A stretch of DNA of 64,000 nt from Haladaptatus cibarius D43. GTDB taxonomy: Archaea; Halobacteriota; Halobacteria; Halobacteriales; Haladaptataceae. Position 1 is the stretch's first letter. Every line of letters starts with the position of its first letter. The notes under the pieces were generated by a model. It had not been told where the DNA came from. It ran no database searches and saw nothing but the letters and a program-made list of their open reading frames with translations. Position numbers and translations under genes: made by a program. This document shows positions 1 through 64,000 of the stretch, piece by piece. The DNA lies in NCBI RefSeq assembly GCF_000710615.1, contig NZ_JDTH01000002.1:922082-986081 (forward strand), in the 5' to 3' direction.

Positions 1-115
1 TGATTTCGTTGACGACTTCTTGCACGTTGACCGCGGTCGGGCCGAGTTCCGGGCCGAGCGGTGGGCCGGGGTTGGCCTGCCCTCCGGGTACGAGGACTTC
101 GATTGTATCAGCCAT
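1..115 (-). CDS. rpl11: Ribosomal protein L11, N-terminal part (runs off the left edge)
   Basis: Reading leftwards from the ATG at 115-113 gives 38 residues beginning [20 protein letters not shown], followed by GPELGP and [10 protein letters not shown]. This is the proline/glycine-rich start of archaeal L11, a large-subunit protein of the GTPase-associated centre that binds 23S rRNA. The gene continues outside the window. In haloarchaea it usually heads an L11-L1-L10-L12 cluster, which cannot be seen here. The identity rests on the family-specific PGG...[11 protein letters not shown] pattern. Confidence 0.93.
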
Positions 116-243
116 ACCCGAACGAAATCTCGCTGGAGTTTTAAGGATTACCTTTTCGGGCGTTCGGAAGCGGTTCGTAGAAATTTTTTCATCATCGAAT
201 GGTGGGTTCGCTTCCGACGAGGAGTAAGAAGAAACGATGTGGG

Positions 244-447
244 TTAGGGCAGACTTACGCCGTGTCGTCCGAGAAACTTGTTCGCCTGCTTGATTTCGAC
301 CGGACTTCCGACGACACGGCAGTACTCTTCTCCGAGCGGAACGATGCTGACTATGAACTGCCGCTCCAACTCGCGTCGAATCTCACCGAGTGCGTCACAG
401 GGGAGGACGATTTGAGTGCTGTCGCGGAGGCGGGCAGGATCCGGCAT
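244..447 (-). CDS. Small conserved haloarchaeal protein, VNG_1110C-like
   Basis: This 67-residue protein starts [16 protein letters not shown] and ends GRHGVSLP. It has an evenly alpha/beta character and no membrane segment or cysteine pair. It resembles the short haloarchaeal family annotated VNG_1110C, recalled from memory and not checked. It lies upstream of L11 on the same strand, with about 130 nt between them. Its function is unknown. The central segment around [10 protein letters not shown] suggests a small KH-like or nucleic-acid-binding fold, but that is only a guess. Confidence 0.7.
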
Positions 448-558
448 TACGTATAGTCGTTACGATGGCCGAAACGTATTAACGTACCGAAACCATCGGC
501 TGTTTCCCGTTGACGCGAAGGAACAAGTTTTTCGGCAATCACGGCTGACGTGTTTCTA

Positions 559-1668
559 ATGGGACTGGAGGAGGAAATCGAAGCACTCCGCGAGGAGATA
601 ACCAACACGCCGTACAACAAGTCCACCGAGTCGCACATCGGACGGCTGAAGGCGAAACTCGCGGAGAAAAAGGAAAAGTTGGAAAACCAGTCCTCTGCTG
701 GCGGTGGCGAAGGCTACGCAGTCGAGAAAACGGGCGACGCGACGGTTGCCTTCGTCGGATTCCCGAGCGTCGGCAAATCGACTTTGTTGAACTCGCTCAC
801 CGCCGCAGAGAGCGAAGTCGGCGCATACGAGTTCACGACGCTGAACGTGAATCCGGGCATGTTGCAGTACAACGGTGCGAACATCCAACTGCTCGACGTG
901 CCGGGACTCATCGAAGGTGCGGCCCACGGACGCGGTGGTGGACAGGAAGTGCTCTCCGTCGTCCGCGCCGCAGACCTCGTGGTGTTCGTCCTCTCCGTCT
1001 TCGAAATCGACCAGTACGAACGGCTCAGCAAGGAGTTGTACGAGAACAAGATTCGGCTGGATTCTACCCCACCGAGCATCTCGATTGCGAAGAAAGGACG
1101 AGGTGGGATCAGAGTCACGTCCAGCGTTGACCAAGACCTCTCCGAGAACGTCATCAAGGAAATTCTCCGCGAGCGTGGGTACGTGAACGCAAACGTGACG
1201 CTTCGGGAGAAGATGGACATCGACCGCCTGCTCGACGGTATCATGGACAACCGCGAGTACATCCCGTCGATGGTGACGGTGAACAAGGTCGACCTCATCG
1301 AACCCGACTACGCCGAGAAAGTCAAAGCCGACCTACGTGACCACGATATCGACCCCGACGAAGCGGTGTTCATCAGCGCGGAAAAGGAGAAAGGATTGGA
1401 TGCACTGCGCGAGAAAATCTGGGACGAACTCGGCCTGATGCGAATCTACATGGATAAACCGGGTCGTGGTGTCGATTACGACGAACCGCTCGTTCTCCCC
1501 AAGGAGAGTACCATCGAAGACTCGTTCGACAGACTCGGCGGCGACATGCGCCAACGGTTCCGATTCGCGCGCGTCAGTGGCCCGAGTGCGAAACACGACG
1601 AACAACAGGTCGGGAAGGAACACGAACTTGCCGATGAAGACGTGCTTCGGATGATTCTCCGGAAGTGA
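559..1668 (+). CDS. drg: DRG-family GTP-binding protein
   Basis: A 369-residue GTPase of the OBG/DRG (developmentally regulated GTP-binding) branch, conserved in archaea and eukaryotes and thought to act on ribosomes. It has an N-terminal basic helical segment (EIEALREEI...RLKAKLAEKKEKL), a P-loop VGFPSVGKSTLLNSL, switch II DVPGLIEGAAHGRGGG, an NKVD specificity motif and a C-terminal TGS domain. The ATG at 559 (MGLEEEIEAL) is preferred over the GTG three codons upstream because family members begin at this position. Its stop overlaps the next gene by 4 nt, so the two are probably co-transcribed. Confidence 0.95.
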   Translation: MGLEEEIEALREEITNTPYNKSTESHIGRLKAKLAEKKEKLENQSSAGGGEGYAVEKTGDATVAFVGFPSVGKSTLLNSLTAAESEVGAYEFTTLNVNPGMLQYNGANIQLLDVPGLIEGAAHGRGGGQEVLSVVRAADLVVFVLSVFEIDQYERLSKELYENKIRLDSTPPSISIAKKGRGGIRVTSSVDQDLSENVIKEILRERGYVNANVTLREKMDIDRLLDGIMDNREYIPSMVTVNKVDLIEPDYAEKVKADLRDHDIDPDEAVFISAEKEKGLDALREKIWDELGLMRIYMDKPGRGVDYDEPLVLPKESTIEDSFDRLGGDMRQRFRFARVSGPSAKHDEQQVGKEHELADEDVLRMILRK

Positions 1669-2114
1669 GGCTTCTGTCGCGTTCTCTCTCCGATTTGGCC
1701 ACGTCTCGACGCCTCGTGTTGCTATCGCTGTTCGCACTCCCGTGGGTGGTTCTCGTCGCGCCGAGCGGGACGACGCTGATTTTTCCGTGGGGATTGGTGA
1801 ACCCTGCATCACTGCACGTCACGACGCTTCCGGAGTATCTGTTCGTCCTGACCGTCGGATTACCGCCGCAACTTCTCGCGTGGCCGCTAAGCGTGCTCTT
1901 CTATCTACTTGCGCTCGTAAGCGCGTTTTCGGGGCGAGTCGAAGATCGACGGGTAACCGGTGGACTCCTCGTTCTGGCGGGCGTGACCCAATTGAACTTC
2001 GTCTTCCGATTCGTCGCGTATGGCGGATTGGTCGTCCCACTTGGCCCAATCGCAGTGTTCGCCGTCGTTTGGTGGTTTCATTGGCCCGACCTGCGCGGTG
2101 CGCTGAGTAGGTAG
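1665..2114 (+). CDS. Haloarchaeal integral membrane protein (TIGR04206-like)
   Basis: This 149-residue hydrophobic protein starts at a GTG inside the stop of the upstream GTPase gene (GTGA, 4-nt overlap). About four transmembrane helices are visible: LVLLSLFALPWVVLVA, a segment around PQLLAWPLSVLFYLLALVSA, one after the RRVTGG loop, and VVPLGPIAVFAVVWWFHW. It looks like the haloarchaeal family TIGR04206, recalled and not checked. No catalytic motif is visible. Coupling to the DRG gene suggests joint expression but gives no function. Confidence 0.7.
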   Translation: MRLLSRSLSDLATSRRLVLLSLFALPWVVLVAPSGTTLIFPWGLVNPASLHVTTLPEYLFVLTVGLPPQLLAWPLSVLFYLLALVSAFSGRVEDRRVTGGLLVLAGVTQLNFVFRFVAYGGLVVPLGPIAVFAVVWWFHWPDLRGALSR

Positions 2115-2292
2115 CAGATAGTCCAGTAGTAGATAGCGGATAACGACTGTTAATCCAATGCGCGCTCTCGCGCACGCACGCGACGGAAAATCAAGATGAA
2201 TTGGACAGGGTGGCCAGAACATTCATCAGGAAATCGAACGGAACTTCCGCGAGCGGTACGCTTTTCGCCCCCGAGAGGGTGGTTTCTCACGT

Positions 2293-3051
2293 ATGAACGG
2301 GATAATCGACCACGTCATGATGCGGGTAGCGGATTTGGACGAAACGCTCGACTGGTACGGCGAACACCTCGATTATGAGGAGAAAGGTCGATGGGAGGCC
2401 GACACGTTCACCAACGTCTACCTCGGCCCGGAGGACGGTCACGACGACGGTGCCCTGCTGGAAATCACCTACAATCACGACGACCGAAGCTACGAGTTGG
2501 GCGACGCGTGGGGCCACATCGCAGTGCGCGTCGAGGACGTGTACGACGCCTACGAGGAACTGATGGATGCGGGCGTCGAAGATTACCGCGACCCCGATTC
2601 CTGTGGCGGACGCTACGCGTTCGTAAAAGACCCGGATGGACACGAAATCGAAATCGTCCAACGCGACCACGGCGCGCGCTGGAGTATCGACCACACCATG
2701 ATTCGCGTGGAGGATGCCGACGAAGCGCTCGGCTTCTGGACGCGAAAGTTCGAGTACGAACACACCGGCCGCTGGGAATCGGATTCGTTCGCCAACTACT
2801 TCATGAAGCCCGAAGACGCCGCCGAAGCGGCGATGGCGGTCGAACTTACGTACAACTACGACGGCCGAAGCTACGAGCTGGGCGACGCGTGGGGCCATCT
2901 CGCCGTGCGCGCGGACGACCTCCACGACGGATGGGAGACGCTGATGGAGCGCGAGGCAGAGGAGTACCGCGACCCCGAGTCCTGTGACGACCGTTACGCC
3001 TTCACCAAAGACCAAGACGGCCACGAAATCGAAGTTATCGAGCGCAACTGA
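2293..3051 (+). CDS. Tandem VOC (glyoxalase I-like) protein
   Basis: This 252-residue protein consists of two vicinal-oxygen-chelate modules in tandem, about residues 1-126 and 127-252. Each runs from IDH(V/T)MMRV or IRV through a (Y/F)ELGDAWGHIAVR/LAVR strand to a DPDGHEIEIV or DQDGHEIEVI metal-ligand motif. The two halves are similar over their length (RSYELGDAWGH occurs in both), which points to an internal duplication. The pattern matches lactoylglutathione lyase-type metalloenzymes, but haloarchaea lack glutathione, so the true substrate is uncertain. It is a single gene with its own upstream region. Confidence 0.88.
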   Translation: MNGIIDHVMMRVADLDETLDWYGEHLDYEEKGRWEADTFTNVYLGPEDGHDDGALLEITYNHDDRSYELGDAWGHIAVRVEDVYDAYEELMDAGVEDYRDPDSCGGRYAFVKDPDGHEIEIVQRDHGARWSIDHTMIRVEDADEALGFWTRKFEYEHTGRWESDSFANYFMKPEDAAEAAMAVELTYNYDGRSYELGDAWGHLAVRADDLHDGWETLMEREAEEYRDPESCDDRYAFTKDQDGHEIEVIERN

Positions 3052-3380
3052 GCGAAAACAACGATTTCTCGGAACCGACTCGAATCAGCAATTTTTACCG
3101 GGAACCCCGCAAAAAACGACGATTTACCAGATAGATTTCATTGACTCTCTGCGTTCATAATCGGTTATAATTCATGTCTTCATTTGGTTCGTTCCTTCAC
3201 TACCACTTAAAGACTGGAACTGTGAATCTGTTCGTTAATGTCCCCTTACTCCGAGCGAAACTGTCAATACAAATCGATTAAGTTCAATTTCATTAACCTT
3301 CCGTCGAATCCCCATCGAATCCGGTACTCCGTAAATTCCGGGGTATGAGTGGATAACACCCCGTTCCAGACCACAAAGCA

Positions 3381-3388
3381 TTTATAAC
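3381..3388 (+). promoter_or_regulatory. TATA-like box upstream of the S-layer gene
   Basis: The 484-nt stretch between 3052 and 3535 has no gene and is visibly A/T-richer than its neighbours. The sequence tttataac at 3381-3388 is the best archaeal TATA box there. It would place the transcript start near 3410 and leave an untranslated leader of about 125 nt before the ATG at 3536. A long leader is unusual beside the many leaderless genes in this window and could suit very high expression. This is inferred from sequence only. Confidence 0.5.
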
Positions 3389-3535
3389 AACGGGCTTACG
3401 TTCTTTCTGTACCCCCTACCCATGGTGGCAGATGGAGTACCGCGTTCATCCCGGTGTGGTTCCGGTTTGGACAAATCACGAAAGTGGTCGTGGGAAAAGA
3501 ACTGTCGCCGACCAAGAAACAACTAACGAGAAAGC

Positions 3536-5668
3536 ATGACAGGAAATATGACAAAGGTTCGCAGCCTGTTCCTCACCGCGCTTATGGTTATGTCGGTTTT
3601 CGCCGGCGCAACCGCGTTCGCGGGAACGGCTGGTGCGGCCAGTAACAATCTGAGCACGCCCGGAACCTACTACAGCGGTCAGACGCTGTGGATCGACGCA
3701 ACAGACGTTAACGACAGCAGCGGCGCACAAATTGACGCAGTACAGATCCGCGAAGTCGAGGACAACACTAACGGTAACCTCGAACTGAGCGCCCCGAAAG
3801 ACGTTCAGAGCCTTGACAGCGACAACACGGCAACGTTCAGTCTGGGCGACTTCAGCGGAAAATACGCTCTCACCACGACGGAGGGTGACGTTCTCACCTT
3901 CTCCGACGGTGTAGCTTCGAAAGCTGCCACGGAAGAGAACGGCATTCTCGAAGTCATCTCGCACAACTTCGAAGCGAGCTTCGATGACGACTCCGTTGTG
4001 AACGACGGTCCTGACGCAGAAACCACGCTTGACGTGGACGCTGACCGACCAGACTACGAAGTCGCCGTCTCCTCCGACGATCTTGAGCAGAAGACGCTCT
4101 ACGACATCTTCGGTGACAGCAGCCAGTGGGACGCTAACCACACCGACGGCGAATCCGTTGTCCTTAACGCGCAATCTTCCAGCGAAATCACCGCCGACTT
4201 CTCCGGTGTCAAGACTGGCGACCACGACTTCACCTTCAAGGTGAACGATTCGGACGTCGAAGTCTCCGAGAACATCACCGTCGAAGAAGCAGGTGACAAA
4301 GAGGCAAACTTTGACGATGTCTCGTCAGTTGCCCGCGGTGACATCTCTAACATCACGGTTGACCTCGAAAACACCGACACGGCATACGTGCAGGTTGGTA
4401 ACTACGAAGAAGACAACTTCCAAGTCAACGTCGAAGTGCGAGACACCAACGACAACGGCAAAGCGAGCTTCCACCTGAACACCTTCAAGACCAACGACGG
4501 TAACTACGTGTCCGCGGCAGAAGGTACGAGTATCGAATACGAGAATGCTAGTACCCTCGAAAGCGAACCGATTGCGTCGAACAACTACGTTCTGAGTGCT
4601 GGAGTAACCGGATGGGAATCGACTGACAACTCGAACTACGACGTTGTCGCAAGCCCAACCGACCGAACCACGCTCAACATCAACGACCGTTCGACCGACT
4701 CGATACAGACGTGGGTTCAGCCCGCTGACATCGACATCAACACCGAGGATGTTTCCACTGTGACGGACACCGTCACGCAGCGTAACGTCGTCGCCGGCGA
4801 CGACAAAGTGATCCTCAAGGTTGACGCAACCGGTATCTACGGTGCGCTCGACACCGGCACGTTCGAAGAGAACAACATGTCGATGGAGATCACGGAAACC
4901 GGCAGCAACATTGAGTCGAACACTGACGCTGACAGCGTTGACTTCTCGAACGTCGACATCGTCACCGACGGCGAAAACGGCACGTTCTACGCAGTTATTG
5001 ACGCGAACGCGCTCAACAACGCGGACGACCAAGACGATCCATACGGTGAATGGGAAGCAACGTTCACGGTTCAGGACGACTACGTCCTCAACAGTAACGG
5101 CGAGGACGAAAGCGTCTCGAGCACCTTCTCCTACGAAAAGAAGTCCATGACGCTCAACGACGGCGAAGACCTCGAAGTTCCGCTCGGTAACGGTACCATC
5201 GCGGGTGAAACCAACCTCGCCCCCGGTACGGAACTCACCGTCGTCGCATCCAGCGGCGTCTTCTACAAAGAGAACGGTGACGTGACGGTTAACGACGACG
5301 GCACATTCTCGGCAGACTACGACTTCGACACGGAGGGTGTCGAAAACGGTACCGAGTTCACCGCCTACGTCATCAACCACCAAGACGACACTGAAATCAA
5401 CGGTATGGTCAACGCCGACATGCAAGAGGACGGCGACGACGACAACACGACGACGACCACTACCACGACGACCACGACGACGACCACCACGTCTGACACC
5501 ACGGACACCACGACGACGTCCAGTACGGACGACGGTGAAGACACCACGTCGACCGACGACAGTGAGGACACCACGTCCAACGACGATGGTCAGCCTGGCT
5601 TCGGTGTCGCAATCTCCGTTGTCGCACTCCTCGCCGCAGCGCTCCTCGCGCTCCGCCGAGAGAACTAA
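3536..5668 (+). CDS. csg: S-layer glycoprotein with PGF-CTERM anchor
   Basis: A 710-residue surface protein. The signal peptide (KVRSLFLTALMVMSVFAGAT, predicted cleavage near residue 34 after TAGA) resembles that of Haloferax and Halobacterium S-layer proteins. The mature part is acidic and beta-rich, with many N-x-S/T sequons (NLS at its start, NDS, NIT, NHT). It ends in a long Thr-rich stalk that is probably O-glycosylated, then QPGFG at residues 686-690, a hydrophobic helix and RREN. This is the PGF-CTERM signal processed by archaeosortase A and lipid-anchored. It should form the cell wall lattice. The ATG at 3536 is followed by a second in-frame ATG four codons later that could also serve. 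Confidence 0.93.
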   Translation: MTGNMTKVRSLFLTALMVMSVFAGATAFAGTAGAASNNLSTPGTYYSGQTLWIDATDVNDSSGAQIDAVQIREVEDNTNGNLELSAPKDVQSLDSDNTATFSLGDFSGKYALTTTEGDVLTFSDGVASKAATEENGILEVISHNFEASFDDDSVVNDGPDAETTLDVDADRPDYEVAVSSDDLEQKTLYDIFGDSSQWDANHTDGESVVLNAQSSSEITADFSGVKTGDHDFTFKVNDSDVEVSENITVEEAGDKEANFDDVSSVARGDISNITVDLENTDTAYVQVGNYEEDNFQVNVEVRDTNDNGKASFHLNTFKTNDGNYVSAAEGTSIEYENASTLESEPIASNNYVLSAGVTGWESTDNSNYDVVASPTDRTTLNINDRSTDSIQTWVQPADIDINTEDVSTVTDTVTQRNVVAGDDKVILKVDATGIYGALDTGTFEENNMSMEITETGSNIESNTDADSVDFSNVDIVTDGENGTFYAVIDANALNNADDQDDPYGEWEATFTVQDDYVLNSNGEDESVSSTFSYEKKSMTLNDGEDLEVPLGNGTIAGETNLAPGTELTVVASSGVFYKENGDVTVNDDGTFSADYDFDTEGVENGTEFTAYVINHQDDTEINGMVNADMQEDGDDDNTTTTTTTTTTTTTTTSDTTDTTTTSSTDDGEDTTSTDDSEDTTSNDDGQPGFGVAISVVALLAAALLALRREN

Positions 5669-5669
5669 A

Positions 5670-5686
5670 TCGGACACGCAGTCCGA
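5670..5686 (+). terminator. Hairpin after the S-layer gene
   Basis: Directly after the stop codon, tcggac and gtccga pair around a 5-nt loop, followed about 10 nt later by the T-rich run ttccttcttt. This is a reasonable intrinsic terminator for a highly expressed gene. The remaining intergenic DNA up to 5857 shows no gene. Confidence 0.45.
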
Positions 5687-5857
5687 CTTCGAATAACTAA
5701 TTCCTTCTTTCGCGCACTCAATCGATGAGCGACAGCGCTATCCAACGATACTAAAACTCGTGACTGTCCCGCGCAAAAACGGCAGTTCGGCGGGAAACCA
5801 CAATTTTGTAAAACCGATTCGTCACCACGACGCTATTCTACAAAATTCAAAAACTAA

Positions 5858-6664
5858 CTACTCGACGGTTAGCAGGTCACTCGGCGCGCCCGCGAGCGAT
5901 TCGAGGGCGTCCGCTTCGATGTGGTGCAAGTCGCCCGGCACGACGAGGAGGTGGAGCGGGTCGCCGAAGTCACGCTCCGCAAGTTTCGACAGTCGGTCGG
6001 CTTCGACCAGGGGGTCGGGACTACCTGCGCGTGCGACGACTACCGCAAGCACGTCGTCGTAGCCGTCGGCGAGCATCTCCGCGGCCACGTCGGCGGTCAT
6101 GTACTCGTCTTCGGCGTCCGCATCGCCTTTGTCGGATGGGTTCCAGCCGACTTTGATGTCGAGATAGACGAGCGTGTGCAGGCCGCGCTCGCGGTTGTCG
6201 TCCAGTACGTTCGTCACGCTGGCGGGGAGGCCGTCCGCGCCGTGGGCGTAATCGAACGGAAGCGTGGTTGCCTTACCGAAGCGATAGTTTTGAAGACCGG
6301 TGAGGCCGCTCGCGGCGGACTCCGCGGTCGGGGCGTGGATGACTCTTGTGTCGATGCCTCGGTCTTCGGCACGCAGTCGGAGGTCAACGTGTGTGGTCGA
6401 AATCATGGTGTCGCCAGCCGTGAGAAACACGGCGTGGCCGGATTCCGCGGCGGAGAGGATTGCCTTGGGGTCTTGTTCGACACCGGCGCGGTTTCTGACG
6501 GTGATTTCCTTTTCGTGGAACGCTTCGAGGTCGGCGACGTCCGCACCGATGAGTTTGCTGGTGTAGAACTCGGCGAACAGGTCGTCCGCGCCGGCGATTG
6601 CATCCCTGCCTTCGACGGTGATTGAGCGTTCGTCGTACAGACCGAGGCCGATGAAGGTAAGCAT
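5858..6664 (-). CDS. dphB: Diphthine synthase (diphthamide biosynthesis methyltransferase)
   Basis: A 268-residue enzyme with the tetrapyrrole-methylase-like fold. It starts MLTFIGLGLYDERSITVEG and carries FLTAGDTMISTTH, GLTGLQNYRFGKATTLP and VVARAGSPDP, all typical of Dph5/DphB. It transfers methyl groups from S-adenosylmethionine to the modified histidine of elongation factor 2 during diphthamide synthesis. Length matches the family. It is convergent with the S-layer gene and divergent from trm5, with only 81 nt to the trm5 start. Confidence 0.95.
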   Translation of the reverse strand: MLTFIGLGLYDERSITVEGRDAIAGADDLFAEFYTSKLIGADVADLEAFHEKEITVRNRAGVEQDPKAILSAAESGHAVFLTAGDTMISTTHVDLRLRAEDRGIDTRVIHAPTAESAASGLTGLQNYRFGKATTLPFDYAHGADGLPASVTNVLDDNRERGLHTLVYLDIKVGWNPSDKGDADAEDEYMTADVAAEMLADGYDDVLAVVVARAGSPDPLVEADRLSKLAERDFGDPLHLLVVPGDLHHIEADALESLAGAPSDLLTVE

Positions 6665-6745
6665 AGCCGACTTTGGGAAGTCGGACGCTTAAACGACGCG
6701 ACCCGAAGCGTCAGCGTTAACGCTGGCTTGGGGCAACGAATAGGT

Positions 6746-7726
6746 ATGAAAGCGCCCTGCGTGCGCATCGAACGAAAACGCGGTGAGACGACGCGCCGCG
6801 AACTCGCAGAGTCCGATCTGATTCCGGACGACCTCGAAATCGTCGTCGAAGGCGGGTGGCTTTACGTTCCCGTTTCCGACCCTGACGCGGTTCCGGACGG
6901 GTTCGAGGTCGTCGAACACGACGTGCCGACCCGCGAGACGCCGGACACGCCCGCCGACATCCTCGGATTCGACCCGAGCTACGAACGACTCGGGGACATC
7001 GTGCTCGTTGACGAGGACGACCCAGCGAGAGCGCGCGAAATCGCGGATGCAATCGTGGCGTCAGAATTGCCCGTCAAAACCGTGCTCAACCGTGCGTCGA
7101 AAGTCAAAGGCGAAACCCGCGTGCGCGATTGGGACGTGCTCGTGGGCGACCAGACCGAAACGGTTCACCGCGAATACGGCTGTGAGTTCTCGCTCGACGT
7201 CTCGCGGGTGTACTTCTCACCCCGCCTCGCAACTGAACGCCACCGCGTGGCCGAACAGGTTGACCCCGACGAACGGGCGTTCGACATGTTCGCGGGGGTT
7301 GGCCCGTTCGTCATCCCCTTCGCAAAGCGCGGCGCGCAGGTCGTCGGCACCGACGTGAACGACGTGGCGATAGAATACCTTCGAGAAAACGCCCGCCGAA
7401 ACGGCGTCGAAAATCGAGTAACCGCCATTGCCGGAGACGTTCGGGAGACGGTTTCGGAGTACGAAAATTGGGCTGACCGTCTCGTGATGAACCTGCCCCA
7501 CAGCGCGGGCGAGTTCCTCGACACCGCAGTTTCCCTCGCGGAGGATGAGTGTGTGATTCATTACTACGACATTCAGCACGAAGACGACCCGTTCGGGCCG
7601 GGCGAGAAAGCAATCCGCGCGGCGGCGGAACCCGAGTACGACGTGTCGGTCGAAACTAAACGGGAAGTCCGGTCGTATGCACCCCACGAACTGAACGTCT
7701 GTTTGGACGTGCGATTAACGCGGTAG
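6746..7726 (+). CDS. trm5: tRNA (guanine37-N1)-methyltransferase Trm5-type
   Basis: A 326-residue class I SAM-dependent methyltransferase starting MKAPCVRIERKRGE. The N-terminal part matches the D1/D2 region of archaeal Trm5. The Rossmann core has motif I DMFAGVGPFVIPFAKRG (from residue 180), VGTDVNDVAIEYL for motif II, and NLPHSAGEFL (from residue 249), the Trm5 version of the NPP(Y) motif. It should methylate G37 next to the anticodon to prevent frameshifting. The ATG at 6746 is chosen over an upstream TTG because homologues begin near this residue. The tRNA-Thr gene lies 90 nt downstream. Confidence 0.93.
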   Translation: MKAPCVRIERKRGETTRRELAESDLIPDDLEIVVEGGWLYVPVSDPDAVPDGFEVVEHDVPTRETPDTPADILGFDPSYERLGDIVLVDEDDPARAREIADAIVASELPVKTVLNRASKVKGETRVRDWDVLVGDQTETVHREYGCEFSLDVSRVYFSPRLATERHRVAEQVDPDERAFDMFAGVGPFVIPFAKRGAQVVGTDVNDVAIEYLRENARRNGVENRVTAIAGDVRETVSEYENWADRLVMNLPHSAGEFLDTAVSLAEDECVIHYYDIQHEDDPFGPGEKAIRAAAEPEYDVSVETKREVRSYAPHELNVCLDVRLTR

Positions 7727-7816
7727 TTCGTGATAGATTAACTCTGTACCCGCAGGCATTTCGCAACCCTTATGCACTCCGTGGTGTCTACGTTTGAATG
7801 TCGCAAGACATAGCGC

Positions 7817-7890
7817 GCCGGTGTAGCTCAGACTGGCAGAGCGATTCCTTCGTAAGGAATAGGCCGAGGGTTCAAATCCCTCCACCGGCT
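7817..7890 (+). tRNA. tRNA-Thr, anticodon CGU
   Basis: The 74-nt cloverleaf is complete. The acceptor stem GCCGGTG pairs with CACCGGC with T as discriminator. The D-arm stem is GCTC/GAGC, the anticodon stem ATTCC/GGAAT, the anticodon loop TTCGTAA (CGT reads ACG, threonine), and the T-arm GAGGG-TTCAAAT-CCCTC. No intron and no encoded CCA are present. A TATA-like cttatgc at about 7770 may drive it. The downstream flank carries partial T-arm copies, suggesting past integration at this site. Confidence 0.97.
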
Positions 7891-7926
7891 CTTTCTACCG
7901 AACGAAGTGAGGTTAACGAGCCTCGC

Positions 7927-7994
7927 GTGGAGGGATTTGAATCAGGGAGTAGAGCGAAGCGGAACGACCGTGGTTCACAATCCCCCTCCACCGG
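7927..7994 (+). repeat. Partial copies of the tRNA-Thr 3' half
   Basis: Positions 7927-7941 are an exact 15-nt reverse complement of tRNA positions 7871-7885 (T loop and acceptor side). Positions 7972-7994 (ggttcacaatccccctccac plus cgg) form a degenerate direct copy of the T-arm and acceptor end. Such fragments are typical scars of elements that recombine into tRNA 3' ends. No integrase is visible nearby. Positions 7891-8160 otherwise contain no gene. Confidence 0.6.
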
Positions 7995-8160
7995 ATTACT
8001 TTTTCAGTGAACTATTTTCGTGAGTAGCTATTTCTTTAACGAGATTACAATGAGCGGTCTTACAATAGACTCTTTGTAAAAACCAGAATAATTCTACGAC
8101 CCGAAAGCATCTGTAACCTGAATACGAGATTTTTTAATGTATTACTGTATCTGGAAAGAC

Positions 8161-11100
8161 ATGACTCAATCATCGCCGATTCTCGACGCACTCCACGGAA
8201 TCGCTTCTCGCATTGACGATGATATGAGCGAGAAGGATGTGGAGAACGCATTTCTGAACGAGAATTTCTATACGCTTCTCGGCTATTCCGGTGCAGGACA
8301 CGACCTGCGAAGTGAATGGACACTTCCAGATAACAAACGACCCGACTACGTGACGCTGGATGAGAATGAATCCGTTACCGCTGTTTACGAGTTCAAAAGC
8401 TCCGGACGTGACCTCGGGGCGCACACCGACCAGTTGTTTCACTATGTAGACGAACTGAAAGCAGACTACGGGGTGTTGACGAACGGCGAAGAACTCCGAC
8501 TGTTCGACCGCGATGGACAGAGGCAAATGCCACCCATCGCGCTCGGGGAAGCGACCGAAAGCCACGCCGCAAACCTCGTCGCCGCCCTCGAAAAACCGGA
8601 GTGGGACATCACGAACCCAGAGAGCGTCAACGACTATCTCGACAGTCTCGATGCAGTGGAACTTGACGGCGAACTCGGGCGCGAACACTTTTTTGACACG
8701 TTCCGGTTGGAAGAGGACAGTCCGTTTGCCGACCTCGTAACCGCGATGGTTGACCTACTTCGTGAACTTCGAGACGAAGAAGAAGCGAAGTTCGTGAAAG
8801 GTGCCTACGACTTCTGGGAAGCCAGCTATGCTAGCGAACCGGACGACGTTCCGAAGTCATGGGAGAACTTCATCGATGGCAAGCAGTCGCTTCGGGATTT
8901 CATGTTCTGTCTGGAAAGCGGCCACGCACTCCTTGCTCGACTCCTTCTGTCAAAAGCGACTGTAGACCATGAGTTCTTCCCGTCAGACAAGGGACTCCGG
9001 CGGTACTTTGACGCGCTCGGTGGATTCGATGGGGAAATCAGTCTTGATGCGTACCCGGTCGCGGCGAACGGGATGATTGAGGATATGCGGAATCAACTCG
9101 TCGAAAGCCTGTTCGAGGACGACATTTTCATCTGGTGGACTGACGGGTACAGCGAAGAAACGGCCAGTCAGCACGCGAATCCCTATAATCGATTTCGTGA
9201 CGTGGCGAAGGACGGGAGCGAAGTCTCTCGCGTGAGTCAGGCAACACGGGAACGATTCAGTCGCGCAGTGGCGCACATCGTCTTCTCGGTGCTGAAATTC
9301 GACTTCTCTCGCATCGAAGGCGACCCGCTCGGAAACCTCTATCAGCGATACTTCGACCCGGAAACTCGCAAAGCTCTCGGCGAGTTCTACACGCCACAGC
9401 CAGTCATCGACTACATCATGGACGGCGTTGGCTACGATGTAGGTGTTTCAAGCGAGCGAATCATCGACCCGTCCTGTGGGTCTGGGACGTTCCTCGTGGA
9501 GGCTATAGAGCGGTACATCGAGGACGTAGAACGCTATCACGACGACCCGGATTGGGCGAAACACCTCACCGAACTTTGCACTCGTCCGCACATCGTCGGA
9601 CTCGACATTCACCCGTTCGCGGTGCTGATGGCCCAGATTCGGTTCATGGTCACGATTCTGCCGAAGTATCGAGAGGCAAAGCGAAGCAATGCGGAGTTCA
9701 CGATTCGACGCCTGCCCATCTTCCGAACCGATACCCTTCGGAACGAGCGTGAGTTGACGGGCATCGACATCGGAGACGATAACACGACTCAGATGACGTT
9801 CGATGCAATGACCGAGGACAATCAGGACGTGCTGATTCCCGTTCCCCTCCCGGTCGAAGTTGACGAGGACGAGGTGGACGAATCGGAGCGCGATGGCGAG
9901 TTCCTCGTTCAGCGCGTTCGGATGCCCAAGCACCAGACCGCCAAGATGAACGCCGAGATTCGGAACTTCGGCGAATACTACGCCGCGTTACAGGGCGTCC
10001 TCGACGTGGTGAAATACCATATGCACGAAGGGATGTGGGAGTACCATGGCGGTCTGGAACGAGGAATTCACCGTTACACGACCCGGGAGTACGAGGGATT
10101 GGAGGCGTTCTTCGAAGAGTACGTGAACGACATTCTCGACACTGTCCGATACCTTCGCGTCGAACACGGTGACGGACGCCTGTTCAAGATGTTCGAGGAC
10201 ACGGTTCTGTCGCTCGTCGTCAAGAATTACATGGAGTACGATTACGTGGTCGGAAATCCGCCATACGTCCGTATCCAGAATCTCCCTGACGAACAAAAGG
10301 CGATGCTGGACGAACTGTACGAGGAGTCCACGACCGGAAACTACGACATCTTCTGCCCGTTCTATCAGCGGGGGCTGGAGTGGCTCACCGAAGGCTCCGG
10401 TCGGCTCGGCTTCATAACCCCTAACCAGTTCATGGTCACGGACTACGGCGAGGGGATTCGGAACGTGATGCGGAACGAGGCCAACATCGAGGAGGTCTAC
10501 GACTTCCGCGACTCCGGTGTCTTCGAGGACGCGACGAACTACCCTGCCATCGTTATTCTGGAAGACGAGGAGGACGAGGACGCCCGGAATGAGAACGAAA
10601 TTCGTTGCGTCCGAGTGAAAGCGAACGTAGACGACGACAGTGGCCGGGAGTTAGACGAGCAAATTATCACCGCCGTTCGTGACCATCGTGGTGAACCGGG
10701 CTACAGCGACGAGTTCATCGACGTGTTTGACTTCCCGCAGGGAGAGTTGGACGACGGGTACTGGTCGCTGATGCCGCCAGAAGAGTTGGGAGTGTTCCGC
10801 AAATTAGAACAGGAAAGCAACGAGCGACTTGATGGAATTACGGATTCAGTATTTGCAGGAACTCAAACAAGCGCAAATAAGGTCTATGTTGTTACTCCCC
10901 TAAACGCGAATAGAATCGAACCGAATGAAGGTGGTGATACTGTTCGTATCGTTCCTTCGGGAGAAGAGAAAGAGTACGAGATTGAAACAGACCTGCTCCG
11001 ACCGTGGCTTGATGGAAAAGACATTCGGCGTTGGCAGGCAGATTGGTCTGGACAACACGTTATCCTCCCATATGATATCACGAAAAACGAAGACGGAGAG

Positions 11101-12045
11101 TTGGAGTCGGAACTGTACGCGGAAGATTATCTACGGGAGAATTTACCGCTCACTTGGGAGTATTTCGAACAACATCGGGAAAAGCTTGAAAGTCGAGAAA
11201 GTAGCAAAATGGAAGGCCGGGACGACTGGTACGGATTCATCTATCCAAAGAGCCATGACCGATTCGAACGGCCAAAAGCAATCGGGGCGCACATCTCGGA
11301 AAACGCTCGGTTCATGGTCGATGACACTGGTGTCTGGTACTTCAAAACAGCCTATGGTATTCAACTTCTTCCAGAAATTGATGAACTCACTGAGGTCATA
11401 GCCGCCCAAATGAACTCAAAAGCCCTTGATTTCTACTTCAAACATATTACTACTGTCAAAGCTGGTGGTTTCTACGAGTACCGCGCACAGTATCTTGAAC
11501 AACTTCCTTGCATCACTGACAGTACGAAGGAACCGTTCGATTCGATTCGACCAAAAGCAGATGAAATTGTCGCTTCTCTCAACTTAGAGAACAAGACTGA
11601 GCGCTTCCCAGAAGCCTACCTCGGTGACTTCGATGGCAATCTCGAATACATAGACTACGAGTGGCAGACTCGCCGGTATCCAGTCAACGCCGACGTTCAG
11701 GAACTCACCGATGGTCGGTTCGCGGTCACGGCGGGTCGCTCCGACGAGATTACCGCACCCCAGATGGACACTGGTGACAGAGAAGAGCGCAAACTCAAAG
11801 CGAGATACGTCCACGCCGCCGTCGATGGTCGGAAGATGAAGAAGGGAGAGGAACAGGCGATTCCGATTCCAGAAACGACCGAGGGTGTTCAAGAACTGCT
11901 GGAAGCACTGAAGCAGGACAGAACGACAATCGAGGAAACGAGCATCGAGGAACTGGAAGCCGAAATAGACGAGGCTGTGTACGACCTCTTCGACCTCACC
12001 GAGGACGAGCGCGAAGTCATCGAGGAGTACTTGGAAGTCTTCTGA
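8161..12045 (+). CDS. Type IIG-like restriction-modification protein (nuclease + N6-adenine methylase + specificity domain)
   Basis: A 1294-residue single-chain R-M protein. The N-terminal region carries a PD-(D/E)xK-like motif (D62, then E77-F-K79 in VYEFKSSG). The methylase core has FYTPQPVIDYIMD, motif I DPSCGSGTFLVEA (D436) and motif IV NPPYVRIQNLP (N699). Next comes a TaqI/Eco57I-like specificity region around residues 880-1130, and a charged C-terminal tail. It probably modifies adenine and cuts unmodified foreign DNA. The ATG at 8161 is preferred over 8137, and a TTTTTAAT box lies about 30 nt before it. No separate R, M or S genes accompany it. It sits beside tRNA-Thr. Codons in the specificity part are more A/T-rich than in the rest. 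Confidence 0.9.
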   Translation: MTQSSPILDALHGIASRIDDDMSEKDVENAFLNENFYTLLGYSGAGHDLRSEWTLPDNKRPDYVTLDENESVTAVYEFKSSGRDLGAHTDQLFHYVDELKADYGVLTNGEELRLFDRDGQRQMPPIALGEATESHAANLVAALEKPEWDITNPESVNDYLDSLDAVELDGELGREHFFDTFRLEEDSPFADLVTAMVDLLRELRDEEEAKFVKGAYDFWEASYASEPDDVPKSWENFIDGKQSLRDFMFCLESGHALLARLLLSKATVDHEFFPSDKGLRRYFDALGGFDGEISLDAYPVAANGMIEDMRNQLVESLFEDDIFIWWTDGYSEETASQHANPYNRFRDVAKDGSEVSRVSQATRERFSRAVAHIVFSVLKFDFSRIEGDPLGNLYQRYFDPETRKALGEFYTPQPVIDYIMDGVGYDVGVSSERIIDPSCGSGTFLVEAIERYIEDVERYHDDPDWAKHLTELCTRPHIVGLDIHPFAVLMAQIRFMVTILPKYREAKRSNAEFTIRRLPIFRTDTLRNERELTGIDIGDDNTTQMTFDAMTEDNQDVLIPVPLPVEVDEDEVDESERDGEFLVQRVRMPKHQTAKMNAEIRNFGEYYAALQGVLDVVKYHMHEGMWEYHGGLERGIHRYTTREYEGLEAFFEEYVNDILDTVRYLRVEHGDGRLFKMFEDTVLSLVVKNYMEYDYVVGNPPYVRIQNLPDEQKAMLDELYEESTTGNYDIFCPFYQRGLEWLTEGSGRLGFITPNQFMVTDYGEGIRNVMRNEANIEEVYDFRDSGVFEDATNYPAIVILEDEEDEDARNENEIRCVRVKANVDDDSGRELDEQIITAVRDHRGEPGYSDEFIDVFDFPQGELDDGYWSLMPPEELGVFRKLEQESNERLDGITDSVFAGTQTSANKVYVVTPLNANRIEPNEGGDTVRIVPSGEEKEYEIETDLLRPWLDGKDIRRWQADWSGQHVILPYDITKNEDGELESELYAEDYLRENLPLTWEYFEQHREKLESRESSKMEGRDDWYGFIYPKSHDRFERPKAIGAHISENARFMVDDTGVWYFKTAYGIQLLPEIDELTEVIAAQMNSKALDFYFKHITTVKAGGFYEYRAQYLEQLPCITDSTKEPFDSIRPKADEIVASLNLENKTERFPEAYLGDFDGNLEYIDYEWQTRRYPVNADVQELTDGRFAVTAGRSDEITAPQMDTGDREERKLKARYVHAAVDGRKMKKGEEQAIPIPETTEGVQELLEALKQDRTTIEETSIEELEAEIDEAVYDLFDLTEDEREVIEEYLEVF

Positions 12046-12138
12046 ATTTGCCACCTGTTTCCAACACCGAAAGACCGTCAACGATTATTACTGTGAAGTA
12101 ATGAACTGCTACGACCAGTCTAAATACTCGCACACCCT

Positions 12139-12153
12139 ACCTACACTGTAGGT
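12139..12153 (+). promoter_or_regulatory. 15-bp palindrome overlapping a probable transcription start
   Basis: The sequence acctaca-c-tgtaggt is a perfect 7-bp inverted repeat around one base. It lies about 20 nt after a TATA-like taaata (12121-12126) and 8 nt before the ATG at 12161, so it would cover the transcription start of the small zinc-finger gene. That position suits an operator site. The regulator is unknown. Confidence 0.45.
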
Positions 12154-12160
12154 GATTTCG

Positions 12161-12406
12161 ATGGAAGGGCCACTGATGGGGAAGCGACGCAGTCGGTTAG
12201 TCGAGGAGATAGAAACCCTGCGACAGGAAGTCGAACGACATCAAGAGGAACTCACGACGCTCGAACAACTGCGCCGAGAGTCCAGAACGAGAAAAGTCGA
12301 TTTCGATGGGTTCGAAGGAGTCTGCGTGAGCTGCGGCCATGGCGTAATCCTCCGGACTGAAGACCGACTCCACTGCACCGGTTGTGAGTATCAGCGATAC
12401 CTCTAA
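12161..12406 (+). CDS. Small coiled-coil zinc-finger protein
   Basis: An 81-residue protein with an N-terminal charged helix (about residues 8-40, heptad-like EEIETLRQEVERHQEELTTL) and a C-terminal zinc ribbon with two CxxC pairs, CVSCGHG and CTGCEYQ. The architecture suggests a dimeric DNA- or protein-binding regulator. A GTG three codons upstream and an ATG five codons downstream are alternative starts. The ATG at 12161 is chosen for its spacing from the TATA-like box. It follows the R-M gene after 115 nt and may belong to the same acquired segment. Confidence 0.72.
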   Translation: MEGPLMGKRRSRLVEEIETLRQEVERHQEELTTLEQLRRESRTRKVDFDGFEGVCVSCGHGVILRTEDRLHCTGCEYQRYL

Positions 12407-12570
12407 CTACGCCACACTGATACGAACCCTGCCGCGGCTCCACCGAGACGAACACGGCCGTGATTGTTCGCCGACATCCCCTGCAACTACACAGCCCGTA
12501 GTTTGCTCCGCTTCCTTCCCTCCTGTATCCGAAACGCACTGTTAACCACGCTGAGCGGCTATTTTGACCG

Positions 12571-13293
12571 ATGGCCAACGAGGGTGAGGACGGGTTCGAC
12601 CCGACGAAACAGGATGCACGGGAGGTTGCCGGGGACGCGGCGGAAAACCGCGAGGAGTTTCTGACCCTGATGCCGCATTTCTACCGCGGCGCGCTGTCGC
12701 AGTCGGGGCGGTACTTAGACCGACTCGACCTGACCGTCGATTGGGCGATTGCGGTCGTCACCGCCGTACTGGCGCTGGGATTCCAAAGTAGCGACGTGCC
12801 GCCGTATCTCATTCCCATCGGGATGGTCGCCCTCTCGATGTTTCTGCTGTTCGACGTGCGCCGCTATCGGTCATACGACGCGATTCGGGCGCGCGTCCGT
12901 CTGGTCGAGGAAAACGTCTACGCGAACGCGCTGAATCCGGTCGGCGCGACGCTCGGTGAGTGGCGCGAAGAGTTGAGCGACGACCTCCGAAAACCGATGC
13001 TCAAGGTTTCGTACCGGGAGGCGCTTTCGCGCCGCCTCAAGCGGGTGTACCTCCCGCTTTACGTGCTGTTGGGCGTTGCGTGGCTGTTCCGGATAACCCT
13101 CTTCGTGCCGGACGAACCGTGGCGCGAAACTGCGGCGGTTCCGGGTGTTTCGGGCGAAACCGCGATCGGAATCGTGGGTGTGTTTTATCTCGTGCTGATA
13201 CTCATCACGTTTTGGCCACAAAAGCGGGAAGCCAAAGGGGAGTTTCACGGCGAAGAAGCGGGAGACTGGAAAGAAAGGGAAGAAACAGAATGA
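12571..13293 (+). CDS. DUF2270-like integral membrane protein
   Basis: A 240-residue protein. A soluble acidic N-terminus contains REEFLTLMPHFYRGALSQSG, followed by two close helices (VDWAIAVVTAVLALGF and IPIGMVALSMFLLFDV), a cytoplasmic middle part with VRLVEENVYANAL and WREELSDDLRKP, and two more helices near residues 150-170 and 190-210. The order and the YRG...RYRSYDAIRARVRL signature fit the DUF2270 family. Its function is unknown. It is transcribed alone. The C-terminus is highly charged (EAGDWKEREETE). Confidence 0.82.
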   Translation: MANEGEDGFDPTKQDAREVAGDAAENREEFLTLMPHFYRGALSQSGRYLDRLDLTVDWAIAVVTAVLALGFQSSDVPPYLIPIGMVALSMFLLFDVRRYRSYDAIRARVRLVEENVYANALNPVGATLGEWREELSDDLRKPMLKVSYREALSRRLKRVYLPLYVLLGVAWLFRITLFVPDEPWRETAAVPGVSGETAIGIVGVFYLVLILITFWPQKREAKGEFHGEEAGDWKEREETE

Positions 13294-13542
13294 GTGTAGG
13301 CGGTGCCTACCATTCGTCTGGCTTGCCCTACGACGAAGGGAAACAGTTCGACAACTAACGCAACCGGCCATCTATTTTTACGAAAATTGAAACCGCATCA
13401 GAGCGTAGAAGAACAATTCTAACGAGGTTTATGAATTTCTATATCGATTTTGTGTACGGAACGAACTTCGTTCAACCGAGCCGAACCACCGTCAACGATC
13501 TCCGCTGTTTTTCCCCGTTCCAGCGAATAAGAGAGATGCAAA

Positions 13543-13905
13543 ATGCGACTCACACCCCGACAACTCACTGCAAGCATACTGATTGGCGTCCTCCTCCTCG
13601 CTGGCGGGACGAGCGTGGCACTCGCGGGCGGACAGGCCGCGAGCGATGAAATCCACGAAATCGGCAGTCAGGAGATAACCATTCAAGACGCGACGATAAC
13701 CGTCTCGGACACCTCCCTCTCCGGGCCGGGGCTGCCTGACACGACCATCGAAGACCGGAGTTACACCGTGGCGGAGTCCACGACGACTATCGAGGGACTG
13801 ACGCTGTCGGTAAACGGAGAAACGTACGAAATCTGCCGAATCGAGATTACTATCGAAGAAGTCGGACTCACGCTGGAGAACGTCGAACTCTCGAACGGCA
13901 ACTAA
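13543..13905 (+). CDS. Small secreted or membrane-anchored protein of unknown function
   Basis: A 120-residue protein. The N-terminal hydrophobic segment (ASILIGVLLLAGGTSVALAGG, residues 10-30) looks like a signal peptide or anchor. The rest is a repetitive beta-strand pattern rich in I/T/E: EITIQDATITVS, TTIEDRSYTV, STTTIEGLTLSV, RIEITIEEVGLTL. No family is recognised. The repeated TI(x)(D/E) strands resemble a small beta-sandwich or beta-helix. It is convergent with coxB, with 6 nt between the stop codons. The 248 nt before it hold no gene. Confidence 0.7.
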   Translation: MRLTPRQLTASILIGVLLLAGGTSVALAGGQAASDEIHEIGSQEITIQDATITVSDTSLSGPGLPDTTIEDRSYTVAESTTTIEGLTLSVNGETYEICRIEITIEEVGLTLENVELSNGN

Positions 13906-13911
13906 CCAAAT

Positions 13912-14655
13912 TTACTTTTCAGCGGTTGCGTTTCCTTGAAGCCATTGGCGATACTCGTCCTGTGGCAGTACCCTAACAGTGGTTCTCATTCGCGCGTGGC
14001 CCGCGCCACAGAATTCGGTGCAGTAGCCGCGATACGTTCCGGGTTCGTAGACGCGGGTGTGAACGACCGCTGTTCGACTGGGAAACACGTCCTGTTTGAC
14101 GCCGAGTTCGGGCACGAACAGCGAGTGGATGACATCCGCGGATGTCATCCGAACGTACACTTCGCTGTTCGCCGGAATCACGAGCTCGTCTTGCGTGGTT
14201 CGGTTCGAATTTTGATACTCGAACTGCCACCCCCACTGATAGGCGAGTCCCTCCACCATCACCGCGTCCGACGCGGACGAATTGTTCGTCCCATTTGCGG
14301 CCATCTGGTTCACTTGGTCGCCGGGTTGATTCGGCGTGATGTACGGACTGGTGAGCACCGTGTACGCCGCAAAACCGACGAACAGAAGGATGATGGCGGT
14401 CGCAATAGTCCACGTGATTTCCAGGGCCGGATCTTCGGCGGTCGGAAGTGGGTCGTCGTTGTTTCGGAATCGAACGACTGCGTAGATGAGGATGATTTCG
14501 ACGAACAGAGTCAACGGGAGCGCCACGTAGATGAGCTGGAAGTTCAACTGGTCGATGAGCCGTTTGTTGACGGACTGGGCCGCCGCTGGTTCGATGGCGG
14601 CGATTACAAGCACACAGAGAAGACAGGCGACCATCCCCCCGCGACGAAGTCGCAT
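13912..14655 (-). CDS. coxB: Cytochrome c oxidase subunit II
   Basis: A 247-residue protein with a signal-like segment (MVACLLCVLVIAAIEPAAAQ), two transmembrane hairpin helices (about residues 40-62 and 80-103) and an outward CuA cupredoxin domain. The CuA ligands are visible: the histidine in VIHSLFVPELG and the cluster YCTEFCGAGHARM (C-x3-C-x3-H-x2-M). YQWGWQFEY is the aromatic electron-entry region. It accepts electrons from a small blue-copper or cytochrome donor and passes them to subunit I. It is divergent from coxA, and a TATA-like aactatatcc lies about 25-30 nt upstream, fitting a leaderless start. Confidence 0.95.
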   Translation of the reverse strand: MRLRRGGMVACLLCVLVIAAIEPAAAQSVNKRLIDQLNFQLIYVALPLTLFVEIILIYAVVRFRNNDDPLPTAEDPALEITWTIATAIILLFVGFAAYTVLTSPYITPNQPGDQVNQMAANGTNNSSASDAVMVEGLAYQWGWQFEYQNSNRTTQDELVIPANSEVYVRMTSADVIHSLFVPELGVKQDVFPSRTAVVHTRVYEPGTYRGYCTEFCGAGHARMRTTVRVLPQDEYRQWLQGNATAEK

Positions 14656-14811
14656 TGTACCGGAGTCAACTGACGGCCGGATATAGTTTATCGCACGCTG
14701 GATTACGTGTCAGTCTGTATATATTCAGTTCGGCCTGCGGCTTTATCGTGTTGGCTCCCGACGCGAGTATGTACGCATGTACGAGGGGTGGGGGAAAATG
14801 GGGAGCGAAGC
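14656..14811. promoter_or_regulatory. Divergent promoter region between coxB and coxA
   Basis: This 156-nt spacer separates divergent oxidase genes. A leftward TATA-like box (aactatatcc, about 14680-14690) serves coxB and a rightward one (gtatatatt, 14717-14725) serves coxA. The rightward box would start transcription near 14750, leaving a leader of about 60 nt before the GTG at 14812. The two sides may be co-regulated. Confidence 0.5.
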
Positions 14812-17127
14812 GTGCCGGACGCATCGACGGAGGACGCTATCGGCAACAGGGGGATACCAACCGTGAACCGAGCAGTGGTCGAACTGACCATCCTCGGGTC
14901 GATACTCTGTGCCTGCTGGTTCGTCTTCTGGCTCTCGAAAAAACGGGCCACGAAACCGGACGGCGGCTATCGGTCGCGGCGCGAGTTCGACGTGGATTTG
15001 GAAACGCTCAAACGAACCGTCGTCCACTGGACGACAACGACGAACCACCGGGAAATCGGGATACTGTACATCCTGTTCGGAACCTTCGCGGCACTGTGGG
15101 GCGGGACGGACGCGATGATGATGCGAACCGAACTGCTCACCCCGAACGCGGACATCTGGTCTACGGAAACCTACAACGCGCTCTTTACGGCTCACGGCAT
15201 CACGATGCTGTTTTTCTTCGTGACCCCGGTATTCTTCGGCATTGCGAATTACTTCGTTCCGCTTCTCATCGACGCCGACGACATGGCGTTTCCCCGCCTC
15301 AACGCCATTGGATTTTGGCTTCTCCCGCCCTCCCTCTTTCTCGCTCGCGGGGGACTTCCCGCGCAGGTCGTCGGGCAGTTTCTCAACCTCTTCAACATCC
15401 ACGGCGACCTCTTTCAGTTCTTCTGGACGCTTCGAGAACCCGAACTCGGCTGGACGCTCTACACTCCGCTTTCGATACAGTCACCGAATCCGCAGGTGAA
15501 CTTCCTCATCCTCGGTCTGCATCTTTCCGGCATCGCAACAACCCTCGGGGCAATCAACTTCATCGTCACCATCGCCTACGAACGCGGCAAAAACGTCGGG
15601 TGGGAAAACTTGGACATCTTCGTCTGGAACATCCTCACGACGAGCGGCCTCATTCTGTTCGCGTTTCCGCTGCTCGGGAGTGCACTCATCATGCTCCTGC
15701 TCGACCGGAATTTCGGGACGACGTTCTTTATCTCGGAGGGTGGCGACCCGATACTCTGGCAACATCTGTTCTGGTTTTTCGGCCATCCCGAGGTGTACAT
15801 CATCTTCCTCCCTGCGGCGGGACTGATGAGCTTCATCCTGCCGAAATTCGCGGGGAGAAAGCTGTTTGGCTTCACCTTCGTCGTCTATTCGACGCTCGCC
15901 ATCGGCATCCTCTCGTTCGGCGTCTGGGCCCATCACATGTTTACCACCGGAATCGACCCGCGAATCCGCGCGAGTTTTATGGCGGTTTCCATCGCCATCG
16001 CGGTGCCGAGTGCCATCAAAGTGTTCAACTGGATAACGACGATTTGGTCGGGCAACGTCAGATTGACCGCCCCGATGGTGCTCTGTATCAGCAGTATCGG
16101 AACCTTCGTCGTCGGTGGGGTGACGGGAATCTTCCTCGCGACGATTCCCGTGGACATCCTCTACCACGGCACCTACTACGTCGTCGGGCATTTCCACTTC
16201 ATCGTCATGGGAATCATCCCGTTCATGATGATTGCGGCGAGCTACTACTGGTATCCAATTTTGACCGGACGGCTGTACGACCGCCAACTCGCACTGTTTC
16301 AGTCCATCCTGCTGGTGTTCGGCTCCGTGCTGACCTTCGGAGCACTGATTCTTATGGGGTTGTTGACCCTACCGCGCCGTCTCGCGTTCTACCCCCCCGA
16401 GTTCGCCTCGTTCCAGCGAATCGCGACGGTCGGCGCGTTTCTCATCGGCCTGAGCGTGCTGTTGTGGCTCTACAACATGCTCTGGTCGTTTTGGAGCGGA
16501 ACGCCGGTACAGACCGCCGACGTGTGGGGATTGAAGCGAACACAGCAGTTCACCCGCGAGTGGCAGTGGTTCGAGCGGCGGTTGGAGGAGAAGTACGGCA
16601 TCGAACCCACGGAACCCGAAACGACGCGCCCGTCCTCAACTACCGTTCCGGGTGAAGGAAGTCCGACGGTTCTCCGCACCGTCGAACCGCTGTTGAGCAC
16701 GATTCCGCGCGTTGCTCTCGCGGCCGGAACCGGCGGATTGGTCGGAACGACCCTCATGTCCGGCGTGCTGTTCACGGCGACGATTCTGGGCGTGTTCGAC
16801 CTCGGGTCGTTTTCCGAACTCGCGGAACTCGTCGGCATGCAGGGTGTCGCCGTCGGGTATCTCCTCTTTCTCGCGGGGGGAATGACGACGTGGGCGCTCC
16901 TGTTCGCCGTCTTCGCCGAATATCTGCCGGGACGGCCGCGAATCATCACCGGACTGGCCTACGCGACCATCATCTCGGTTGGGTTCGCACTCGCGTTCTA
17001 CACGGGACAGACGGACTTGCAGCTGCTCGCCTACGTCGTGTTCGTCCTCATCGCCCACTGGTTCTACGGGTTCGGGTTGGCAGTCACGTTCGAATACCTC
17101 ATCTCGCGCTGGCAGGTCAAAGGATGA
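14812..17127 (+). CDS. coxA: Cytochrome c oxidase subunit I with C-terminal four-helix extension
   Basis: A 771-residue heme-copper oxidase subunit I. Visible ligands are the heme histidine in LFTAHGITMLFFF, the CuB histidine and tyrosine in FGHPEVYIIFLP, the CuB pair WAHHMFTTG, and GHFHFIVMG for the two heme irons. The canonical domain ends near residue 570. It is followed by an acidic linker and about 150 residues with four more helices (from PRVALAAGTGGLVGTTL), resembling the haloarchaeal DUF6789 family fused in frame. The start is uncertain between GTG 14812 and GTG 14863. It is the proton-pumping core of the terminal oxidase. Its stop overlaps the next gene by 4 nt. Confidence 0.93.
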   Translation: MPDASTEDAIGNRGIPTVNRAVVELTILGSILCACWFVFWLSKKRATKPDGGYRSRREFDVDLETLKRTVVHWTTTTNHREIGILYILFGTFAALWGGTDAMMMRTELLTPNADIWSTETYNALFTAHGITMLFFFVTPVFFGIANYFVPLLIDADDMAFPRLNAIGFWLLPPSLFLARGGLPAQVVGQFLNLFNIHGDLFQFFWTLREPELGWTLYTPLSIQSPNPQVNFLILGLHLSGIATTLGAINFIVTIAYERGKNVGWENLDIFVWNILTTSGLILFAFPLLGSALIMLLLDRNFGTTFFISEGGDPILWQHLFWFFGHPEVYIIFLPAAGLMSFILPKFAGRKLFGFTFVVYSTLAIGILSFGVWAHHMFTTGIDPRIRASFMAVSIAIAVPSAIKVFNWITTIWSGNVRLTAPMVLCISSIGTFVVGGVTGIFLATIPVDILYHGTYYVVGHFHFIVMGIIPFMMIAASYYWYPILTGRLYDRQLALFQSILLVFGSVLTFGALILMGLLTLPRRLAFYPPEFASFQRIATVGAFLIGLSVLLWLYNMLWSFWSGTPVQTADVWGLKRTQQFTREWQWFERRLEEKYGIEPTEPETTRPSSTTVPGEGSPTVLRTVEPLLSTIPRVALAAGTGGLVGTTLMSGVLFTATILGVFDLGSFSELAELVGMQGVAVGYLLFLAGGMTTWALLFAVFAEYLPGRPRIITGLAYATIISVGFALAFYTGQTDLQLLAYVVFVLIAHWFYGFGLAVTFEYLISRWQVKG

Positions 17128-17684
17128 GTGGGGACGAGCGATACTCCAGTCCCGTGCCGGACGACCGAACAGTCGGTTCGCTCGTCCTGACCTACGGCGC
17201 GCCCTTCGTGGGAACCCTCCTCGTCGCAGTCGGAATCGCGGGCGGCATCCTCGGTGGGTATGCCGTCGCACAGTCCGAATTAGGGTTGTGTAGCAATCCG
17301 ACAATCATCGTCTATTCCCCCGTGGAAAGCGGGCAGTACGTGGAAAACCCGGAAACGCCGACCCTCGATAGATTCACCGTCGCAGAACTGGCTCCGGCGG
17401 AGCGACGGGCGTTCGGAGAGGCCGTCCAAAGTCCAAGGGGCGTTGCCGACGTTCGAGGCCAGTTCGTGCATCGTCAGGCGTTCCAGCGCGGCGTCCTCGT
17501 CACGTCCGACGGAACCGTGCGGTACGCGACGATTTCATCGACGAATTCGTGTCTCTCCGTTGACCCGCTTTTGTTCCCCTTGGGCGTCGTTTCCATCCTA
17601 CTCGGAATTCTCGGAATTCTGACGCCGCCGCTCTACCGAAAATTGCTCGAACGCGAAGAACGGGCTGGACGGATGTCCCGATAG
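17124..17684 (+). CDS. Membrane-anchored oxidase-cluster protein, function unknown
   Basis: A 186-residue protein with one transmembrane helix near residues 24-50 (GAPFVGTLLVAVGIAGGILGG), an extracytoplasmic middle region of about 90 residues (NPTIIVYSPVES, TLDRFTVAELAPAERRAFGE) and a second helix near 155-178 (LLFPLGVVSILLGILGIL). It overlaps the coxA stop (ATGA) and is certainly co-transcribed with it. The extracytoplasmic domain contains two cysteines that could form a disulfide. Context suggests an assembly or accessory role in the oxidase, but no motif proves it. Confidence 0.75.
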   Translation: MSGDERYSSPVPDDRTVGSLVLTYGAPFVGTLLVAVGIAGGILGGYAVAQSELGLCSNPTIIVYSPVESGQYVENPETPTLDRFTVAELAPAERRAFGEAVQSPRGVADVRGQFVHRQAFQRGVLVTSDGTVRYATISSTNSCLSVDPLLFPLGVVSILLGILGILTPPLYRKLLEREERAGRMSR

Positions 17685-17693
17685 TTTTCGAAC

Positions 17694-18530
17694 TCACACC
17701 GTTATTTCGGCCCCGACGTACAGCATGAGGACGAGAATCAGCCAGACGACATCGACGAAATGCCAGTAGTACGAAACCGTGGTAATCGACGTATCCCGGT
17801 CTGAATCGTACTGGCCGCGTTTGGCCCGCCAGAAGACGATGCCGAGCAAAATCACGCCGAGTGTAACGTGCAGACCGTGGAGTCCGGTGAGGCCGAAGAA
17901 GGCGCTTCCGAAAATCCCAGAGGTGAGCGTGAACCCTTCCCCGACGATGAACTCGTAGTACTCCAAGACCTGCCCCGCGACGAACGCGACGCCGAGGAGA
18001 ATCGTCACGCCCAACAGCGCGAGAAACCGATTCCGGCGGTTGTTTTCGAGCGCCGCATGTGAAAAATGGAGCGTGAAACTGCTCAGGACGAGCAAGACCG
18101 TGTTGACGAGCACCAACGAGGTCAACACGTCGGGGAGGTTCTGCGGCGGCCACCCGCCGATGCGGACGAAAACGTAGTAGGTGAACCCCGCGGCGAACGT
18201 CGCTACGTCCGTCACCAGAAACAGAATCATGGTCGCTCGGTACGCCCGGCGTTTTCGGGCGCTCGCCTGATTCCGCCAGTAGCCCGCCAAATACGCCTGA
18301 TTGAGCCATCCGACGAGTCCGGCGACGAACGCACCGAAACCGACGACCCCGGCGATAGCGCCGACAATCGCGGGAATGACATCCGTCGCGCGCCCCAACA
18401 GGAACAGTGCGACTCCGGCGTACAGCAGGCCCGCCCCGACTGCCGAGACGACCGGCCACTGACTGCGTTCGTGATGGGATTCGTGGGCGTCAGCGTCCGC
18501 AGTCGCACTACTGGTCGCCGAATCGGTCAT
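17694..18530 (-). CDS. coxC: Cytochrome c oxidase subunit III
   Basis: A 278-residue protein with seven hydrophobic helices. After a His-rich N-terminus (DADAHESHHERSQWP) come subunit III hallmarks: LFLVTDVATFAAGFTYYVF, GQVLEYYEF, FFGLTGLHGLHVTLGVILL and the final VSYYWHFVDVVWLILVLMLY. It stabilises subunit I and lines its oxygen entry. It is convergent with the coxA operon (9 nt between stops). The ATG at 18530 is chosen over an upstream in-frame ATG because the segment before it is not conserved-looking. Confidence 0.94.
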   Translation of the reverse strand: MTDSATSSATADADAHESHHERSQWPVVSAVGAGLLYAGVALFLLGRATDVIPAIVGAIAGVVGFGAFVAGLVGWLNQAYLAGYWRNQASARKRRAYRATMILFLVTDVATFAAGFTYYVFVRIGGWPPQNLPDVLTSLVLVNTVLLVLSSFTLHFSHAALENNRRNRFLALLGVTILLGVAFVAGQVLEYYEFIVGEGFTLTSGIFGSAFFGLTGLHGLHVTLGVILLGIVFWRAKRGQYDSDRDTSITTVSYYWHFVDVVWLILVLMLYVGAEITV

Positions 18531-18612
18531 GGCTGATAGACACAGGCTACCGAACAGCAAAAAACCGATGGCAGTCGAGAGTCGATCGAAACGATTCCTG
18601 TCGAACCCGGAG

Positions 18613-19281
18613 TTACTCGCTGGACATGCCGCTCATGAACACGAGGGGGTCGCGGGTTTGGAGCCATGTGGTTCCCTCACCCGAGAAACGAGTGACGCGC
18701 CCTTCACCGCCGAGGAACGAGGACTTGATACCGCCGTCGCGCTCCCGCGTGAGGTCGAGTCCGTCCGTCCACGCGACGAGGTGGTCTTCGTCCACGATGA
18801 GTGGGTCGTCGTCGCTGATGTCCACGCTGTAAATCGACCCGTAGGACGAGAGGAAGGCGATGCCGTCCCCGTCGAGTGCGAGAACGGTCAACTCGCTGGA
18901 CGAGAAGAAGTTCCGCGCGTTGTTGAGTGCGGTTTCGTGTTCGACTTCCGGTGACCACGCCAGCGCAGACCCGGATTGGGCCTTGATGCGCCCGGTTTCG
19001 GCGAGGTCGATGGGGACGATGTCGCCCGGCGTATCCGGCGCGAGAGTGACGTGTGCGCCGTTTTCCTCCGCTGTGAACGTGTTCGTAATCATTTCCTGTT
19101 CGTCGCTGATGGCCCGTGAGAGCATCCCCGTAATTCCCTCGCCACCCGCGATTTCCGTGTCTGCGGCCATGGTCGCACTTCTGCTCACCATCGCACCGGT
19201 TTTCGCTTCGACGTATTCGTCGGTGTCGAGTTCGACTGTAAGCACCGCGTTGCTCGGCCCGTTGGTGATTTCGTATTCCAT
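18613..19281 (-). CDS. AIM24 family protein
   Basis: A 222-residue beta-rich protein of the AIM24/TIGR00266 family. It starts MEYEITNGPSNAVLTVELD and contains VEAKTGAMVSRSATM, GDIVPIDLAETGRIKAQSGS and VEHETALNNARNFFSSSEL, the pattern of the double-psi-like barrel with repeated glycine turns. Members are found in all domains and in yeast mitochondria, without an established biochemical activity. It is a single gene, convergent with nothing on its left and separated from pantoate kinase by 41 nt on the same strand. Confidence 0.85.
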   Translation of the reverse strand: MEYEITNGPSNAVLTVELDTDEYVEAKTGAMVSRSATMAADTEIAGGEGITGMLSRAISDEQEMITNTFTAEENGAHVTLAPDTPGDIVPIDLAETGRIKAQSGSALAWSPEVEHETALNNARNFFSSSELTVLALDGDGIAFLSSYGSIYSVDISDDDPLIVDEDHLVAWTDGLDLTRERDGGIKSSFLGGEGRVTRFSGEGTTWLQTRDPLVFMSGMSSE

Positions 19282-19322
19282 AGTTGATACTAACTGTCGT
19301 TCAGATATTTGAAGGTATGTAT

Positions 19323-20102
19323 CTATAGAAGCTGTGAACCGTGGTGGGACACTTTCGTTCTGTTGGGTAGAATACCATCGACACCGACGGCGAACACGGT
19401 TTCGCCGAGCATCGCCATGCTCGCCACGCCGCCTTCTGATTCCACTTCGCGGACGGTTTCTCGAACTTGACTCGTCGGCAGTTCGAGTTCGCGAGCGAAC
19501 GCCCACGAATCCCGAATCACTCGCTCTAGCGACGGTTCGTCTGGAAACGAACGCAGGGTTCGTCCGCCGACGGTTCGAACGCGAGCCATGAGTGCCTCGT
19601 CGCCGAGGGCGTCGCTCGTGGACATACCGCCGAAGGAAACGTACTCCACGGCGTCGGTCGGTTCCCATCGTTTTCTCCCTGACCCGTCGTCCATCAACAG
19701 TCCCCCTGCAGACTGAATGAACACGTCACCGAGTCCAGTTCCTGCTTCGACCTCTGCGACGTGCGAAACCCCGACCAGTTCGTCCTGTGAATAGCCGAGT
19801 TCGAAAACTTCGTTCGCGGAAATCGCGGTTGCGAGCGTTGCCGCGCCGCTCGCGCCGAATCCACAACCGATGGGAATCGCGGCGTCGAGTTCGACCCGCG
19901 CCGTAACACCGAGTTGGTCAAGAACGCCTTCGACCGGTTCGAAATCGGTTGCCTCGCCGTCGAGCGCGATTTCGGTTTCGTTGGCGTTTTGCACGTCGGC
20001 CACGATACCGTCCTCGATTGCCATGCTCGCGCCCCTCGATTCGTCGCCCGATTCGGTCGGTGCGAACACGGCCGTCACGCTTCCCGGTGCGAACGCTTTC
20101 AT
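19323..20102 (-). CDS. Pantoate kinase (GHMP superfamily)
   Basis: A 259-residue GHMP kinase starting MKAFAPGSVTAVFAP. The ATP-binding glycine motif is PIGCGFGASGAATLATAIS. The lid segment AEVEAGTGLGDVFIQSAGG matches archaeal pantoate kinases (PoK). This enzyme phosphorylates pantoate in the archaeal route to coenzyme A and normally works with phosphopantothenate synthetase. The ATG at 20102 is chosen over longer in-frame extensions because GHMP kinases begin with the short KAFAPGS strand. Confidence 0.88.
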   Translation of the reverse strand: MKAFAPGSVTAVFAPTESGDESRGASMAIEDGIVADVQNANETEIALDGEATDFEPVEGVLDQLGVTARVELDAAIPIGCGFGASGAATLATAISANEVFELGYSQDELVGVSHVAEVEAGTGLGDVFIQSAGGLLMDDGSGRKRWEPTDAVEYVSFGGMSTSDALGDEALMARVRTVGGRTLRSFPDEPSLERVIRDSWAFARELELPTSQVRETVREVESEGGVASMAMLGETVFAVGVDGILPNRTKVSHHGSQLL

Positions 20103-20280
20103 GGGAGTACGGACGCAAAAGTCCGACTTCAATCCGCTGACTGCGGAACGAGAGTGGAAATAGACGAACAATCAGCACCGACCACCATTAGTTGCTCAAT
20201 GAACACCAAATGACGCGTAAAGTAGTCGTCTGTCTTCATCCATCCGAAATATTTTACATTATGTCGTTGTAGTACGGTGT

Positions 20281-20475
20281 ATGCCGTATGAAACACAACC
20301 AGCGCAGGCGACTTCGTGGACGAATCCGGAACGGTGTCCGTTCTGTGATGCCGCCCTCGAAGACGGTGGCTGGGGATTCATCGCTCACGTGCGAGCGAAC
20401 CCATCGTGCAAAACCGAGTACGACATGTGGCGCGAGCAGATTGCCGGAGATATAGGCGGCGAGTGGGGCGGATAG
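20281..20475 (+). CDS. Small zinc-finger protein (haloarchaeal DUF7501-like)
   Basis: A 64-residue protein with one predicted zinc site: CPFC (residues 19-22), a histidine in GFIAHVRANPSC and the cysteine eight residues later, giving a C2HC arrangement. The tail YDMWREQIAGDIGGEWGG is typical of a haloarchaeal family recalled as DUF7501, not verified. Such small zinc proteins are abundant in haloarchaea and few have known roles. A TATA-like tattttacatt lies about 30 nt upstream. Confidence 0.75.
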   Translation: MPYETQPAQATSWTNPERCPFCDAALEDGGWGFIAHVRANPSCKTEYDMWREQIAGDIGGEWGG

Positions 20476-20618
20476 GGAGAGTTTGATGCTCGGGAGTAGA
20501 GTTATATTTTCGTGAGTGAACCTTCGCCCCACGAATCGGCGTCGCCGGTACCAGTATCAAGCAGTAACGGGATTCCTTTCGTCGCTCCTCGTCGGATTTC
20601 GGAGGTACACGCGCGACG

Positions 20619-20720
20619 ATGGCGAACTCCGGTTTCGAATGACCCCTGAGTAGCCTACTTGGCGCGGTCGGGTTGCTCACGGGCTACAAACTCGCAGAGC
20701 GTCGGTACGAACAGAAATAG
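20619..20720 (+). pseudogene. Possible tiny gene interrupted by an in-frame TGA
   Basis: A GGAGGT sequence at 20601-20606 precedes ATG 20619. The frame reads seven residues, meets TGA at 20640-20642, then continues open for 25 codons as PLSSLLGAVGLLTGYKLAER plus RYEQK to TAG at 20718. The second part looks like a small helical membrane peptide, but it lacks a usable start after the stop. It could be a decayed small gene or chance. The rest of 20476-20788 shows no other gene. Confidence 0.25.
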
Positions 20721-20788
20721 CGAGGCGCTTCGGCGTGGTCGGCCAGCGGCGGTATTTCACAAAAGCTTCGAACTAAACAACAGTTCAG

Positions 20789-21274
20789 TTAGTTTCCGAC
20801 GCCGCTATTTTCGTCGCTTTCAGTGGTCGTGGTGGTCGTTTCGTTCCCGTTCTCGGTATCGTCGCTCTCGTTTTCGTCTTCGGTAGTCGTCTCATCTTCG
20901 CGCTCGGATTCGTCTTCGTCGTTTTCGCCATCTCCTTCGTTCTCGTCATCAGATTCGTCTTCATCGTCCTGTCGCTCGGTTTCTGTTTCATCACTCTCCC
21001 GTTCGTCGTCATCCGCGTTCTCTTCGTCGGCCTGCTCATCCCCGCCTTCGTCGTTCGAATCACCGTTCTCGGTGTCTTGTCCGCTCTCCCCTGCTCCGTT
21101 GCCGGAATCGGCGTCGTCCTGCGTCTCGCCCTCACCTATCTCCGAACCTGCGTCGTCGGGACTCGTAGCCTCCGCGTCCGCCGCAGAAGAACCAAGTCCA
21201 CCGACGCTGACCGCGATACCTGTGAGAAAAAGCGCAGTGCCAGCGACGAACAGTACCGTCTGCATCCGGTTCAT
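20789..21274 (-). CDS. Poly-acidic exported or anchored low-complexity protein
   Basis: This 161-residue protein has an N-terminal hydrophobic helix (TVLFVAGTALFLTGIAVSVGG, residues 6-26). After it, almost every residue is D, E, N, S, G, T or Q (for example DDERESDETETERQDDEDES), with a short Thr run (TTTTTTE) near the end. It is probably tethered to the outer membrane face, with a disordered, highly charged and perhaps O-glycosylated stalk. No family can be assigned from such composition. The opposite strand reads as a serine-rich frame of equal length, but that lacks signal features. Confidence 0.65.
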   Translation of the reverse strand: MNRMQTVLFVAGTALFLTGIAVSVGGLGSSAADAEATSPDDAGSEIGEGETQDDADSGNGAGESGQDTENGDSNDEGGDEQADEENADDDERESDETETERQDDEDESDDENEGDGENDEDESEREDETTTEDENESDDTENGNETTTTTTESDENSGVGN

Positions 21275-21340
21275 GATACTCGACTGTTCGCGGACGAGAT
21301 GCTTTATTAGTAAATAGGTAAATGCCGAAACAGTATCGAA

Positions 21341-21682
21341 TTAGCTCTCTTTGTCGTCGTATTCGAGCGTTACGTCGAGCAGATTGCTCAACATTTCCGG
21401 GAACCGAACGACTTCCAATCGCTCCTCGTCCTCGTGAAGACGGACGATTTTCGCGGCGCTGAGCTTCGGAATGTCGGTGTGATGGAGTTCGGTGTAGATG
21501 TGGACGTGCGCCTCCGCCGACAGCGGTTCGTACTGGACGGCGTCCATCCACCCCGCGACGTTGTCGGCGAGGCGCGTTACCGTGGTTTCGTCGTGTCGCC
21601 GAAGATGGTACAGCGCGTACCGTCGCCGCGGCTCCGCGAGAATCTGTAGCAATGTCCGCAGTGAGTTCTCCTCGCCATCCAT
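21341..21682 (-). CDS. Haloarchaeal winged-helix protein (DUF7344-like)
   Basis: A 113-residue protein with the pattern of haloarchaeal winged-helix regulators: LLQILAEPRRRYALYHLRRH (first helices), ETTVTRLADNVAGW (recognition region), and HIYTELHHTDIPKLSAAKIV, the conserved wing segment of the family recalled as DUF7344. It probably binds DNA. It shares a divergent promoter region of about 100 nt with the membrane-tethered winged-helix gene at 21783, which makes mutual regulation plausible but unproven. Confidence 0.8.
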   Translation of the reverse strand: MDGEENSLRTLLQILAEPRRRYALYHLRRHDETTVTRLADNVAGWMDAVQYEPLSAEAHVHIYTELHHTDIPKLSAAKIVRLHEDEERLEVVRFPEMLSNLLDVTLEYDDKES

Positions 21683-21782
21683 GAAGTCAACCTATCAGAA
21701 CGTGCGTTTTCGACGGGAGGTAATAAAACGCCGGGAAACACCGGTCGGGCAGAGTTATATCCACGGGCTAAAATGATAGGCT

Positions 21783-22658
21783 ATGGTCGACTTTCTGCCC
21801 TCCACCGTCGACTCCGTCGCGGACGAAGAGCGCGACCCGCGAGTCGTCGGCGTCGATAGCGAGGATGCCGATAAACTCCTCTCGGCGCTTTCGTCCGAAA
21901 CCGGGCGAAACATCCTTTCGGCCCTCTACGAGGAACCGGCGACTCCGACAACCATCGCGGAACGAGTCGATACGTCCCTGCAAAACGTCCGGTATCACCT
22001 CGAAAAACTAGAAGACGGAAACCTCATCGAAGTTGCAGACACGGCCTACTCCGAGAAGGGACGCGAGATGAAAGTGTACGCCCCCACAGCAGGGCCGCTC
22101 GTCCTCTTCGCCGGAAACGAAGACGACACAGTCGGACTGGAATCCGCCCTCTCGAACCTCCTCGGCGGACTCGGTGTCCTCGGCGTGGCGAGTTTGGTCG
22201 TCCAGCGACTCTCCGCGGGACGACTGTTGCCGTCGTTTGGGTCGTCCTCGGGTGGGGATAGCTATGACGACGGTGGCTATCAGGGTGGGAACGAAACCGG
22301 CGATTCCGGTTCTGGAGCGGACGGGAACAGTAACTTGAGCACTGACTCGACGACTGCACCGGCCACCGACAGCGCCGACGAAACGGTGACGGTGACAGAA
22401 TCGGTTCCCGACAGCGGAACTGAAGTGACGACGCAAGCTTCTGAGACGACCGAAACCGCTGGCGACGCCACAACGACGACCCTTGACCAGACGACGGACG
22501 GAGTGCAGGAAACCGCGACGACGGCGGTTCAGACGGTTACGGAAGGGTCTGCGACCGCCGGAGTTCCACCCGGCCTGCTCTTTTTCTTGGGTGGCGCGCT
22601 GATTCTCGCCCTCGGATTTGCGGTCTGGTACATCCGCGTGTATCGAAAATCGGCCTGA
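21783..22658 (+). CDS. Winged-helix regulator with C-terminal membrane anchor
   Basis: A 291-residue protein. Residues about 28-95 form an ArsR-like winged helix (LLSALSSETGRNILSALYEE, TPTTIAERVDTSLQNVRYHL). A hydrophobic segment follows near 125-150 (LLGGLGVLGVASLVVQRL), then about 110 residues of Ser/Thr/Gly/Asp linker, and a terminal helix GVPPGLLFFLGGALILALGF with a basic end. This suggests a DNA-binding domain held at the membrane with an outer glycosylated loop, possibly sensing envelope state. A TATA box (ttatatcc, 21754-21761) lies about 25 nt before the ATG, fitting a leaderless transcript. Confidence 0.8.
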   Translation: MVDFLPSTVDSVADEERDPRVVGVDSEDADKLLSALSSETGRNILSALYEEPATPTTIAERVDTSLQNVRYHLEKLEDGNLIEVADTAYSEKGREMKVYAPTAGPLVLFAGNEDDTVGLESALSNLLGGLGVLGVASLVVQRLSAGRLLPSFGSSSGGDSYDDGGYQGGNETGDSGSGADGNSNLSTDSTTAPATDSADETVTVTESVPDSGTEVTTQASETTETAGDATTTTLDQTTDGVQETATTAVQTVTEGSATAGVPPGLLFFLGGALILALGFAVWYIRVYRKSA

Positions 22659-22737
22659 ATTCCGTGGGATTTCGACCGGAGGAGATGACGAGACACGATT
22701 AAGTCGTGCGGTATGCTATCATGAATGGAGTTCGTGC

Positions 22738-23022
22738 GTGTTCGACCGACGAACGGTTCACACCATCGGAACGCTGTCGATAGCGTCGGGAGTGGCACTG
22801 TTCGTCCTGTCGATTCCCGCAATTCTCCTCGGAACAACCGGTGTCGTCTCCCGGACTGAAACCGCGGGAGAGGCACTGCAATCCCTCATAGGGTCGGTTC
22901 CACCGAACACGTTCGTCTTGGGGACGTCGGGAACGACGCTCACGCTCGGTCTGTTCGGACTGGGCGTTAGCTGTTGGTTGTTAGGGTTCGGACTGCTGTT
23001 ACAGGGGCGAACCGAAAGCTAA
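22738..23022 (+). CDS. Small two-helix membrane protein, function unknown
   Basis: A 94-residue protein reading from GTG 22738 as MFDRRTVHTIGTLSIASG. It contains two hydrophobic segments (ASGVALFVLSIPAILLGTTG, and LGLFGLGVSCWLLGFGLLLQG near the end) separated by a loop with TFVLGTSGTTLTLG. No family is recognised. It lies 79 nt after the membrane-tethered regulator on the same strand and may be part of its transcript. The start is uncertain, since the open frame extends further upstream. Positions 23023-23344 (322 nt) contain only promoter-like A/T stretches and no convincing gene. Confidence 0.5.
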   Translation: MFDRRTVHTIGTLSIASGVALFVLSIPAILLGTTGVVSRTETAGEALQSLIGSVPPNTFVLGTSGTTLTLGLFGLGVSCWLLGFGLLLQGRTES

Positions 23023-23344
23023 TTCGTCGGTTCCCGAGCAAGGAGATGGCGTGTGACGCGACGTGCTGGCTGGCGGACTGTGGATGACTGTTCCAATGTA
23101 TTTGTCACGGCGACGTTCCGTCGCGCCACGTTTTGAACTTTCAACCGACCGTAAAAACGTCTCTAATTGTACTATATACGACTCCGTAGAATGCATTGTA
23201 CATCGTTGCTGAGTTCTGTGAAACGGGTTGGCTGCTGATTGGCGAAATCGCTATCAAGTGTTACTCATTCACGCACTCCTTTATCGGTGGTCAACACCAG
23301 TTCGTCCCGAACAATCTTATTCTCTGCTGACGTATTTGACCGGG

Positions 23345-23659
23345 GTGGCTTCTTTCAAACGAATCGAATCGCTGGCCGAGCGACTTCGACAAAGTGCAAG
23401 CGTCAAAACGGTGTATGGCGAGTCGATTTCAGCGGGCGACCAAACCATCGTCCCAGTGGCGAGCGTCGGGTACGGATTCGGCGGCAGTGGCGACGAAAAC
23501 AGCAGTGGAGTGGGTGGTGGCGTTGGTGCAACGCCTGTCGGGGTAGTCGAAATAACACCGGATGGAACACGTTGTATTCGATTTGCGGAATCGCGCCGTG
23601 TCGGAGTCGCGCTGGTTGTGGGCTTCTTGCTTGGCGTGCTTCTGAAACGGCGAAAATGA
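23345..23659 (+). CDS. GerW/YtfJ-like protein with C-terminal hydrophobic helix
   Basis: A 104-residue protein starting at GTG 23345: VASFKRIESLAERLRQSASV, then KTVYGESISAGDQTIVPVAS, YGFGGSG, a glycine-rich GVGGGVGATPVGVVEI strand, and a terminal helix VGVALVVGFLLGVLLKRRK. The core matches the GerW/YtfJ family first described in spore formers but present in many non-sporulating prokaryotes. The GTG start aligns with the family N-terminus, and a cttattc box lies about 25 nt upstream. Its role in archaea is unknown. Confidence 0.72.
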   Translation: MASFKRIESLAERLRQSASVKTVYGESISAGDQTIVPVASVGYGFGGSGDENSSGVGGGVGATPVGVVEITPDGTRCIRFAESRRVGVALVVGFLLGVLLKRRK

Positions 23660-23752
23660 TTTCCGGGCCGACAGTCCACACAAACGATTATACACGAGGA
23701 CGTGGTATTCGGGTGTCACGAAGTCACCGAGCCGAAATCGGAGTCTCCCTGA

Positions 23753-24700
23753 ATGGTCACAGAACGACAACTCTCAACAAGTAAATCAGTGCATCAGCGA
23801 ACCGGCCCGACATTTTATCTCGCAACTCGTCTCCTGCCGGAACGAGTGCGTCATCCGACCTACGTGTTGTACGCTTTCTTCCGAACCGCGGACGAAATCG
23901 TGGACGACGCCGCGGGGGTTCCGCCGGACGAACAGCGGGCCGAACTCGAACGACTCCGGCGGCAAGCGTTGGGCAGTGAATCCACGGACGACCCCGTTCT
24001 CGCGGCGTTTCGTGAAGTTGCGGACGAACGCGGAATTTCGGACGCCAAAATCGAGGTGTTCGTCGAGGCCATGCAGACCGACATCGACAAGGCGCGCTAT
24101 GAAACCTACGACGAACTGGAAACGTACATGCGCGGGTCTGCCGCCGCCGTCGGCGAGATGATGCTCGCCATCATGGATGCGGACGACCCAGAGCAAGCCC
24201 GCCCGCACGCCATCGCGCTCGGCGAAGCCTTTCAGTTGACCAACTTCCTCCGGGACGTGCGCGAGGACGTGGTGGAACGAAATCGTATCTATCTGCCGCA
24301 GACGACACTTTCGCGCCACGGCGTGACGAACGAACAAATCCGCCAATTCGACTACTCAGAGTCGTTCGCCGCGGTCATGCGCGACGAACTCAAACGGGCG
24401 GAATCGCTGTACTGGGACGGGGTGGCAGGTGTCCAGTATCTTCCGGCGGACTGCCAACTGGCCGTCCTGCTCGCGTCGGTGTTGTACGCCGACCATCACC
24501 GACTCATTCGGGCACGGGAGTACGACGTACTGTCCGAAACGCCGCAGTTGCGGACGACCCGAAAGCTGTGGCTTCTCGCCAAAACGCGCTGGCAGTGGCG
24601 GTTTTCCCGCGACCCGGAAACCGTCTTTCGGGCCGTGAGCAGTATTCCAGACGGTGACGACAATCGAACGGGAACCGGGTCGCCGATGCCGACCCGGTGA
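23753..24700 (+). CDS. crtB: Phytoene synthase
   Basis: A 315-residue trans-isoprenyl synthase of the squalene/phytoene type. It shows FYLATRLLPERVRHPTYVLY, the first aspartate motif DEIVDDAAG, the middle ARYETYDELETYMRGSAAAV, and the second aspartate motif FLRDVREDVVERNRIYLP. It condenses two geranylgeranyl diphosphates to phytoene, the first committed carotenoid step. It converges on cruF of the bacterioruberin operon (13 nt between stops), which fixes its role in C50 carotenoid production. Confidence 0.95.
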   Translation: MVTERQLSTSKSVHQRTGPTFYLATRLLPERVRHPTYVLYAFFRTADEIVDDAAGVPPDEQRAELERLRRQALGSESTDDPVLAAFREVADERGISDAKIEVFVEAMQTDIDKARYETYDELETYMRGSAAAVGEMMLAIMDADDPEQARPHAIALGEAFQLTNFLRDVREDVVERNRIYLPQTTLSRHGVTNEQIRQFDYSESFAAVMRDELKRAESLYWDGVAGVQYLPADCQLAVLLASVLYADHHRLIRAREYDVLSETPQLRTTRKLWLLAKTRWQWRFSRDPETVFRAVSSIPDGDDNRTGTGSPMPTR

Positions 24701-24713
24701 GTGCAACTGGGAA

Positions 24714-25547
24714 TCAGCGCGGTGTTCCCCGCGCCGACTGACCCACAGCGAAGTCGAATCGGTCGATTCGACGCAGTCCGGCGAACAGCAGGACGGCAAT
24801 TGCGACGGGAACCCAGTTTCCGAAATAGGCGTTCATCGCTCCCCAGAGGATGACGAAGCTGACCATGTCGTCCAGCATGAACTCACAGTCATCGAGGCGG
24901 GCACGGAGTGCCCGCCAGTCGAAGCCGAGTTCGACCAATCCGACCGCGATGGTTCCGGAGAGCACCCATCCCAGATAGTTCGACACCGGGACGCCGTAGT
25001 ACGCCCCGCCGCCGTCGTAGGCCCAGAAGCCGAGCGCCACCGCGGCGGGGTCTAACACGAGGTCGATGACGAGAACGACGGCGAGCGAGGCGAGAACGCG
25101 AGCGAACCGGGAGTTCGCTCGCGGGCCGAGCAATAGCAGACAGAGCAGATAACTGTTCAGCACGAGCGGGAAGAAAAAGACGGGCAGACCCGCCGGAACC
25201 GTCCCGAACAGCATCGGCCCGAGTTCGAGTTGGTAATGAAACTCGCCGTAGGGCTGTCCGGTCGTCACGCCGACGAACTCGATGGCGTAGGTGTAGAGCG
25301 CGAGTACCACGAGCGCGATTCCGGCCCGACGGTCGATTTTGGGGAGGAGTCCAGCAACGAGTGGCGACCGCATGACGAGCGTCCCGAAGATGATGAGAAA
25401 CGGGTTTTGCGCCAGCCACGCGGGAAGCCACGCCTCGTAGCCAGCCACGAACAGCAGGGCACCGACGAGCGGGAAAATCACGGCAATTGTGAACCGGTTT
25501 TCGCGGATGATTTCGGACAGTTTGGCCTCCGCTTCGCGTCTATCCAC
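24714..25547 (-). CDS. cruF: Bisanhydrobacterioruberin hydratase CruF
   Basis: A 277-residue polytopic membrane protein with about seven helices. It includes YTYAIEFVGVTTGQPYGEFH, ALGFWAYDGGGAYYGVPVSN and YLGWVLSG, typical of the CruF/carotenoid-hydratase family. It adds the terminal hydroxyl groups that turn bisanhydrobacterioruberin into bacterioruberin, the red pigment of haloarchaeal membranes. It starts at GTG 25547 and overlaps the end of lyeJ by 8 nt. The crtD-lyeJ-cruF gene order is the same as in the characterised Haloarcula cluster. Confidence 0.93.
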   Translation of the reverse strand: MDRREAEAKLSEIIRENRFTIAVIFPLVGALLFVAGYEAWLPAWLAQNPFLIIFGTLVMRSPLVAGLLPKIDRRAGIALVVLALYTYAIEFVGVTTGQPYGEFHYQLELGPMLFGTVPAGLPVFFFPLVLNSYLLCLLLLGPRANSRFARVLASLAVVLVIDLVLDPAAVALGFWAYDGGGAYYGVPVSNYLGWVLSGTIAVGLVELGFDWRALRARLDDCEFMLDDMVSFVILWGAMNAYFGNWVPVAIAVLLFAGLRRIDRFDFAVGQSARGTPR

Positions 25548-26367
25548 GGACGACCCTCCAGAGTCCGCCGACCGTCAGCACCATCCCGACGACGGTGTTG
25601 ATGGCGGGATACCACCAGTAAGCCCGGTCGACCGCCACGTCGCGGGCGACCCACGCCGCGACGAGCGCGGGATAGCAGAGCAGAAGCAGGCCTGCTCGCG
25701 GGTCGAGCAGGCCGAACAAGACTGCCGACAGCAACCAGCAGACCGCACAGTACGCGAGGGTTTTTTGTTCACCGAGCATCGTGGCAGTAGTTCTAATTCC
25801 GGCCTTCTCGTCGGGTTCGATGTCCGGAATCGCGGAAAACGTGTGCATCGCCATGGCCCAGAGCCAGCCACCAATCACGGCTAACAGGGGTGGATGACTC
25901 CCGGAAAGTGCGGCGTAAGCCGCCGCTCCCGGCAGGATATACAACCCGTTCGAAAGCGAATCTAGCAATGGCGTCGTCTTGAAACGCAGTGGTGGAGCCG
26001 AATACTCCGCTCCGAGGAGCAGAAAGCCGAGGAGCCACGGCCACGCGACTGTTGGGGTAATGAGGAGCAAGCCGAGTCCCAGCAGAACCGAAAGCGCGAC
26101 TGCGATTGGAACCACTTGGCTCCCTTGATACCGAACTTCCTGTTCGTCCTTTTTCGGATTTTCTTCGTCGATGTCGGCGTCGAAGATGTCGTTGATGCCG
26201 TAGAGGAAGACGTTCGCCGGAAGCAGAAAGTAGGCGAACAGCGCGAATACCGGGAGCGAAAACAGGTCGTCAACGGTCTGTGCGCCGTAGGCGACACCGA
26301 CCAGTACCGGCCCCGCGAGATAGAGCCAGAATCGCGGCCGCGACAGTTTGAGCAAATATCGGATCAT
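25540..26367 (-). CDS. lyeJ: Lycopene elongase/hydratase (UbiA-type prenyltransferase)
   Basis: A 275-residue membrane prenyltransferase with about eight helices. The first Asp-rich motif is NDIFDADIDEENPKKDE and the second SAIPDIEPDEKAGIRTTA, as in UbiA-type enzymes. It adds C5 isoprene units and hydroxyls to lycopene, giving the C50 backbone of bacterioruberin. It lies between crtD (22 nt upstream) and cruF (8-nt overlap), so the operon order supports the assignment over a generic UbiA role. Confidence 0.92.
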   Translation of the reverse strand: MIRYLLKLSRPRFWLYLAGPVLVGVAYGAQTVDDLFSLPVFALFAYFLLPANVFLYGINDIFDADIDEENPKKDEQEVRYQGSQVVPIAVALSVLLGLGLLLITPTVAWPWLLGFLLLGAEYSAPPLRFKTTPLLDSLSNGLYILPGAAAYAALSGSHPPLLAVIGGWLWAMAMHTFSAIPDIEPDEKAGIRTTATMLGEQKTLAYCAVCWLLSAVLFGLLDPRAGLLLLCYPALVAAWVARDVAVDRAYWWYPAINTVVGMVLTVGGLWRVVRG

Positions 26368-26389
26368 AATGTGTCGAATGGGTTTTAGA

Positions 26390-27865
26390 TTAATGGTCTT
26401 CTAAAACGGCGTCCGCGGTGTGTTGCCCGCCGATGAGACACATCGGGACGCCGATTCCCGGCGTGGTGTACGACCCGGTGAAGTACAAGCCATCGACCTT
26501 GGGAGAGCGATGGCGGGGCCGCATCGGGCCGGTTTGCATCAGCGTGTGCGCCAGTCCGAGGGCGGTTCCCTGCATGCTGTTGTAGCGGTCTGCGAAGTCG
26601 GAGACGCAGAACTGTTTTTCGAAAACGATTCTATCCCGAAGTGAAACGCCCGTGTTTTCGGCCACGTCGTCCAGAATCTTCTCGCGGTACTCTTCGCGGA
26701 TGGCATCCCCATCCGGAAGTCCGGGGGCAATCGGAACGAGGACGAACAGGTTGCTGTGTCCCTCGGGAGCAACCGTATCGTCGGTTTTGCTCGGCACACA
26801 AAGGTAGTACGCCGGGTCGTCGGGCCACGCCGGATTTTCGAAAATCTGGTCGAAATGCTCGTTCCAGTTTTCGGGCAGGACGAGTGTGTGGTGGGCGAGT
26901 TCCTCCACGTCGCCCTCGACGCCGAGGTACATGAGGAACGCCGAAGGTGCGTAGGTGCGCGACTCCCAGTAGTCGGCGTCGTACTTGCGCGCTTCCGGTG
27001 GAAGGAGTTCCTGTTCGGTGTGGGCGTAATCGGCGTCGCTCACCACGATGTCGGCGAACATCGACTCGTCGCCGCTGTGGACGAGGAAATCGTCCTCGTG
27101 TCCCGTGATGCCCGTCACTTCGTAGTCCGTGACGTATTTGACGCCCAGTTCTTCCCCCAACTGAACGATACCATCGACCACGCCACCTAGACCGCCTTCC
27201 GGATAGTAGACGCCGAGGTTGAAATCGACGTGGCTCATCAGGTTGTAGATTGCAGGTGTGTTGTTCGGCGAGCCGCCCAGAAACACCAGCGTGTACTGCA
27301 TTATCTGCTGGAGCTTCGGATGGTCGAAGTAGTTCTCGACGTGGTCTTGCATCGACCCGAGAAGGTTCAGCCCGCGGGCGTTTTTCGCCACGTTCAACGA
27401 GACATAATCCCGGAACCGGGAACGGTCGGTGTAGACGAAATGCTCCATCCCGACGCCGTAATTTTCCTCGGAGCGGTCGAGATATCGCGTTAGTTCCTCG
27501 CCAGCACCCTCCTCGTAGGATTCGAACAGTTCCTTGTTGTGTTTGAGGTTGGGAAGAATATCTACCTTGTCCCCATCTTTGAAGAAAATCCGATAATGCG
27601 GGTCGAGTCGCTGAAGCCTGTAGTAGTCGCTCGGCGTGCGGTCGAAGTGGCCGAAAAAGCGCTCGAACACGTCGGGCATGAGGTACCACGACGGCCCCAT
27701 GTCGAACCGGAAGCCGTCCTCTTCGAGGCGACTCGCCCGTCCGCCGAGTTGTTCGTTCTTTTCTACGACCGTCACGTCTGCACCAGCGTCAGCGAGATAG
27801 CAAGCCGTCGAGAGGCCGCCGAATCCGCTCCCGACGATTACGACCGACTCCCCAGCGAGATTCAT
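26390..27865 (-). CDS. crtD: Carotenoid 3,4-desaturase (phytoene desaturase family)
   Basis: A 491-residue flavoprotein. The N-terminal FAD-binding fingerprint is VVIVGSGFGGLSTACYLADA, followed by VEKNEQLGGRASRLEEDGFR. The C-terminal CrtI-family signature is GLYFTGSYTTPGIGVPMCLI. By gene order with lyeJ and cruF this is the CrtD 3,4-desaturase step of bacterioruberin synthesis, although phytoene desaturase (CrtI) activity cannot be excluded. The start is ATG 27865; a tttttatc box about 25 nt upstream fits a leaderless transcript for the whole operon. Confidence 0.9.
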   Translation of the reverse strand: MNLAGESVVIVGSGFGGLSTACYLADAGADVTVVEKNEQLGGRASRLEEDGFRFDMGPSWYLMPDVFERFFGHFDRTPSDYYRLQRLDPHYRIFFKDGDKVDILPNLKHNKELFESYEEGAGEELTRYLDRSEENYGVGMEHFVYTDRSRFRDYVSLNVAKNARGLNLLGSMQDHVENYFDHPKLQQIMQYTLVFLGGSPNNTPAIYNLMSHVDFNLGVYYPEGGLGGVVDGIVQLGEELGVKYVTDYEVTGITGHEDDFLVHSGDESMFADIVVSDADYAHTEQELLPPEARKYDADYWESRTYAPSAFLMYLGVEGDVEELAHHTLVLPENWNEHFDQIFENPAWPDDPAYYLCVPSKTDDTVAPEGHSNLFVLVPIAPGLPDGDAIREEYREKILDDVAENTGVSLRDRIVFEKQFCVSDFADRYNSMQGTALGLAHTLMQTGPMRPRHRSPKVDGLYFTGSYTTPGIGVPMCLIGGQHTADAVLEDH

Positions 27866-27929
27866 ACGCAGTGTCAGGGCGCGAACCTGATAAAAACGAC
27901 TCCCCGACGTGTAAGGTTTCATCACAAGA

Positions 27930-28140
27930 TAAGGTCGCTTCCCCGGTGGTTTAGCTGGCGTATAACAAAGGGGACAGGGGTTCTTTGTCCAACTGCGCCT
28001 GCCTGACTCGGGCGCGTAAGCGTGCTAGTGTGAGCGTTGTATTCCGGCGCTGCCGAAGGCTCTGGCGGAAGGTTGGCCTCCTTCCAAAGTGTCACCAACC
28101 CTTCCACGAAAGTTCTCATCCCGGGGTACGACAAACCCCG
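27930..28140. ncRNA. Candidate structured RNA in the crtD upstream region
   Basis: The 386-nt gap 27866-28251 contains a G/C-rich block with several consecutive stem-loops: ggaca/tgtcc near 27970, gcgcctg/cgggcgc near 27990-28012, ggaaggttgg/ccaacccttcc between about 28067 and 28107, and cggggt/accccg near 28118-28136. On the minus strand an open frame of 73 codons also crosses it, but with no recognised family and proline-rich composition. Dense hairpins argue for RNA or a decayed element over protein. It does not match tRNA, SRP RNA or RNase P hallmarks. The strand is undecided. Confidence 0.4.
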
Positions 28141-28251
28141 CACTACACTTCATTAATTCGGCACTCTACTGCTTCCTTGAGGATACTCATCTATCGTCCG
28201 ATAGACTTATACGAATACACGACAGGTTCATCCTCAATAGAGGTATCTATC

Positions 28252-28560
28252 GTGGAACTCGTCGTATTTTCGTTACTGCTCGGCGTTGCCCTCCTTTCTT
28301 TTCTCATCGTACTGACGTTCTACGTCGTCTGGTCGCGCATCGTGGGCCTCGACCCGACCGTTGCACAGCGATTCGTCTCGCTCACGAAAATAAAACGGTT
28401 CGTCATGGCCCTGTTGACCGGGGCACTGCTCGGCACTGGCGTCGTCGTTGCCCCCTCGGTTCGCGTCGGCGTCGCAGGTATCGTCATGCTCGCGGCGAGC
28501 ACGTTCGCCGCGCTGCTGCTGTTCGAGTTGGTGCAGTATCGGTCGGCCGAGAAATCGTGA
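28252..28560 (+). CDS. Small three-helix membrane protein, function unknown
   Basis: A 102-residue protein from GTG 28252 (MELVVFSLLLGVALLSFLIV). Three hydrophobic helices are visible: residues 2-28, about 45-67 (RFVMALLTGALLGTGVVVAP) and about 72-93 (VGVAGIVMLAASTFAALLLF). The loop between the first two contains WSRIVGLDPTVAQRFVSLTK. The tail is YRSAEKS. No family is recognised. It is transcribed alone and is convergent with the btuD gene on its right. Confidence 0.6.
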   Translation: MELVVFSLLLGVALLSFLIVLTFYVVWSRIVGLDPTVAQRFVSLTKIKRFVMALLTGALLGTGVVVAPSVRVGVAGIVMLAASTFAALLLFELVQYRSAEKS

Positions 28561-28599
28561 GAGTTCTCGGCCGCAGTTCCGTGATTTCCCCACCTTCAA

Positions 28600-29889
28600 C
28601 TACGATTCTTCCGCGAACGCGGCCTCGACCGCCGAAAGCACGTCGTCCGGTGAGACGACGTGCCCGCGCTCGCACAGTTCTCGATAGGTCGCGACTGCGG
28701 CGCTTCCGGCGTAGTTTCGCGCTTCGAACTGGCGTTCTTCCACGACGACGACGGAATCCGCCGCCGAAACCGCTTCGAGGTTCGCCAGATTTCCCGACCC
28801 GATTTCCACGTCCCCGAGAATAGTCGCGTCTGCCGCTCGGATTTTTTCTTCGAGGGCCGCCTGCGCCTCGGAACCGATGGGCGCGAACGGTTCTTCCACG
28901 ACGGTTTCCAGTCCAAGCAATCGCGCGGTTTCGAGGTCTGAGTCGCCTTCGTTCAGCACCCCGATCGAAACGTCGTAGCCCGCCGCAGAGAGGACGTAGA
29001 GCAGGCGCGAGACGGTTCCGCCGCCACCGACGACGTGGATTCTACCGCCTCCATCCTGTTCTCTCCCCGTCGCTCGCTCCGGGAGAGCAGTCACGTAGGT
29101 CGAACCCGTCACGGGATGACTGGAGACGACCGCTCGGGCGTTGAACGCCTCGCGGAGAGTGTCTTCCGCGAGAACGTCTGTGGGTGGCCCGGACGAGAGC
29201 ACCGACCCCGAATCGAGCAGGAGGAGTTCGTCGCAGTAGTGCGCCGCGAGGTTCAGGTCGTGAATCGCGGCCACGACGGTTTTTCCCTCATGGACGAGTT
29301 CACGAACCAGTTCGAACGTTCGCACCTGATGATTGATGTCGAGACTGGCCGTCGGTTCGTCGAGCAGGAGAACTGGCGTGTCTTGTGCCAGCGCCCGCGC
29401 CAGCAGGATTCGCTGGCGCTCACCGCCGCTGACGGCGGTAATCGACCTGTCGGCGAACTGCATCACGTCGGTTCGCTCCATCGCTCGTTCGACCACGGCC
29501 GCGCTGGTGCTGTTTTTGCTGTCGTCGTTGTCGCCGCTCTCGCCGTCACCGCCATCGATGTCACTACCGAACCGCGACCGGTATGGATTGCGCCCCATTG
29601 CGACCACATCGCGCACGTCGAAATCGAACGAGAGGGTCGTATCCTGTGGAACCGTCGCAACTTTTCGACTGGCGGCCTTGGACGAGAGGGCTGCTATCGA
29701 ATCACCATCGACCAGCACGCGGCCCGAATCGGGCGACAGAACCCCGTTCATCGCCCGAAGGAGCGTGGTTTTTCCCGCCCCGTTCGGCCCGACGAGGCCG
29801 ACGAATGTTCCGTCCGGAACGCGAGCATCGACGTTGTCGAGTACCCTCGAATCGCCGAGCGTCACCGAAACGTCCTCGATTCGAATCAC
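28600..29889 (-). CDS. btuD: Cobalamin/iron-chelate ABC transporter ATP-binding protein with C-terminal extension
   Basis: A 429-residue protein. Residues 1-255 are an ABC ATPase with Walker A GLVGPNGAGKTTLL, Q-loop TVPQDTTLSF, signature VSGGERQRILLARAL, Walker B PVLLLDEPTAS and switch AIHDLNLAAHYC. An acidic insert (DGGDGESGDNDDSKNS) precedes the signature. The remaining 170 residues (from GGRIHVVGGGGTVSRLL) form an extra Rossmann-like domain with TILGDVEIGSGNLANLEAV, seen in haloarchaeal BtuD-type proteins and probably regulatory. It starts at GTG 29889 and overlaps btuC by 4 nt. The substrate is probably cobalamin, but heme or siderophores remain possible. Confidence 0.88.
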   Translation of the reverse strand: MIRIEDVSVTLGDSRVLDNVDARVPDGTFVGLVGPNGAGKTTLLRAMNGVLSPDSGRVLVDGDSIAALSSKAASRKVATVPQDTTLSFDFDVRDVVAMGRNPYRSRFGSDIDGGDGESGDNDDSKNSTSAAVVERAMERTDVMQFADRSITAVSGGERQRILLARALAQDTPVLLLDEPTASLDINHQVRTFELVRELVHEGKTVVAAIHDLNLAAHYCDELLLLDSGSVLSSGPPTDVLAEDTLREAFNARAVVSSHPVTGSTYVTALPERATGREQDGGGRIHVVGGGGTVSRLLYVLSAAGYDVSIGVLNEGDSDLETARLLGLETVVEEPFAPIGSEAQAALEEKIRAADATILGDVEIGSGNLANLEAVSAADSVVVVEERQFEARNYAGSAAVATYRELCERGHVVSPDDVLSAVEAAFAEES

Positions 29890-30989
29890 AGCGCGTGCAC
29901 CTCGCGCTTGCGGAGCAGGTAGAGGAAAAACGGCGCGCCGAGGAACGCGGTGACGATGCCGACCGGGAGTTCCGCTGCGCCTGTCGCAGACCGGGCGATG
30001 GTGTCGGTTACGACGAGGAAGACGGCCCCGGCGAGGGCGCTGGTCGGAAGCAGGATTCGGTGGTCAGGCCCGACCAAAAGACGCATGACGTGCGGAACCA
30101 CGAGGCCGACGAATCCGATAACGCCGGAAACCGAAACCGCGGCGGCGGTGACGATGCTGGCGACGGCGAGAAGCAGGCGTTTGGTTCGCTCTACTTCGAC
30201 GCCGAGGTTGTGGGCGTCCTCCTCCCCGAGGAGGAGGACGTTCAAGTCCTGTGCGAACAGGGCGAGCACCACGAAGCCGAAGAGTGCGACCGGAAGCGCG
30301 ATCCACACTTTCCCCCACGACGCGTAGTGGAGGTGGCCCATCAGCCAGAAAACCGCCTCACGGAGGCTTTCGCCGCTTTCGAGCAGGAGATAGGAGACGA
30401 CCGCTCCCAAAAGCGTCTGAACTGCAACGCCCGCAAGCAGGAGCGTTGCAACTGGCGTTCTCCCGTTTTGCGTCGCCAGCAGGTACACCCCGAAGGCGGC
30501 GACGATTGCGCCGACGAACGAAAAGACGGGGAGTGCGAAGGGGAGCGAGATCGAAAACGCGATGGTCGCTACCGCGCCGACCGCCGCCCCCGACGAAACA
30601 CCGATGATGGACGGGTCAGCCATCGGATTCCGGAAAAATCCCTGCATGACGACGCCCGCGGTTGCGAGGGCAAAGCCGACGACTCCGGCGAGGACGATTC
30701 GCGGCATTCGAAGGGTAACGACGATGATTTGCGCGGTTTGGGGGACAGAAAACGAAAAAATCGGTGTGTACGAAAAATCTGGGAGCGGAACGCCGACGGA
30801 GAGGACGCCCGGAAGCGAAAGCGTGTGGTTTGCGAGAGTGGCACCGGTCGGTATCGCCAGCTCGTTGAGCAGTGTTTTCGTTACGACGAGGGCCGAGAGC
30901 GAAGTCGGCCCGGTCGCGGCGCTGGCTAACACAACCGCGACGAACGCCGCCGCTAATCCGCCACACCACGTCGTCACCCGCGCGCTCAT
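29886..30989 (-). CDS. btuC: Cobalamin/iron-chelate ABC transporter permease
   Basis: A 367-residue FecCD/BtuC permease with about ten helices. It shows LRMPRIVLAGVVGFALATAG, MQGFFRNPMADPSIIGVSSG, the cytoplasmic coupling region around GVEVERTKRLLL, and SGVIGFVGLVVPHVMRLLVG, all diagnostic of the family. The ATG at 30989 (MSARVTTWCGGL) is preferred; a GTG four codons upstream is possible. It lies divergent from btuF, with 91 nt between the starts, so importer parts are expressed from one shared promoter region. Confidence 0.92.
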   Translation of the reverse strand: MSARVTTWCGGLAAAFVAVVLASAATGPTSLSALVVTKTLLNELAIPTGATLANHTLSLPGVLSVGVPLPDFSYTPIFSFSVPQTAQIIVVTLRMPRIVLAGVVGFALATAGVVMQGFFRNPMADPSIIGVSSGAAVGAVATIAFSISLPFALPVFSFVGAIVAAFGVYLLATQNGRTPVATLLLAGVAVQTLLGAVVSYLLLESGESLREAVFWLMGHLHYASWGKVWIALPVALFGFVVLALFAQDLNVLLLGEEDAHNLGVEVERTKRLLLAVASIVTAAAVSVSGVIGFVGLVVPHVMRLLVGPDHRILLPTSALAGAVFLVVTDTIARSATGAAELPVGIVTAFLGAPFFLYLLRKREVHAL

Positions 30990-31043
30990 CTGCGTTGTCA
31001 CTCCCGACCCTGCTCCATTGTATGCAAGTCTGATTGCTTTAGG

Positions 31044-31053
31044 TAAATATTTA
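31044..31053 (+). promoter_or_regulatory. TATA box of btuF
   Basis: The sequence taaatattta lies about 28-37 nt before ATG 31081 in an A/T-rich stretch, the normal archaeal position for a leaderless transcript. The same 91-nt spacer must hold the leftward promoter of btuC-btuD, so a shared regulator site could act on both. Confidence 0.5.
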
Positions 31054-31080
31054 TTGAATACGCTTGCAGTTTCCATCGTT

Positions 31081-32160
31081 ATGAAACAACTGCTGTTGTC
31101 GGCGATGCTCGTCGTCGCAACGCTCTTTGGCGGTATCGCGGTCGGCCCTGTCGGTGTCGCAGGGGCACAAGAAAACTGCTCGTTCCCGGTAACGGAAACT
31201 GACGCGACGGGAACCGAGGTGACGATTGAAGAGGAACCACAGCGAATCGTCACGCTCTCACCGAGTGCGTCCCAGACGATGTGGGAAATCGGTGCCCAAG
31301 AGAAAGTCGTCGGCGTGACGAAGTTCTCGACGTATCTCGATGGCGCGAACTCGAAAGCGAACGTCTCGGGTGCCGGAATGACCGCAGTCGTGCCGGAAAA
31401 GGTCGTCGCGCAGAATCCCGACTTGGTTCTCGCACCGAACGTCATTCCCGAACAGACAGTCCAGACACTGCGAGACGCAGGACTGACGGTGTACAAGTTC
31501 GAAGAATCGGAGTCCATCGAGGACATCTACGCGAAAACCGAACTGACGGGCCAACTTGCGGGCGAATGTGACGGCGCGGCGGAAACCGTTTCGTGGATGA
31601 AAGACCGCGTGAACACGGTCGAACAGGCGGTTTCCAACGAGGACAGCCCGAAAGTGATGTACGTCATGAGCGGCGGATTCACCGCCGGAGAGGGAACCTT
31701 CATCAACAAAATCATCGAAACCGCTGGCGGGACGAACGTCGCCGCTGAGGCCGACATTTCCGGCTACAAACAGATTAGCAACGAAGTCGTCGTCCAACAG
31801 CAACCGGACTGGTTCATCGTCTCCGCGGGGATGGAAGTGCCGAACGCGTACAGCGAGACGCCTGCCGCACAGCAGAATCAGACCATCTCGCTGAACTCGA
31901 ACTACGCGAGCCAACCCGCGCCGCGAATCGTCCACCCCATTACGAAACTAGCGAAGACGCTCCACCCCGAAGCCTACGAACAGGCGAACGTGACCACGAC
32001 GACAGAAACGGGCGACGAAACGATGACTACGACCGAATCGATGGATGGTACGACCGGTGAAACGACCACGGAATCCGGCGGGCAACCCGGATTCGGTGGC
32101 GTCGGTGCGGTCGTCGCGGGCGCACTCGCAGTCGTCACGCTTCTCGCTCGCAGAGAGTGA
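31081..32160 (+). CDS. btuF: Cobalamin/iron-chelate binding protein with PGF-CTERM anchor
   Basis: A 359-residue exported protein. It has a signal peptide (LLLSAMLVVATLFGGIAV, cleavage near VAGAQ), then the two-lobe helical-backbone fold: RIVTLSPSASQTMWEIGAQ, KVVGVTKFSTYLD, PEKVVAQNPDLVLAPN, VMYVMSGGFTAGEGTFINKI and the TAGGTNVAAEADISGY strand. A Thr-rich stalk leads to GGQPGFGG at about residues 333-340, a helix and ARRE, the PGF-CTERM sorting signal. It captures the ligand outside and passes it to the BtuCD-type complex encoded divergently. The anchoring type matches that of the S-layer protein. Confidence 0.92.
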   Translation: MKQLLLSAMLVVATLFGGIAVGPVGVAGAQENCSFPVTETDATGTEVTIEEEPQRIVTLSPSASQTMWEIGAQEKVVGVTKFSTYLDGANSKANVSGAGMTAVVPEKVVAQNPDLVLAPNVIPEQTVQTLRDAGLTVYKFEESESIEDIYAKTELTGQLAGECDGAAETVSWMKDRVNTVEQAVSNEDSPKVMYVMSGGFTAGEGTFINKIIETAGGTNVAAEADISGYKQISNEVVVQQQPDWFIVSAGMEVPNAYSETPAAQQNQTISLNSNYASQPAPRIVHPITKLAKTLHPEAYEQANVTTTTETGDETMTTTESMDGTTGETTTESGGQPGFGGVGAVVAGALAVVTLLARRE

Positions 32161-32199
32161 CACGAAAAGGCGTTTAACGGGTGGCGATAGAGGGACAGT

Positions 32200-32481
32200 A
32201 TGGTCGAAAAAGTCATCTGGCCCGCGTACCTCGACGCGGCGTTGACTCGCAGTCAGGGACGGCGGGTGCCGGAAGCGTCCGCCGTGGAGGAACCGACGGT
32301 CGATGAAATCGCTCGGGCCGTCCAACAGGTTGGCTACGACACTGTCATCGAACGCGACAAAGCCTACTCCCGCGAGGGATGGGAAGAGCGCGGTCGCGTC
32401 CTCGTCAAGAACGCGGACGATTCGTCGAAAAACGACCTCATTCAGGCCGTCGCCGCATACGTCACGGCCATGCGAAACTGA
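32200..32481 (+). CDS. srp19: Signal recognition particle protein SRP19
   Basis: A 93-residue basic/acidic protein starting [20 protein letters not shown], with [20 protein letters not shown] and the final [17 protein letters not shown]. This is the archaeal SRP19 pattern. It binds helices 6 and 8 of SRP RNA and prepares it for SRP54 in co-translational targeting. Its stop overlaps the start of gar1 by one nucleotide, so the two are translationally coupled, a common archaeal arrangement. Confidence 0.95.
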
Positions 32482-32708
32482 TGCACAGATTGGGAGAAGT
32501 CGTTCGAACGGCACAGAACCTCGCCATCGTGCAATCGCCGAGCGAGGACTACCCGGATATCGGAACCATGGTCGTGGACGAAAGCCTCCAAACCGTCGGC
32601 AGAGTGGTTGACGTGTTCGGCCCGGTTTCACAACCCTACGTGGCGGTTTCGCCCGACGAGGACACGCGGCTTGCGATGTTGGTCGGGTCGAAACTGTACG
32701 CTCGATAA
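32481..32708 (+). CDS. gar1: H/ACA ribonucleoprotein component Gar1
   Basis: A 75-residue protein starting [20 protein letters not shown] and containing IGTMVVDESLQTVGRVVDVF and GPVSQPYVAVSPDED. This is the six-stranded beta-barrel core of archaeal Gar1, which binds Cbf5 in box H/ACA RNPs that make pseudouridine in rRNA. Length fits archaeal members, which lack the eukaryotic glycine/arginine tails. It is coupled to srp19 (TGATG). Confidence 0.93.
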   Translation: MHRLGEVVRTAQNLAIVQSPSEDYPDIGTMVVDESLQTVGRVVDVFGPVSQPYVAVSPDEDTRLAMLVGSKLYAR

Positions 32709-32765
32709 CTACGAAATGAGTTGAGAGTGGCTTTCCGACGGCTTTCGGCTGGTCAGCACATTCAT

Positions 32766-32899
32766 GTGGCGCGCGAAGGCGAACCTCCACTGGAGGTTCG
32801 CCCGCGTGAGGGACGACCGAACACCGACAGGTGCAAAGGAGTCGGTTGGGGAGGCGTGTGGACGGTTGCGGTGGCGGTTTGATTGGAGTCGGGACTTGT
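32766..32899 (+). repeat. Single arm of a dispersed structured repeat (copy A)
   Basis: Within the gene-free stretch 32709-33049, this arm starts with the inner box tggcgcgcg and carries a perfect 12-bp hairpin at 32778-32802 (ggcgaacctcca/tggaggttcgcc). It then has gtgagggacgac, gagtcggttggggagg, gttgcggtggcggtttgatt and ends ggagtcgggacttgtg. The same modules occur at 39125-39470 and 41174-41490. No second arm is found here, so this is a half element. No coding is evident. Confidence 0.75.
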
Positions 32900-33049
32900 G
32901 CTCTCCATTTTGAAACAAACTTCAGAATCTCATGGTGGATACCTCTCTAGTGGCGATTCTCTTAGAGTCGGTAGTAACTAGCAACTCCTCAAGATAAATC
33001 ACCGTGAGCGAAATCAAACAAACACAGTGCTACTAACGCTGTTGAGAAA

Positions 33050-33349
33050 TCACTCACTCCGAAGGACGATTCGTTCCAATCGACCAACCGTCTGTGCCTC
33101 GGGGTCGTCACTTCCCGCTTCGTCAGCACTCACTTCGACACGTTCGACAGGAGGATTTCGATATTCCGTGTAGACGTTCCAGTTGATTCCATCCTCCCGA
33201 ATCGTGAACTCCCGAACGTCGTCTTCGGGTCGCCACACGCGGGTTACGTCGCCCGTAACAGTCCCACCGCTTCCCGGCCCTTTCGGTGACCAGTCGAGTT
33301 CGATTTCCATCCCCTCCCGCAGGTCGTTCGGCGACAGTTCGTCGGTCAT
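33050..33349 (-). CDS. Small conserved hypothetical protein
   Basis: A 99-residue acidic protein read from ATG 33349 (MTDELSPNDLREGMEIELDW). A TTG start ten codons upstream would give MTEPQAVVDF as an added N-terminus. The middle part, GTVTGDVTRVWRPEDDVREF and TIREDGINWNVYTEY, looks like a small beta-barrel. No family is recognised and no metal-binding motif is visible. It follows the fen gene on the same strand after about 68 nt and may share its transcript. Confidence 0.6.
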   Translation of the reverse strand: MTDELSPNDLREGMEIELDWSPKGPGSGGTVTGDVTRVWRPEDDVREFTIREDGINWNVYTEYRNPPVERVEVSADEAGSDDPEAQTVGRLERIVLRSE

Positions 33350-33417
33350 GAAATCGACTACTGCCTGTGGTTCCGTCAACGTGACGGCCCCGGATGACCG
33401 CTAGCTGACTGTGACGA

Positions 33418-34398
33418 CTACGACCACTGGTCGAGGCCGGTCTGGGTGGTGCTCTCCTCGATTCGCTCGAACCCGCGCTCCACCTCGTCGGCGTGTACTT
33501 TCCACTCTTCGGTGACGTACTCGCGGGCGGCGTCGATGTCGGGGTTCATCTCGGCGTCGAACTCGTAATCGTCGGTAACCTCGGGATTGAGGAACATCTC
33601 GCGGATGGTATCCACGTTCGGGATGTCTTCGTCGCGTTTTTCGAGGACACCGAACAGGTCGCCGTGTTCTTTGACCCCTTTCAGCGCGGTTTTCGGGCCG
33701 ACGCCGGAGATGCCCTCGTTGAAGTCGGTGCCACAGAGGATGGCGATGTCCACCAACTGTTCCCACGTGATGTCGTGGTCTTCGAGCGTGGCGTCGAAGT
33801 CCATCAGTTCCGGGTCGCCCTTACTGGTGAGTTGCCGGAGGGTTTTGGGGGCACCGAGAAGCAGGGCATCGTAATCCTCGGTTCCGGCGTAATCGACCGC
33901 GCCGGTTCGGGCCATGTGCGCCGCCTGCGCTTCGCCCTCGAACGGAGCTTCGACGATCGGCACGTCCAAGTGTTCGAGCAGTTCGCGGGTGGTTTCCTGA
34001 ATGACCGGCGTGAGCCGCTGGGTGTGCGCGTCGAGACGGGCGACTTCGACGGCGTCGCCCGCCTCTCTCGCGTCTTCGAGTTGGTCTTCCAGTTTCTCTC
34101 GCTGTTCGCGCCGACTCTCGATTTCGTCGCTTTTGAGGTCGGTCACCTGCCCGTCGAAGACGAAGACGGGCGTCAAATCGTGCTCGAAGAATTTGGGCAG
34201 ACCTTGCACCACGCCGACGAGGTTGGCCACCTCGGTGCCGTCGTCGGTGGTGTACACCTCGTCGCGCGTCCACTTCACCGTCGTCGTGAGATACCGATAG
34301 AGCCAGTTGTGCGCGTCGATGGCGACGAGCGAGCCTTCGATGTCGTCGAAGCTAACCTCTTCGAGCGACGCGAGTTGTCGGAGTGCGGAGTTTCCCAT
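33418..34398 (-). CDS. fen: Flap endonuclease 1
   Basis: A 326-residue FEN1/Rad2 structure-specific nuclease. It starts MGNSALRQL, with the N-region acidic residues in [13 protein letters not shown] and PVFVFDG. The I-region metal ligands lie in [30 protein letters not shown] and [13 protein letters not shown], followed by the helix-hairpin-helix [12 protein letters not shown]. The C-terminal QTGLDQWS is a minimal PCNA-interacting motif. It removes 5' flaps during Okazaki fragment maturation and repair. The length is normal. Confidence 0.96.
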
Positions 34399-34511
34399 TT
34401 GCCGGGGCTAAGAGCGGCGTGGGCTTGAAACTCCCGTCTGACGGCGGAAGTGAGGGTGAAAATCCGCTGAACACCCAGAAACTACGAACCGTGCGGTCTG
34501 CCGAATCGAAG

Positions 34512-35549
34512 CTATTCGGAGGTCGTGGATGTCGTGGTGATTGTGGTTGTATCTTCTGTGGTGGTTGTCGTAGAATCGTCGCTCGTCGTGGTGGCTTCGT
34601 CAGTTGTCGTCGTGGTCGTTCCCCCGCTCGTTCCGTCGGTTGTCGTCGTTTCGTCCGAACCCTCGCCCGTCGGCGAACCGTCTTCCGTCGTGGTCGTAGT
34701 CGTCGTCTCGTCGGGTTCCGGCCCGCGTCCGAGCGCGGCGTCTAACTGCGCAATCGTCCGGTTCGGACGCGCCGTCGGTGCGGTCGCCTCGCCATCGACC
34801 ACGACGCGGGGGACAGCGGAAATCGGGACTTCGTACACCTTCTCCATCGTCTGTTCGATTTCCTGCTGGTATTTTCCGTCCTCGATTTCTGATTCGATTG
34901 CGTCGAGGTTTTCGACGCCCGCCGCTTCCGCGATTCGCATGAGCGTTTCCGTCGTCGCCCAGCCATCGACCCCGCTTCTGTTTTCGAACATGTATTCGAA
35001 GAAATCCCAGTAGGAGTCGGGGTCGTTGTGCCAAACTGCGAGTCCGGCCCGCGCCGCGCGCGGTTCGTCGGGGCCGTGGAATCCTTCGCCGTCCCTGTAG
35101 GCTACGGCACGAAATTCGAGAGCCACGTCGCCGGGTTCGACGTATTTTTGTACGATTTCGCCCAAAAACCCGAAGACGAACCGTTGCGTGTACGGACATT
35201 TCCACCCGCCGTAAACCGTCGCCGTGACGGGGGCATCCTCGGCACCCATCCGAGCGTAGGTGAATCCGCTCGGGTCGTTCGGAACGCTCGCCGATTCGTA
35301 GAGTCCCTCCGGCGATTCGATTTCCTCGGGTTCCGTCGATTCCTCGTCCGTTCCCGCTTCGTCCGTTGTCGATCCGTCGTCGAGATTCACATCGCTCGTC
35401 GTCGTCCCTCCGTCACTTCCTGACGTTCCGCTGGGGTCGGCTGTCTGCTCCGGATCCGAACTGTTGTTCGAGAGTGCTGAACAACCCGCCGCTCCAACCG
35501 ACAGTCCCGTGCCGACAAGGCCGAGTATCGTCCGCCGACTCGTCTTCAT
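34512..35549 (-). CDS. DsbA-family lipoprotein with a Thr-rich C-terminal tail
   Basis: A 345-residue protein. The N-terminus has a Tat motif and lipobox (SRRTILGLVGTGLSVGAAGC), so it is probably an exported lipoprotein. After an acidic linker, a thioredoxin-fold DsbA-like domain spans about residues 90-275: DAPVTATVYGGWKCPYTQRF, a helical insert with AARAGLAVWHNDPDSYWDFF, and the cis-proline strand ISAVPRVVVDG. The active site is CPYT, lacking the second cysteine of CxxC. The last 70 residues are a Thr/Asp/Gly-rich run. It may bind substrates or act as a monothiol; oxidase activity is doubtful. Confidence 0.85.
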   Translation of the reverse strand: MKTSRRTILGLVGTGLSVGAAGCSALSNNSSDPEQTADPSGTSGSDGGTTTSDVNLDDGSTTDEAGTDEESTEPEEIESPEGLYESASVPNDPSGFTYARMGAEDAPVTATVYGGWKCPYTQRFVFGFLGEIVQKYVEPGDVALEFRAVAYRDGEGFHGPDEPRAARAGLAVWHNDPDSYWDFFEYMFENRSGVDGWATTETLMRIAEAAGVENLDAIESEIEDGKYQQEIEQTMEKVYEVPISAVPRVVVDGEATAPTARPNRTIAQLDAALGRGPEPDETTTTTTTEDGSPTGEGSDETTTTDGTSGGTTTTTTDEATTTSDDSTTTTTEDTTTITTTSTTSE

Positions 35550-35636
35550 GGTTGTTCGTCTACCTAACAGGACTTCGTTAATCGGGTGTTAATGCGGACA
35601 ACAAACGGAACAAGTGGGAAGAGACGCTATTTTCGA

Positions 35637-36173
35637 TTACGAAGACGGCGGTTTCGACCCCTTCTTTTCGGCCAGAAACGACTCTTCGTCAGACGAAAGG
35701 TCGCGGTCACGAAACACGTCCAAGCCCGACTGATAGGTCGATTTCGACTGCTCCGCCGGGTGTTCCAACACGAGTTCGGCGATGCCGGTTTCTTCTTCCG
35801 TCCATCCGAAACCGGCGCGATAGAGCGCCTGATACGCGAACGGGTTGTTCACCGCGATTTTGACGCCCCGGTAACCCTTCTCGTGAATTTTTTTCGTGGT
35901 GAACCGGGCGAGTTCCGCCCCGATTCCTTCGCCGCGCCTGTCGGCGCGAACCGTCACGTACCGAAGCCACACGGTTTCGTCGTCGGTTCGGTCTTCGTTG
36001 AACGCGATGGCCGCGACGAGTTCGTCGTCCTGCCGGGCGACCGCCTTCCCGGAGTTCGACATCACGAACTTACCCGCGTAGCTGAACACCTCGTAATCGA
36101 GGCGGAGGGTCGGGCCGTCCTTGGGCCAGCCCAGTATCGTATTTTCCACACTGGAAGTTCGGACGCCAGTCAC
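35637..36173 (-). CDS. GNAT family N-acetyltransferase
   Basis: A 178-residue protein starting at GTG 36173. The acetyl-CoA-binding motif A is VTVRADRRGEGIGAELARF. The helix after it is TTKKIHEKGYRGVKIAVNNP, and the end of the fold is YQALYRAGFGWTEEETGIAEL. The substrate is unknown. It lies divergent from the small methyltransferase gene, with 68 nt between the starts. The C-terminal 25 residues are charged and probably disordered. Confidence 0.85.
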   Translation of the reverse strand: MTGVRTSSVENTILGWPKDGPTLRLDYEVFSYAGKFVMSNSGKAVARQDDELVAAIAFNEDRTDDETVWLRYVTVRADRRGEGIGAELARFTTKKIHEKGYRGVKIAVNNPFAYQALYRAGFGWTEEETGIAELVLEHPAEQSKSTYQSGLDVFRDRDLSSDEESFLAEKKGSKPPSS

Positions 36174-36241
36174 ATCCGTTCACTGGTGCCCGATGGATGT
36201 CGCCCCACGGATTTTACTCGCTGGCCCGCGTGTTCGATTCC

Positions 36242-36850
36242 ATGTCGAACACCGATTCCAATCCGTATTCGGCCGGTGATGTAGGACATTTCGACCGATT
36301 TGCCCGACTGTACGATTTCTTCTCGTCACCCTTCGACGCCGATATTCTCGCGGAGGGGCTGGCACAGGCAGACCGTCCAATCGAGCGCGTGGTTGACGTT
36401 GCCGGAGGAACCGGGCGCGCAGTGAGGGCAATCGACGCCGACGAGCGAATCGTTCTCGACGCGTCGAAGAAGATGCTCGTGCAGGCACACAGGCGAGGCC
36501 TCGCCTGTGTGCGCGGAGATGCCTCCCGACTGCCGCTCGATTCCGAATCGGTGGACGCCATCGTCATTTCGGATGCACTCCATCATATCGGCGATGCAGA
36601 GGACGCGCTCGCGGAGGTGGAGCGCGTGCTGAATCCCGGCGGCGTCCTCGTTATTCGGGAGTTCAACCCGGCGACGATTCGAGGCAAACTGCTCGTCCGA
36701 GGCGAACACGCAATCGGCATGAACTCCGTCTTCTTCACGCCGGAAGAACTCACTCGGATGCTCGCGGGCGCGGAACTCGTGCCGCACGTCCGGAATCGTG
36801 GATTCGACTACACCGTCGCGGGCGTCAAACGCACATCGGGAATCACATAA
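36242..36850 (+). CDS. Class I SAM-dependent methyltransferase
   Basis: A 202-residue protein starting MSNTDSNPYSAGDVGHFDRF. The SAM-binding motif I is VVDVAGGTGRAVRAI, motif II ERIVLDASKKML, and the later motif SVDAIVISDALHHIGDAEDA followed by ERVLNPGGVLVIREF matches the UbiE/COQ5-like group. It may methylate a quinone or lipid precursor, but this cannot be decided. The DUF3054 gene follows after 23 nt and may be co-transcribed. Confidence 0.85.
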   Translation: MSNTDSNPYSAGDVGHFDRFARLYDFFSSPFDADILAEGLAQADRPIERVVDVAGGTGRAVRAIDADERIVLDASKKMLVQAHRRGLACVRGDASRLPLDSESVDAIVISDALHHIGDAEDALAEVERVLNPGGVLVIREFNPATIRGKLLVRGEHAIGMNSVFFTPEELTRMLAGAELVPHVRNRGFDYTVAGVKRTSGIT

Positions 36851-36873
36851 CCTCGGCGTCCCGAGATGGCAGT

Positions 36874-37287
36874 ATGAGCAGTGTCTTTGCGACCGGGCGC
36901 TTCGACCGCTCCCCAGCCACCGCGGGACTTGTACTCGGCGATTTAGTAGTGATAATCGGACTCCTCTGGATGGGAAGCCTTCGACACAACACCGACCCGA
37001 TAACGAGTCCACTGTTGTTCGCGGATACGCTCGCGCCGTTTCTCATCGGGTGGGTCGTCGCCTCGCTCGTGCTCGGCACGTACAGCAGACGTGCACGTCG
37101 GTCGCTCCGCGACGCCGCGCTCCTCGGCGGCGGGGCATGGGTCGTCGCATCGCTCATTGGTGCAGGACTACGAGCGACCTCGTTGTTCCACGGTAACTCG
37201 CCGCTTTCGTTCGTCCTCGTCGTCACCGGACTCGGACTCGTTGCACTCGTCTGTTGGCGCGGACTCGCGGCAGCGATCACACCGTAA
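36874..37287 (+). CDS. DUF3054-like membrane protein
   Basis: A 137-residue protein with four predicted helices: about 17-36 (TAGLVLGDLVVIIGLLWMGS), 47-67 (FADTLAPFLIGWVVASLVLG), 80-100 and 108-130. The segment PFLIGWVV followed by LGTYS fits the DUF3054 family of small membrane proteins in actinobacteria and haloarchaea. Its function is unknown. It follows the methyltransferase gene closely. Confidence 0.8.
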   Translation: MSSVFATGRFDRSPATAGLVLGDLVVIIGLLWMGSLRHNTDPITSPLLFADTLAPFLIGWVVASLVLGTYSRRARRSLRDAALLGGGAWVVASLIGAGLRATSLFHGNSPLSFVLVVTGLGLVALVCWRGLAAAITP

Positions 37288-37751
37288 CCCGGCGATATTC
37301 GACGTATGAATGCACGGTGAGATAGATGGCAATGCCGACCGCCGGAACGATCATGCAGTATTTCGCGCAATCGGGGAAGGGTGCGCCGAGAACCGCGACT
37401 TCCGTTGTTATCGTTTGAACATCCTATACTGTCAATTTCACTTTAGTTTTATTCCTCGTAGTATTCGACTTCGCCGGATTACTCGTGGATATTTTCGGAA
37501 ACCGATTCCGTCGCCGATTTCCATGCTAGATAATAACACCCATTTCGAGGAAGAATAATTCTGAGTCATATTCGATTCACTCGAAAAGTGCCGAATTTCT
37601 CCGTTTTGAGGTCTGTATTTCTCATGGATTCTCATAACTTATCTCAAAGTAACTCGTCAATGCGGTTGTGAATACGGAGTAGGTACACAGAACGACTGTC
37701 TCTCATATGGGGAAGAGTTATATACCCTCCCCGCATATTCTATAATAGATT
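37288..37751. other. 464-nt A/T-rich intergenic region with a promoter
   Basis: No convincing gene is seen here: the open frames have neither sensible composition nor a good start. The DNA is markedly A/T-richer than the flanks. Near its right end, ttatata at 37718-37724 lies about 30 nt before ATG 37752 and is a good TATA box for the next gene. Confidence 0.6.
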
Positions 37752-37967
37752 ATGACTGGATACTATGACCTCATTCTGGGACTGATTCCGCTTGCACTGG
37801 TTGGCGTAACTGGAGTACTCAGCGTTGCTGGACTCGCGCTGACGACCGCGATTCCGCTCGGCGCAACCGCTTCCGTGTTCCTCATCGGCCACGCCCTGTT
37901 CGTCAATGGGCCTGTCGATGACGTTCCTGCCGCCCAGTCTCCTCCACCAGTCAACTCCGCTGACTAA
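37752..37967 (+). CDS. Small two-helix membrane protein
   Basis: A 71-residue protein MTGYYDLILGLIPLALVGVT with two hydrophobic segments (about 6-28 and 33-52, LALTTAIPLGATASVFLIGH) and a short acidic, proline-rich tail. It resembles a small protein found widely in haloarchaea, from memory only, with no assigned function. A strong TATA box about 30 nt upstream and an ATG directly at the predicted transcript start fit a leaderless mRNA. Confidence 0.7.
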   Translation: MTGYYDLILGLIPLALVGVTGVLSVAGLALTTAIPLGATASVFLIGHALFVNGPVDDVPAAQSPPPVNSAD

Positions 37968-38038
37968 CTGTTTCCTTTCTTTCCCCTTTCCGTTCTCCTT
38001 CCTCAACGGTTTTGTCGCTGGCAGTTCTCTTGCCAGCC

Positions 38039-39037
38039 ATGACAGATGCACTGTTTCTTTCGAGCGACGAGGTTGCCGGACTGGCAACACCGGACGAATA
38101 CGTCGATGCCGTCCACGAGGGCTACTACCAGCGAGGATTGGGTGCGCCCGCAAAACCGCGCACCACGCTCCCGAACGCCGACCCCGCGGGGATGCTGACG
38201 AGTTACTCCGCAATGCTACCCGAAACCGGAGCGATGGGTGGCTACATGTACTCCGCCGGATTCGGCGCGGAGGACGCGTGGTTCATGACGCCGCTGTTCG
38301 ACGCCGAAAGCGGTGAACCACTCGCGCTCATCGACGGTGCGAGCATGAATCCGTTCAAAACCGGCGCGGTGGGCGCGGTCGGCGTGGACGCACTCGCCCG
38401 AGAAAATGCAACGAAACTCGGCCTCATCGGAAGCGGCGCACAGGCCCGCGGCCAGTTGAAAGCGGCGATGACCGTGCGCGACATCGAAACCGTCGCCGTC
38501 TACTCGCCGACCAAGGAAAGCAGGGAATCGTTCGCTGGCGAAATGAACGAAACCCTCGACGCCTCCGTCGCGGCCGTCGCCAGCAGCGCCGCCGCGGTCG
38601 AGAACGCGGACATCGTGATTACGGCGACCACCGCCAGCGAACCGGTTTTCGACGGCGACCTGTTGGAGGATGGCACCCACGTCACCGCGATGGGGCAGTA
38701 CCATCCGAAAAAGCGCGAACTCGACGCGACCACCATCGAGCGCGCGAAATACGTCCCCGACCTGCGCGAGCGAGCGACGCAGGACGCCGGGTCGTTCCTC
38801 GCCGCGCTGGACTCGGGTGCCGTGAGCGAAGACCACATCCACGCGGAACTCGGCGAGGTGGTTGCGGGTGATGCAGTCGGACGGGAATCCGAGGACGAAA
38901 TCACCGTCTTCGACAGCGGCGGAACTGGGATTGAAACCGTGGCGTCGGCGTATATGCTGTACGAGAAAGCGCTGGACGAGGGACTTGGCTCCACGATTTC
39001 CCTCTCGCCTGCGAGTGACGCGTTGACCGGCGAATAG
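38039..39037 (+). CDS. Ornithine cyclodeaminase/mu-crystallin family protein
   Basis: A 332-residue NAD(P)-dependent enzyme. The substrate side shows AMLPETGAMGGYMYSAGFGA and GASMNPFKTGAVGAVGVDAL. The dinucleotide-binding Rossmann motif is KLGLIGSGAQARGQLKAAM, followed by TVAVYSPTKES and the conserved DIVITATTASEPVFDGDLL. Members act as ornithine cyclodeaminases, archaeal alanine dehydrogenases or ketimine reductases, and the exact reaction cannot be told here. The ATG at 38039 is preferred over an upstream TTG. The gene is monocistronic; a repeat element begins 88 nt after it. Confidence 0.87.
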   Translation: MTDALFLSSDEVAGLATPDEYVDAVHEGYYQRGLGAPAKPRTTLPNADPAGMLTSYSAMLPETGAMGGYMYSAGFGAEDAWFMTPLFDAESGEPLALIDGASMNPFKTGAVGAVGVDALARENATKLGLIGSGAQARGQLKAAMTVRDIETVAVYSPTKESRESFAGEMNETLDASVAAVASSAAAVENADIVITATTASEPVFDGDLLEDGTHVTAMGQYHPKKRELDATTIERAKYVPDLRERATQDAGSFLAALDSGAVSEDHIHAELGEVVAGDAVGRESEDEITVFDSGGTGIETVASAYMLYEKALDEGLGSTISLSPASDALTGE

Positions 39038-39124
39038 CGATTTGGAAGAGTTGGTTGGGAATGCGATTTGGAGGGGTTTTGAGAGGATGTGTTGCTTTTG
39101 GATGGTTGTAGAATTGCTGGTAGG

Positions 39125-39470
39125 TAATCACGACAATAAATACCGCAACCGCCACCGTGGGCCACGTCCTCCCCAACCGATTCCTTCGTCACTTCGTTCC
39201 TCACTCATCCCTCGCACGCTTTAGCGCGATTTCTCGGACGTACAGTCCTCGAACTCACGCCAGCGCGCGCCACATGGAAAAGATGGTTTCCGGAAATCGA
39301 CCCAACCACAGTGGCGCGTGCGTCAGCAGACCTGAGGCGTTCACCGCCGAGGGTCTGCTAATTTCCGCGCGAGGGATGAGTGAACGAGCGTTAGCGAGTG
39401 AGCGAATCGGTTGGGGAGGTGTGTGGGTGGTTGCGGTGCGGGGGCGGTTTGATTGGAGTCGTGATTTGCT
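39125..39470. repeat. Two-armed palindromic structured repeat (copy B)
   Basis: This 346-nt element has two inward-facing arms around a unique 37-nt centre (39274-39310). The left arm begins with the subtype-beta end (taatcacgacaataaatacc) and contains cctccccaaccgatt and ctcatccctcgc. The right arm runs tggcgcgtgcg, a hairpin at 39325-39359, gcgagggatgagtgaacg, gaatcggttggggagg, and ends with the alpha end cggtttgattggagtcgtga plus tttgcta. Its modules match copies A and C. No protein-coding signal is convincing. It occupies part of the gene-free stretch 39038-39704. Confidence 0.8.
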
Positions 39471-39515
39471 ACCGACAAACTACCTTCGTTCGAATCGCGT
39501 ACTGCTAGTTCGTCG

Positions 39516-39552
39516 TCGTGGCGGTTTGATTGGAGTCGTGACTTGCTATCGG
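39516..39552 (+). repeat. Extra copy of the alpha repeat terminus
   Basis: The sequence gtggcggtttgattggagtc followed by gtgacttgctatcgg repeats the right end of copy B (39442-39475) almost exactly, 73 nt further on, without the rest of the arm. It looks like an end fragment left by an imperfect duplication or excision. The rest of 39553-39704 shows no gene. Confidence 0.7.
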
Positions 39553-39704
39553 CAATTTCACAACTCGGTCAATAGCTCGTTCAACTTATTCATAAACTCG
39601 CCAAACGCCGAAAAAGCAAATCCATCTGAAAAACCAAACCATCTCGCTCCCTCCAAAATGTCGAACCCAAAACCACAAAGAGGGGTCACTTCATTGCTTC
39701 GGCC

Positions 39705-40751
39705 ATGAACAAACGAACGCGGGTGCTCTTTGCATCCGGGTTGACCGTCGCCATCTTCCTCGGGGTACAACTCGGGGCGCTGGCGCTGGTCGAACCGTTC
39801 GAATCTGCGGGCTATCAGACGGTCGAAGACCCCTCCGACCCGACCAACAGTCTCGTCTACGTCGGCGTCATCCTCGTCTTCACGGCGGGGATGCTCGCCA
39901 TCATGAAACTCGGCGTCGAATGGATTCTCCGCGGCGTCATCATCTTCACGAGCGGAATGCTCTCGCTGTACGTCTTCAGCGTCATCATTCCCTCCGCGGT
40001 CGAGATAACGGTCGGCGGCGCGCCGGTCAACGTCGTCGCGTGGGGAGCCGCCGCAGTGGTCGCCATCGCCCTTGCAGTCCACCCCGAATGGTACGTCATC
40101 GACTCCGCAGGGGTCGTCATGGGCGCGGGTGCGGCGGGCCTGTTCGGCATCAGTTTCGGCCTGCTCCCGGCAATCCTCCTCCTCGCGGTGCTGGCCATCT
40201 ACGACGCCATCAGCGTCTACGGAACAGAACACATGCTCACGCTCGCCTCCGGCGTGATGGACTTGAAAATCCCCGTTGTCCTCGTGATTCCGATGTCGCT
40301 CTCGTACTCGTTCATCGCGGACACCGCACAGGCGACCAGCGAAGGCGCGGTGTCGCCGGAGGACGAACCGGACGAATCGGTCGAAGCGGACGAAGTCGAT
40401 TCTCCGGAAACGGACGAATCAGAGGCCGATTCGGACACGGGCGACCGCGACGCCCTCTTCATCGGACTGGGCGACGCCGTCATGCCGACCATCCTCGTTG
40501 CCAGCGCGGCGTTCTTCTCGCCCGCGGACGCCCTCGTCTCGGGATTCGCCCTCAATCTACCCGCGCTGACGGCCATGATTGGCACGATGATCGGATTGGT
40601 CACCCTGCTCTGGTTGGTGCTCAAAGGGCGCGCACACGCCGGACTGCCGCTGCTCAACGGCGGTGCAATCGGCGGCTACCTCGTCGGCGCGCTGGCCAGC
40701 GGAATTTCCCTCTCGCAGGCGCTCGGTTTGGGCGGCCTGACGCTTGCGTAA
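39705..40751 (+). CDS. Presenilin/signal-peptide-peptidase-like intramembrane aspartyl protease
   Basis: A 348-residue protein with nine predicted helices. The catalytic aspartates lie in the two conserved membrane motifs, IYDAISVYGTEHM (D167) and FIGLGDAVMPTILV (D257), and the PAL-like motif appears as AGLPLLNGG. Between them is an acidic cytoplasmic loop of about 55 residues (EDEPDESVEADEVDSPETDE). This is the archaeal PSH family, which cleaves peptides within the membrane. Natural substrates are unknown. The gene and its downstream neighbour lie between two structured repeats in opposite orientation. Confidence 0.93.
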   Translation: MNKRTRVLFASGLTVAIFLGVQLGALALVEPFESAGYQTVEDPSDPTNSLVYVGVILVFTAGMLAIMKLGVEWILRGVIIFTSGMLSLYVFSVIIPSAVEITVGGAPVNVVAWGAAAVVAIALAVHPEWYVIDSAGVVMGAGAAGLFGISFGLLPAILLLAVLAIYDAISVYGTEHMLTLASGVMDLKIPVVLVIPMSLSYSFIADTAQATSEGAVSPEDEPDESVEADEVDSPETDESEADSDTGDRDALFIGLGDAVMPTILVASAAFFSPADALVSGFALNLPALTAMIGTMIGLVTLLWLVLKGRAHAGLPLLNGGAIGGYLVGALASGISLSQALGLGGLTLA

Positions 40752-40793
40752 TCAGCCAGAACGCTCTAACACTTCGCCTGAGTAGGCCGACGC

Positions 40794-41057
40794 ATGCCCG
40801 ACCCGGACGTTGGCACGGCGACAATCGTGTACGAAGACGCGGACGGCGTAACCGAGCGAGAAGTCGAAAACGACGACATCGTCTACTTCGACGACCACTG
40901 GCTCGTCAAAGTCGGCGAAAATGACGACGGCGACGATGTCGTCCGTCGGATTCCCCGCGAGCGTGTCCAGTACGTCGAACGCTCCATCGACGAACTCGAA
41001 AAAAAAGTCGAGGGAGCGATTGAGCAAGCCAAAGAGCAGTTCGGCTGGTGGGGCTAG
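40794..41057 (+). CDS. Small acidic haloarchaeal protein
   Basis: An 87-residue protein starting MPDPDVGTATIVYEDADGVT. It has a beta-rich first half (IVYFDDHWLVKVG) and a C-terminal helix with charged heptads (ERSIDELEKKVEGAIEQAKE) ending FGWWG. No family is assigned with confidence. It follows the presenilin-like gene after 42 nt on the same strand and may be its operon partner, as the next upstream gene is far away. A conserved pairing with the protease would be informative. Confidence 0.7.
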   Translation: MPDPDVGTATIVYEDADGVTEREVENDDIVYFDDHWLVKVGENDDGDDVVRRIPRERVQYVERSIDELEKKVEGAIEQAKEQFGWWG

Positions 41058-41173
41058 GAAGTAGTACAAGAAGTGGATTTTGGGAAGTTCGATTTCGTTC
41101 TTTTTTTGCCAGCTGTTGCTGATCCGGTTGGATGATGAACTACACGTCGCGGCGTCAGCGGAATGAACTTCTT

Positions 41174-41490
41174 TAAGCAAATCACGACTCCAATCAAACC
41201 GCACCACATCCTCCCCAACCGACTGCGTTTCTCGGTCGCTCCTTCGTCGCTCTCTGCGATACTCACCCTCGCGCGGGCGACTACCGTCGCCTTCGCGCGC
41301 CAGATTGTCTGTTTCGATTCATGAAATTCCACAAAGCTAGTGGCGCGCGCGTCGGCAGGGCCGAGGAATCTTCGGCCCTGCCGATTACTGCGCGAGGGGC
41401 GACTGAGCGAACGGAGTGAGCGAAGGAGTCGGTTGAGGAGGAACGTGGCTTGCGGTGGCGGTTGCGGTATTTGTTGTCGTGATTTGCTAT
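41174..41490. repeat. Two-armed palindromic structured repeat (copy C), inverted relative to copy B
   Basis: A 317-nt element. The left arm starts with the alpha end (agcaaatcacgactccaatc then aaaccgc), has cctccccaaccgact, and a 6-bp hairpin ggcgac/gtcgcc (41276-41291) next to the inner box gcgcgcca. A unique 37-nt centre lies at 41304-41340. The right arm begins tggcgcgcgcg, carries a 13-bp hairpin at 41352-41384, gcgaggggcgactgagcg, gagtcggttgaggagg and the beta end cggtatttgttgtcgtgatt. The end types are swapped compared with copy B. The surrounding gene-free stretch is 41058-41634. Confidence 0.8.
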
Positions 41491-41634
41491 CAGCATACTC
41501 GAGAAAACAATGTCAACTACCGAGATAGATAGAAAAGAACGATGATAAGAACGCTCTGTAAAAACCGTCTTCAGACACTGTTCCCCCACGTAGTCTCCTT
41601 CGACTTTTTATCCCTGCGCGCAAAACCACCTGCC

Positions 41635-41880
41635 ATGAACGCGGACGATGTTGCGGAACTCATCGAATCGGAACTCGAAGACGCTGACGTGACGGTCACC
41701 CACCCGCGCGGGGAACACGACGAAGACCACCTCGCGGCCCTCGTGATTTCTCCTGCCTTTGAAGGGAAATCGCTGGTACAACAGCACCAACTGGTGTACG
41801 ACGCGCTGGGCGACCACATGACGACGGACATCCACGCGCTCGAACTGAAAACGTACACGCCCGAAGCGTACGAGGGGTAA
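41635..41880 (+). CDS. BolA family protein
   Basis: An 81-residue protein MNADDVAELIESELEDADVT with the BolA signature in HLAALVISPAFEGKSLVQQH and QLVYDALGDHMTTDIHALEL. The family fold is a class II KH-like domain, which in other organisms binds monothiol glutaredoxins and Fe-S clusters. The equivalent of the metal-binding histidine is present in IHALEL. It precedes fumarase by 74 nt on the same strand. The ATG at 41635 matches the family start. Confidence 0.88.
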   Translation: MNADDVAELIESELEDADVTVTHPRGEHDEDHLAALVISPAFEGKSLVQQHQLVYDALGDHMTTDIHALELKTYTPEAYEG

Positions 41881-41954
41881 CGAGTCGGGAGATTGCAGTT
41901 TTGAGCGATGCCGATTGAGCACATTATTTATCTGTGGCCCAAGACCCCACGGGT

Positions 41955-43367
41955 ATGAGCGACGAAGATTATCGAATCGAGGAGGACAGCCTCGGGGAAA
42001 TGCAGGTACCGGCCGACGCCTACTGGGGCGCACAGACCCAGCGCGCAATCCAGAACTTCCCAATCTCGGGAATCACCTTCGGACGACGGTTCATCCGCGC
42101 CCTCGGCGTTGTGAAGAAGGCCGCGGCGCAGGCAAACCGCGACCTCGGCATGATTAAGGAGGACGAAGCGGAGGTCATCATTCAGGCCGCCGATGAAGTC
42201 ATCGCGGGCAAACACGACGACCAGTTCCCGGTTGACGTGTTCCAGACGGGCAGCGGCACGTCCTCGAACATGAACGCAAACGAGGTCATCGCCAACCGCG
42301 CCGCCGAAATCTACGGCAGCGAGGTCGGGTCGCGCGACATCCACCCGAACGACCACGTCAACTTCGGCCAGTCGAGCAACGATGTGATTCCGACCGCGAT
42401 GCACGTCTCGGCGCTCGAAGCAGTCGAAAAAGACGTTCTTCCGGCGCTCGACACCCTCCGCGAAGCGCTCGCCGAGAAGGAAGAGGAGTACGACGACGTG
42501 GTGAAAACGGGACGCACGCACCTGCAGGACGCAACCCCGGTTCGCGTCGGCCAGGAGTTCGGCGGCTACCGAACCCAAGTCGAGAAGGGACTCGCCCGCA
42601 TCGACCACGCACGCGACCACCTCGCCGAACTCGCCCTCGGCGGCACCGCGGTCGGAACCGGCCTGAACACCCATCCGGACTTCCCGGAACTCGCCGCGGA
42701 GTACATCAGCGAGGAAACCAACGTGGAATTCCGCGAGGCAGACAACCACTTCGAGGCGCAGGCCGCCCACGACGCGATGGCGGAAGCCCACGGCGCACTT
42801 CGGACGGTTGCTGGTTCGCTCAACAAAATCGCAAACGACCTCCGTCTGCTGGCCTCCGGCCCGCGAAACGGACTCGGAGAGGTTGACCAGCCCGAAAATC
42901 AGCCCGGCAGTTCCATCATGCCCGGCAAAATCAATCCGGTCGTCGCCGAGGCGGTCAACCAGATGCACAAGCAGGTCGTCGGCAACGACACCGCAGTCGA
43001 ATACGGCGCGGCGGAAGGTCAAATTGACCTCAACCTGTATAAGCCGGTGTTAGCACACAACTTCCTCCAGTCCGCGGAACTCCTCTCGAACAGTAGCACC
43101 GTGTTCGCGGAGAAGTTCGTCGGCAAACTCGACATCGACGTGGAACACTGCGAGACGCAGGTCGAACAGAGCATGGCGCTCGCCACCGCGCTCAACCCGC
43201 ACATCGGCTACGACAAGGCGTCGAAAGCGGCGAAAGAAGCCCTGAAAGAAGGAAAGACCGTCCGCGAAGTCGTCGTCGAAAAAGGCTACCTGAGCGAGGA
43301 CGAAGCCGACGAAATCATCGACCCCGAAGCGATGACTCACCGGGGTATCCTCGGGCAGGACGAATAA
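41955..43367 (+). CDS. fumC: Class II fumarate hydratase
   Basis: A 470-residue enzyme of the fumarase/aspartase superfamily. It starts MSDEDYRIEEDSLGEMQVPA, with YWGAQTQRAIQNFPIS, TGSGTSSNMNANEVIANRA, HPNDHVNFGQSSNDVIPTAM and the signature loop GSSIMPGKINPV. It hydrates fumarate to malate in the citric acid cycle. The SSN and HPND residues fit fumarase C rather than aspartase. The start at 41955 is chosen over an upstream GTG because homologues begin there. A perfect hairpin follows the gene at 43474. Confidence 0.95.
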   Translation: MSDEDYRIEEDSLGEMQVPADAYWGAQTQRAIQNFPISGITFGRRFIRALGVVKKAAAQANRDLGMIKEDEAEVIIQAADEVIAGKHDDQFPVDVFQTGSGTSSNMNANEVIANRAAEIYGSEVGSRDIHPNDHVNFGQSSNDVIPTAMHVSALEAVEKDVLPALDTLREALAEKEEEYDDVVKTGRTHLQDATPVRVGQEFGGYRTQVEKGLARIDHARDHLAELALGGTAVGTGLNTHPDFPELAAEYISEETNVEFREADNHFEAQAAHDAMAEAHGALRTVAGSLNKIANDLRLLASGPRNGLGEVDQPENQPGSSIMPGKINPVVAEAVNQMHKQVVGNDTAVEYGAAEGQIDLNLYKPVLAHNFLQSAELLSNSSTVFAEKFVGKLDIDVEHCETQVEQSMALATALNPHIGYDKASKAAKEALKEGKTVREVVVEKGYLSEDEADEIIDPEAMTHRGILGQDE

Positions 43368-43473
43368 GTCGATTTACGATTCGGATTTCGAGTCCCGACT
43401 TGAAATCCGTTCCGAGGTCGCGGTTCGTTTCGTGATGTCGAAATTCGTCCCGTAGATTCGAAATCCGTTCCGT

Positions 43474-43503
43474 GACCCGACCGCCGATTTCAGCGGTCGG
43501 GTC
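43474..43503. terminator. Bidirectional terminator-like hairpin between fumC and the Tat-protein gene
   Basis: gacccgaccgc and gcggtcgggtc form a perfect 11-bp stem around the 8-nt loop cgatttca. It lies between two convergent genes and reaches the stop codon of the leftward gene. The preceding spacer holds two copies of gaaatccgttccg at about 43403 and 43459. Its position suits termination from both sides, although there is no long T run. Confidence 0.55.
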
Positions 43504-44428
43504 AGAACAGGTTGGTGAAAAACGACACCACCGAGTTGAGGATGGACGAGATTCCGTCCCACAGTTTTGCGAAGAAGCCTTTGTTTCCTTCGCTGTTCAC
43601 GTCCGACGGATTCGAAGTCGTCTCCGTCGCGGTTCCTTCGCCGCCACCGTTCGTCGTTTCGTTCCCGGTCGTCTCCGTCGTCCCCGAGCCACAGCCGTTG
43701 GCGGTTATCGTGGCTTTCTGGTTCATCTTCAGTTTCGTCCGCGTGGGATTGTTCGCGTTGCCCGAAAGCACTTCCCATTTGTTCACTTGCCCTTCGTACT
43801 CGCTCCCTTGGCCGGACAAGAGTGCCTGCCCGTTGAACTGGGGATGTATCGTGAACTCGAAGTCGTTGCCGAGTCCGCGGTACACTGCTCCGTCGGAGCG
43901 ACCACCCTGCCACGTCCAGTGGATGGTCGCGTTCGCGGTTTCCTTGCCGTTCCAGTTCCGGTGTTTCGAGTAGTCGAACGTATCGTGGTTCGTCGAATCG
44001 TCGTAGCTGTCGTCTTTGACGACGAACTTTCCCTGCACGGGAAGGTTGGTGATACGGAACGACACCGCGCCGCCACCGTCGCTGTCCAGTTTGTCGTGCA
44101 CCATCACGAGGCTCAGTCCCTTCGGACCATCGTAGAGGAACATGATGCTGGTGTCGTCGCGCTGGAGGCTTTCGGTTCCGAACGAGGCGTACTTGTACGA
44201 CATCGGGTCGGTGTCGGGCGTGCGGTAGTCGTAAAACTCCTCCACGGGGAGTCCCGAAAGCGAGAGCGGTTCAATCGGAATGCAGTTCCCACCCTGTTTG
44301 ATGGCGAACTGGGTGTTACCGTTCGATTGGGCCGCACCTGTCGACGAGACGCCCCCGAGTACGGCGGTCGAGGCAATGGTCGCCTTAACGAACTGGCGAC
44401 GGGCAATAGTTGTCGAGTTCTCGGTCAT
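43502..44428 (-). CDS. Tat-exported protein of unknown function
   Basis: A 308-residue protein with a twin-arginine signal (TIARRQFVKATIASTAVLGG), so it is folded inside and exported. The mature region is beta-rich and aromatic (SYKYASFGTESLQRDDTSIM, FRITNLPVQGKFVVKDDSYD, TIHWTWQGGRSDGAVYRGLG) and contains one CGSG near residue 245. A Thr/Gly/Asn-rich linker leads to an amphipathic tail (FFAKLWDGISSILNSVVSFF) that could associate with the membrane. No family is recognised. The ATG at 44428 sets the signal at the correct distance. Confidence 0.75.
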   Translation of the reverse strand: MTENSTTIARRQFVKATIASTAVLGGVSSTGAAQSNGNTQFAIKQGGNCIPIEPLSLSGLPVEEFYDYRTPDTDPMSYKYASFGTESLQRDDTSIMFLYDGPKGLSLVMVHDKLDSDGGGAVSFRITNLPVQGKFVVKDDSYDDSTNHDTFDYSKHRNWNGKETANATIHWTWQGGRSDGAVYRGLGNDFEFTIHPQFNGQALLSGQGSEYEGQVNKWEVLSGNANNPTRTKLKMNQKATITANGCGSGTTETTGNETTNGGGEGTATETTSNPSDVNSEGNKGFFAKLWDGISSILNSVVSFFTNLF

Positions 44429-44529
44429 GCTGTCCACGAATGGTACGGTCTGCTGATGTCTTTGTTCCACGCCGACTGATTCGCATCAGAGCGGCCCGAA
44501 CGAATCTGTACGGTCTGCCTTCCACCGGA

Positions 44530-44610
44530 GTAAGGCGACGATAGCATGGAATCCCGCGAGCGTAGGTCGAGAATAGCACCCGATTCGGAACGAGTAGGAC
44601 GACGATAGCA
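44530..44610. repeat. Three 17-bp direct repeats at an exact 32-bp period
   Basis: Copies are at 44530-44546 (gtaaggcgacgatagca), 44562-44578 (gtaggtcgagaatagca) and 44594-44610 (gtaggacgacgatagca), each start 32 nt apart. The 15-nt segments between them are only weakly alike. The array ends about 30 nt before the TATA box (near 44640) of the PH-domain operon. Thirty-two bp is three helical turns, so a protein would meet all copies on one face. An operator array is a fair reading; there are too few copies for CRISPR. Confidence 0.6.
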
Positions 44611-44669
44611 CCGGACGGCGGGCATATGTGACGCCTACTTTTATACGCCGCCTTCCCCGATATGCAAGC

Positions 44670-45131
44670 ATGGAGACACTGAACTCCCGCGTCAGAATCG
44701 TCTGGTTCGCGGGCGTCCTCATCACGACAGCATTCGTCGGGGCGGTGCTGTTCGCGGTACGCCGATTCGTGTTCGATATTGCGGTTTGGCTCCCTCTCGC
44801 GCTCGCAGTCGTGATATTCGTTCTCGGCGGAATCTACACGGTTTTCAAATATCGCGTCTGGCGGTTCGAAATCCGCGACGATGATTTGTATCTCGAACGA
44901 GGCGTGTTCACTCGCGTTACGACGGTCGTTCCGTTCGTCCGAGTGCAGCACGTTGACACCCAACGCGGCCCCATCGAGCGATTGGCCGGACTCGGAAGCG
45001 TCGTCGTTTACACCGCCGGGTCGCGCGGCGCGGACGTGACGATTCCCGGTCTGACGCCCGAACGGGCGTCAGACCTCCAGCGCCGCCTTCGGAACCTCGC
45101 AATCGAAAGCGAGTACGAGGACGCGGTATGA
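44670..45131 (+). CDS. Bacterial PH-domain membrane protein (YdbS-like)
   Basis: A 153-residue protein with two N-terminal helices (about 8-30 and 38-58) and a bPH2 domain (residues about 70-150) with the typical WRFEIRDDDLYLERGVFTRV and VPFVRVQHVDTQRGPIERLA. The ATG at 44670 lies about 29 nt after a TATA box (acttttatac), so it is chosen over an upstream GTG. It overlaps the next gene by 4 nt (ATGA). In bacteria, the YdbS/YdbT pair is linked to membrane stress and export of some toxins or lipids; the role here is unknown. Confidence 0.85.
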   Translation: METLNSRVRIVWFAGVLITTAFVGAVLFAVRRFVFDIAVWLPLALAVVIFVLGGIYTVFKYRVWRFEIRDDDLYLERGVFTRVTTVVPFVRVQHVDTQRGPIERLAGLGSVVVYTAGSRGADVTIPGLTPERASDLQRRLRNLAIESEYEDAV

Positions 45132-46603
45132 AACTCCACCCGCTCTCGCTACCCTACCGACTGCTCACGAGGAGTATGAGTCTCGCGCTCACCCTCTTTT
45201 TCGTCGGAACGACGCTCGCGAGTGCGGTGGAATCTATCAACATTGTCATCACGCTCGCGCTCGTCGCCGTCGGACTCCTCGTCGCTGGACTCTGGGAAGT
45301 CGTCTACTACCGCCGGTTCGACTACGTCCTTACCGACAACTCGCTCGACATCGACTCCGGCGTCATCTCTCGACGACGCCGGGAGATTCCCCTGCGCCGG
45401 ATTCAGAACGTGGACATCAGCCGAAACGTCGTCCAGCGCGTGCTGGGAATTGCGCTCGTGGGATTCGAAACCGCGGGCGGCGGCGAGACGGAAGCCAGCC
45501 TTCGGTTCGTCGCCTACGACGAAGCGAGACGACTTCAGCGCGAGATTCAGCGCCGAAAACGCGGTGCCACGGAACGCGACGAGGAAGAGGAAATCCAACC
45601 CGACGTACTGTACGAAATTCGCTCGCCGGAACTGCTCTTGCTCTCTGCGATTTCGATAGAACCTCGCGTCTTCGGACTGGTCTTTTTCATCGTCCCGTTT
45701 CTGACGGGCGCGGCCGAATCGTTCGGCGGCCTGTCGTTTCTGTTCGGACTCGCACAACTGCTGGTTTCCGCGCTCGTCCTCTGGGTCGCCAGCGCGATGG
45801 TGACGTTCGCGCGCTACTACGATTTCACCCTGCTGCGCGTGGACGACGAACTCAGATACGAACGCGGCTTGCTCCAGCGCTACGACGGGTCGATTCCCCT
45901 CGATAAGATTCAGACGCTTACGCTTCAGGAGAATCCGCTCATGCGACTCACCGGATACGCGACCCTTTCGGTCGAAACTGCGGGCTACGCGCCCGGACAA
46001 GGGCCGTCCGGCGGGTCGGAGGCGGCGATTCCCCTCGCAACCCGTGGGCGCGTTCTCCGGTTGGCTCACTCCATCGAATCGTTCGACGACCCGACCTTCA
46101 CTCGGCCACCGAAACGAACCCGACGCAGGTACATAGTCAGATACGCGCTGGTCGTCGCAGGACTCACGGCGCTGGCGTTCGCCGTAAACTGGTTCACGGA
46201 ACTGTTTCCGTTCTGGTACGCCACGCTCGCGCTTCTCGTCCTCGCGCCGGTCGCCGGACAGTATCAGTGGAAACACCGCGGCTACTACGCCGGAGAAGAC
46301 CACGTTCAGACGAGAAACGGCTTCTGGCGCAGACGAATCCACGTCGTCCCCTACTACCGAGTGCAGACCGTCATTCAACGCGAAACCATCTTTCAGCGGC
46401 GATGGCGCTTGGGAACCGTCTTTGTTGACACCGCGAGTTCGGTCGGATTCGGTGGACAGGAGGCCCACGCCGCAGACATCGACGTGAACGATGCGAGCGA
46501 GTTTCGAGAACTCGTCCGGCGACGACTCGGAGGCCAGATTCGGGAGCGGGCGGCGCGCGCTCGGATGGAAAAGACGGAATCGGAACAGTTCAGCAGTGAG
46601 TAA
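45128..46603 (+). CDS. Multi-domain bacterial PH-domain membrane protein (YdbT-like)
   Basis: A 491-residue partner of the preceding gene with three pairs of helices, each followed by a bPH2 module. The repeated motif appears as DNSLDIDSGVISRRRREIPL with RIQNVDIS, DELRYERGLLQRYDGSIPLD with KIQTLTLQENPL, and HVQTRNGFWRRRIHVVPYYR with VQTVIQRETIF. Charged stretches link the modules. The arrangement matches YdbT. The two proteins probably form one membrane complex. It is convergent with the receiver-PAS gene (9 nt between stops). Confidence 0.87.
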   Translation: MKLHPLSLPYRLLTRSMSLALTLFFVGTTLASAVESINIVITLALVAVGLLVAGLWEVVYYRRFDYVLTDNSLDIDSGVISRRRREIPLRRIQNVDISRNVVQRVLGIALVGFETAGGGETEASLRFVAYDEARRLQREIQRRKRGATERDEEEEIQPDVLYEIRSPELLLLSAISIEPRVFGLVFFIVPFLTGAAESFGGLSFLFGLAQLLVSALVLWVASAMVTFARYYDFTLLRVDDELRYERGLLQRYDGSIPLDKIQTLTLQENPLMRLTGYATLSVETAGYAPGQGPSGGSEAAIPLATRGRVLRLAHSIESFDDPTFTRPPKRTRRRYIVRYALVVAGLTALAFAVNWFTELFPFWYATLALLVLAPVAGQYQWKHRGYYAGEDHVQTRNGFWRRRIHVVPYYRVQTVIQRETIFQRRWRLGTVFVDTASSVGFGGQEAHAADIDVNDASEFRELVRRRLGGQIRERAARARMEKTESEQFSSE

Positions 46604-46612
46604 CGTCTCCCC

Positions 46613-47782
46613 CTACACTTCAGAAACGGCTTCCACGGCGACAACGACTCGTTCTAATTCGTCGTTTTTGTCGTGAATCGGTGCCGCGCTAATTGAGTAG
46701 AGGTCCCACTTTCCGCTCGGACTCTCGTAGCCGAATCGCTCACCTCGGACTGTCGTCTCGTCCAGAAACACTGGCCTGAGTGGGTGATTTTCGTCCAGCA
46801 ACGGGTCGCCGTTTTTGTCGGTAAGTTGCCACTGTGACGAGTCGTAGGTTCGGTTCGTTATTTCCTCTTTCGTGATTTCGAGCAGTTCTACCATTCTGTT
46901 GTTGGCCCGTGTAATCGCTCCTTCAGCGTTGAGGATGGCGATACCGACCGGACTCGTCTCGAACACCTGCTCTAGCACCTCCTTTTCCCTGCGATGCTCC
47001 GTTCGAATCCGGTCTTCGGCGGTGATATCTCGGAAGAAAACGGAGAGTCCTTCCTCGGAGGGATAGGCGTGAACTTCGAACAGTGTGTCGAGGGGGTCGA
47101 AGTACGCCTCGAACGTGGTCGGTTGTTGTGTTTTCATTGCGGTTCGATACTCGTCTTCGAACTGCGAATTGAGGGCGTCGGGAAATTCGTCCCAGACGGA
47201 TTTCCCGAGCAGTTCCGCTTCATCTTTGTCCAGTAGTCGTTTGCCTCTTCCGTTGATGAACGTGAACCGCCACTCGTCGTCGAGCGCGAAAAAGGCGTCC
47301 GTCACCCGTTCGTAGACGGTGTGTATCCGACGCTGGTACGATGTGGCGGCTTGCTCCGCACGATACTGGCTGACGACGTTTTCGATGCGGTTTGCCAGCA
47401 CCGCGTACTGGTCGGCACCGGCAGCTTTCTGGAGGTAATCCGTGACGCCCGCGGAAATCGCCTCGCTGGCGATTTCCTCGCTTCCCTTGCCGGTGAAGAG
47501 AATGAACGGGAGGTTCGGGAATCGCCCCCGAACCGCTTCCAGAAATTCGAGACCGTCCATCGAACCCATATCGAAATCGCTGACGATACAGTCCACCGTC
47601 AAATCGGTGTCGAGGCGGTTACAAGCCTCTGTCGGGTCGGTTCCGGTGTGAATTTCGGCGTCCGGCAGATGTTGAGCCAACAGCGTCGTAGAAAGGCCGA
47701 CTCGTGCAGGGTCATCATCCACATGGAGGATTCGAATGGGTGTGCTTTCAGCGAGATTTCCCAGTGCGAGGAAATCATTCAT
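46613..47782 (-). CDS. Response-regulator receiver protein with two PAS domains
   Basis: A 389-residue protein. The receiver domain (about residues 16-140) carries the acidic pair ILHVDDDP, the phospho-acceptor aspartate in CIVSDFDMGSMDGLEF and the lysine in LFTGKGSEE. Two PAS modules follow: about 155-265 (TDAFFALDDEWRFTFINGRG) and about 280-385 (TSPVGIAILNAEGAITRANN). No histidine-kinase or output domain follows, so it probably works through partner kinases, as many haloarchaeal receiver-PAS proteins do. The final PAS-associated segment ends at VVVAVEAVSEV. Confidence 0.87.
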   Translation of the reverse strand: MNDFLALGNLAESTPIRILHVDDDPARVGLSTTLLAQHLPDAEIHTGTDPTEACNRLDTDLTVDCIVSDFDMGSMDGLEFLEAVRGRFPNLPFILFTGKGSEEIASEAISAGVTDYLQKAAGADQYAVLANRIENVVSQYRAEQAATSYQRRIHTVYERVTDAFFALDDEWRFTFINGRGKRLLDKDEAELLGKSVWDEFPDALNSQFEDEYRTAMKTQQPTTFEAYFDPLDTLFEVHAYPSEEGLSVFFRDITAEDRIRTEHRREKEVLEQVFETSPVGIAILNAEGAITRANNRMVELLEITKEEITNRTYDSSQWQLTDKNGDPLLDENHPLRPVFLDETTVRGERFGYESPSGKWDLYSISAAPIHDKNDELERVVVAVEAVSEV

Positions 47783-48008
47783 ACGTGGATTTCTATCGGT
47801 ATTTGATTTATATTTTCTGCTCGTCCGCGAGCAGCCTTGCTATTTTACGTTTTGGAACCGGTAAAATAGGAGTAGTATTCTCCCAATCCCACATATTAAA
47901 TATGGTGGGTATCTCCCGCCCGTTCGATTCGTTTCTCCCCGACCGCCGCCCCGAACGACTCGTGCGAACTGAACGGTTTTTTACCCCTCCGCGTCTCACG
48001 TCCCACCA

Positions 48009-49877
48009 ATGAGCGAGTACGATTACGAGGATCTCGGTCTGGTGGCAGGGTTGGAAATCCACCAGCAACTCGACACCGAGACGAAACTGTTCTGCGGGTG
48101 TCCGACCGAACTGCGCGAACCCGAATCGTCGTCCCGAACGTTCACCCGGTATCTGCATCCGACTCGGAGCGAACTCGGCGAAATCGACGATGCGGCCTTG
48201 GAGGAAAGTCAAATCGACCGCGAGTTCGAGTATCTGGCCTACGACACCACCTGTCTCGTGGAAGAAGACGACGAACCGCCGCACCGACTGGACGAGGAAG
48301 CCAGAGAGGTCGTCCTCGAAATCGCCCAACTGCTCGACATGGACGTTATCGACCAAGCCCATCTCATGCGAAAAATCGTCGTTGACGGGTCGAACACGTC
48401 CGGATTTCAGCGTTCGACGCTCGTCGCAACCGATGGCGAAATCCAGACGAGCGACGGCCCGGTCGGCGTCGAGGATTTGATGCTCGAAGAGGAAAGCGCC
48501 CAGCGAATCGAAGAGCGAGAAGAGGGCGTTCTCTACAGTCTCGACCGACTCGGCATCCCGCTCGTGGAAATCGGCACGAAACCGGACATCAGTTCGCCCG
48601 AACAGGCCCGCGAGGCCGCAGAGCGAATCGGAATGCTCCTGCGCTCTACGGGCCACGTAAAGCGCGGCCTCGGCACCATTCGACAGGACGTGAACGTCTC
48701 CATCGCGGAGGGTGCCCGCGTGGAGATGAAGGGTGTGCAGAGTTTGGACGACATCGACGACCTCGTGCGCAACGAGGTCGGGCGGCAGGTCGAACTGCTC
48801 GCCATCCGTGACGAACTCCACGACCGGGGCGCAGCGGTGGGCGAGACGCAGGACGTGACGACCGTCTTCGAGGACACCGAAAGCGGCGTCATTCGCGGCG
48901 CACTCGATTCGGGTGGAAAAGTCACTGCAGTTCCACTGTTCGGCTTCGACGGCCTCGTCGGACGTGAAATTCAGTCAGACCGCCGCCTCGGAACCGAACT
49001 CTCAGACCACGCCAAACGCCACGGTGCTGGCGGCATCTTCCACACCGACGAACTTCCGGCCTACGGCGTCACCGAGGACGAAGTTGCCGCGCTCCGCGAT
49101 GCTGTGGGTGCTGACGATGGCGACGCTGTCGCCATCGTGGCGGCAAGTTCGGAGGTCGCAGACGGCGCAATCGAGGCCGCCGCAGACCGCGCGGAAGTCG
49201 CGCTCGACGGGATTCCCGAGGAAACCCGCGGTGCGAACGAAGACGGCACGTCGCGCTACCTCCGCCCGCTTCCGGGCGCGGCGCGGATGTACCCCGAAAC
49301 CGACGTGCCGCCGGTCGATTTAGACCCGACGGAAGTCGAGACGCCCGAACTGCTCACCGAGAAGGTCGAACGCTATCAGTCCGAATTTTCGCTCGGCGCG
49401 GGACTCGCGGAACAGGTCGCCTACGGTCGCCGGATGCCACTGTTCGAGCGCGCCGCCGAAACCGGCGCAGACCCGACGTTCGTCGCGGGACTGTTGGAAA
49501 GCACGGTGACGGAACTTCGACGAGAAGACGTGCCGGTCGAGAATCTGGACGACGAGCACTTCCTCGCCGTTACCGATCTCGTCACCGACGGAGAACTGGC
49601 GAAAGAGGGCGTCAACGACGTGCTGACGCTTCTCGCCGAAAGTCCTGAGCTGTCCGCGGAAGAAGCGGTCGAGGAAGCGGGACTCGCTGGCGTCGGCGAG
49701 GACGAAGTCCGCGAAGCAGTCGTTACGGTCGTCGAACGCAACGAAGAACAGGTCGAAGAGGAAGGAATGGGCGCGTTCTCCGGTCTGATGGGCGAATGTA
49801 TGGGCCAACTTCGGGGAAAAGCAGATGGTGACCTCGTGAGTCAGGTGCTCCGCGAGGAAATTCAACAACGAGCCTGA
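48009..49877 (+). CDS. gatE: Glutamyl-tRNA(Gln) amidotransferase subunit E
   Basis: A 622-residue protein of the archaeal GatDE system that converts misacylated Glu-tRNA(Gln) to Gln-tRNA(Gln). It starts with LGLVAGLEIHQQLDTETKLF and CGCPTEL, continues with DGSNTSGFQRSTLVATDGEI and SAQRIEE, and has a cradle region typical of the GatB/E family. An AspRS-like insertion separates it from GatB. The C-terminal helical YqeY-like domain ends in MGECMGQLRGKADGDLVSQV. GatD is not in the window. Confidence 0.95.
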   Translation: MSEYDYEDLGLVAGLEIHQQLDTETKLFCGCPTELREPESSSRTFTRYLHPTRSELGEIDDAALEESQIDREFEYLAYDTTCLVEEDDEPPHRLDEEAREVVLEIAQLLDMDVIDQAHLMRKIVVDGSNTSGFQRSTLVATDGEIQTSDGPVGVEDLMLEEESAQRIEEREEGVLYSLDRLGIPLVEIGTKPDISSPEQAREAAERIGMLLRSTGHVKRGLGTIRQDVNVSIAEGARVEMKGVQSLDDIDDLVRNEVGRQVELLAIRDELHDRGAAVGETQDVTTVFEDTESGVIRGALDSGGKVTAVPLFGFDGLVGREIQSDRRLGTELSDHAKRHGAGGIFHTDELPAYGVTEDEVAALRDAVGADDGDAVAIVAASSEVADGAIEAAADRAEVALDGIPEETRGANEDGTSRYLRPLPGAARMYPETDVPPVDLDPTEVETPELLTEKVERYQSEFSLGAGLAEQVAYGRRMPLFERAAETGADPTFVAGLLESTVTELRREDVPVENLDDEHFLAVTDLVTDGELAKEGVNDVLTLLAESPELSAEEAVEEAGLAGVGEDEVREAVVTVVERNEEQVEEEGMGAFSGLMGECMGQLRGKADGDLVSQVLREEIQQRA

Positions 49878-50013
49878 CTCAACACCGCATCTGATTTCGA
49901 TTTTTGCCAGCAGGATTTTATTGGGTGGGCGCGAAAAATCGGGCGAGAATGTTCGAACTCCATAGCCGTCTCTTCGGTGGTAATTTGCCGTCTCTCCAGC
50001 GGGGGCCAATTGC

Positions 50014-50874
50014 GTGAGTTCCGAAACGGAGGTTGACCCGACCGGGGCCACGCTCTCCTACAGAAATATCCTCGAACGCGAGATAAACAATGCGCTGAAA
50101 GAAATCAATCGACCCTCGAAAGGGTTGTTTCTCTCCGGGTTGGCCGCCGGACTCAACGTGAGTTTCGGCGCGCTGTTCATGGGGATGGTGCTCACGTTTT
50201 CGCCGTCGTTCCCCTCTCCCCTCGTCAAACAGTTTCTTCTCGCAGTCGCATCGTCCGTTGGTTTTCTGTTCGTCGTCCTGGGTCAGACGGAACTGTTCAC
50301 TGCGCACACGACGATGGGCGTTCTGCCGGTACTCGACGGACGAGCTTCCAAATCCGACCTCGGCGAACTGTGGAGCGTCGTCTACGTCTCGAATCTCCTC
50401 GGCTGTGTCCTGTTCGCGGGACTCATCGCGCTTCTCGGCCCGGCCCTCGGCATCGCGGAACCCGCCGCGTTCGGAACGCTCGCGGACGCGCTCATTCCGC
50501 TACCGGCGTGGGTCATCTTCCTTTCGGGCGTCATCGCGGGGTGGCTGATGGGACTCGTCACGTGGCTCGTGGCCGCCAGTCGGGACACCGTGAGTCGAAT
50601 CTTGTTCGTCATCATCGTCACCACGGGAATCGGACTCGGCCCATTCCATCACTGTTTGCTCGGAACTACGGAAGTGCTGTCGGCGATGTTCATGGGACAA
50701 GGCGTCACGCTCGGCGATTTCGGTCACTTCCTCGGCTGGACGACGCTCGGGAACGTGGTCGGCGGAACTGTCTTCGTCGCGCTCGTGAACTACGGCCACG
50801 TCGCGCTCTCGGAGGATTACGAAGTCGAAGACGAGACGAGCGAAGACACGCCCGATACGGCCAACAATGACTAA
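50014..50874 (+). CDS. Formate/nitrite transporter family protein
   Basis: A 286-residue protein with six helices and both half-helical pore motifs of the FNT family, FLSGLAAGLNVSFGALFMGM and FLGWTTLGNVVGGTVFVALV. The central region holds GQTELFTAHTTMGVLPVLDG and TGIGLGPFHHCLLGTTEVLS, as in YfdC-like members. It probably carries a small monovalent anion, such as formate, nitrite or acetate; the substrate is not determined. It starts at GTG 50014; a palindrome at 50899 follows the gene. Confidence 0.88.
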   Translation: MSSETEVDPTGATLSYRNILEREINNALKEINRPSKGLFLSGLAAGLNVSFGALFMGMVLTFSPSFPSPLVKQFLLAVASSVGFLFVVLGQTELFTAHTTMGVLPVLDGRASKSDLGELWSVVYVSNLLGCVLFAGLIALLGPALGIAEPAAFGTLADALIPLPAWVIFLSGVIAGWLMGLVTWLVAASRDTVSRILFVIIVTTGIGLGPFHHCLLGTTEVLSAMFMGQGVTLGDFGHFLGWTTLGNVVGGTVFVALVNYGHVALSEDYEVEDETSEDTPDTANND

Positions 50875-50898
50875 TTTCGAACCGTCCCCGTCAGCGCC

Positions 50899-50927
50899 GT
50901 GACGATACGATGGCATCGTATCGTCAC
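50899..50927. terminator. Perfect 14-bp inverted repeat between convergent genes
   Basis: gtgacgatacgatg and catcgtatcgtcac are exact reverse complements separated by one base, between the convergent FNT and HPP genes. As RNA it would form a long hairpin. It may act as a bidirectional terminator or as a protein-binding palindrome. Nothing else is seen in the gap 50875-51023. Confidence 0.5.
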
Positions 50928-51023
50928 GATTGCTCGAATCACCTCGATTGCGTCTAACTGCCCCGACTACCGACCGGGGAATGGGACGCAGAAACGTTCC
51001 TCGGAATTCGTCGAAATAGCGGT

Positions 51024-51539
51024 TTACTTCGTCAAATCCGTTATCAGTCCGTTTTTCTCTGTCGCTTCGTTGACCAACAACAGCAGTCCGTGAACCCCGA
51101 CGAGGACGACGACGGCCACGAGAATCAGGCCACCTTCGACCGGACTGGACAACAGTCCGAGCGCGACGATGAGCGTCGTCGCGCAGGCTGGCGGGTGTCG
51201 AACACGGAACGCCAGCATCCCGCCGACGGTGAGGACGATGGCGACACAGCTACTACCGGCGAGTCGAAGCCCCGGCATCGAAAACGGCGGCACCTGCGTC
51301 GTCATCGTGAGGCCCCCCGCGAAGAGATGGTAGGCGAGCAACCCGGCGACGACGCCGATTGCGTGACTGCCAACGACTCGCTGGGAATCGCTCGCCTCCC
51401 CGTCCGGAAACATGGCCAGCACGAACGCGGACGGGCCGAGGCTTGGAAACAGCATCGGAAAGCCGGTTATCCACGCGAACGCGCCGAGAACCGCGATGAG
51501 AAACCCCGTGTGAATACTCGTCGCCACCCGCCTGTCCAT
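51024..51539 (-). CDS. HPP family membrane protein
   Basis: A 171-residue protein with about five helices and the family motif RHPPACATTLIVALGLLSSP. The first half shows GFPMLFPSLGPSAFVLAMFP and SQRVVGSHAIGVVAGLLAYH, also typical of HPP proteins. In cyanobacteria, members have been linked to nitrite transport into chloroplast-like compartments, which is notable beside an FNT-family gene, though the connection here is inference. It is followed upstream by a universal stress protein on the same strand. Confidence 0.85.
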   Translation of the reverse strand: MDRRVATSIHTGFLIAVLGAFAWITGFPMLFPSLGPSAFVLAMFPDGEASDSQRVVGSHAIGVVAGLLAYHLFAGGLTMTTQVPPFSMPGLRLAGSSCVAIVLTVGGMLAFRVRHPPACATTLIVALGLLSSPVEGGLILVAVVVLVGVHGLLLLVNEATEKNGLITDLTK

Positions 51540-51586
51540 ATGTTCACTCTCCTATCGACCAGTAAAACGACCCCGGTATCGAGTCG

Positions 51587-51970
51587 CTAGCGAACGACGG
51601 TCACCGGAACCGGCGAATTTCGGACGAGCGTTTCTGCCACGCTTCCGAGGAGGATACGGGAGACGCCCGACCGGCCGTGACTGCCCACGAACAGTTGGTC
51701 GATGTCGTTTTCGTCCGCGAACTGAACGACGGTTTCGGCGGTGTCTCCCGATTCGGTGACCGTTTCGACGGCCGTGTCGTGTTCGTCTGCCCTCTCGCGC
51801 ACCCAGTCAAATATCTCGGGCGAATCGTCCTTTTCCCCGTAACTCTCGCCGAGCGGGTCAGTGACGTGCAGGGCGATAACGGAATCTTCCGGAAACAGCC
51901 GGAGGACGTGTTCGACCGCTTTTCGCGCCGGTTCCGAGTCGTCCACTGCGATGAGAAGTCGTCTGGTCAT
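51587..51970 (-). CDS. Universal stress protein A family
   Basis: A 127-residue protein starting MTRRLLIAVDDSEPARKAVE, with the nucleotide-binding loop GSHGRSGVSRILLGSVAETL followed by VRNSPVPVTVVR. This is the ATP-binding Usp fold (G-2x-G-9x-G(S/T)). It is expected to be dimeric and cytoplasmic. It lies upstream of the HPP gene on the same strand, 47 nt away, so they may be co-expressed. Confidence 0.93.
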   Translation of the reverse strand: MTRRLLIAVDDSEPARKAVEHVLRLFPEDSVIALHVTDPLGESYGEKDDSPEIFDWVRERADEHDTAVETVTESGDTAETVVQFADENDIDQLFVGSHGRSGVSRILLGSVAETLVRNSPVPVTVVR

Positions 51971-52054
51971 GGCGAAAGGGATGATGTCGAGTCACGTAAT
52001 CGTTGATGCCGAGATACTAAGACGGCAAGCGTGCGAGCCGATAGCGATAAATCG

Positions 52055-52891
52055 CTATCGACCGGCGGTTCGCCGCACCGCGGCGACCGCCTCGCGCGAA
52101 ACGACCGACCAGCGCGGTTCGCTGACCCGCTGTGAGAGGTAGTACGCACAGGCGACGAGGACGATTGCGAACACCGCGTCGGTCATCCAGTGAATGCCGA
52201 GATACAGCGTCGAGAAGACGATTGCGACGGTGAGAGCGCTGATGGTATAGGCGTAAGCGGTGCCCGCCTTTCGGGCGTACAGCGCCGCGAGAACCGACAG
52301 TCCGGTGTGGAGGCTAGGGAACGCCTTGACCAGCGTATCGGTCGAGAAGATGCCGTGTTGGATTGCCGGGTCGAGTTCGTACATCAGCGGTTCGACGGTG
52401 GTCAAGTACAAAGACGACACCTTCACCGGGAAGAGGATGAAGAAGGGCACCGACAGCAAGACGAGGAAGACGTAGGCGAGCGCGTAGCGTTTTGCTTCCT
52501 CTTCGTCGTGTGCCTTCAGTTTGAAGTAGGTGAATAACACGACGAACGGGAACCCGACGAGATACACCGCGGTAAGGGCAAGTGTAAGCGGCGTCGAGGC
52601 GATTCCTTGGAACATGACGACCGTCGCGCCCTCGATGGCGTAGACGAACTCAGTGAAAGTTCGTCCGGCGTGGAAATGAAGCGCGAGGGTGTTGACGATG
52701 TTCGTGACGACCCACGCCACGCCGAGGTATTTCCAATCGGTTTTGAGGAAATCACGGAGCAGAGTGCGAAGGCTCGCATCCGGCAAAAACACCACCTTTC
52801 CGACCATGAGCGTCACGATGCTCGGAACCGCTACCAGCAGCGTGAACTGGGTTCCGAGGGGAAGGGAATGAAAGTGGAGGGCAGACAGCAT
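52055..52891 (-). CDS. PAP2-superfamily membrane phosphatase/transferase
   Basis: A 278-residue polytopic protein with about seven helices. The PAP2 motifs are visible as KAFPSLHTGLSVLAAL (motif 2, with the catalytic His) and STLYLGIHWMTDAVFAIV (motif 3); motif 1 is degenerate around LFPVKVSSLYLTT. It resembles the Aur1/inositol-phosphotransferase-like group, which act on lipid phosphates. A role in archaeal lipid headgroup or polyprenyl-phosphate metabolism is plausible. No operon partners are seen. Confidence 0.85.
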   Translation of the reverse strand: MLSALHFHSLPLGTQFTLLVAVPSIVTLMVGKVVFLPDASLRTLLRDFLKTDWKYLGVAWVVTNIVNTLALHFHAGRTFTEFVYAIEGATVVMFQGIASTPLTLALTAVYLVGFPFVVLFTYFKLKAHDEEEAKRYALAYVFLVLLSVPFFILFPVKVSSLYLTTVEPLMYELDPAIQHGIFSTDTLVKAFPSLHTGLSVLAALYARKAGTAYAYTISALTVAIVFSTLYLGIHWMTDAVFAIVLVACAYYLSQRVSEPRWSVVSREAVAAVRRTAGR

Positions 52892-52926
52892 GCTACCAGT
52901 TACTCTGACGACACGACATAAAGTAG

Positions 52927-53676
52927 TTACCTATCGTTCCGGGTCGTTCGACGCACGTCTGACGCCTCTACGCGCTGGTGTGCCCGTCGAACGATACCGC
53001 GAAGCGTCGTAATTTCCCGACCAGTCGGATGTGCTCGCCCGATTACTCTGCGAATCATTCGCATGGCCTTCGGCCGTTTTTCCTCCGGGTGGCCGCTGCT
53101 TTCGAGCAGGTCGGCAAACGTCTCGTAAAAGCCCTCGATTTCCGCTTCGTTCGCCCGTTCGCGCTCGACATCGGGCAGTTGCCCCTCCTCGATGGTCAAA
53201 TTGCGGAGTTCGTACAGCGTGACCGTCGCGGCCTGTCCGAGATTGAGGGCGGGATACTCCGCGCTGGCCGGAATAGAACAGATTTCGTCTACGCGCGCGA
53301 GTTCGTCGTTCGTCAGGCCGTTTGCCTCGCGTCCGAAGATGAGGACGGTTTCCGTCTCGACTTCGGCCAAACTGTCCGCCAACTCGCGCGGCGTCGTGAA
53401 CGGAAACCGGACGTGGCGACTCGCGTCCTCGTTCGTCGTCGCGGTCATCCCGATGGTGTGGTAGTTTTCGACCAACTCATCGAAGGTCACCTCGTCGTAG
53501 TTCGGCAGCACGTCGTTCCGGGCTTGTGCGGCAAAGCCGTAGGCATCGCCGTCGCGCTCGATTTCCGGTGGATTCACGAGTTTCAGGTCGTCCGTCCCGA
53601 AGTTTTTCATCGCTCGCGCGATGGTGCCGATGTTGCCCGGCGTCTCCGGTTCGACGATAGCGACTGCGGGTTTCAT
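52927..53676 (-). CDS. trmJ: SPOUT-family tRNA/rRNA methyltransferase, TrmJ-type
   Basis: A 249-residue protein starting MKPAVAIVEPETPGNIGTIA. The SpoU motif 1 is PGNIGTIARAMKNFG, motif 2 ETVLIFGREANGLTNDEL, and motif 3 IPASAEYPALNLGQAATVTL. This is the knotted SPOUT fold. TrmJ members 2'-O-methylate tRNA position 32. The C-terminal helical extension (RPKAMRMIRRVIGRAHPTGR) matches archaeal TrmJ. The start at 53676 overlaps the upstream gene's stop by 4 nt. Confidence 0.88.
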   Translation of the reverse strand: MKPAVAIVEPETPGNIGTIARAMKNFGTDDLKLVNPPEIERDGDAYGFAAQARNDVLPNYDEVTFDELVENYHTIGMTATTNEDASRHVRFPFTTPRELADSLAEVETETVLIFGREANGLTNDELARVDEICSIPASAEYPALNLGQAATVTLYELRNLTIEEGQLPDVERERANEAEIEGFYETFADLLESSGHPEEKRPKAMRMIRRVIGRAHPTGREITTLRGIVRRAHQRVEASDVRRTTRNDR

Positions 53677-54197
53677 TTCGGATATTCCTGCGAAATGTCC
53701 ACGTCGCGGAGGTCGATTTTCTCCTGTTCGTCCTCCGGCAATTCGACGTTTAGCGCTTCGAGGTCGGGTTCCGGCGGTTCCGGCAGGTCGTCGGGGTCGG
53801 TATCGACGTGTTCCATCGAACCGTAGCCCTCGGGTGCGCGCCCGCCGTCGGCGAACCATTCGTGGAACTCGTCTTGGAGTTCGTCCTCGCCGCGGAACTG
53901 CTCGCCGCCCTCCTCGAAATACCAGTAGAGGAAATCGGATTCGTGTTCCGAACAGACCGAAATTTCGGAGAGTGGTTCGCCGTACACGACTTCAGTCACG
54001 TTGCAATCCATGAGGTTTTCGTCGCCGTGCAGCAGCCAGCAGGCGTCACAGGGCGAGCCGACGAGCGCGGTTAGCCGTCCGAGTCGCTTTTGCGTATCGT
54101 CCGGTATCTCGTCCATCGGTCGGTAGTTGCCGTCCTCGGTGAACACTTCGTCCTCGTCGAATCGCCAGCCGCGAAGCCCGATACTCACTTTACCCAT
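53673..54197 (-). CDS. Conserved haloarchaeal protein coupled to trmJ
   Basis: A 174-residue, strongly acidic protein starting MGKVSIGLRGWRFDEDEVFT. A cysteine cluster, PCDACWLLHGDENLMDCNVT and CSEHESDF, suggests a zinc site. The last 60 residues are proline/aspartate-rich (DTDPDDLPEPPEPDLEALNV). It overlaps the start of trmJ (ATGA-type), so both are made from one transcript, and it may assist the methyltransferase or tRNA recognition. No known family is recalled with confidence. Confidence 0.75.
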   Translation of the reverse strand: MGKVSIGLRGWRFDEDEVFTEDGNYRPMDEIPDDTQKRLGRLTALVGSPCDACWLLHGDENLMDCNVTEVVYGEPLSEISVCSEHESDFLYWYFEEGGEQFRGEDELQDEFHEWFADGGRAPEGYGSMEHVDTDPDDLPEPPEPDLEALNVELPEDEQEKIDLRDVDISQEYPK

Positions 54198-54385
54198 TAT
54201 GCCCCCGTAGCGACTGCAAGGACAAAAAGAGCGTGTCTGTAGCTGGCCGATGAAATCTCACGTCCTCATTTCATAGTACCACCTTGCAATATCATATATT
54301 GATTTATATCATTCAATGCCGGTACGATAATATGTCTACAAATTTATATATTTTGTGAGTAAAATACTACGACTATAGCGCAACA

Positions 54386-54988
54386 AATGGGGCGAGAGAC
54401 CACCGGGTAGAACTCGATTCGGACATCGAAGACGGTCTTCTCGACACGGAATCTGCAGACGGCATGAGCGAAGCGCGCGAGGGACTGCTCGAACTGTACG
54501 ATTCGTCGGGGTAAATCGCCGAAAGCGTCGGCGAAATCGCGGCGCTTTCGAGCGAACAGTCCACCGGAATGAAAACCGTTGCAACGGAAGTCTCCGAACT
54601 GAGCGCCGCGATTCAGCAAGTTGCTGCGTCCCCCGAGCAGGTTTCCGCGGCGAGTGAGCAGGCGCGTGACCGGGCGAAAGACGGACAGGATTCCGCGGTG
54701 GATGTCGTTTCGGCGATGGAGACGATACAGCAGTTGACCGCGAACGTCGCGCGTGACGTGTACGCCATCCGGGAAGGCATCGAAGAAATCGGCGAAGCGG
54801 TCGAGGAAGTCGCCGACGCGACGGACGAACAGGCCGCTAGCGCAGAGGAAGTCGCGTCGATGGTCGACCAGACGGCACAGAACGCGACGACGATTGGCGA
54901 CGAAACGGGCGAAGTCGCCGCCGCCGTCGAAGAACAGACGATGGCAATTCGAGACATCAACGACGCGATGGAGGAGATGGTCGAGTAA
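54386..54988 (+). pseudogene. Decayed chemotaxis/phototaxis transducer (MCP) fragment
   Basis: One frame reads MCP-type coiled coil but is broken by TAA at 54512-54514. Before the stop it has RVELDSDIEDGLLDTESADG and LLELYDSSG. After it come IAESVGEIAALSSEQSTGMK, VSELSAAIQQVAASPEQVSA and VADATDEQAASAEEVASMVD. Sensor and HAMP parts are missing. The highly conserved hairpin tip expected in the middle is absent, so an internal deletion also occurred. A good A/T-rich promoter region (54230-54385) still precedes it. Translation of the last 140 residues from ATG 54569 is conceivable. Confidence 0.7.
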
Positions 54989-55009
54989 CATTTACCGCTA
55001 CCATCCAAA

Positions 55010-55017
55010 TTTTTATC
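55010..55017 (+). promoter_or_regulatory. TATA-like box of the CHAT operon
   Basis: The sequence atttttat lies about 30 nt before ATG 55046 and could drive a leaderless transcript carrying the partner gene and the CHAT gene. It lies just after the end of the transducer pseudogene, so the operon has its own promoter. Confidence 0.5.
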
Positions 55018-55045
55018 TCTTTTCGGTTCCATCAGCTATCTAACA

Positions 55046-55747
55046 ATGCGTCCCGCAGAGATTTCGTTCCGTGGTGGGGGTAACTCACCCGAGTTCCACG
55101 ACGTTCTCTCCGAATTCAAGCGACAGGGCTGTAATATTCTCGTTACGGGGCGAGTCTCTGAAACGACGACGAACCGGACGACGATACAACTCCTCGGGGC
55201 TTCGACAGAAGAGCGAAAGCGCGTGTTGGTGTTCACGGGAAAGACCGCCAGATACGCAAATTCGAAACTTCCCGCCGGAACGACGACCGACGAGTCGAGC
55301 GTCTGGGTCATCAACTGGGGTAACGACGAACGTGCAATCGTCGATTCGGTACCCATGCCGACGATTCCGAACTCGACCAGTTCCTCTGACGACCCGCTCC
55401 GCGAACTTCGCTCGGAAATCGTCACCGCCGTTAGCTTCTACGACGAGTGGGCCGACGGACTCGGTCCCGCGGAACTCCGACTCTCACTGGACTCGCTCGT
55501 CAAACCGCTCGAACAGCACGACCAATCGGTCGTCGAACGATTCATTCGGACGGTGACGGCCCTCATCAGAGGCGTTTCGGGAATGGCCCATTATCACCTC
55601 CCACTGCCCGACGACGAAGATATCGTTCAAGAGTTATCGCCGCTGTTCGACGCCCGCGTCGAACTGCGCCAGACGGACAGTCTCGTTCCGGAACAGCGAT
55701 GGCACGTTCCGCAGTACGACCAGCGGACGAACTGGGTACGACTATGA
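55046..55747 (+). CDS. Partner protein of the CHAT gene (haloarchaeal DUF7504-like)
   Basis: A 233-residue protein with an alternating beta/alpha N-terminal half: GCNILVTGRVSETTTNRTTI, LLGASTEERKRVLVFTGKTA and TDESSVWVINWGNDERAI resemble successive Rossmann-type strands. The P-loop position reads GRVSETTTN, not GxxxxGK, so nucleotide binding is doubtful. The helical C-terminal half (LRELRSEIVTAVSFYDEWAD) ends in GVSGMAHYHLPLPDDEDIVQ. It resembles a haloarchaeal family recalled as DUF7504, unchecked. It overlaps the CHAT gene by 4 nt (ATGA), so the two products are probably made together in matched amounts. Confidence 0.72.
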   Translation: MRPAEISFRGGGNSPEFHDVLSEFKRQGCNILVTGRVSETTTNRTTIQLLGASTEERKRVLVFTGKTARYANSKLPAGTTTDESSVWVINWGNDERAIVDSVPMPTIPNSTSSSDDPLRELRSEIVTAVSFYDEWADGLGPAELRLSLDSLVKPLEQHDQSVVERFIRTVTALIRGVSGMAHYHLPLPDDEDIVQELSPLFDARVELRQTDSLVPEQRWHVPQYDQRTNWVRL

Positions 55748-57888
55748 CGGGCGTCAGCTTTTCGCCCGACGTGAGCAATTCGCCCCGACCGGAGTTCGAG
55801 ACGATTTCGGATCCGTCCGGCGTGTTGGTGTACGACCCAATCGAACAGATTCGGTTCGAACTTCACACGTCTTCGTCTCCGACACTTCGCCCCAAGAGCG
55901 TCGATAACTACCCGTTCCCGGTCACATCCGCGGTGACGTTTTCGACTGATAGAATCGTCGTACCGAAACTGCTCGGCGTCTATGGTCGCAACCAAAATTT
56001 CGAAATCGTATTCAGTTGGTCTGGCGAAAAAGACCGTTCCGCTTCCTCTCGCGGCGCGTCCTATCTGGAGTTTGACGTCCTCCCAATCAAACTATATCTT
56101 GCCGTCGATAGTCCGGTGACGATATCCGCCACCGGATCGAACACGGTCATCGAACTGGGGTCGGAGTTAGTCGTAACGCTCGGTGCCCGTTCCCTCCACG
56201 AACGCCCTGCCGGGACGATAACGGTTCCCGACGATGTGGATGCCACGATGCGCGCGGTTTCGCTCCTCGGGTCGGCGCTGAAAACGACGAGTCCAGAACG
56301 TTCGTTTCCAACCTTGCGAGGCCACCCGCCGACCATCGAACGCGGCGAAAAATTCTCCGTGTCGGGTGGTATCGAACGTCCGGATACCGAGGTTGAACTC
56401 GTGATTCCACCGACCCGTGAATACGTCTATCCTGCAACGTCGCTCGCGTACTATCTCGGCGCAAAGGTTGTCCCTGGGACCAGTCCGCGTCTCGTTGCCG
56501 ACGGGGCAGAGTACGAACTTGATGGGCCAGCAGGCTACGAAACCGAAGTTGGTCGAACCCTTCAGCATCTGTTCTTCCTCGACTGTCTCACCAGAACTGA
56601 AGGGTTGTATCAGATGCCGCTGCACGAGCGCCAGCAAGTCGAATCACGTATCGACCTCGATTACGCCGCGCTGTACGAGATGCCACTTGCGGAGCGACTA
56701 GCGGCGTACTTTTCCGTCCCGTTTGAACTACTCGAAACGAGCAGTCCGAAGTGGCACCTCACGATGGACGTGACGCCGACGCCCGAAAATGTCGAAGTTC
56801 TCCCGTTCATTGCGGACGACCTCTCGCTCGTGCGCTGTCCGACGGAACCGAAGAAAAGTCCGACGCGAGCACCGCCGACAAAAATCGGCGATTTCTGTCG
56901 TGGCACGGAACCGGAACCAGAACCGGGGTCGGAGTCGGAACCAGAACCGGAATCACAAGCGATGCCTCCTGACCGACTCACCGTCGAACCGGAACCGACC
57001 GACAGCGTCGAACACGCGTGGGTCGGCGAGGGATGCCCACTCGGAAGCAACAAAGTGACGCTCACCTCGCTTCAGCGGCGCATCGAACGAACCGCTCCCG
57101 ACCGGTCGAATATCCGTATTCGGGTGGTCTGTAACGACGAAGCGATGCGAGCGGAAGGAATCGTCAGAGAAATGTACGGCTTTCGGAAGTTAGTCAACTA
57201 CGACGTCGAGATTGCATACGACCTCACAACTGCCGAACTCCGTAACCTACTGGCGAGTCCCATCGACTTCCTCCACTACATCGGTCACGTTGATTACGAC
57301 GGTATCCAATGTTCGGACGGAATTCTCGATTGCCGTGACATAGAGAACGTCCGAGTCAGAACGTTTCTCCTCAACGCTTGTCGGTCGTACGAGCAGGGAG
57401 CAGAACTGATAGAAAAGGGAAGCCACGCAGGCGTCGTCACCCTCTCCGACGTTTCCAACCCGACCGCAACGAAGGTCGGGCGAACTCTCGCGCGTCACCT
57501 CAACGTCGGGTTCCCGTTCCGAGTCGCACTCTCCATCGCCAGAAAGCAAACTCTCTCCGGCTACGAGTACATTACGATAGGCGACGGGGGAATGTCGCTT
57601 TGCCAACCACAGTCTGCGACGTGCCACTTCGGTCACATTTCACGCGACTGTGGAGAGCGGTATCTGTTCGAACTGCGGTCATACGTCAACCAACAGTTCT
57701 CTATCGGAATGTATCAACGCCTCCATTCGGACGTCGCGGACAGCATATATCTGGGCTCCGGCACACTCGACACCTTCGAACTCACAGCAGAGGAACTGGA
57801 TAGCTTCTTCGAACTGGAATCTATGCCGTTCGAGTACGAAGGCGACCTCTATTGGAGCGACGACATCACCGCCACAGACCTCACCTGA
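55744..57888 (+). CDS. CHAT-domain (caspase-like) protein with large N-terminal beta-rich region
   Basis: A 714-residue protein. Residues about 1-390 are beta-rich with no recognised domain. An acidic Pro/Glu linker follows (EPEPEPGSESEPEPES). The C-terminal part (about 430-610) fits a CHAT peptidase: RIRVVCNDEAMRAEGIVREM, the His motif FLHYIGHVDYDG (H515), then DGILDCRDIENVRVRTF and the Cys motif LLNACRSYEQGAELIEKG (C546). Strand VVTLSDVSNPTATKVGRTLA and a helix with PFRVALSIARK follow, as in CHAT proteins. The last 100 residues are helical and may regulate activity. CHAT peptidases are often activated by partner proteins in immunity or cell-death systems; the function here is unknown. Confidence 0.78.
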   Translation: MTGVSFSPDVSNSPRPEFETISDPSGVLVYDPIEQIRFELHTSSSPTLRPKSVDNYPFPVTSAVTFSTDRIVVPKLLGVYGRNQNFEIVFSWSGEKDRSASSRGASYLEFDVLPIKLYLAVDSPVTISATGSNTVIELGSELVVTLGARSLHERPAGTITVPDDVDATMRAVSLLGSALKTTSPERSFPTLRGHPPTIERGEKFSVSGGIERPDTEVELVIPPTREYVYPATSLAYYLGAKVVPGTSPRLVADGAEYELDGPAGYETEVGRTLQHLFFLDCLTRTEGLYQMPLHERQQVESRIDLDYAALYEMPLAERLAAYFSVPFELLETSSPKWHLTMDVTPTPENVEVLPFIADDLSLVRCPTEPKKSPTRAPPTKIGDFCRGTEPEPEPGSESEPEPESQAMPPDRLTVEPEPTDSVEHAWVGEGCPLGSNKVTLTSLQRRIERTAPDRSNIRIRVVCNDEAMRAEGIVREMYGFRKLVNYDVEIAYDLTTAELRNLLASPIDFLHYIGHVDYDGIQCSDGILDCRDIENVRVRTFLLNACRSYEQGAELIEKGSHAGVVTLSDVSNPTATKVGRTLARHLNVGFPFRVALSIARKQTLSGYEYITIGDGGMSLCQPQSATCHFGHISRDCGERYLFELRSYVNQQFSIGMYQRLHSDVADSIYLGSGTLDTFELTAEELDSFFELESMPFEYEGDLYWSDDITATDLT

Positions 57889-57928
57889 AAGGGCCGACTT
57901 TTATTCTTCCCCTCCTCTGACTCCGAGT

Positions 57929-58750
57929 ATGCAAAACGTCTCCGCCGGAGGACTCGAAATCGGCCCGGCGCATCCGCCCCGAATCATGGGCGTACTGAAC
58001 GTCAGCGAGGAGTCTCCTTACGACCCGAGCGTCTACGACGACCCGGTAGAGGCCGCCGAATACGTCGATTCTAAACTCATCGGCGAAGGTGCCGACATCG
58101 TCGATATCGGATTGGAATCGGCGAACAAGCGGTTCGAAGTGCTGACTGCGGAGGAAGAACTCGACCGTCTCGACACCGCAGTCGAAACGGTCGAACACGC
58201 TGGCGATGCCGTGTTCTCCATCGAAACGCGCTACGCCGAGGTCGCGGACGAAGCCCTCTCGCGGGGATTCGATATGGTCAACGACATCTGTGGCTTCGCC
58301 GACCCGGAGATGGCATCGGTCTGTGAAGCCCACGACGCCGTCGTCGTGAAGATGGCCAGTCCGCCGGATTTGCAACGCCCCGGCGCGATAGCACACGTGG
58401 ACGACATCTACGACGCGTTGGCGCGCGAACCGCTGACCGACAAAACCATCCTCGACCCGGCGTTCGGAGGCTGGAGTGAGGACAAAACGCTGGCGGACGA
58501 CCGGGAAACGTTCGACCGACTTGGGGAACTGCGCCGGTTCGAACGGCCGATTCTCGTCTCCATCAACCGGAAGAACTTCCTCGGCGAAGTCGTGGAGAGG
58601 GACACCGAAGACCGCCTGCCAGCGAGTCTCGCGGCGACGGCGCTGGCGGTCGAACGCGGTGCCGACGTGATTCGAACGCACGACGTAAAAGAAACGCTCG
58701 ACGCCGCGCTCATCGGTCACGAGTTCGGGCGCGAAAGAGCGGGCGAGTAA
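57929..58750 (+). CDS. folP: Dihydropteroate synthase
   Basis: A 273-residue TIM-barrel protein. It contains PPRIMGVLNVSEESPYDPSV, GADIVDIGLESAN, VFSIETRYAEVADEALSRGF, MVNDICGFADPEM and the later ILVSINRKNFLGEV with VIRTHDVKETLDAAL. These match archaeal dihydropteroate synthases, which join the pterin to p-aminobenzoate or a related arylamine. Some usual loop residues differ, and archaeal members may use other substrates. It is followed by mptE after 5 nt, forming a pterin operon. Confidence 0.88.
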   Translation: MQNVSAGGLEIGPAHPPRIMGVLNVSEESPYDPSVYDDPVEAAEYVDSKLIGEGADIVDIGLESANKRFEVLTAEEELDRLDTAVETVEHAGDAVFSIETRYAEVADEALSRGFDMVNDICGFADPEMASVCEAHDAVVVKMASPPDLQRPGAIAHVDDIYDALAREPLTDKTILDPAFGGWSEDKTLADDRETFDRLGELRRFERPILVSINRKNFLGEVVERDTEDRLPASLAATALAVERGADVIRTHDVKETLDAALIGHEFGRERAGE

Positions 58751-58755
58751 GCCAC

Positions 58756-59445
58756 ATGAACTTCGCCAACTGGGAACCCGTCTATCGAAAAATCCTCGTC
58801 GATTTCGGATTTCCTCGAGACGACGACGAACGCGCCCGCGACTTGCTGGCGAAGTTCGCAAAACCGTTCGACAAGTCTCGGTTCGATGTCCTCACCGAGA
58901 AAACGGTTGCCATCGCAGGAGCGGGGCCGTCGCTCGAAAACGAACTCGACAAAGCCAGAGAGGCGGATGCGGTGCTGTCGGCTTCGACTGCCACGGACGT
59001 GCTCCTCGACGCCGGAATCGCCGTGGACTGCATGGTGACCGACCTCGACAAAAACCCGGAAACTGCCCGCGAGTTGACCGAACAAGGGATTCCGGTTACG
59101 GCGCACGCCCACGGTGACAACATCCCTGCAATCGAATCGGTCGTCCCGACGTTCGACGCGAATCACGTGCTGGCGACGACGCAGGCCGAACCGCGCGGCC
59201 TCGTCGAAAACTTCGGTGGATTCACAGATGGTGATAGAGCCGCGTTTCTGGCCGACCATTTCGGAGCAGGCGAACTGGTTTTCCTCGGGTGGGACTTCGA
59301 TGACCCTGACGTAGACGCGATGAAACAGAAAAAATTGCAGTGGGCGGAGCGTCTGCTGTGCTGGTTGGAACTGCGGCGTGGAGAGCGATTTTCGATACTC
59401 GACGGTCGGCGCGAGGGAACCGACACGAGTTGGCTTCCGAAGTAG
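58756..59445 (+). CDS. mptE: 6-Hydroxymethyl-7,8-dihydropterin pyrophosphokinase MptE-type
   Basis: A 229-residue protein starting [20 protein letters not shown]. The DUF115/MptE core shows [72 protein letters not shown] and [14 protein letters not shown]. MptE makes the pyrophosphorylated pterin that dihydropteroate synthase uses, so the two genes form consecutive steps of folate/methanopterin-type cofactor synthesis. Only 5 nt separate them. Confidence 0.93.
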
Positions 59446-59515
59446 CGATGTCGCAGATGTCGCTATCGAAACCGCACTAATGCATTTAGGCACAGACAGT
59501 AAATCGAATCGTAGA

Positions 59516-60079
59516 ATGGTCTCCGAGAAGGAAAAGATGTTGCGGGGTGACCTGTACGAACCCTCCGACCCGGCGCTGGTGGCGGAACGAAAGCAGGCAC
59601 GGAAACTCACTCGAAGATATAATCGAACCGCCGAAACCGACGACGAAAAACGCCAGTCTCTCCTGCGGGAACTGTTCGGTTCGACCGGAGATGATTTGCA
59701 GGTCGAGCCACCGTTTCGGTGCGACTACGGCTACAACGTTCACGTCGGCGACGGTTTCTTTGCCAATTTCGACTGCGTGATTCTGGACGTTTGCCGGGTC
59801 GAAATCGGCGAGAACTGCCTGCTCGGTCCCGCCGTCCACATCTACACCGCGACGCATCCGATTGATGCGCAAACGCGGAGTGACGGGCTGGAATACGGCA
59901 AACCGGTCACTATCGGCGATAACGTCTGGATTGGCGGACGAGCAATCATCAATCCGGGTGTCGCTGTCGGCGACAACGTCGTTATTTCCTCCGGCACAGT
60001 GGTCACCGACGACGTGCCGGATGATGTGGTCGTGGGAGGAACTCCGGCGAAAGTCATCAAAGAGTTGGAGTCGGAGTAA
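59516..60079 (+). CDS. Maltose/sugar O-acetyltransferase family protein
   Basis: A 187-residue hexapeptide-repeat acetyltransferase. The N-terminal Mac domain is [20 protein letters not shown] and [20 protein letters not shown]. The left-handed beta-helix follows: [60 protein letters not shown] and [13 protein letters not shown]. It acetylates sugars with acetyl-CoA; the physiological acceptor is unknown. The start at ATG 59516 matches the family; a possible TATA element gcatttag lies about 30 nt upstream. Confidence 0.92.
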
Positions 60080-60152
60080 AAGCGAAAAGTAAAACGGTTC
60101 GGTCGCTTGCAGGTCGAACAGATTTATTTTAGAACACGTCGTGTGATATCAC

Positions 60153-61562
60153 ATGACTCACGATTGTTCGTTTCTCCGCAAGCTGTCACTCGGAGAAAAT
60201 CAGATTTCGTTCGGCGACTCCCATCGCTCCGGACATGCGGGTGATTGGGGAACACCCGAGGACGAACACGTCCGTCCGGACGCAGTCGTCTGGCCGGAAT
60301 CGACGGTAGACGTTTCGACGGTTCTTTCCGCCGCAGATGAAAACAAAGTTCCCGTCACGCCCTACGCCGCAGGGACGAGTTTGGAGGGGAACGCCACGCC
60401 TTCACGAGATGGCATCAGGCTCGACATGACGCGAATGGACGCCGTACTGGATGTTCGTCCGGACGATTTTCAAATCGACGTGGAACCGGGAATCCTCGGT
60501 AAAATCGTGGACGAAACGGTCGCAAAACACGGTCTGTTTTTCCCGCCGTTACCGTCTTCGGGCGACATTTCCACCATCGGCGGGATGATAGCGAACGACG
60601 CCAGCGGGATGAAAACCGTGAAATACGGCGAGGTGAGCGACTGGGTGCTGGAACTCGAAGCGGTGCTGGCGGATGGGGAAATTATCACTGCGGGAAGCAA
60701 GGCGGTCAAAACCTCAAGCGGGTACAACCTGAAAGACCTCATCGTCGGCAGTGAGGGAACGCTGGCAGTCGTCACGCGGGCGACCCTCGAACTCGCCGGT
60801 TTGCCGGAGCAGATTCGCGGCGGGCGGGCGATTTTTGAGTCGATTTCGGATGCGGTCGAGGCGGTTTCCGACGTGGTTCGCTCCGGAGTCGATGTCGCAA
60901 CCATCGAACTCGTGGACGGGACGAGCGCGACGATGGCAAACGCCTACACCGGGTCGTCGCTCCCCGACGCCCCGATGGTGTTCCTGGAGTTCCACGCCAA
61001 CCACGGCATCGAGGAGGAGATCGAGTTCTGCCGGTCGGTGTTCGATGCACACGACGTGCGTCGGGTCGAGGTTGCAGAGGGCGACGAGATGGACGACCTG
61101 TGGCAGGCCCGTCGGGAACTCGCGTTCGCTGTGCAAGCCTCCGACCCGGAACTTTCGCCCCTTCATCCGGGCGACGTGACGGTGCCGATTAGCCACTATC
61201 CCGAAATGATTCGGCTCGTCTCCCGGCTCGCCGACGAACACGGGTTGCTGATTCCCTGTTTCGGCCACGCCGGAGACGGTAATCTCCACTACTCCGTGCT
61301 CGTGGACGAATCCGACCCTGACCACATCGAGCGAGCGAGAGACGTACAGATGGAAATCGTCAAAAAAGCAATTTCCGTCGGCGGCACCTGCACGGGCGAA
61401 CACGGAATCGGACGGGGAAAACGCGAATATCTGGAACTCGAACACGGTACAGAAAGCGTTGAAGCCATGCGCCGAATCAAACGCGCGTTCGACCCGAACG
61501 ACACACTGAATCCGGGGAAAATGTTTCCTGAAACGGTGGAGGGCGGACAGATGCGCGACTGA
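60153..61562 (+). CDS. FAD-linked oxidase (glycolate/D-lactate dehydrogenase type)
   Basis: A 469-residue flavoprotein. The PCMH-type FAD-binding domain shows RPDAVVWPESTVDVSTVLSA, VTPYAAGTSLEGNATPSRDG and GDISTIGGMIANDASGMKTV, with VGSEGTLAVVTRATLEL. The C-terminal catalytic cap has PCFGHAGDGNLHYSVLVDES and GGTCTGEHGIGRGKREYLEL, carrying histidines typical of GlcD/D-lactate dehydrogenases. It should oxidise a 2-hydroxyacid at the membrane or cytosol. It lacks any CCG Fe-S partner in the window. Confidence 0.92.
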   Translation: MTHDCSFLRKLSLGENQISFGDSHRSGHAGDWGTPEDEHVRPDAVVWPESTVDVSTVLSAADENKVPVTPYAAGTSLEGNATPSRDGIRLDMTRMDAVLDVRPDDFQIDVEPGILGKIVDETVAKHGLFFPPLPSSGDISTIGGMIANDASGMKTVKYGEVSDWVLELEAVLADGEIITAGSKAVKTSSGYNLKDLIVGSEGTLAVVTRATLELAGLPEQIRGGRAIFESISDAVEAVSDVVRSGVDVATIELVDGTSATMANAYTGSSLPDAPMVFLEFHANHGIEEEIEFCRSVFDAHDVRRVEVAEGDEMDDLWQARRELAFAVQASDPELSPLHPGDVTVPISHYPEMIRLVSRLADEHGLLIPCFGHAGDGNLHYSVLVDESDPDHIERARDVQMEIVKKAISVGGTCTGEHGIGRGKREYLELEHGTESVEAMRRIKRAFDPNDTLNPGKMFPETVEGGQMRD

Positions 61563-61571
61563 GTGCACTCC

Positions 61572-61676
61572 TTAGCCGTCGATTTCGGTATCACACACCG
61601 GACAGACGTGCGTTCCAGCATGATTGTCTTTCGAGCCAGTCCAGCCACATTCGGGACACAAAAGGAGGTTCGACAT
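61572..61676 (-). CDS. 34-residue double-CPxC zinc ribbon protein
   Basis: Reading leftwards from ATG 61676 gives MSNLLLCPECGWTGSKDNHA followed by GTHVCPVCDTEIDG and TAA. Two CPxC knuckles, CPEC and CPVC, 18 residues apart, form a classic zinc ribbon. Such micro-proteins with paired CPxCG motifs are common and functional in haloarchaea. It lies convergent with the FAD oxidase (9 nt between stops) and is divergent from the methyltransferase gene, with about 93 nt between starts. Confidence 0.75.
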   Translation of the reverse strand: MSNLLLCPECGWTGSKDNHAGTHVCPVCDTEIDG

Positions 61677-61769
61677 CTCGTTTTTCACTTCGTCGTCCAG
61701 CCAGTTAAGAGTGGTTCCGGCCGCGTCGCTACCAGCGGGACTTTACGGTCGGAGCGCGCAGTCATTCGA

Positions 61770-62405
61770 GTGAAACCCAACGAAGTCCGAGAGTCGTGGG
61801 CGGAACGGTCGGGGGAGTACTCGCCGGACTACTACGCCTACTACGGGCCGGACGGAACAAGCGAGGCGATGCGCGCCCGCCTCGACTCGCGGGTCGGCTC
61901 GGACGCGGCTATCTTGGAACTCGGATGCAGTTCGGGTAGACATCTCTCCCATCTCCTCGAAAACGGCTACGAGAACCTTTCCGGCATCGAAATCAACGAC
62001 GAAGCCTTCGAGGTAATGGCCGACACCTATCCCGACCTCAAAGAACGGGGAATCTTCTACCACGATGCAATCGAAAATGTCGTGGGCGATTTCGAAGACG
62101 GGCAGTTCGACGCCGTATTTTCGGTCGAGACGCTTCAGCATCTCCATCCCGACGACGAGTGGGTGTTTACAGAACTCGCCCGAATTACCGACGACCTGCT
62201 CATCACGGTGGAAAACGAAGGCGGTGACGCCGCTGACGACCACGACTCGAATTCGGCGGAACTCGGCGTCAACTACGTCAACGACGACTTTCCGCTCTAC
62301 TATCGGAACTGGAATCGGATTTTCACCGACCTCGGCCTCGTTGAGGTCGATTCCGAAGTTGGAGAACAGGACACGATTCGGGTGTTTCGAGCCGGTGGGA
62401 AGTAG
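61770..62405 (+). CDS. Class I SAM-dependent methyltransferase
   Basis: A 211-residue protein from GTG 61770 (MKPNEVRESWAERSGEYSPD). Motif I is AILELGCSSGRHLSHLLENG, motif II NLSGIEINDEAFEVM, and later FDAVFSVETLQHLHPDDEWV with LLITVENEGG. The motif order fits small-molecule or protein methyltransferases; the substrate is unknown. A ctttac element about 25-29 nt before the GTG suits a leaderless start, which is why the long upstream extension is not used. Confidence 0.82.
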   Translation: MKPNEVRESWAERSGEYSPDYYAYYGPDGTSEAMRARLDSRVGSDAAILELGCSSGRHLSHLLENGYENLSGIEINDEAFEVMADTYPDLKERGIFYHDAIENVVGDFEDGQFDAVFSVETLQHLHPDDEWVFTELARITDDLLITVENEGGDAADDHDSNSAELGVNYVNDDFPLYYRNWNRIFTDLGLVEVDSEVGEQDTIRVFRAGGK

Positions 62406-62445
62406 TTAACAAGAGTTGATACCATGATTTTAGCTGGAACTCCCC

Positions 62446-62467
62446 CTGTATTCACTGCGCAATACAG
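62446..62467 (+). terminator. Small hairpin downstream of the methyltransferase gene
   Basis: ctgtatt and aatacag pair around an 8-nt loop about 40 nt after the gene end. This is a possible terminator or processing hairpin. The rest of 62406-62618 has no gene. The base composition becomes more A/T-rich from here into the toxin region. Confidence 0.35.
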
Positions 62468-62618
62468 AGGCTTTACCGACTAATGTACGGCATGATCCTC
62501 ACAAACTGAATGAAAACGGCGCGTTTCCGAATACCAAACACATTCAGAGAACGCACCTATCTGTCGAGGAGACAGAGACGGAGAAAATGATTTACAGGCG
62601 CGTCTGCAACTACCAATC

Positions 62619-62773
62619 ATGGGTAGCTATGCGAGAGCACCGAGTTGGGTTGAAGAGTCGGTCGATGAGAGCGACGGGTCAGAAACACAATTCGGGGATC
62701 TACTTTCGGGCCGATTAGCAGACGTGACATTGATTCCGTTGAGGCGGTGCGCGACGAACGGAAACGAGAATGA
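62619..62773 (+). pseudogene. vapB: Frameshifted VapB-type antitoxin remnant
   Basis: From ATG 62619 one frame gives ESVDESDGSETQFGDLLSGR (after MGSYARAPSWVE), resembling the middle of a VapB protein. The other frame gives the usual antitoxin C-terminus DIDSVEAVRDERKRE, whose TGA (62771-62773) overlaps the vapC ATG by the ATGA typical of TA operons. The two parts are out of frame, with the shift falling near 62715-62730, and the second frame has TGA at 62666. So the antitoxin appears broken or made by frameshifting. Confidence 0.55.
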
Positions 62774-63162
62774 AGCTCTTTGTCGATACGAACGTCTTCA
62801 CCGCGAGCTTGACTGACGAACCGACCCGGGGCAAAATTGCGACACGGGTGCTCAATGAAGAGCACGACTTCTGTACGTCGATTATAAACCTCATGGAAAT
62901 TCGATCTGTGATAACGAAAAAGAAGCACGTTGAGCAAGAACGAGTCGAAGACGTATTATCAGATATCTATAATAATATCGACATCTACGCACCTGAAATC
63001 AGTGACCAAATCACGGCGTATGAACTACAGCGAGAGAATCTACTCTATACAATGAATTGTATTCTGCTCGCCTTAGCGAACGACGTCGATGCGACGCTAG
63101 TAACCTTCGACGGAGAACTTCTTGATCACGGTGAGGTTGCGCCAGAAGAGTTGCTTGAGTAA
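62770..63162 (+). CDS. vapC: VapC-type PIN-domain ribonuclease toxin
   Basis: A 130-residue PIN-domain protein. The first acidic motif is MKLFVDTNVFTASLTDEPTR, the second is the glutamate in SIINLMEIRSVITKK, and the third lies in LLALANDVDATLVTFDGELL. These acidic residues coordinate Mg2+ for RNA cleavage, often of tRNA. The length is normal. It starts inside the stop of the antitoxin-like sequence. Composition is more A/T-rich than the surrounding core genes, suggesting later acquisition. Confidence 0.88.
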   Translation: MKLFVDTNVFTASLTDEPTRGKIATRVLNEEHDFCTSIINLMEIRSVITKKKHVEQERVEDVLSDIYNNIDIYAPEISDQITAYELQRENLLYTMNCILLALANDVDATLVTFDGELLDHGEVAPEELLE

Positions 63163-63215
63163 TGCCGTTTTTAGCAACAGCAAAGGTTTAGTCCATCTAA
63201 AATCTTTGCTGAATA

Positions 63216-63734
63216 ATGACTATGTCTAGTAATTTTCAGCAAGAAGTTGGTGAATGGAGTAAGGCAAACTTTGGTACTCAACCGACTGTCAACCCACTGC
63301 TCGGTGTCACCGAAGAATTAGGTGAACTCGTAGAACACATCGAGACTCGTGACCGAGTCACCGAACACGAACTCGACTGCGTCGGTGATATGCTCGTCTA
63401 TCTGGCAGACTTTTGCTACCGCCGTGGTCTCCACTGTCAGACGACGTCTAAAAGCGAGAATCTCGATGACGGATACTATGACGACCCACTGAATGGCGTG
63501 AATATTGCCATCGGCTATCTCAACCGATCCGTCCTCAAACGACGGCAGGGCATCCATCTGGACGAATCCCGTGTTGATGATGAGGCTGAGCAACGGGCCA
63601 TTGCAATGCTTCTCAGTTACCTCGCTGACTTTGCGCGAGCACGTGGTTATACACTCGAAGACTGCATCCAAGTTGTGTGGTATCAAGAAGTCATCGACCG
63701 TGAATGGGACAGCACTTTCATCGAAAAGACGTAG
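63216..63734 (+). CDS. MazG-like nucleotide pyrophosphohydrolase-domain protein
   Basis: A 172-residue helical protein. The MazG-like metal-binding helices are VNPLLGVTEELGELVEHIET (ExxE) and ELDCVGDMLVYLADFCYRRG (DxxxD-like). A second helical pair (GVNIAIGYLNRSVLKRRQGI, LLSYLADFARARGYTLEDCI) suggests an internal duplication. Such proteins cleave NTPs or modified nucleotides to monophosphates. It starts at ATG 63216 or the second ATG two codons on. It sits 53 nt after vapC, in the same A/T-richer stretch. Confidence 0.75.
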   Translation: MTMSSNFQQEVGEWSKANFGTQPTVNPLLGVTEELGELVEHIETRDRVTEHELDCVGDMLVYLADFCYRRGLHCQTTSKSENLDDGYYDDPLNGVNIAIGYLNRSVLKRRQGIHLDESRVDDEAEQRAIAMLLSYLADFARARGYTLEDCIQVVWYQEVIDREWDSTFIEKT

Positions 63735-63904
63735 ATTATTTTATCAGATTTATCCATTTTGCATCCATTGTTCCGTTACTTGGCTATTTTCAATCCAGAA
63801 TGGGAGATTCACACCATGAATTGAGCAAACCGCCGAATCAGTTACGGGCTATAGACTTCCTCAAGAAATCGTACACCAACTACTGTCAAAACCACTTCAT
63901 GGGG

Positions 63905-63936
63905 CGACTGAGCGCGACCATGGCCGCGCTCAGTCG
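63905..63936. terminator. Long hairpin overlapping the stop of the rightmost gene
   Basis: cgactgagcgcg and cgcgctcagtcg form a perfect 12-bp stem around accatggc. It overlaps the stop codon (63930-63932) of the leftward gene and is well placed as its terminator. Nothing else convincing is seen between 63735 and 63904. Confidence 0.5.
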
Positions 63937-64000
63937 TGAACCAACACATCGACCACGCTCGGCCCGGCCTCCGCGAGCGCGGTTTCGAGCGTCCCTGCAA
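63930..64000 (-). CDS. C-terminal end of a thiamine-pyrophosphate enzyme (partial)
   Basis: Reading leftwards from the right edge gives AGTLETALAEAGPSVVDVLV followed by HD and TGA. This is the usual last helix and strand of TPP-dependent enzymes such as acetolactate synthase large subunits (ALxxALAxxGPxVVDV). Only 23 residues are visible, so the exact enzyme cannot be named. Confidence 0.5.
   Translation of the reverse strand, partial: AGTLETALAEAGPSVVDVLVHD

Follow-up and report, generated by a model that had tools for sequence, protein, structure and literature searches.

The stretch of DNA analysed here (the window) spans 64,000 nucleotides of the genome of Haladaptatus cibarius D43, and it harbours three members of a dispersed family of palindromic repeats. 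The unit of repetition is a single arm, about 135-215 nt long. It comprises, from the centre of the element outward, a GGCGCG box (GGCGCGYG), a first hairpin (H1), the motif GCGAGGG, a second hairpin (H2), a core reading TCGGTTGGGGAGG, a GC-rich stretch and finally a tail, the conservation of which fades some 20 nt from where GTCGTG begins. Elements B and C are complete, with one arm on each side of a centre, and element A is a lone arm (Table 1). The original prediction had proposed this very arrangement, two full elements and a single arm sharing ordered modules, and all modules were recovered in place. Sequence resembling the extra tail copy that trails element B also follows other copies in the genome. 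The H. litoreus orthologue of element A is also a single arm, with an identical H1 stem and an H2 that is both different and longer; the H1 sequence of the left arm of element B has been retained in H. litoreus as well as in H. pallidirubidus; the H2 of the left arm of element C has been lost in its H. litoreus orthologue. Elsewhere in the window, a direct repeat of 207 nt (2461-2667 and 2842-3048, 75% identical) is unrelated to the palindromic elements.

Table 1. Parts of the three palindromic elements in the window (positions counted from its first nucleotide; (-) marks the minus strand).
Feature	Position	Strand
Element A, single arm: type-a (short) H1, H2, core, tail	32766..32899	+
Element B, left arm: type-c H1 39209-39272, core 39168-39181, tail 39125-39167	39125..39272	-
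Element B, centre, 39 nt, a diverged copy of the polar centre consensus	39273..39311	
Element B, right arm: type-b H1 39312-39375, H2 39372-39408, core 39406-39419, tail to 39470 (weak conservation about 7-8 nt beyond)	39312..39470	+
Extra tail copy 3' of element B; GGCGGTTTGATTGGAGTCGTGACTTGCTATCGGCA at 39521-39555	39486..39555	+
Element C, left arm: type-a H1 41266-41302, core 41210-41223, tail from 41174	41174..41302	-
Element C, centre, 38 nt	41303..41340	
Element C, right arm: type-b H1 41341-41398, H2 41395-41430, core 41428-41441, tail to about 41490	41341..41490	+
TGGCGCGNG boxes	32767, 39264(-), 39312, 41294(-), 41341	
GTCGGTTGGGGAGG cores (at most 2 mismatches)	32841, 39168(-), 39406, 41210(-), 41428	
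GTCGTGANTTGCT ends (extra tail copy at 39535, absent from the original prediction)	39458, 41176(-), 41476, 39535	

Three types of H1 can be told apart: a short one, type a (GGCGCGCGAAGGCGA...TCGCCCGCGCGAGG), and two others that start with GGCGCGTGCGTCGGCA (type b) and GGCGCGCGCTGGC (type c). In types b and c a 2x2 G.A internal loop mostly separates an outer from an inner stem. It had been noticed that the three right-hand hairpins of the window differ in sequence while each of them pairs, the left arm of element B being weaker, and this is correct. The difference is real, but it does not reflect drift alone, as the hairpin of element A is of type a, and those of elements B and C of type b. H2 is a helix of 2-bp Watson-Crick steps with tandem mismatches between them. 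Over 78 well-parsed distinct sequences, the half-sites of these mismatches read 5'-GA-3' in 340 cases out of 340; the pairing score credits G.A in either order, so that it is the constancy of this order which is informative. The loops that close the same 78 helices are GNA (39), GNYA (19), GNAB (7) and GNRA (2), with 11 of other kinds. Motifs of this sort are known to be exceptionally stable in DNA: GNA is a minihairpin loop of DNA in which the closing pair is a sheared G.A (PMC6479982), and d(cGNNAg) and d(cGNABg) are stable DNA tetraloops obtained by in vitro selection, according to the work of Nakano et al. (2002) as cited in PMC2984261.

Covariation had been singled out beforehand as the check to which the structural claim should be put, and it is present in both hairpins. 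For H1 (30 sequences, ungapped), 95.6% of the cells are paired, against 81.2 after shuffling, and the covariation amounts to 0.499, against 0.219 in shuffled sequences and no more than 0.126 once the partners have been slid; 84 cells have changed on both sides, with 25.6 in the shuffled set. H2 (28 sequences) behaves in the same way, with 92.5% of paired cells against 78.1, a covariation of 0.541 against 0.264 shuffled and at most 0.129 slid, and 41 cells changed on both sides against 11.9. Because kinship alone can beat shuffles, it is the slid control, the changes on both sides and the order of the G.A mismatches that carry weight here. Furthermore, G.T is far more frequent than A.C in the stems (37:10 in H1, 19:5 in H2), which shows that the folded form is that of one strand, the one leading outward from the centre.

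In the complete elements of the genome, two outward-facing arms surround a centre that is mostly 38-41 nt long. The original prediction held the centres to be unrelated. Those of elements B and C are unlike as a pair, yet 28 copies yield a common, polar consensus, taTgG.AaA.Tcgg..TTC..GAATcgaCACAAACcC.g, with an information content of 26.4 bits where 40 shuffles reach at most 10.7, and the claim has to be abandoned. The arms that face one another across this centre differ in type. Reading of the 31 complete elements that could be classified gave 13 a/b, 15 b/c and 3 a/c combinations, and none with two arms of the same type, an outcome the chance of which, with random pairing, is near 1e-6 by simple arithmetic. 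This count of 31 out of 31 is manual, the automated arm classifier leaving many copies unclassified; in the stricter subset that the latter retains, 16 elements of 16 are heterotypic (P ~7e-4). The H1 arms of one element are also less alike than random pairs are (1 of 300 shuffles). Such a preference for arms of different types would be accounted for if long perfect palindromes are avoided.

The elements are inherited vertically. Nearly all the loci retrieved from H. litoreus and H. pallidirubidus are located at sites that are occupied in H. cibarius too, between flanks that are 80-95% identical, while the interior turns over. Whole hairpins have been replaced between orthologous copies, as for example both H1s at C2:820k. 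In other cases the inner segment has been inverted, with tails and flanks remaining in place: alignment with H. litoreus displays this at C5:80.6k, C2:1177k and C1:906k, and scores indicate it at C2:17.6k (against H. litoreus) and C2:1510k (against H. pallidirubidus). Inversion breakpoints are found close to the core, itself present as an inverted repeat within each element, and recombination or replication template switching at the core is the likely route of inversion. Replacement and inversion imply that some of the pairing is kept by a swap to another ready-made hairpin. Thus, the view that structure is kept while sequence changes stands, but not in the form of simple compensated drift, in the face of three H1 types, whole-hairpin replacement and inner inversions. 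Counts made over orthologous pairs, some mismatched arms included, point in the same direction: 85 changes affect one side and leave no standard pair, beside 69 that affect both sides and still pair, so that compensation is not the sole process. Taken to its limit, this would mean that the pairing is kept by mutation, with template switching and gene conversion rewriting one strand of a stem or copying whole hairpins. The frequent exchange of entire orthologous hairpins, and one-sided unpaired changes as common as two-sided paired ones, would fit. We nevertheless find this improbable, as it leaves unexplained the strict 5'-GA-3' order, the loop classes, the excess of G.T over A.C and the heterotypic arms.

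That the family is dispersed, as originally proposed, is not due to chance: elements B and C yield 98 and 75 BLAST matches (E <= 0.001) in the genome of H. cibarius, and a profile built from the five window arms finds 81 arm matches in 41 segments. Model searches, together with the stretches retrieved, place the total at about 100 arms (85 matches to the H1 model, 104 to the H2/core model), and some 67 intergenic groups are seen among the retrieved stretches. Beyond this genome, matches to the H2/core model occur in 177 of the 292 Halobacteria genomes, from 46 of 77 genera, and the hosts include Natrinema, Natronorubrum, Halosimplex, Halococcus, Halogranum and Halorussus. About 40% of the sampled Halobacteria genomes have no H2/core match at the cut-off, and in a phylum-wide sample of 148 genomes the 13 that match are all haloarchaeal, with none among the non-haloarchaeal genomes. 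Among the matches read, those outside Haladaptatus are mostly solo arms, whereas in Haladaptatus the arms often come in inverted pairs. A few haloarchaeal plasmids carry arms. A phage origin was considered and discarded, as no phage record matches them. Within Haladaptatus, the genomes hold 104, 92, 71, 47, 43, 29, 14, 8 and 2 arms, a spread that could reveal the gene responsible. Could these arms be sites with a function for the host, landmarks of nucleoid organization, topology, replication or repair, bound by a protein and fixed by selection, mobility being unnecessary? Orthologous placement with a changing interior would agree with this, and so would a TCGGTTGGGGAGG core and an H2 that are recognizable across the class. 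However, congeners live with 2-14 arms where H. cibarius has about 100, and the share of Halobacteria genomes with none at the cut-off tells us that such sites are not essential; we see this explanation as somewhat unlikely.

Nearly all copies are intergenic. With gene calls that come from our own codon-usage script and not from annotation, the copies of H. cibarius are found in 31 tandem, 21 divergent and 12 convergent gaps, and the 95 solo arms of other genera in 44 tandem, 17 divergent and 34 convergent ones. A role as terminator was rejected, since divergent gaps are not depleted among the H. cibarius copies. The orientation of the arms with respect to genes is random: in tandem gaps, 21 solo arms are sense and 23 antisense, which argues against a cis role in mRNA and against an mRNA 3'-end structure.

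This bears directly on whether the arms work as RNA, each being transcribed to make a 3' UTR structure, a processing site, a terminator or an sRNA. Folding energies lend themselves to this proposal. As RNA, the three right-hand arms of the window fold 3.1 to 4.4 sd below shuffles. With the RNA parameters of ViennaRNA, the outward strand adopts the drawn structure, with its tandem G.A mismatches, and the complement of H2 folds poorly; consensus H2 alone reaches -6.7 (z -2.4) with these parameters and has no stable fold (0 kcal/mol) with those for DNA, a result which, as computed, favours RNA, knowing that the DNA set may lack terms for loops of the H2 type. Stems that tolerate G.U and are poor in A.C suit RNA as well, there is a modest excess of solo arms in convergent gaps, and hairpins occur upstream of some Haloferax termination sites (PMC7237163). 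Besides the missing sense bias, the copies lodged between divergent genes speak against RNA; the pairing of arms in inverted orientation means that a single transcript would hold the GA form of one arm only; the tetraloops are GNYA and GNAB, with hardly any GNRA; and Rfam has no match for positions 32500-41700 of the window up to E = 1. A structured RNA thus appears unlikely. Single-stranded DNA is to be placed ahead of RNA, not decisively, because of the loop classes, the absence of a gene-orientation bias and the inverted pairing of the arms, with the ViennaRNA DNA parameters standing on the other side.

As for the way in which the family may have spread, one could think of the remnants of ordinary MITEs, PATEs or SMRs, mobilized by a known transposase. 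Such elements are common in Haloquadratum (PMC3119063), and both a copy number that goes from 104 to 2 within a genus and a nested hairpin unit found at differing places among copies would be in line with this origin. Yet a search for Y1 transposases (PF01797) retrieved no candidate in H. cibarius, with positive controls in five genomes, and the enzyme is absent from congeners with 47, 29 and 8 arms while present in those with 2 and 14. We rejected Y1 as the mobilizer in H. cibarius, where it is undetectable, its presence not tracking copy number. A larger autonomous version was sought among wider arm pairs and none was consistent, as the outward pairs cluster at 150-300 nt. The congener copies retrieved sit at orthologous sites, and the copies examined display no evident target-site duplication. 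At the site of element B, genome G008 has a gap of 187 nt devoid of the element, with a possible tail remnant, which fits insertion or loss. This origin is, in our opinion, highly doubtful.

The expectation that no catalogued family would match has been borne out in Rfam and in the open literature, where we found no named family or described haloarchaeal REP/BIME counterpart, although such an absence is no proof of novelty. The hairpin-arm family is described neither with the elements of Haloquadratum (PMC3119063), nor with REPINs (PMC3116915), nor in a survey of Y1 enzymes where the IS200-like subclass is the only one present in archaea (PMC6006769), nor in a survey of REPs in bacteria and archaea, where no Halo- or Natri- organism appears in the main text (PMC12306157). 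We place it among the interspersed mosaic palindromic elements of the BIME/REPIN kind, as a variant that is new and archaeal. Like these, it is intergenic and of high copy number, is built from palindromic units that occur singly or as inverted pairs, assembles hairpin modules into mosaics and varies in number among relatives. It differs in its arms of 135-215 nt with two hairpins, where REP units have about 20-40 nt, in its tandem G.A helices, H1-heterotypic arms and polar centre, in being archaeal and, in comparison with REPINs, in that no RAYT-type Y1 transposase was detected in H. cibarius. The PATEs of Haloquadratum are also haloarchaeal and non-coding, with palindromes near their termini, but they have IS605-type ends and no terminal inverted repeats (PMC3119063), unlike the long inverted arms and shared tail seen here, in a genome without Y1. 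SMR-A elements, also from Haloquadratum, are likewise non-coding with inverted ends, and their insertion into palindromes recalls the nested hairpin unit described below; they are about 110 nt long, usually exceed 95% identity within a type and are located in PATE/IS605 palindromes (PMC3119063), whereas the paired elements described here measure 320-460 nt and are highly diverged. Finally, the telomere palindromes of Streptomyces form conserved single-stranded DNA hairpins with GCA loops and sheared G.A closure (PMC4513846). They belong to chromosome ends, while our arms are internal, dispersed, arranged in inverted pairs and archaeal: this is resemblance, not membership.

We lean towards the view that these are old, non-coding, intergenic mosaic palindromic repeats of haloarchaea, which act and fold as hairpins of single-stranded DNA. 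No mobilizing protein, clean empty site or target-site duplication came to light, which weighs against this view, and sites conserved between species could instead reflect a function for the host. The arms would be exposed as single strands during replication or repair, where H1 and H2 could fold with tandem sheared G.A pairs and GNA, GNNA or GNAB loops. As it is the outward strand of each arm that would fold, each DNA strand would carry one folded arm. A factor, encoded by the host or by the element, may then read the hairpins and the core, and copy or protect the element. H1 types that differ would let each arm fold upon itself without making a long perfect palindrome that the replication or repair machinery would remove. 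To go further and postulate a class-wide archaeal system of single-stranded DNA repeats, with invertible heterotypic arms and a haloarchaeal protein that reads tandem-G.A hairpins and the core, without bacterial counterpart, is to our mind rather unlikely to prove right. About 60% of the sampled Halobacteria genomes carry the family, and tandem-G.A helices with DNA-type loops, present in so many divergent natural sequences, would make a test set for the folding of single-stranded DNA in vivo at high salt. With conserved sites the interiors of which flip and swap hairpins, the upkeep of long palindromes in archaea becomes directly testable.

Other modules are intermingled with the arms. A nested unit of about 60 nt, made of two hairpins (CGAACGAGATTTC...GAAATCTCG...GCGAGCGG...CCGCGAGC), varies in position between elements: in H. 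cibarius it is inside H1 at C6:220571, C2:312452 and C2:1177888, and in tails at C2:17646, C1:840390, C2:39778 and C2:575269, the H. litoreus orthologue of the last being without it. At C2:312145 and in the H. pallidirubidus orthologue of element B, an arm is cut short by yet another hairpin module, CTTGCAAGACGC...GCGTCTTGCTGACCTGC..CCGTGGCCCGC. A fourth partner module, GTGCGCCAGCGCG...CCCGCGCTGGCGGGGAGGAGTGGGGA, takes the place of one arm at C2:604548, C2:71038, C1:920957, C6:220734 and other H. cibarius loci.
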